A DNA stretch of 21,519 bases from positions 1-21,519 of the forward strand of contig JAGLYR010000174.1 of the NCBI GenBank assembly GCA_023132135.1. The letters run 5' to 3'. Position 1 is the first letter of the stretch. Each line of letters begins with the position of its first letter. This document shows positions 1 through 21,519 of the stretch, piece by piece. The DNA comes from Candidatus Eiseniibacteriota bacterium. GTDB lineage: Bacteria; Arandabacterota; Arandabacteria; JAGLYR01. The position numbers and the translations under genes were made by a program. The notes beneath the pieces were generated by a model, which saw only the letters and a list, made by a program, of their open reading frames with translations, was not told the origin of the DNA and did no database searches.

Positions 1-78
1 GCTACGGGATTCCTGAATAACCCAGGCTACAACCGCAGCGTTGCCATCTCGGATGCAGAAAACGAGACACTCCAAATT

Positions 79-125
79 CCCCAATCCCAGTCGCCTGTCA
101 CCCGTCACCTGTCACTGGGTTGGGG
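79..125. other. hairpin downstream of the minus-strand glycosyltransferase gene
   Basis: CCCCAATCCCAGT at 79-91 pairs with ACTGGGTTGGGG at 114-125, a 12-bp stem with one bulged T (85) and a 22-nt loop holding three heptamers. It lies about 75 bp past the stop of the minus-strand gene and could act as its 3' end or terminator. No strong T-tract follows on either strand. A competing small hairpin (GGGGC 122-126, GCCCC 131-135) uses part of the same sequence. Confidence 0.35.
96..116. repeat. three tandem heptamers (TGTCACC type)
   Basis: TGTCACC (96-102), CGTCACC (103-109) and TGTCACT (110-116) follow one another without gaps. They form the loop of the hairpin at 79-125. Confidence 0.6.
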
Positions 126-151
126 CCATCGCCCCGTCCGTGTGACGAGGG

Positions 152-179
152 CGAGTGACCAGTGTCGAGTGTCGAGGGA
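152..179. repeat. four tandem degenerate heptamers (CGAGTGT type)
   Basis: CGAGTGA (152-158), CCAGTGT (159-165), CGAGTGT (166-172) and CGAGGGA (173-179) form an uninterrupted 7-bp periodic array, 20 bp from the stop codon of the minus-strand gene. Confidence 0.55.
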
Positions 180-199
180 ATAGGACAGAATTCCGCAGG

Positions 200-2179
200 C
201 TAGTCTTTGATCCTGTACAACACCACATCGCGCTCGGAATACACTATCTCGAGATGTTCACTCACCAGCTCTCTCAGAAACGCCCCGTACTCGGGGGGAT
301 ACTGTCTCTCAAAGAACCGACCCAGTCCGTGGTTGTAAATCACATGGGCAATGCCCTGTTTCCTGAGGGACTGGACGAAGGCGGATGGACTGCCACTCCC
401 GGCCGCCAGGTGGGCGATCTGGGAAGCCTCGAAGAAGCTGTCGGCCAGGTACGGTCTTTCCATATAGTATCCGCTGTTTTCCCAGATCATGAGTACTCGA
501 GCGTCCGGGGGGAGCGTCTCGTTGGCTTTCCGGATCACTCCGTAGGACTGCACTGCTTTGGTGAGGTAGTCCTCACGGGGCATCTCGCCGGAGACGACGG
601 GCAGTACCCGCGCAACATTGCGGGCGATGAGGGGAATCTGGAACACGACCAGGCAGCCGAGAACGGCGCCAATTCCGAAGGTCCGGAAGTACCTCTTCCG
701 GGAAGCGAACCCCTCGCTGTCGAGCTGCCAGATGATTGCTGCTGTGACCACCGCCGTCAGGGGCAGGAGCGGGATCAGGAACCGGAGCTGCTGTGAGGTC
801 GCCGCCCAGCCGATGAAGGGAATTACGCACAGCCCCAGGAGCTTCAACCATGTTGATCGGTCTCTCATCAACATTGCAAAGGGAACAATCGCCAGAGGCA
901 GGGCAGAGACCATGCCGTCAAAGAAGCGGTAGTTCCTGCCCATCTGACCCTCCACGGCGATGTTCCAGGGAAGAAGCAGATAGTCGGCGAATCCCCTTCC
1001 CATCCCCATGGAGCGCTGCCACGCAACCAGCTGCTGGCCCAGGAGGGGCTCCCACTCGCGCGATGGGAACAGAGAGGGAAGCAGGGGATAGACCGGGTTC
1101 CCCGTGAAGGCCAGATCCTTGATCAGCCACGGTACGAGGGGCGAAGCCGCGATAGCAATGGCGGCTCCCCATCTCCTGGGGGGCAGCGGGCGGATGGTGA
1201 GGGCGGCGAGAGCCCCGATGGAAAGGGCGTAGAAGGCGCCCGTGTACTTGCACCCCATGAGATAGCCGGAGAACAGAGCGGCCAGCCAGAGGGATCCGTT
1301 CCTTTTCCCCCCGGGAAGTCCGAGAACCGCCTGCACTGCCAGAACAAAGAAGAAGGCCATTCCGAGATCGATATTGCCGACCGTGCGCGCACTGGTTGTG
1401 AGCGGGTTGACAAGGAAGAGAGCAACCGCCAGCAGGGCGCCCGGAGGCGGGATAAATCTACGGGCCAGGACGAAGATCCCCGTGCAAACCAGGAGGCGCA
1501 TCGCGAAATCCATGACCCTCGCCGCCGGTTCGCCACCGGTCAGGTAGGCCAGCGTCAGAAGGGTTTCCAGGTTGTGAGGCATGTTGCTGTAGACGTTCAG
1601 GGGAAGGGGGATGATCCGGTGATTGGAGACGTAGTGCCTCGGAATGCTGAGGTGGTAGACGAGAGCGTCATGCGCGGAGGCAGGGGCCAGAGCCAGCCAC
1701 AGGGCGCCCACAATGGGGGGACCCAGTGCCAGCAGCAACCCGGCGGAACCCAGACTGATATTGGCCGTGTCGCGAAAGACTCCGCGCGCATCCTCCAGCA
1801 TCTTGCGGGTGTCCCGGAAGAGAATCACCGGGGGAGCCAGGATCAGTACCCACCCCAACCACCGGTAGAGTGCGCCCGCCAGCCCAAGACCCAGCGTGAG
1901 GTAGGTCAAAACAAAGAGCCCGGTGCCGATGGAAAAAAGAAGATGTTGGCCCCGCCCGGGAGGAAATCCGCCGAGCCATCCCAGTATGCGCCGGCCCATG
2001 ACCGCCGCGCTCACCAGGAGCAGGATACTGGTTCCCGCTGCGCTCAGGTAGGACAGCCAGAGTAGTCCCGACCGGACAGGGTGACGGGCGGCGAATAGGT
2101 ACAGGACAAGGATGCCCCAGACCAGCAGGACGATCAGGAGCGCCGGGCGGCTTGAGGACTTCTTCTGCGTATCTGGCAT
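200..2179 (-). CDS. GT-C fold membrane glycosyltransferase (GT39/PMT-like)
   Basis: This 659-residue polytopic inner-membrane protein has about 11-13 hydrophobic segments between residues 13 and 520. Family knowledge: GT39/ArnT-type enzymes transfer a sugar from a polyprenyl-phosphate donor to lipid or protein acceptors outside the inner membrane. Visible support is the first large loop after an early membrane segment, with an acidic HDALVYHL motif (Asp171) where GT-C enzymes carry their catalytic acid, and the late membrane motif TSQQLRFLIPLLPL (461-474). Residues 525-659 look soluble and probably periplasmic. The start is ATG at 2179 with only a weak GGGG ahead of it, so the N-terminus is moderately sure. 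The gene is divergent from the lipoprotein gene at 2427 and has no same-strand neighbour in the window. Donor and acceptor cannot be read from the sequence. Confidence 0.8.
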   Translation of the reverse strand: MPDTQKKSSSRPALLIVLLVWGILVLYLFAARHPVRSGLLWLSYLSAAGTSILLLVSAAVMGRRILGWLGGFPPGRGQHLLFSIGTGLFVLTYLTLGLGLAGALYRWLGWVLILAPPVILFRDTRKMLEDARGVFRDTANISLGSAGLLLALGPPIVGALWLALAPASAHDALVYHLSIPRHYVSNHRIIPLPLNVYSNMPHNLETLLTLAYLTGGEPAARVMDFAMRLLVCTGIFVLARRFIPPPGALLAVALFLVNPLTTSARTVGNIDLGMAFFFVLAVQAVLGLPGGKRNGSLWLAALFSGYLMGCKYTGAFYALSIGALAALTIRPLPPRRWGAAIAIAASPLVPWLIKDLAFTGNPVYPLLPSLFPSREWEPLLGQQLVAWQRSMGMGRGFADYLLLPWNIAVEGQMGRNYRFFDGMVSALPLAIVPFAMLMRDRSTWLKLLGLCVIPFIGWAATSQQLRFLIPLLPLTAVVTAAIIWQLDSEGFASRKRYFRTFGIGAVLGCLVVFQIPLIARNVARVLPVVSGEMPREDYLTKAVQSYGVIRKANETLPPDARVLMIWENSGYYMERPYLADSFFEASQIAHLAAGSGSPSAFVQSLRKQGIAHVIYNHGLGRFFERQYPPEYGAFLRELVSEHLEIVYSERDVVLYRIKD

Positions 2180-2224
2180 GTCATGCCCCGGTATTGTGAC
2201 TCAGCGCCAACGTCGCCGATTGTG

Positions 2225-2241
2225 GCCTGAGTAACTCAGGC
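2225..2241. promoter_or_regulatory. 17-bp perfect palindrome between divergent genes (possible operator)
   Basis: GCCTGAGT, a single A, then ACTCAGGC form a perfect inverted repeat about 46 bp upstream of the glycosyltransferase start codon and 51 bp upstream of the -35 box of the rightward promoter. The position suits an operator for either gene. A small hairpin in the leftward transcript is the alternative. Confidence 0.35.
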
Positions 2242-2291
2242 TAGCAGACCGTTGCAGAAGCGGCAAGGAAAACTCCTCGGAGACAAAAGGG

Positions 2292-2321
2292 TTGACACTC
2301 GCCCGAATGCGTGGGTATAGT
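2292..2321 (+). promoter_or_regulatory. sigma70-type promoter for the beta-propeller lipoprotein gene
   Basis: TTGACA at 2292-2297 and TATAGT at 2316-2321 are separated by 18 bp. Transcription would start near 2328, giving a leader of about 100 nt before the TTG start at 2427. The -35 box is perfect and the -10 differs from consensus at one position. Confidence 0.65.
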
Positions 2322-2426
2322 TCCGGAGATTGGGTCCACGACTTGATCTTCAGGGATTTCCTGGGAGTTGCCTTCCCAAGGTGCGCCTTGGGTTGTGCCT
2401 GATTCGATTGCAACAAGGAGGTTGTC

Positions 2427-4040
2427 TTGAAGTGGGCAATGGGGGCCGCACTACTCCTTGCGGCGGCGGGGATGCTCTTGGTTGCGGGTTGTGGAGATGA
2501 CGATGTGTCCACGCCATGTGAATACTGTGAGCACTGGAGCCTCGTGCTGGATGGACTGGCCAGGTTCCCGGCGTACAGTCCGGACCCGGCGCATTCCGAT
2601 CGCATCGCGTTCAGTTCCAGATTGCCCGATCCGGAGGGCGTGACCGAAGAGGATCGGTTCGAGCACATCTGGGTCCTGGATAACACCGAGTTGTTCCGGA
2701 TCACGGACAGCGAGTTCAACGATTTCGATCCGGCCTGGTCTCCCGACGGCAGTGCCATTGCTTTCACGAGAGAGATGGATGGGCGGCTGGATGTCTGGAC
2801 GGTGGGCGTAGCGGATCTCTCGAGTCCGGGTGTCCCGGTCCGTCTCACCTGGCCGGGGAATGTCGATGTGGGGGGCTCCCAGGTTTCGTGGATGGAGGAT
2901 ACTGAGGGGATATGGATCGTCTTCTTCTCGGATGAAGATGTGTACAGCATCCCTGTCTCCGGAGGAACTCCGCGTAAGCTGATTCCGGATCCCATGGATG
3001 TGGGTGGAACGTGCGGTTTCGAAAGCTACCCCGATTTCCAGCCCTGCGTCGGGCCCAACGGTCAGGTCGCCTTCACGTCCATCGGCCGAGTGCGGACGGG
3101 CAATCTGGAGGTGTCGGGTTTCTTTGTTGAGACGAGCGGTGAAACCCTGGATGTCACAGACGCGGTGATTTATCTGGATGATTGTTGCACTGGTTTCCAT
3201 ATACCTCACACATTTGACTTCCTGCCCGTGAAACCGGATCTGGGGTCCTACACGTTGTCTGTCGAGTCGCCTGAACATTGTGATCGGCGCTCCCGCTACC
3301 CGGTTATCCTGCCAAACCAGAACACTTCGGTTCGCTTCAACTTCATCGCCGAAAAGGGCGATCTGTGGATCTGGGTCAACGAAGCAAACTGCGATGCATA
3401 TGATATCTTCGAAGGAGATACCACCTGGGTGGCCCATCTCGGCGAAGGTTTCCCGTGGCCCGACAGCACGCTGGTCCCATGTCTGGCGGAAGGCGACCAT
3501 ATCATCCACATTGTGTGGAATATCTACACCATAAAGGACACGGCCTTCGCCATTACGGCAGGGCAGCTGGATACCCTTCGGGTAATAAAGCCCGCCAAGG
3601 GCTCTGTGGATCGCCGACTCACGGGCCTTTCCCCTGGTAGCAGTCGGGTCGCCCTTCGGGCTCGTCCTGTCCAGACCGGCCATGAGGAGATCTGGATCAC
3701 AGATCTGGTCAATCGGAAGATGACGGGTTTCTGGTCACTGGACTCGGAGTTTGAGCAGCCCTGCTGGTCGCCCGACGGGCAGTACGTTGCTTTTGTGGCT
3801 CACGATGGCTTCCGGAATCTTTGGGGCATAAGGGTTGCAGATGTTGGTGGATCTTCCATCTGGTCGATTCCCCTGCCCGGGAGCTCCGGAGCCGCTTCCT
3901 GCTCCCGGTCGGCCTATCATCTGTCATGGAATTCGGCCGGTGACCGGCTGGCTGTTGCCATGGGGGAATGCGGAGGGTTCGAGGCCCCTCAGGAACTCAG
4001 AATCTGGTGGGTTGATCCCCGCCCGTTCCTCGGGAAGTGA
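2427..4040 (+). CDS. PD40/TolB-like beta-propeller lipoprotein with inserted domain
   Basis: The 537-residue protein begins with a lipoprotein signal: basic start, hydrophobic run, and lipobox VAGC with Cys22 followed by Asp-rich residues. Propeller-blade motifs are visible at about 49-63 (YSPD...RIAF), 102-113 (AWSPDGSAIAF), 446-457 (CWSPDGQYVAF) and 499-510 (LSWNSAGDRLAV), as in the PD40/WD40-like repeats of TolB. Between the two blade groups, about 224-390 is a non-propeller insert resembling surface Ig/PEGA-like beta domains. The start is TTG at 2427, 5 nt after AAGGAGG (2415-2421); this start gives the intact signal peptide. Family knowledge: such lipoproteins usually mediate protein or glycan binding at the envelope. 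No catalytic residues are evident, and the ligand is unknown. The gene appears monocistronic. Its stop codon lies inside a 14-bp repeat array. Confidence 0.75.
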   Translation: MKWAMGAALLLAAAGMLLVAGCGDDDVSTPCEYCEHWSLVLDGLARFPAYSPDPAHSDRIAFSSRLPDPEGVTEEDRFEHIWVLDNTELFRITDSEFNDFDPAWSPDGSAIAFTREMDGRLDVWTVGVADLSSPGVPVRLTWPGNVDVGGSQVSWMEDTEGIWIVFFSDEDVYSIPVSGGTPRKLIPDPMDVGGTCGFESYPDFQPCVGPNGQVAFTSIGRVRTGNLEVSGFFVETSGETLDVTDAVIYLDDCCTGFHIPHTFDFLPVKPDLGSYTLSVESPEHCDRRSRYPVILPNQNTSVRFNFIAEKGDLWIWVNEANCDAYDIFEGDTTWVAHLGEGFPWPDSTLVPCLAEGDHIIHIVWNIYTIKDTAFAITAGQLDTLRVIKPAKGSVDRRLTGLSPGSSRVALRARPVQTGHEEIWITDLVNRKMTGFWSLDSEFEQPCWSPDGQYVAFVAHDGFRNLWGIRVADVGGSSIWSIPLPGSSGAASCSRSAYHLSWNSAGDRLAVAMGECGGFEAPQELRIWWVDPRPFLGK

Positions 4041-4078
4041 GTGGCTCGAAGTGAGTGACTCGAAGTGATTGTCTCGCC
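4037..4078. repeat. 14-bp x3 tandem array (2 x 7-bp period) across a stop codon
   Basis: GTGAGTGGCTCGAA (4037-4050), GTGAGTGACTCGAA (4051-4064) and the diverged GTGATTGTCTCGCC (4065-4078) are in tandem. Each unit splits into two heptamers. The TGA stop of the lipoprotein gene (4038-4040) is part of the first unit. Confidence 0.75.
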
Positions 4079-4128
4079 GCAGCGGCAAATCCCCCGGAAT
4101 ACCCCGCTTCTACCGCAGTGGATGAGCC

Positions 4129-4158
4129 TTGACACGAGCGGTGTGGGTTTGGTATAAT
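4129..4158 (+). promoter_or_regulatory. consensus sigma70 promoter for the large secreted protein gene
   Basis: TTGACA (4129-4134) and TATAAT (4153-4158) are both perfect consensus hexamers, spaced 18 bp. The inferred transcription start is near 4165, nearly 400 nt before the next gene's ATG at 4556. Confidence 0.75.
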
Positions 4159-4164
4159 GGCGGC

Positions 4165-4555
4165 GTCTTGGTGACTCCTTACGACCGCTTGTGGTCGTAG
4201 ACGTTTTGTATCATCTTTGGGCCTGTTCGTTGGGACAAATGGACAGTGAGGTCCTGCGGGGGAGGTGATAGGCAAGAGCGCACGTCTTTTTCTATGGGAA
4301 GTCTGGTGTTCGAACCACTCCTGAAGTAGCGTTCTCTAGAGTTGTATGCAGCTCCATATGCCTTCTTGATCCATGAGGAAAGGGGGATAGCTGGGTCTGT
4401 GGGTTTGGTTTGTCTTGTGGGGCGGCTTGGATTCCAGTTTAGTACCCGGAGTTTGTCTTGTTTCGGCAGTCCCAGCTGGCGGGGCACGTGGCACCGGGAC
4501 CGGGTCTGAGCAATTGCCCTGAAATTGCTTTCTGGTTGATTTGGAGGGTCTAGTT
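4165..4555 (+). promoter_or_regulatory. unusually long 5' leader (about 390 nt), possibly structured RNA
   Basis: No protein-like reading frame was seen between the consensus promoter and the ATG at 4556. Two hairpins are visible: TACGACC/GGTCGTA (4180-4186 with 4193-4199), followed by a TTTT at 4204-4207, and GCAATT/AATTGC (4510-4515 with 4523-4528), just ahead of the ribosome binding site. A regulatory leader, an attenuator or an independent small RNA would all fit. I could not match it to a known riboswitch or RNA family by eye. Confidence 0.4.
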
Positions 4556-7500
4556 ATGAAGAGAACCGTGCTGTCTGCGCTTTGCGTCTGCGCGATCGCA
4601 ACACTCGGCTTCTCCACTATTGCTTTAGCTGAGAAGCCTCCGGCTAGGGAGTTTGTACCCTCGGACGGCAACAATCCGTTGCTCCACCTGTCTCAACCGC
4701 TAGTGTTCAAGCAGGGCGGCGATACTGTCTGGTTGCAGGTCTACACGGCCGATGACCAGTGCCCCTGCGACCCGCTCCAGGGCGGCGAGTGTACTGGCGG
4801 ACCGGACGCAATGGAGACGTTCTGCTTCGAGAAGTACAACCCCGCGACGGCCGACAGTTTGTACAAGTGGTACGGAAGCCCGGGCACTCCATACTTCTCG
4901 CCCGCCGGCGGAAATGGCTGGTGGATGGCGGATGCGCGGAGACTGGGATCACCCACCGGCCAGGACTGGTGGCACCTCGATCAGTATCAGGCTTTCGAGG
5001 GTTATTCCTGGTGGTGTGGTGCTCTGACAGGCGACCGCTGTGCTGATTGGGACAATGCTCCCGGCGCCGGCGACGCATGGAACCAGCTACTCGTCCTGGA
5101 TCCTGATCTGGGTGCTGTGACAGCGGGCGAGACGGTGAGCCTGGACTGCTGGGTCCGGTACGATACCGAGTGTGACTACGACTATGCGTACATCTTGTAC
5201 TCAAACGATGATGGCGCCAGCTGGGAAACCATCGCCACGCTGAATGCCTGCAGTGGTAACGTCGCCGCGTCTTGCGGGGGGGACTACTGGGGATTCGGCG
5301 ACCTCGGCCAGGGTAACCCGCCCGGCGGCAACGTGAGCTGGGTGCAGTTCCCGGTCGACGTGACACACGGCGGAGATCCGAACGGCGGTGACATGAGCGT
5401 GACGGATCCGGCCAACTTCCGCGTCGGTTTCAAATTCGAGTCGGATGGCGCGTGGAGCGACAAGGACGGTCGTGGAAACACCGACGGCGCGTTCTTCGTC
5501 GACTTTGTCGAGATCAGCCACGCGACGCACGGCGTCCTGGAGTTCGAGGACATGGACGATGAATTCGAATCGGCCAAGTGGGTCATCCAGGCGCCTCCGC
5601 CAGTCGCCAATCACTGGTGGATGCCCCATGATCCGGATCCGCCCAGGGAGCCGGACGAAGGCGCGGACATCTGCGAGGTCGACGCTTCATGGGTCTGGTG
5701 TGGATGCCCGTTTGTGAACAACAAGTGGCGGATTCCTCCCGAGTCCAACGGGTTCCTGTACAGGCTTGTTGGCCCGACCATCTACACCGGTTGGGGCGAG
5801 CCGACGGTCCCGAAGGAGTACGCGGGTCTCGTCATCCAGCGGGATATCTTCGTATGTTTCGGAGAGAACTTCTGCGACTACTACGACACGAAAGTGAACG
5901 TGTACAACAGCGCTCCATCCACGGGGCAGCCCGCCGGATGGTGTGGATGGGAGAACATCGACGGTTACATCACCTACGGTGGATGCGACTTCATGAACCA
6001 GGATCGGAACGAAGAGGTCAGCCAGTGGATGGGGGGCTCGGTGGACTCCGTCCAGTACGCCTGGGACGTCATGGATGTCGGCCAGACGGACGACTGGTGC
6101 TGGACGACCCAGATTCCCAAGCCACACAGAAAAGTCCAGATCTTTGTCGACAATGTGAGTTTCGGGCTGTTCGACGCTTCGGACACCTTCTTCCAAGCTC
6201 GCGTGATCGACGTGTTCCAGGATACGTTTGACCTCGAGACTTCGGCGCACAACGCTCTCTGTGCCAACTCGGACATGCCGAAGATTCTGGCCCGGTCGGA
6301 GTCGTTGCAGGTAGACGTCCACGACATGAATGGTCTCACCGGTGGAGCTGCGTGGACTCGCCTGTACTTCTCGACGGACAAGGGCAACACCTGGGACTAC
6401 AACGATCTGGTCCTGGCGATTCCGGACGAGAACGATCCGGATCTCGGTGGTACCTACATCGGCTCAATCCATCCGTCGGAAATCGACATTGCACCGTATC
6501 CGAACGCGATATGGTTTCCCGGCACCGAGGTGTGGTATTACGTCCAGGTCCAGGATGATCTGAGCAACCCGTTGTGCTACTGGCCGTCCTCGGCCGATCC
6601 TTCCGAGGATCCGCCCGCCCGTCCGTGGCAGAACAACTACTTTGAGTTCAGCATTCTGCCGGGATCGGGCGAAGACTACGAGGAGCCGAACCGGCTTCTC
6701 CTCGTGGACGACTTCGGCCGGAACGATTACGACTACCATCCCTGTATGGAAGAGAGCGTAGTGATAAGCACAGAGAACTTCTATGAGAGTGTCCTCTACG
6801 ATCTGGGCTACTGCTACGACAAGTACGACGTGCAGGGCGCCTCTACCGGTTTGTCCAACGAGCCTTGGGATCTGGTGACCTATCCTGATCCGGGGAACCC
6901 GGACTCGCTGGTGAGACGGTACGACACCTTGATCTGGTTCACCTCGCGGTTCGACCAGTACACGGTGCTCGACACGATGCAGTGCCGCATTGTGGACTTC
7001 GTACGCAAGGGTGGAAACCTCTTCATCTGCGGGAATCTGCTCGGTGTGGACATGACCGACTACGGTGACTACTCCGACGCTGCCCGCGAGACGTGCGAAT
7101 TCTACGGCGGCCTGCTCGGCGCCAAGATGGACCCGCCGGGTGTCTCGTCCGTCGGTATCAAGCAGCCCCACTACTATGCGAAGGGTAGTGGACTGGTGGG
7201 CGGGTCGGTTTTCTCAACCGCCGACAAGTTCCACTTCCACTTGGGCTGCCCGATCTCGGTGCCGCATGATCTTACCAAGATCAACACCTCGCCTCCGGCG
7301 TGGGCGCCGAACCCGACCCCGTATATTGTCTACGAGGAGGGCTATGTGGCCGGCGACACAGTGGTGGCCATTTACAATGAGTACGTGGACGGCGGTAAGG
7401 TTGTCCACATGTGCTTCGACCTTGGAGCCATGGTAGACTCCTGCGCGGTTAGCTGCGCGAAGGCAGACTACAAGGGCCGCAGGGATCTGCTCGAGGATGT

Positions 7501-7852
7501 CCTCGGGAACCTGTTCGGCATGGTTCCGGGATGTCCGCACTACCAGGGCGTGGATGATTTCATCCCGTCGGCGCATGCGTACTCGCTGTCGCAGAACTAC
7601 CCGAACCCGTTCAACCCGGATACGGATATTCAGTACTCGATCCGGCAGAACGGACGGGTGAGTCTCAAGGTCTACAACGTGAGAGGCCAGGTTGTGAAGA
7701 CGCTGGTGGATCGTGCCATGCAGTCGGGTCAGTATACGGCGCATTGGGACGGCACCAACGAGAACGGCCAGATGGTCTCAAGCGGAATCTACTTCTGCAA
7801 GATGAAGGCGAGTGACTTCGCCGCAACCAAGAAGATGATTCTGCTGAAGTAG
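4556..7852 (+). CDS. large cysteine-rich secreted protein with FlgD-Ig/T9SS-like sorting domain
   Basis: I chose ATG 4556, 7 nt after GGAGGG (4543-4548). An in-frame TTG at 4541 would overlap that site. The 1098-residue product has a signal peptide ending ALA (about residue 25). Residues about 100-325 and 330-560 look like beta-sandwich, MAM/jelly-roll-like regions rich in Trp, Gly and Asp, with 'YSNDDGASWETIA' and 'YFSTDKGNTWDY' sequences typical of exported surface proteins. Residues about 713-985 resemble a glutamine-amidotransferase-like fold without a recognisable catalytic Cys elbow. Residues about 1010-1098 are a FlgD-Ig/type IX-like sorting domain: LSQNYPNPFNP, then YNVRGQVVKTL and SGIYFCKM. 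The mature chain has about 31 cysteines, suggesting disulfides outside the cytoplasm. No enzymatic activity can be assigned; an adhesin or cell-surface structural role is an inference. The gene has its own promoter and terminator. Confidence 0.75.
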   Translation: MKRTVLSALCVCAIATLGFSTIALAEKPPAREFVPSDGNNPLLHLSQPLVFKQGGDTVWLQVYTADDQCPCDPLQGGECTGGPDAMETFCFEKYNPATADSLYKWYGSPGTPYFSPAGGNGWWMADARRLGSPTGQDWWHLDQYQAFEGYSWWCGALTGDRCADWDNAPGAGDAWNQLLVLDPDLGAVTAGETVSLDCWVRYDTECDYDYAYILYSNDDGASWETIATLNACSGNVAASCGGDYWGFGDLGQGNPPGGNVSWVQFPVDVTHGGDPNGGDMSVTDPANFRVGFKFESDGAWSDKDGRGNTDGAFFVDFVEISHATHGVLEFEDMDDEFESAKWVIQAPPPVANHWWMPHDPDPPREPDEGADICEVDASWVWCGCPFVNNKWRIPPESNGFLYRLVGPTIYTGWGEPTVPKEYAGLVIQRDIFVCFGENFCDYYDTKVNVYNSAPSTGQPAGWCGWENIDGYITYGGCDFMNQDRNEEVSQWMGGSVDSVQYAWDVMDVGQTDDWCWTTQIPKPHRKVQIFVDNVSFGLFDASDTFFQARVIDVFQDTFDLETSAHNALCANSDMPKILARSESLQVDVHDMNGLTGGAAWTRLYFSTDKGNTWDYNDLVLAIPDENDPDLGGTYIGSIHPSEIDIAPYPNAIWFPGTEVWYYVQVQDDLSNPLCYWPSSADPSEDPPARPWQNNYFEFSILPGSGEDYEEPNRLLLVDDFGRNDYDYHPCMEESVVISTENFYESVLYDLGYCYDKYDVQGASTGLSNEPWDLVTYPDPGNPDSLVRRYDTLIWFTSRFDQYTVLDTMQCRIVDFVRKGGNLFICGNLLGVDMTDYGDYSDAARETCEFYGGLLGAKMDPPGVSSVGIKQPHYYAKGSGLVGGSVFSTADKFHFHLGCPISVPHDLTKINTSPPAWAPNPTPYIVYEEGYVAGDTVVAIYNEYVDGGKVVHMCFDLGAMVDSCAVSCAKADYKGRRDLLEDVLGNLFGMVPGCPHYQGVDDFIPSAHAYSLSQNYPNPFNPDTDIQYSIRQNGRVSLKVYNVRGQVVKTLVDRAMQSGQYTAHWDGTNENGQMVSSGIYFCKMKASDFAATKKMILLK

Positions 7853-7874
7853 GCCCGTTGTCAGGAAGTAGTTC

Positions 7875-7911
7875 AAGGCCGCCCGGGGTTTCCCGGGCGG
7901 CCTTGTTCTTT
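7875..7911 (+). terminator. Rho-independent terminator after the large secreted protein gene
   Basis: A perfect 13-bp stem (AAGGCCGCCCGGG at 7875-7887 with its complement at 7892-7904) with a 4-nt loop lies 22 bp past the stop codon and is followed by a T-rich tail (GTTCTTT). The palindromic element begins at the last T's of the tail. Confidence 0.85.
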
Positions 7912-8091
7912 AGCCCGCGTTTCTCACCAGCCATCTGCTGCGGCGTCGTATCTACCTGCACTCACTTCGTCATACTCGTTCGGCGATCCTCGACGTACCT
8001 TTCGGTACGCCTCCGGTCTCCTCACTCGCATTTCTCGTCATTACAGGTATCTACAACGCCTCGCGACGAGGCTGGTGAGAAACGCGGGCTA
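7911..8091. repeat. 181-bp long palindromic element, full copy (MITE-like)
   Basis: The ends are perfect 22-bp inverted repeats (7911-7932 and 8070-8091). Inside them the arms remain partly complementary for most of their length; 'GGCGT', 'GTA' and 'TACCTG' blocks match in order. The exact midpoint (8001) is a hairpin, CGTACC-TTTC-GGTACG (7994-8009). Both ends carry TA (7911-7912 and 8090-8091), as expected for a TA target duplication. No open reading frame of note lies inside. A non-autonomous transposable element (IS630/mariner-type TA insertion) or a REP/BIME-like structured repeat would fit. Homologous copies are at 8090 and 21388. Confidence 0.8.
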
Positions 8092-8114
8092 GCCTGCATT
8101 TCTCACCAGTTTTC
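8090..8114. repeat. solo left end of the palindromic element
   Basis: The 25 bp here are identical to 21388-21412 and match 7911-7930 at 18 of 20 positions (consensus TAGCCYGCRTTTCTCACCAG). It shares its first TA with the right end of the full copy, so the two abut head-on. No matching right arm was found downstream, so this is a truncated copy. Confidence 0.75.
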
Positions 8115-8157
8115 GGCCGTGGAGGGCATTGTGAGGAAATTGGACATTAGAAATTAG

Positions 8158-8177
8158 ACCGCAATATACCGCAATAT
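8158..8177. repeat. 10-bp tandem duplication
   Basis: ACCGCAATAT occurs twice back to back (8158-8167 and 8168-8177), between the solo palindrome end and the 47-bp array. Confidence 0.6.
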
Positions 8178-8194
8178 AGAGAGTCGGCTGCTTT

Positions 8195-8340
8195 TCTATG
8201 ATGCCTTTTTCCGAGGACCAGGGACTACGCACCAGGGACTTGTTCCAATGCCCTTCTCCTTGCACGGAGCACGGAGTACGGAGCACGTCTTTGATGTCCT
8301 TTCCCCTGGACCAGGGACTGCTCTTGACAGGCTTGACTTC
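8195..8340. repeat. three imperfect units of 46-47 bp containing heptamer tracts
   Basis: A block close to ATGYCYTTYTCC recurs at 8201, 8248 and 8294 (steps of 47 and 46 bp). Each is followed by a short-period tract: ACCAGGGACT twice in unit one (8218-8227, 8231-8240), CACGGAG-type heptamers in unit two (about 8262-8287), and ACCAGGGACT again in unit three (8310-8319). Units one and three match at 26 of 32 positions over 8195-8226 and 8288-8319. No coding potential is evident. The array lies upstream of the promoter at 8365. Confidence 0.65.
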
Positions 8341-8364
8341 GGCCCGGGGCTCACCGTTTTTGTG

Positions 8365-8393
8365 TTGACACATTTGGGGCCCTTGGGTATAGT
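8365..8393 (+). promoter_or_regulatory. sigma70 promoter of the surface lipoprotein operon
   Basis: TTGACA (8365-8370) and TATAGT (8388-8393) are spaced 17 bp. Transcription from near 8400 would include the 11-bp repeat array in a leader of about 128 nt before the ATG at 8528. Like the promoters at 2292 and 4129, it reads TTGACAC and GGTATA around the two boxes. Confidence 0.7.
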
Positions 8394-8422
8394 CTGGTGG
8401 ATTGTGGGAGGAATGTGAGGTG

Positions 8423-8475
8423 TGCGCTTCGGCTGCGCTTCGGCTGCGCTTCGGCTGCGCTTCGGCTGCGTCGGC
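8423..8475. repeat. 11-bp x4 tandem array in the leader of the lipoprotein operon
   Basis: TGCGCTTCGGC is repeated exactly four times (8423-8466), followed by a partial copy lacking two bases (8467-8475). It lies between the promoter and the ribosome binding site. Period 11 is about one helical turn, and each unit also carries GCTTCGGC, a stable UUCG-tetraloop-type hairpin sequence in RNA. Confidence 0.85.
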
Positions 8476-8527
8476 TTCTCATTTCCGGAATCCTTACCCG
8501 TGAGCGACAGTACGGAGAAATGTGAAT

Positions 8528-10018
8528 ATGCGCAGGGTAGTGATCTCGGCTCTTGTAGCGGTAGTGTCGGTGGTGTCCCTCGTCGGGCTTTTTTCTTGCG
8601 AGAAGGAAGAAATCCTGCTTCCCGACCGGAATCTTCCGCCGGAAACCCTTGTAACCGAGGCGCCCGCCGATAGTACGCAGACGAACTTCAGGGTTCACCT
8701 GTTCTGGTATGGGCGGGATTCGGACGGGACTGTAACTCGCTTCCGGTATGCGATTGACGATACACTGGACATCGGCGCGTGGCATCATACCACCCAGACG
8801 GATACGATCTTTGTCTTCTCGGCCAACGATCCCCTGCTTCGCTACCATGAGTTCTACATTGCAGCAATTGACAACGAGGGCAAGGCCGATCCCTCACCGG
8901 CGATTCTGAAGTTCTTCGCCCGGGACGACTACATGCCCTGGGTCGAAATGGTTTCCTACGACCCTGGCGTTGCGGTGTGCCGGCTGTCACCGTCCGGCGA
9001 GATGGCATGTCTCCCCCCGCCGGGTGTGGAAGACACGCTCGGGATGGATAACACAACCCCTATCCTCTTTGAGTGGAAGGGGGGCGATCGGGATGGGGAA
9101 CTGGTGGAGTTCTCCTACAAGTTGGACAACGAGGGGTATGCGTGGGTGAGCCCCGACAGCGCCGGTCCCGACACGGCCTTTGCGCACGCTTTTTACCCGG
9201 CGCCCATGAACTTGAGTTCCGGGGAACACACCTTCTATATCAGGGCCCGGGACGACGCGCTGGCGGTTCTTCTGCCAGCGTACAAGTACAATTTTGTGGT
9301 GAACTTCGATCCGAGTTCCGTGATTGACAACCTGTACTACATCCCCTTCGGGACGACGGACAGGGTCGAGATCGATTTCGCGGACGATACGCCGGATACG
9401 CTTCCGGACGGATGCTCCATCGAGGTCTTGTGGACCTGTAGCGACGATCGGGATGGCGATGCAGGCGGGGTCGCCAAGTCGTTGTTGACTCTCCGCGGCC
9501 CGGATCTTCTGGCCGGCCAGGATTACTCCACGGGCTGGATGGACTATCCGGATTCCACGGCATGGCAGTCTCCCCGCTTGCAGGGAACGCTGGACGGACC
9601 CTTTGTGCTGAGGGTCTTTGCCATGGACAACAGACGGCGCTCCGAAGGAACTCCGGACCGGCTGGAATTCCTGCTGAACTACCCGCCCGAGATCTACAAC
9701 CTGGCTGTGGCGGTTACGGACTCAACGATTCTGGATGGTGGTGTCCCTGTCGACACCGTCTGCGTGGCGACGTTTACATGGGATGCCGTGGATCCGGACA
9801 ACGAAGTGAACGCGCCGGTGAAGTTTTTCTACTTCCTGGATGGCAGGTTGCTTCTGCCGTCCGACGCGATGGCGCAGCAGACTACGTATCAGACCCTTGT
9901 CGAACCGGGCGCTCACGAATTCGAGGTCCGGGGATACAACTACTCGTACGATCCGCGAGTGGCGTTCGGTTTCCAGGTGTTGGAGTTTGAAATCAGTGAG
10001 ACCTGTGAGCAGCGATGA
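8528..10018 (+). CDS. surface lipoprotein with four tandem Ig-like W-D-x-D-G modules
   Basis: This 496-residue protein has a lipoprotein signal ending in LFSC (lipid Cys about residue 24) and an acidic Lys/Glu stretch behind it. Four modules each carry a Trp followed by an acidic D-x-D-G-like loop and an aromatic strand: FWYGRDSDGTVTRFRY (about 59-74), FEWKGGDRDGELVEFSY (about 181-197), LWTCSDDRDGD (about 301-311) and FTWDAVDPDNEVNAP (about 416-430). This is the pattern of fibronectin/Ig-like beta sandwiches, with possible calcium binding in the acidic loops (inference). GGAG at 8514-8517 serves ATG 8528; an in-frame GTG at 8522 is the alternative start. It is the first gene of a co-directional set with the paralogue at 10077, 58 bp downstream. 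A catalytic function is not visible. Confidence 0.75.
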   Translation: MRRVVISALVAVVSVVSLVGLFSCEKEEILLPDRNLPPETLVTEAPADSTQTNFRVHLFWYGRDSDGTVTRFRYAIDDTLDIGAWHHTTQTDTIFVFSANDPLLRYHEFYIAAIDNEGKADPSPAILKFFARDDYMPWVEMVSYDPGVAVCRLSPSGEMACLPPPGVEDTLGMDNTTPILFEWKGGDRDGELVEFSYKLDNEGYAWVSPDSAGPDTAFAHAFYPAPMNLSSGEHTFYIRARDDALAVLLPAYKYNFVVNFDPSSVIDNLYYIPFGTTDRVEIDFADDTPDTLPDGCSIEVLWTCSDDRDGDAGGVAKSLLTLRGPDLLAGQDYSTGWMDYPDSTAWQSPRLQGTLDGPFVLRVFAMDNRRRSEGTPDRLEFLLNYPPEIYNLAVAVTDSTILDGGVPVDTVCVATFTWDAVDPDNEVNAPVKFFYFLDGRLLLPSDAMAQQTTYQTLVEPGAHEFEVRGYNYSYDPRVAFGFQVLEFEISETCEQR

Positions 10019-10076
10019 ACCTGCGGATGTGACCGGGGAAGCCTGAGTACCTCGGAGAGGAAGAAGGGTGTTGGGA

Positions 10077-12035
10077 ATGAGTGTGACGAAGCGTTCTGCA
10101 GGGTGGGCGCTGCTTGCGGCGTTCCTTCTTCTCTGTGGATGTTCCGAGGAGGACCTCGGGACGGAAAACCCGAATCAGTTGCCGGAGACGGTGCTGTCCA
10201 ATGCGCCGCATCATGGGAGTGTCGGGTCCTTCAGCGTCAGAATGAACTGGTATGGGACCGACCCAGACGGCGAGGTCACAGGCTACTACTTTGCGTGGGA
10301 CGATACCGCGGAGTGGTCCTATACGCCATCGACGGGATCGACTTTCGTCGTGAGCGCGGACAATTGCACCAGCTGTGACCACACGGACACACTCTACACC
10401 GACATCCACACGTTCTGGATTAAGGCAGTGGACAATCGGGCTGCTCATGATCCAACCCCCGCCCACAGGACCTTTACCGCACAGTCCACCGCTCCCATCA
10501 CGACCATTACCCGCGGTCCGTGTCAAATGGGAACGTGCGGTCTGACGGGCACGAATGTTCTCTACGAGTGGGAGGGGTTCGACCCTGACGGCGGAGTCAT
10601 CGACTCCTTCTACTATAAGCTGAACGTTGGTGGAATCTACAATGTCGTCGACGCGACGTGGAAGAGAGTGGGGGCGGACTGCACTTACGTGCGGTTTGCA
10701 GATGTCAAGAGCATATACCCGGAGACAGGCAAGTACAACAGTTTCGCTGTTGTGGCCAAGGACAACGCGGGCGCGATGGAGCGCGTGCTGGTCCAGACCC
10801 AGAACTGGTGCTGTTTCGAACCCGTCCCGGGGCGGAATGCAAAGGTCCGGATCAACGGGGGCATTCTGGGCCGCAGAAACAACAAGGCGGCCGCCGGGCC
10901 CGAGTACGTGGGGAACGTCAGTGAAGTTTTCAGGGGAGTGGCGGTTTCGTTCGTATGGGAGGCCGATGCCGAGGCGTACGGTGGCAACATCGTGGGATAC
11001 CGGTATGCCACCGAGGACACCACGGAGTGGTCTCCGTGGTACATTGGAGACACCAGCTATCCAACGGACGGGGGAACTTTTGTGCCCACTGTGGGAAACC
11101 ACGTTCTCTATGTAGAAGCGCTGGATGACCTGGGGATGCCCTCGCTATGCTACTTCAGGTATTATGTCGAGGCGGGACCCCTGGTTGAACTTGCTTACCC
11201 TGTGCTGGTGGTGGATGATTCGCAGTTCTCCGGTGTGGCCAACTCTTTTGGCACCTGGCGGTCGCACCTGGCGGATGGGGTGGAGGGGCAGTTCTTCGAC
11301 AGAATCCTGGAGGGATACGCGTGGGTCGAATTCGATTGCCTGGCGCAGGGGCGTAAGGCGCCGCCGGTGTCTCTGGTCGGTCGCTACAGGAATGTCATAT
11401 GGTACGTGGACGACTATGACGAAGTGGGATGCCTGCTGTCCGACGTCTTCCAAGGCGGGACCCGTTTCATGGATTCCTACGTCCAGGTTGGTGGGAACTG
11501 GATCTTGATCGGGCAGAATCCTGCGATCTATCTGGACCCGGATTGCCGGAACAACTACAGCTATCCTTTCCGGTATGACGACATGTTCTGCGAAGAAGGG
11601 CAGCATGTGCCGGTCAGCTTCACGGCCTTGGGAATCCAGGAGCTGTATGTGATGGGAGAAGAGTTCTTCAAGGGTGGGATCTCTGTGGATGAGGACTACC
11701 CGAGCTTGCCCCTGGGAGAGACTTGGCCCTTCATCACGGCGACGGGCGAGAGCTACCTCTGGGGAGTGGAGGCCCTGAACGCCAACGGGATCAACGCAGA
11801 CCTGGAAGGCGCCAGGCCCACGTACGAATTCGACTACTTTGTCCCCGCCGGCCGGGACTCCGAAGAAGTCATGGTCTACCAGTACTGCAGTTTGATTGTC
11901 GACAACTCGAACCAGGAGGGGGTCGGCAGCTCGGCCTATTTCGGATGGCCCTTGGTATGGAGTGATTGGGATTCGGTGGCCGTCTTCATGGAGAAGTTCC
12001 TTACCGATGTGTGTAACGAGCCTCCGGGCAAGTAG
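10077..12035 (+). CDS. surface lipoprotein: three Ig-like modules plus amidotransferase-like fold
   Basis: The 652-residue protein has a lipoprotein signal (LCGC, lipid Cys22) and opens like its upstream neighbour: NQLPETVLSNAP here, NLPPETLVTEAP there. Ig-like modules appear at about 56-76 (NWYGTDPDGEVTGYYF), 163-183 (YEWEGFDPDGGVIDSFYY) and 292-314 (a diverged FVWEADAEAYGG). From about 375 the chain changes to an alpha/beta region, PVLVVDD then RNVIWYVDD (438-446) and GGNWILIGQ, which parallels residues about 713-840 of the large protein encoded at 4556. A catalytic Cys elbow is not apparent in either. ATG 10077 lies 8 nt after AAGAAGGG and gives the clean signal peptide, so upstream GTG/TTG codons were not used. 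Role: envelope protein of unknown partner, probably co-expressed with its neighbours. Confidence 0.7.
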   Translation: MSVTKRSAGWALLAAFLLLCGCSEEDLGTENPNQLPETVLSNAPHHGSVGSFSVRMNWYGTDPDGEVTGYYFAWDDTAEWSYTPSTGSTFVVSADNCTSCDHTDTLYTDIHTFWIKAVDNRAAHDPTPAHRTFTAQSTAPITTITRGPCQMGTCGLTGTNVLYEWEGFDPDGGVIDSFYYKLNVGGIYNVVDATWKRVGADCTYVRFADVKSIYPETGKYNSFAVVAKDNAGAMERVLVQTQNWCCFEPVPGRNAKVRINGGILGRRNNKAAAGPEYVGNVSEVFRGVAVSFVWEADAEAYGGNIVGYRYATEDTTEWSPWYIGDTSYPTDGGTFVPTVGNHVLYVEALDDLGMPSLCYFRYYVEAGPLVELAYPVLVVDDSQFSGVANSFGTWRSHLADGVEGQFFDRILEGYAWVEFDCLAQGRKAPPVSLVGRYRNVIWYVDDYDEVGCLLSDVFQGGTRFMDSYVQVGGNWILIGQNPAIYLDPDCRNNYSYPFRYDDMFCEEGQHVPVSFTALGIQELYVMGEEFFKGGISVDEDYPSLPLGETWPFITATGESYLWGVEALNANGINADLEGARPTYEFDYFVPAGRDSEEVMVYQYCSLIVDNSNQEGVGSSAYFGWPLVWSDWDSVAVFMEKFLTDVCNEPPGK

Positions 12036-12076
12036 GACAGTACCAGAGTGGGTGGAGGAGATTGAGAACTTGAGAT

Positions 12077-12103
12077 GAGACGCCGCCTTGCAGGTGGCGT
12101 CTC
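12077..12103 (+). other. strong hairpin between operon genes (attenuator or processing site)
   Basis: GAGACGCCGCC (12077-12087) pairs with GGTGGCGTCTC (12093-12103) over 11 positions, with one G-T wobble and a 5-nt loop. It starts 42 bp after the stop of the 10077 gene. No T-tract follows, so complete termination is unlikely; partial termination, RNA processing or 3'-end protection would fit. Confidence 0.5.
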
Positions 12104-12127
12104 TTGGCAAGCCCGCCTGGGTTGTTC

Positions 12128-12148
12128 GCTCCCGGATTCTCCGGGAGC
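12128..12148 (+). other. second hairpin in the same intercistronic gap
   Basis: GCTCCCGG (12128-12135) and CCGGGAGC (12141-12148) form a perfect 8-bp stem with an ATTCT loop, 40 bp before the ATG at 12188. Together with the hairpin at 12077 it could set a different expression level for the third gene. Confidence 0.45.
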
Positions 12149-12187
12149 TCTCCGGGCCGGAACTGGGTGAAATCGGGAGAGGTGAAG

Positions 12188-13600
12188 ATGCCGAATGGAA
12201 GCCGGATGGGCGCTGGCAACGGTGGGATGGTCGTGAGTTGCGCCATGGTTGTCCTGTTGGGGCTTTCGGGTGCGGTCGTTGCCGGGCCGCCGTGTCCCTG
12301 CCCCGATGAAGTGCGACTGACGAAGGGAGACGAGTACGTTGTCATAGAGTGGACCGATCCGCCGGACAGTCTGCTTTACAGCACGGAAGTGAACACGGAT
12401 AATTGGTCTGCCTATGCAACGCCTCTGGCTTGGGGTTTCCGTGGCGATTGCGACAACGAGTACGAGATCTCCATGGCGGTTTCCGCGACGAGGATCCAGG
12501 TCCTGTGGGCGGACATCATGAGGGGCGAACAAGGGGATTTCGATCTCGAGCATCCGGACTCTGCCTATTCCTTGCCGGACAACGTGTGGGTTCGTTTCCC
12601 TTCCACTGCGGCGACGGACCTGGCGAGCTGGGGAGAAAGCGCCGAGCCACATGTCACCGGGTTCTTCGCGGGCGCAGATTCGGCTCTCTACACCTTGACG
12701 GCTGAGAGCCACGGTACGGTGGACTCCACCGAGGCTGGAACGACTCCGGGTCTGACACTGGCGTGGACAGACTCGTTGAGCATGGAGAGCGGCACTCTTG
12801 CTATCTCCCGCGCCGACACACTGCTGGATTTCGACGGCGGTCTCAGGATCTCCTTTGCTCGGGGTGAAATCCACGCCGACAGCAGCTTCGCCATCCGGGT
12901 GTGGCGGGATGTGGCGGACGATGATGTCCTGAGGATCAACGGGTCCGCCTTTGGCGGGTACAAGATCTGGCGATCGGACGTGAATGACCTGGGTGAACCT
13001 CGTCTCATTCAGAAGATCACTATGTGTGATTCCGCTGATCCCGACGACGCGGTGTTTTTCCGGTGCGGCGGCGATCGCTTTTTCGTGGACGGTGTTGATC
13101 CTTGGTATCAGGACGACACCTGCACGGGACAGATTGTTCTGGACAGCCAGAACCAGATTCGAACCACGGGTGATGTGACCAACGCGTTTCCCTACTGGTA
13201 TGGGGTGACTACGTTTGACACTAAGGATGGCGCTGTCCTGGTTGACCCTGACGTGACCGAAGGGGCGGGGATATACTGGAAGAAAATCTATCCTTCGCAA
13301 GCGCCCCGCACAAACGTGTCGGATGTCCGGGTCATACCGAACCCGTACAACGTTCGCGAGGAATGGGAAGAAGGAGAAGCGAAGATCACGTTCGACAACC
13401 TCCCCAGCCAAGCCACGGTCTACGTGTACAACGTCATCGGAGAGATGATTATCAAGCTGGAACACGACAGCATCACAGATGACTTCATCTCCTGGAACCT
13501 CAAGTCGGGCACCGGTCGCGATGTCGTGAGCGGCGTCTATCTTTACAAGGTGGAGTCGAGCGAGGGCGACAAGATCGGGAAGTTCATCGTGATTCGATAG
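12188..13600 (+). CDS. secreted protein with C-terminal FlgD-Ig/T9SS-like sorting domain
   Basis: I chose ATG 12188, 5-8 nt after overlapping GGAG/GAGG (12176-12182). An in-frame TTG at 12104 would give an implausible tail before the signal peptide. The 470-residue product has a signal peptide (hydrophobic VVSCAMVVLLGLSGAVVAG, cleavage near residues 32-33), a middle region of beta-strand character with no family I recognise (about 36-370), and a C-terminal sorting-type domain from about 379: VRVIPNPYNVRE, then YVYNVIGEMI, and SGVYLYKVES near the end. The product should be exported and retained at, or released from, the surface by a type IX-like route; that route is inferred from the domain only, since no secretion component lies in the window. 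The middle region has an even scatter of cysteines and acidic residues but no visible active site. Confidence 0.65.
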   Translation: MPNGSRMGAGNGGMVVSCAMVVLLGLSGAVVAGPPCPCPDEVRLTKGDEYVVIEWTDPPDSLLYSTEVNTDNWSAYATPLAWGFRGDCDNEYEISMAVSATRIQVLWADIMRGEQGDFDLEHPDSAYSLPDNVWVRFPSTAATDLASWGESAEPHVTGFFAGADSALYTLTAESHGTVDSTEAGTTPGLTLAWTDSLSMESGTLAISRADTLLDFDGGLRISFARGEIHADSSFAIRVWRDVADDDVLRINGSAFGGYKIWRSDVNDLGEPRLIQKITMCDSADPDDAVFFRCGGDRFFVDGVDPWYQDDTCTGQIVLDSQNQIRTTGDVTNAFPYWYGVTTFDTKDGAVLVDPDVTEGAGIYWKKIYPSQAPRTNVSDVRVIPNPYNVREEWEEGEAKITFDNLPSQATVYVYNVIGEMIIKLEHDSITDDFISWNLKSGTGRDVVSGVYLYKVESSEGDKIGKFIVIR

Positions 13601-13627
13601 GGCCCGGATGGGCGTCGAGGTTTGTGG

Positions 13628-13662
13628 ACAGGGGGCTTCCCGGTGGAGCTCCCTTGTTTCTT
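13628..13662 (+). terminator. weak candidate terminator after the surface operon
   Basis: ACAGGGGGCT (13628-13637) pairs with AGCTCCCTTGT (13647-13657), about 10 bp with one bulge and one G-T pair, followed by TTCTT. It lies between the stop at 13600 and the ATG at 13690 and may separate the two gene runs. Confidence 0.4.
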
Positions 13663-13689
13663 GAGACACTGGTGTTCGGCGGAGGCCAC

Positions 13690-14598
13690 ATGGTGAAGAC
13701 CAATGAAGATCTGTTGGTGGAGATTGGGGTTGTGGGGGAAGTGGCTCCCGTCCGCCTGAGTGGAACGCCGTATCGGATCAGCCCGGATGGTGAGCCCATT
13801 ATCCTGCCCGGCACCGGCGGGATAACCTACAACGTGCGGGTTGGAGATCCGGCGGGAGGATGGGCGGCCGACCATGTAGAGCCCGGTGTCTCCGTTCAGA
13901 GCCGGGATCGGGACGGCTCCCGCAACGCCAACGCTGGGCTCAACGTGCTGGCGTGTGTCGGGAACCCGGCTCTTGTGGTAAGCGGCGATGCCAAGGGCGG
14001 CCGCGGAGTTGTCACGGGGAAACACGGAGGAGTGGAGCACGTTCTGGTGGATTTTCCCACCTCCGTGCTGGACAAGCTGGTGACCGGTGACCGGATTCTG
14101 GTTCGGGCAAGGGGGTTGGGGCTGGCACTCCCGGACTTCCCGGAAATCAGGATCTTCAACCTCGACCCGGGTTTCCTGCAGAAGATGGGGCTGAGAATCC
14201 GCGGAGGGAAACCCGTCGTGCCCGTGGCCCGCGTGATTCCGGCGGGAGTGATGGGATCGGGGCTGGGTGTGTCCCACTGCTACAGCGGAGACTACGACAT
14301 CCAGATGTCGGATGAGGAAGCTGTGTCCGAACACGGATTGGACAAACTGCGGCTCGGTGACATCGTGGCCATCACCGACGCCGACCATCGCTTTGGCCGG
14401 TCGGTGCGCAGGGGAGCCTTGGCTGTGGGTGTTGTGGTGCATACCGAATGCGTGATGTCGGGACACGGTCCGGGTGTTACGACCCTGATGGCGGCGAGCC
14501 GTGAGTCCTTGGAATTCGAGATCTCTGCGGGAGCTAACATTGCGAAATACCTCCGGATCGGGAGAGCGCGGAAAGATAAGCGGGCGGCCGGGAAATAG
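13690..14598 (+). CDS. DUF4438 family protein
   Basis: The 302-residue soluble protein matches my memory of the DUF4438 family, known from Thermotoga and other bacteria and of unsettled function. Conserved-looking blocks are PGVSVQ (65-70), LNVLACVGNPALVVSGDAKG (84-103), VTGKHGGVEHVLVDFP (108-123), GVMGSGLGVSH (186-196), DYDIQMSD (201-208), SGHGPGVTTLMA (257-268) and EISAGANIAKYL (277-288). There is no signal peptide or membrane segment, so it should be cytoplasmic, in contrast to its neighbours. The start is ATG 13690 behind GGAGG (13681-13685); an upstream GTG at 13624 would extend it across the candidate terminator. The 67-bp gap to the next gene suggests co-transcription with it. Function: unknown; the Gly/His-rich loops suggest ligand or metal binding (inference). 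Confidence 0.75.
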   Translation: MVKTNEDLLVEIGVVGEVAPVRLSGTPYRISPDGEPIILPGTGGITYNVRVGDPAGGWAADHVEPGVSVQSRDRDGSRNANAGLNVLACVGNPALVVSGDAKGGRGVVTGKHGGVEHVLVDFPTSVLDKLVTGDRILVRARGLGLALPDFPEIRIFNLDPGFLQKMGLRIRGGKPVVPVARVIPAGVMGSGLGVSHCYSGDYDIQMSDEEAVSEHGLDKLRLGDIVAITDADHRFGRSVRRGALAVGVVVHTECVMSGHGPGVTTLMAASRESLEFEISAGANIAKYLRIGRARKDKRAAGK

Positions 14599-14665
14599 GT
14601 TCGCCGCCAGGCCGCATTCTCCCGCTGGTGAGACATGCAGGCAAAAGGAAGCGAGGTAAGACGGC

Positions 14666-16372
14666 ATGAGAGATTCCTCTGCTCATTGGAAGGAAGTCCT
14701 TCTCCTGATCGTCCTGGTTGTACCGCTCATTGTGCCCCCGGTGGGCTGTGCGGGGGACGTGGCGCCGATTCTCTACAGGCAGATTGCCGAGAATCCGGAG
14801 GGGATTTTCACCGTATGGATTGCCTTCGAAAGCAGAAGTGTTCTGGATCGGGATCTGGCCGCGCTTCTGGAGGTTTGGTGCCGGAGGTCTCTCGAGCGGC
14901 GCGCGAAAGCCCGCAAAGGATCTCTTCTCAACCAGAATGATCTTCCCGTGAACCGGGAAGGGGTGAAACGGGTCACGGAGATGGGCATACGCGTGCGCGT
15001 GCACAGCCGGTGGCTCAACGCGGTGAGCGCGGAAATCCCCGGACACCGGGTCCGATCCATCGCTTCACTTCCCATGGTGCGCAGCGTGGCTCCGGTGGCC
15101 TCGTATCACAGGCCAAGGGTTGAGAAGGCCGATCCTCCCAAGCGGGAGAGCGACGATTCCATGTACGGCCCCGGTTTTGGGCAGGTGGATCAGATTCAGG
15201 TCCCTGTTCTCCACAGCAGCTATGGCCTGTCCGGCCAGGGGGTGCGGATTGCGCTTCTGGATACGCGGTTCGATCGCGACCACGAAGCTCTTCAGCACGT
15301 CAGGGTGTATGCCGAATGGGACTTCGTAGGTGGCGATCCCACCGCATCATACGAGGATGGCGATCCGGGCGGTCCTGGGGCGGGGCACGGAACCCAGACC
15401 CTCTCGACTATTGCCGGCTACCGTTGGGGTCAGCTGATCGGCCCGGCGTACGGGGCGGATTACGTGTTGGCCCGGACGGAAGACAGCAGCGACGAGCAGG
15501 CTGTCGAGGAAGACTACTGGGTGGCAGGGCTGGAGTGGGCGGAGTCTCTGGGAGTGGACATCCTGTCCAGTTCCCTCGGCTACAATGCCTGGTATTCCCA
15601 GGACGACATGGATGGGAACACGGCTGTGGTGACTCGGGTTGCTGACCGGGCAGCGGCCGCCGGCCTGCTGGTGGTGAACTCGGCCGGGAACGAGGCCAAC
15701 AACTCGTGGGGGACGATTATCGCACCGGCCGATGGAGATAGCGTGCTGGCGGTGGGGGCTGTCTACAACAACGGTGTTCGGGTCGGATTCAGCTCCCTGG
15801 GTCCGACCGCGGACGGGCGCATAAAACCCGACGTAATGGCTCAGGGGGCTTCGAACTACGTGGCCTCGGATACGGACATGTCGGGTTACGAATACGCAAA
15901 CGGCACGTCCTTCGCGGCACCCCTGGTGGCCGGTCTGGCAGCTCTTCTTCTTGAAGCGCATCCGGAGTGGACCCCTGGAGACCTCATGGCGGCGCTCCGC
16001 AGCACGGCCACGCGGGCCGGTGCGCCCGACAACCACTACGGGTGGGGGATTTGCCAGGGGCTTGGGGCGGTGCAATGGACCCCGGGGGCTCCGGCGATGG
16101 TGGCACCGGAGGTTCGCCTCGCCTCGCCGAATCCTTTCCGGCCCGGCGACCGTGTGTGGGTCGCTTGGGAGAATCCGGGAGAGGTCACGGTCCTTGGGGT
16201 ATACGATTGCCTGGGGCGCCTGCTGGCGCGGACCAGGATGAGTCCCGGACAGGAGACGTGGATCTGGGATGCAACAGACCAGGACGGCAGGGCCGTGGCC
16301 CCGGGTGTCTATTTCGTGAAAACGATGGGGTTGAACCCGGATCCTGCACACAAGATTGTGCTGGTACGCTAG
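14666..16372 (+). CDS. subtilisin-family (S8) serine protease with sorting domain
   Basis: The 568-residue protein has an N-terminal hydrophobic signal (about 10-28), an I9-like propeptide region (about 43-148) and a subtilase domain (about 185-460). The catalytic triad is visible as Asp199 in ALLDTRFD, His241 in GAGHGTQT and Ser415 in NGTSFAAPLVAG; the oxyanion Asn342 lies in SAGNE. The usual Asp-Ser/Thr-Gly is Asp-Thr-Arg here. A FlgD-Ig/type IX-like tail runs from about 484 (LASPNPFRPG ... LGVYDCLGRLLA ... APGVYFVKT), so the mature enzyme should act outside the cell or on its surface. The signal's VGCA has a proline ahead of it, so lipidation is doubtful. GAGG at 14653-14656 serves ATG 14666. 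Only 11 bp separate its stop from the next start, so it is translationally close to PPDK. The substrate is unknown; processing of surface proteins or secreted nutrition are options. Confidence 0.85.
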   Translation: MRDSSAHWKEVLLLIVLVVPLIVPPVGCAGDVAPILYRQIAENPEGIFTVWIAFESRSVLDRDLAALLEVWCRRSLERRAKARKGSLLNQNDLPVNREGVKRVTEMGIRVRVHSRWLNAVSAEIPGHRVRSIASLPMVRSVAPVASYHRPRVEKADPPKRESDDSMYGPGFGQVDQIQVPVLHSSYGLSGQGVRIALLDTRFDRDHEALQHVRVYAEWDFVGGDPTASYEDGDPGGPGAGHGTQTLSTIAGYRWGQLIGPAYGADYVLARTEDSSDEQAVEEDYWVAGLEWAESLGVDILSSSLGYNAWYSQDDMDGNTAVVTRVADRAAAAGLLVVNSAGNEANNSWGTIIAPADGDSVLAVGAVYNNGVRVGFSSLGPTADGRIKPDVMAQGASNYVASDTDMSGYEYANGTSFAAPLVAGLAALLLEAHPEWTPGDLMAALRSTATRAGAPDNHYGWGICQGLGAVQWTPGAPAMVAPEVRLASPNPFRPGDRVWVAWENPGEVTVLGVYDCLGRLLARTRMSPGQETWIWDATDQDGRAVAPGVYFVKTMGLNPDPAHKIVLVR

Positions 16373-16383
16373 GAGGAAAGTGG

Positions 16384-19065
16384 ATGTCGGACAAGAGAGT
16401 CTACGTGTTTGGCGGTGGTTCGGCGGAAGGAAACGCCGGGATGCGCGATGTTCTTGGCGGCAAGGGAGCGAATCTTGCCGAGATGACGAATCTGGGCATT
16501 CCCGTGCCCGCCGGATTCACCATCTCAGCCGATGTATGCATCGCTTTCGCCCGAGGGAGCCAGCAGTATCCCGATGGGCTGGAGGCCGAAGTGTACAGCG
16601 CCTTGGCCCATGTGGAAGACGTGATGGGCAGGAAGCTTGGAGACCCGGCCAACCCACTGCTCCTTTCTGTCCGTTCCGGAGCCCGTGTGTCCATGCCGGG
16701 GATGATGGACACGGTTCTGAACCTGGGACTCAACGACTCGACCATAAAAGGTCTGATCAAGATGTCCTCCGACGAGCGCTTCGCCTATGACTGCTACCGT
16801 CGACTCGTTCAGATGTACAGCGACGTTGTCCTTGGCGTGTCCCATGACCGGTTTGAACTCTTCCTGCGGCACGCAAGATCCGAGGCTGGGGTGAGCCGTG
16901 ACATCGACCTGCCGGCGGAGACGCTGAGAGGAATTGTCGATCGATTCAAGGCCATAGTCCTGGAGGAAACAGGCAAGCCGTTCCCGGACGACCCGCGGGA
17001 ACAGATATGGGGAGCCATCGGCGCCGTGTTCTCATCGTGGGATGTACAGCGGGCCGTTGAGTACCGGAGAATTCATTCGATCCCGGACGACTGGGGTACG
17101 GCCATCAACGTGATGGCCATGGTTTTCGGCAACCTGGGCGAAAACTCCGCGACCGGTGTTGCCTTTACCCGGAATCCCAGCGACGGGAGCAAGGCGCCCT
17201 TCGGGGAGTACTTGCCCAACGCCCAGGGAGAGGACCTGGTGGCCGGGATCCGGACGCCTTTTCCCATGTCCCTGGCCGAGAAGAAATCCGACGATCAGAC
17301 ATCGTTGCAGGAGAGGATGCCCGTGCAGTACCAGGAGCTCATCGCGTTCTTCGGTCGGCTTGAGGAGCACTACCGTGATGTTCAGGACGTGGAGTTCACG
17401 ATCCAGGAAGGAAATCTCTGGATTCTGCAGACCCGGAGCGCCAAGCGGACAGCCCAGGCGGCTGTTCGGATTGCCGTGGACATGACACGGGAAGGGTTCC
17501 TGGACAAGAGGGAGGCCGTGTTGCGGGTCGATCCTGACAGCATCGACCAGATCCTGCACAAGCAGGTGGACTCGGAAACCGGTCGCCAATCGTTGGCCAG
17601 GGGACTGAATGCCTCACCGGGAGGAGCGGTCGGAGAAGTTGTGTTCACCGCTCAGGATGCTGTTAGACGAGCCCGCGATAAGGTCCCTGTAATCCTGGTC
17701 CGGAGTGAAACCTCGGCCGACGACGTGGCGGGCATGCGGGCGTCTCTTGGAATCCTGACATCCACCGGCGGGATCACGTCCCACGCCGCTGTGGTTGCGC
17801 GTGGATGGGGAAAACCCTGCGTGGTCGGTTGCAGCGCGATTCATGTGGACTATGAGAAAGAAGAATTCACGGTTGGCGCCGAGGTGGTTCGCAAGGGGGA
17901 CACGATCACCATTGACGGCCACACCGGGGGTGTGACCAGAGGTGCGCTTCCCCTGATTGACCCACCGATCACGGCGTATTTCAGGGAGCTGATGGGATGG
18001 GCGGATTCCTTCCGAAAGCTGAAGATCCGGACCAATGCAGATACCCCCGAGGACGCGGAGAGGGCCATCCAATTCGGGGCGGAGGGAATCGGTCTCTGCC
18101 GGACGGAACACATGTTTTTTGCCTCCGATCGTCTGCCCATCATGCGGGAGATGATTCTGGCCCGCCCGGAGGACCACGCGTTGAGGGATGAGGCGCTGGA
18201 CAAGCTGCTTCCTTTCCAGCGGGAGGATTTCGCCGGCATTTTCAGGGCGATGGCCGACCGGCCTGTGACAATCCGGTTGCTCGATGCGCCGCTCCACGAG
18301 TTCCTGCCGAGGGATGCAGAGCGGATGGCCGACCTGGCCGAACGAATGAAGATTCCGGTGGAGACTGTCCAGAAGCGGGTCGCCCGCCTGAAGGAGATGA
18401 ACCCCATGCTGGGCCACCGGGGGTGCCGTGTTGGGATCACCAACTCGGGAATCTACCGGATGCAGGTTCGGGCCATTGTCGAGGCGGCCTGCGATCTGAT
18501 CGGGGAAGGCGCGCGGGTTACCCCGGAAATCATGATTCCACTGGTAGGTACAGTGGAGGAACTGCAAATTCTCAGGGAGCTGTGTCAGGATGTCCAGCGG
18601 ACCGTAGTCGGTGAAAGAGGCGTCGAGGTAGAGGTCAGAATCGGGACCATGATCGAGGTTCCCCGGGCGGCGCTGACCGCCGACCGGATTGCAGAAGTGG
18701 CGGATTTCTTCTCTTTCGGCACCAACGACCTGACTCAGCTGACCTATGGCTACAGCCGGGACGACATGTGGAGCTTTGTCAGGGTGTACCAGCGACAGGG
18801 GATCCTTCCCCGGGATCCGTTTGCCACGCTGGACATAGCCGGAGTTGGCCAACTGGTCCGGATGGCCGTTGAGAAGGGCCGCAGCACCCGTCCCGACCTG
18901 AAGATGGGGATCTGCGGTGAGCACGGGGGGGATCCTGCGTCGGTTCTGTTCTGTCACAGTATAGGTCTCGACTATGTAAGTTGTTCTCCATACCGCGTGC
19001 CCGTGGCCAGGCTAGCCGCTGCTCATGCGGCACTGAGTGAGGAGGCGGTGGGCGCGGCCGTCTGA
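16384..19065 (+). CDS. ppdK: pyruvate, phosphate dikinase
   Basis: PPDK (EC 2.7.9.1) converts pyruvate, ATP and phosphate into PEP, AMP and PPi, reversibly, in the cytoplasm. It links to gluconeogenesis or, in reverse, PPi-based glycolysis. The 893-residue length is normal for the bacterial enzyme. The nucleotide-binding region is at the N-terminus (GGKGANLAEM, 25-34; SVRSGARVSMPGMMDT, 95-110). The phosphohistidine domain has TSTGGITSHAAVVARGWGKP with His467. The C-terminal PEP/pyruvate barrel has CRTEHMFF (572-579), MNPMLGHRG (672-680), FGTNDLTQLTYGYSRDD (778-794) and the active-site CGEHGGDP (Cys844). The start is ATG 16384, 7 nt after AGGAGG (16371-16376), which overlaps the protease stop codon; an upstream in-frame extension into the protease gene is a shadow. 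Being placed between a surface protease and a membrane glycosyltransferase is unusual. Confidence 0.95.
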   Translation: MSDKRVYVFGGGSAEGNAGMRDVLGGKGANLAEMTNLGIPVPAGFTISADVCIAFARGSQQYPDGLEAEVYSALAHVEDVMGRKLGDPANPLLLSVRSGARVSMPGMMDTVLNLGLNDSTIKGLIKMSSDERFAYDCYRRLVQMYSDVVLGVSHDRFELFLRHARSEAGVSRDIDLPAETLRGIVDRFKAIVLEETGKPFPDDPREQIWGAIGAVFSSWDVQRAVEYRRIHSIPDDWGTAINVMAMVFGNLGENSATGVAFTRNPSDGSKAPFGEYLPNAQGEDLVAGIRTPFPMSLAEKKSDDQTSLQERMPVQYQELIAFFGRLEEHYRDVQDVEFTIQEGNLWILQTRSAKRTAQAAVRIAVDMTREGFLDKREAVLRVDPDSIDQILHKQVDSETGRQSLARGLNASPGGAVGEVVFTAQDAVRRARDKVPVILVRSETSADDVAGMRASLGILTSTGGITSHAAVVARGWGKPCVVGCSAIHVDYEKEEFTVGAEVVRKGDTITIDGHTGGVTRGALPLIDPPITAYFRELMGWADSFRKLKIRTNADTPEDAERAIQFGAEGIGLCRTEHMFFASDRLPIMREMILARPEDHALRDEALDKLLPFQREDFAGIFRAMADRPVTIRLLDAPLHEFLPRDAERMADLAERMKIPVETVQKRVARLKEMNPMLGHRGCRVGITNSGIYRMQVRAIVEAACDLIGEGARVTPEIMIPLVGTVEELQILRELCQDVQRTVVGERGVEVEVRIGTMIEVPRAALTADRIAEVADFFSFGTNDLTQLTYGYSRDDMWSFVRVYQRQGILPRDPFATLDIAGVGQLVRMAVEKGRSTRPDLKMGICGEHGGDPASVLFCHSIGLDYVSCSPYRVPVARLAAAHAALSEEAVGAAV

Positions 19066-19069
19066 TTGC

Positions 19070-19078
19070 TGGTATACT
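19070..19078 (+). promoter_or_regulatory. possible extended -10 promoter for the GT-C/TPR gene
   Basis: TGGTATACT has the TGn extension and a near-consensus -10 (TATACT, 19073-19078), 5 bp after the PPDK stop. No good -35 is 17 bp upstream. Initiation would fall near 19085, giving an almost leaderless message for ATG 19087. Confidence 0.3.
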
Positions 19079-19086
19079 CCTGAAGG

Positions 19087-21390
19087 ATGTCCGGGATGGC
19101 GGGCTTTGTGAGAATGAAGAGCGGTTGGTTCATCCTCATCGCTGCTCTCGCTCTGCTCGTTCGCCTTGTCTACCAGGTTGAAGTCCGGAATCTGCCGGAG
19201 TATGCTGTCCTGGTTCTGGATCCCCACATCCACGATTCGATTGCCCGCGCCATCGCGGCAGGGAACGTGGTTGGCGACGAGGTCTTCTTCCGCTCCCCCT
19301 TCTACCTCTACCTTCTTGGCTTCCTGTATTTCATCTTCGGACCTTCTCCCTGGACCATGAGGATACTGCAGGCCCTGCTCGGAGCTGCCACGTCCGTTCT
19401 CGCATACCGGATTGGGCGCTCGACCTTCTCGGAATGGACCGGCCGGATTGCCGGACTGGTCACGGCCCTGACCTGGACCCTCGTGTACTTCGACGGCGAG
19501 TTGCTGATCACATCTCTTGCCACGTTCCTGGATCTGCTGTTGATCGATCGCCTGCTGGCCTCGCGGGAAAAGCCCGCGCCCGGGCGGTGGCTTGTGAGCG
19601 GGATCGTGCTGGGCCTGTCGGCGATTGCCCGGCCCACCATCCTGGTGTTCGGGTGGCTGGCCGTTCTCTGGATCTGGTGGGTTCTTAGGGGAAGTCGCCC
19701 GCCTCGGGATCGGCTGAGGGCCATGGCAGTCTACATCCTGGGATCCCTGATGATCATTCTGCCGGTGACTCTCCGCAACGCGATGGTTGGGAAGGACTTT
19801 GTTCTGATTGCTTCCCAAGGCGGGATCAACTTCTACCTGGGCAACAACCCTGAGTCCAGCGGATGGAGCGCTACATCTCAGGATATCGGGCGGGACTGGT
19901 GGGGTGGTTTCGACGATGCGGTCTGGATTGCGGAGGGGGAGGAGGGCCGGGATCTCAAACCCTCAGAGGTATCCCGGTACTGGACGCGCCGCGGGCTGCA
20001 GTTTTGGGCCAACCAGCCGGGCAAGGCCCTGGACAACGGCGTTCGGAAACTATTTTTCTTCTGGGGCGCTGCCGAGCTGGGCAACAACCGGGACATCGAG
20101 TTCTTCCGGCGCCAGTCGTGGGTGCTCAGGATTCTCCCCTTCTCCTTTGGATGGCTTGTCCCTCTCGGTCTTGTGGGGATGATTGCAGGTGGCTGCGTGT
20201 CGGGGAAGCGGAGGGACCGCGTGCTTCTGGCCCTCTTCGTCCTTCTCTACATGGCGAGTGTTGTCCTGTTCTTCGTATGTGCGAGATTCCGGATGCCGGT
20301 GGTGCCGGTTCTTGCCGTTTTGGCTGCAGCGGGTGGTGGATGGCTCGTCGCGGAGATCCGGACAGGGAACGCAAGGAAGTTCATCCCGATCGTTGCCGGT
20401 GTGCTGGTCCTCACCGCCATTCTCCGGCTGGATCTGTACGGGGTCCGGGATCCCACGCATTCGCAGTCCCACTTCAACCTCGGCTTGGCGTACGCGCGTC
20501 TCCAGGACGATGCGCGGGCGGAAGCGGCCTACCTGGAAACCCTGCGCCGGAACCCCGACTACGCGGATGCGTTGAACAACCTTGGCGGTCTGTACACCCG
20601 GCAGGGAAGATGGGAGGAGGCCCGGGCCCTCTTTGAAAGAGGCCTGGCAAAGGATCCCGGCAGCGCGAGGTTCGCTTACAATCTGGGGGTCGTGAGCGAG
20701 AACGCGGGGGTCCCCGGGGAAGCGGAGACCAGGTACCGGGATGCGCTGGATGCGGATTCCCACTTCCTTCCCGCCGCGGTGGCCCTCGCCGGGGTTCTGG
20801 AACGCCGTGGAGCGCTCAGGGAAGCTCGGCGATTCTACCATGAGGCCTATGATGCCTACTCGGGGCGGAAGGGACTCGGGCCTGGAGACATTCGGGTGCG
20901 GTTTGAGGAGGAGGCCGAGGGGGGGCTTCTGGATGTCCTTATCGGCCTTGGCCGGATTGCCCGGCTCCAGGGGGAGTGGACGCCCATGCTGAAGTTCTAT
21001 CGCCAGGCCCTGGATCTGGCTCCGGAAGCTCCCGAGGCCCACTACCGCGTGGGTTTCGCGTTGATGAGAATGGGGACATTCGAAGAGGCGCTGTCGGAGA
21101 TGGAGGCGGAGCTGGAACGGTACCCCGACAGTATCTCCGCGCGGTACGCCCTTGGCCTCTGCTACGATGCGACGGGATCCATCGTCCCGGCCATTCGGGA
21201 GTTCAGGGCGGTGATCCAGCAGGATCCCACCCACGACCGGGCCTGGCAGAATCTAGGTGTGATCTATGCCAGGTCGGAATCCTATGATGAGGCCGTCGAG
21301 GCCTTCGAGAGGACCATCGAAATCAACCCCGACAACCGCAGGGCAAGGGAGTTCCTCGAACTGGCGAAGCAGCACCAATCAACCGAATAG
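19087..21390 (+). CDS. GT-C membrane glycosyltransferase fused to TPR repeats
   Basis: The 767-residue protein has about 9-11 membrane segments in residues 13-445 and then about eight tetratricopeptide repeats (about 459-755; for example SHFNLGLAYARLQDDARAEA, NNLGGLYTRQGRWEEARALF). The membrane half is PMT/GT39-like: LDPHIHDSIARAIAAGN (44-60) supplies the acidic first-loop residues (Asp45 or Asp50), and RSPFYLYLLGFLYFIFG (69-85) is typical of the family. The TPR half probably docks a partner or acceptor protein; it should be periplasmic if the membrane count is even (inference). Start choice is uncertain: ATG 19087 is nearly touching GAAGG (19082-19086), while ATG 19096 lies 9 nt beyond it and may be the better start. 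The gap to PPDK is 21 bp. The TAG stop forms the first bases of a palindromic repeat. Confidence 0.8.
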   Translation: MSGMAGFVRMKSGWFILIAALALLVRLVYQVEVRNLPEYAVLVLDPHIHDSIARAIAAGNVVGDEVFFRSPFYLYLLGFLYFIFGPSPWTMRILQALLGAATSVLAYRIGRSTFSEWTGRIAGLVTALTWTLVYFDGELLITSLATFLDLLLIDRLLASREKPAPGRWLVSGIVLGLSAIARPTILVFGWLAVLWIWWVLRGSRPPRDRLRAMAVYILGSLMIILPVTLRNAMVGKDFVLIASQGGINFYLGNNPESSGWSATSQDIGRDWWGGFDDAVWIAEGEEGRDLKPSEVSRYWTRRGLQFWANQPGKALDNGVRKLFFFWGAAELGNNRDIEFFRRQSWVLRILPFSFGWLVPLGLVGMIAGGCVSGKRRDRVLLALFVLLYMASVVLFFVCARFRMPVVPVLAVLAAAGGGWLVAEIRTGNARKFIPIVAGVLVLTAILRLDLYGVRDPTHSQSHFNLGLAYARLQDDARAEAAYLETLRRNPDYADALNNLGGLYTRQGRWEEARALFERGLAKDPGSARFAYNLGVVSENAGVPGEAETRYRDALDADSHFLPAAVALAGVLERRGALREARRFYHEAYDAYSGRKGLGPGDIRVRFEEEAEGGLLDVLIGLGRIARLQGEWTPMLKFYRQALDLAPEAPEAHYRVGFALMRMGTFEEALSEMEAELERYPDSISARYALGLCYDATGSIVPAIREFRAVIQQDPTHDRAWQNLGVIYARSESYDEAVEAFERTIEINPDNRRAREFLELAKQHQSTE

Positions 21391-21519
21391 CCTGCATTTC
21401 TCACCAGTTTTCTGCTACGGGGCCGGTCCATGGGCTACGAGGCACCTTTTCCCTCGTCGCTTCCTCAGCGTAGCCACGGCTACGCCTCCGGGATCGACTC
21501 AGTCCAAAGGTGCCTCTCG
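21388..21519. repeat. palindromic element, third copy, cut by window end
   Basis: The first 25 bp equal 8090-8114, and TCTGCTRCGG follows at the same spacing as in the full copy at 7911. The centre is the hairpin GCGTAGCC-AC-GGCTACGC (21468-21485), and GAGGCACCTTT (21439-21449) mirrors AAAGGTGCCTC (21506-21516) about the same midpoint. TACGCCTCCGG is shared with the full copy (8006-8016 and 21481-21491). By symmetry about 21477 the right end should fall near 21566, outside the window. The leading TA is part of the preceding gene's TAG stop codon. Confidence 0.75.

Follow-up and report, generated by a model that had tools for sequence, protein, structure and literature searches.

The Element and its Surroundings

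The window analyzed here is a 21,519-nucleotide stretch of contig JAGLYR010000174.1 from the assembly of a Candidatus Eiseniibacteriota bacterium (GCA_023132135.1). At 7911-8091, after a strong terminator of 14 pairs (7874-7905), it contains a 181-bp imperfect palindrome, the first and last 22 bases of which are perfectly complementary. Compared without gaps, the arms match at 45 of 90 positions (shuffled sequences: mean 22, maximum 35), and a hairpin of the sequence GTACC-TTTC-GGTAC lies at the midpoint. The perfect terminal repeats, the partly complementary arms, the central hairpin and the terminator directly upstream had all been described in the initial annotation, and each was confirmed. 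The fold z-scores of 7911-8091 are -7.0 as DNA and -9.35 as RNA, with none of 200 shuffles folding equally well. The element is short and lacks a transposase gene, while its copies are many and dispersed.

The features of the window are given in Table 1, in which the element proper is the 181 bp less the TAG and CTA that are part of the target copies, and the minus strand of the window corresponds to the plus strand of the covariance models. The right end of the second copy is not clearly recognizable, and a model match is absent past its 14-mer end at 8093. The copy at the contig end begins where the gene upstream of it ends, at the stop codon TAG. Both further copies of the initial annotation (at 8090 and 21388) are thus present, the former being decayed or short, while a third at about 14608-14644 had been missed. 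Four tandem 11-bp units (TGCGCTTCGGC; 8423-8466) precede a gene that begins near 8522, and a promoter-like TTGACA-17-TATAGT (11/12) is present at 8365-8393. None of the Rfam 15 families matched with a score that reached its curated threshold; microRNA matches below the threshold, at 8070-8111, reflect a hairpin made by two abutting ends.

Table 1. Features of the element and its relatives in the window.
Feature	Position	Strand	Basis
Left target-site copy, TTAG	7910-7913		Sequence and the 4-bp YTAR duplication rule from 166 insertions
Element proper, 175 bp	7914-8088	-	R1, 145.5 bits, E 2e-48 on the minus strand; target-site duplication analysis
Outer cap, 31 nt including TAG: IS1380-type terminal inverted repeat CCCGCGTTTCTCACCAG and motif GCAGCAGA (minus-strand reading)	7911-7941		Outside the R2 core match; ends equal IS1380 ends
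Conserved core, 119 nt; elsewhere occurs without IS1380 caps	7942-8060	-	R2, 76.7 bits, E 1.8e-19, minus strand only
Outer cap, 31 nt including CTA: IS1380-type terminal inverted repeat and motif TCGTCGCGAGG (minus-strand reading)	8061-8091		R1 and R2 matches; IS1380 ends
Right target-site copy CTAG, common to the next element	8089-8092		Sequence
Second copy, decayed or short, beginning CCTGCATTTCTCAC	8093-8145	+	Exact 14-mer end at 8093
Degenerate short copy, intergenic between two genes; right end GTGAGACATGCAGG, 1 mismatch	14608-14644	+	R1, 8.4 bits, E 0.026; end scan
Subfamily-B copy, truncated by the contig end	21388-21519	-	R1, 57.8 bits, E 6e-19

Copies in the Host Genome and Target Sites

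In the host's own 3.40-Mb genome (345 contigs), the end motif had 239 matches with no more than 3 mismatches, and a reversed-pattern control had none. A covariance model search identified 21 full-length copies of 180-182 bp, and the copies form two subfamilies of common length and architecture. Given that many contigs stop within copies, these counts are lower bounds. Derivatives of 53 bp that consist of the two caps only, with the whole core missing, were also found (L055 1501-1553, L054 178-230 and L060 92-144); they suggest that the caps alone may be sufficient for persistence. The intergenic mosaics that hold these copies also contain a separate family of short palindromes, which have TAGCCTGGATTAT...-type ends (L032, L060 and L077).

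Exact duplications of 4 bp were found at 76 of 166 insertions, compared to 1 at 3 bp and 2 at 5 bp. The target is YTAR, for which CTAG is most frequent, followed by CTAA and TTAG. It should be noted that target preference by itself yields a mean of 33 matches (maximum 48) in 1000 re-pairings, so that the evidence is the excess over that number. Agreement is also seen between the base outside the left TA and that inside the right TA (C/C in 57 and T/T in 17 cases, versus 10 C/T cross pairs). The duplicated target is therefore 4 bp and not the TA of the initial annotation, which places the element proper at 7914-8088. The two target copies of the window element differ at one base (TTAG versus CTAG).

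Empty sites from other genomes indicate clean insertion. The element at L143 sits inside another copy of the family, and the same site is uninterrupted at L188 (101 bp, ungapped) and L174 (143 bp, ungapped), each with a single CTAG. At L158, a Bryobacterales MAG carries an element whose site is empty in a second such MAG (L200), which aligns without a gap and has a single CAAG. No empty counterpart of the window copy itself was detected in this search. The nucleotide search and the empty-site check proposed in the initial annotation thus recovered many copies beyond those of the window and empty sites in other genomes, although the sites carry a single 4-bp CTAG or CAAG rather than the single TA that had been anticipated. 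Together, the 239 end matches, the 21 full-length copies and the empty sites bear out its description of a mobile, non-coding MITE.

IS1380 Transposases and Ends

The host genome encodes an intact IS1380-family transposase of 459 aa, which scored 517.6 bits against PF13701 and 390.6 bits against the NCBIfam IS1380 model (cutoff, 180 bits); no solved structure was matched by its sequence. The downstream end of this gene is GTGAGAAATGCGGG followed by CTAA, which is identical to the MITE end. The IS630-family transposase with matching ends that had been predicted is thus replaced by one of the IS1380 family, for which the right end is exact. A recognizable left end of this IS1380 copy was not found. 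The position expected for the left end, immediately upstream of the transposase gene, is taken up by an IS3-type element (L208/L240, contig C139). We infer that this transposase probably moves the window element.

Bryobacterales, Crocosphaera and named plasmids of Bradyrhizobium and Rhizobium were found to carry complete IS1380 elements that show 4-bp duplications and whose ends are identical or nearly identical to those of the window element, including a 1657-bp element of Bradyrhizobium pCB82_1 (CTAG duplication) and a 1646-bp element of R. leguminosarum p3 (TTAG duplication). In the gammaproteobacterium SZUA-41, both ends of an IS1380-like element equal a MITE end of that genome over about 40 bp; 17 other genomes searched contained no SZUA-41-like transposase. 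PF13701 matches were absent in several element-rich genomes (G042, G061, G062, G063 and G065), which would need loss, an unassembled partner or another transposase.

A Conserved Core with Different Ends

A set of 34 sequences from many phyla with less than 88% identity aligned with conserved motifs, and most of their stem pairs stay paired despite the sequence change. In alignment A1, which comprises 27 sequences with the own genome left out and is the basis of the full-length model R1, pairing holds in 91.9% of cells, and covariation scores 0.492 versus 0.18 for shuffled and at most 0.12 for slid alignments. Some R1 matches have the same interior with wholly different inverted ends, and another class of elements, of about 120 nt, is without the outer module. 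From 28 of these core-only elements, which come from 9 genomes and include neither own-genome nor IS1380-capped sequences, a second model (R2) was built; its covariation score is 0.660 versus 0.21 when shuffled. R2 nevertheless finds the exact middle of the window copy, on the same strand as R1 only.

The ends around the core vary among genomes and include GAGCCAATTGCAAAATTATG in G282, where several copies have 4-bp duplications, TAGTTCGGGTGGCGGG in G091 and, in still other genomes (L273 and L281), GCCCGGATTATTCA, which is related to the TAGCCTGGATTAT...-type ends. Target duplications were absent in the core-only copies examined. The internal loops and the motifs CGTMGCGAG, CGCAGYAGA and AGGCRTA/TACGTCGAG are kept across phyla. 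Judged by sequence, the core is not IS1380-specific, as many bacteria have it either by itself or capped by other terminal repeats.

With composition-matched shuffling, the predicted strand had the lower z-score in 22 of 27 and 23 of 28 sequences. Among pairs common to both strands, wobble counts were 41 GT versus 22 AC in alignment A2 and near even in the interior of A1 (46 versus 36). The z-scores and the wobble counts are moderate evidence that one strand folds in function. By home-made ORF calls, which are crude and make the numbers rough, the element is co-directional with 13 neighboring genes and opposite to 23, so that a role in the sense transcript is unsupported.

Of 80 core-only copies, 13 have a tRNA gene at a distance of no more than 7 bp (2-7 bp; L307, L311, L316, L317, L368, L369, L371, L372, L376, L377, L378, L404 and L443), a count based on a few genomes. 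In every case read, the 3' side of the core faces the tRNA, at either end of which it may lie, and both sense and antisense orientations occur. Four core-only copies of G255 (L396, L397, L399 and L401) have GTAG on the left flank and CGTC on the right; GTAG and CGTC are the two REP tags of PMC3733652.

Distribution among Bacteria

A scan of 84,980 species genomes yielded at least 118 stretches in which the two ends lie about 180 bp apart. The stretches listed come from Gamma-, Delta- and Alphaproteobacteria, Acidobacteria, Cyanobacteria, Planctomycetes, Gemmatimonadetes, Nitrospira, Neomarinimicrobiota, Verrucomicrobia and others, and among them the element lengths peak sharply at 182 bp. R1 matched 32 of 290 sampled species, and R2 matched 46 of 290 species genomes (16%), including 4 of 7 class relatives. 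Searches of plasmids with blastn detected neither the Thiodiazotropha element nor a core-only element. The suggestion that the family is one of this lineage was too narrow, given that it spans many phyla from Cyanobacteria to Planctomycetes. From these comparisons, a widespread, strongly covarying and apparently strand-asymmetric core wears IS1380 caps.

Alternative Explanations

The two element types considered in the initial annotation fit poorly. An IS630/Tc1-mariner MITE that duplicates TA would account for the TA that flanks most copies on both sides (88 copies with intact TA/TA ends), but exact repeats are found at k = 4 and not at k = 2, the flanking bases outside and inside the TA agree, and IS1380 elements show the same ends and target, which together leave this origin with hardly any credibility. 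A REP/BIME-type repeat mobilized by a RAYT (Y1) transposase is likewise very unlikely. Although the elements are palindromic, intergenic and multicopy, RAYT-type genes are present in 15 of 16 genomes tested and some G255 core-only copies carry the REP-tag flanks, the unit is 181 bp instead of 20-40 bp and has a 4-bp target-site duplication, and none of 20 RAYT loci had an R2 match, one of them containing only a 65-bp remnant.

The remaining two alternatives concern the interior. MITEs are usually palindromic, the SZUA-41 insertion sequence has two like ends, and paired changes can arise by template switching; the window element could thus be an ordinary MITE, whose palindromic interior records an end-to-end deletion of IS1380 and whose covariation results from template switching that homogenizes the arms and not from structural selection. 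We consider this improbable, as homogenized arms should lose their mismatches, whereas the internal loops and motifs persist across phyla at a length fixed near 182, and the core is also found with unrelated ends. The reading of the core as a structured RNA that has a role in the cell and was picked up by transposon ends has a better chance, but is still unlikely. It would agree with the strand-asymmetric stability, with the tRNA-adjacent core-only copies of several genomes and with the Geobacter family of similar central palindrome that is annotated as short RNAs (PMC2700814). The many copies per genome, the lack of a sense-orientation bias and the occurrence of tRNA-adjacent copies in both orientations argue against it.

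Proposed Explanation

The reading that we favor, at a probability of about 0.78, is that the element belongs to the IS1380 group as a non-autonomous transposon (MITE), with a capped 119-nt core that is kept for the folding of one strand. An IS1380-family transposase acting in trans would recognize the CCYGCRTTTCTCAC caps, and insertion at YTAR, usually CTAG, would duplicate the 4 bp. One strand of the core, as RNA or single-stranded DNA, would fold into a particular bulged hairpin, for which the core would be kept. Recognition by a transposase or a host protein during spread is the most likely reason for its retention, which we propose tentatively; an RNA-level effect on host transcripts comes next and is possible but doubtful.

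At somewhat less than even odds, the elements could constitute a previously unrecognized superfamily of structured, gene-less mobile elements, in which one 119-nt core under single-strand-structure selection is carried on interchangeable ends. The end types of such a superfamily would be IS1380 caps with YTAR duplication, GAGCC-type ends with 4-bp duplication, and duplication-free forms that are often beside tRNA genes.

The interiors of MITEs are usually regarded as decaying filler. Here it is the interior that is conserved, its length, loops and covarying stems being shared across phyla and between copies with unrelated ends, which suggests that a very common bacterial repeat has a function yet to be described. 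The mobility mechanism is corrected to one that would be IS1380/piggyBac-like, with YTAR as the predicted targets.

Comparison with Known Systems

The closest likeness is to the IS1380-family insertion sequences, the bacterial relatives of piggyBac, with which the window element shares the terminal repeat CCYGCRTTTCTCAC and the 4-bp YTAR target duplication, a length within the 4-5 bp of IS1380-type duplications; it differs from them in lacking a transposase gene and in having the conserved core. ERIC and Correia (NEMIS) elements are, by description, similarly palindromic, intergenic, gene-less repeats of about 100-200 bp, the effects of which on transcripts are reviewed in PMC10969869; in contrast to them, the window element has IS1380 ends and a 4-bp YTAR target duplication. 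IS1380 goes unmentioned in that MITE review. The Chunjie MITE of Geobacter uraniireducens (178-235 bp; PMC10969869) resembles the element in size and MITE style. The terminal repeat string occurs in no open-access paper.

For the core, the nearest prior note of a similar palindrome, and the only one found, is that of the 24 predicted short RNA elements of Geobacter metallireducens, which share a central palindrome GRCGTAGCGCTGCTACGCC and also occur in Desulfotalea (Aklujkar et al., 2009; PMC2700814, Additional file 4). Compared by description, these elements are likewise intergenic and multicopy, and GRCGTAGCGCTGCTACGCC resembles the central hairpin of the core. They differ in having been described from a few Deltaproteobacteria only, with no IS1380 caps, mobility or cross-phylum spread in the description. 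The element is of an already known kind as an IS1380-type MITE, and what makes it notable is the conserved core with its apparently exchangeable ends.
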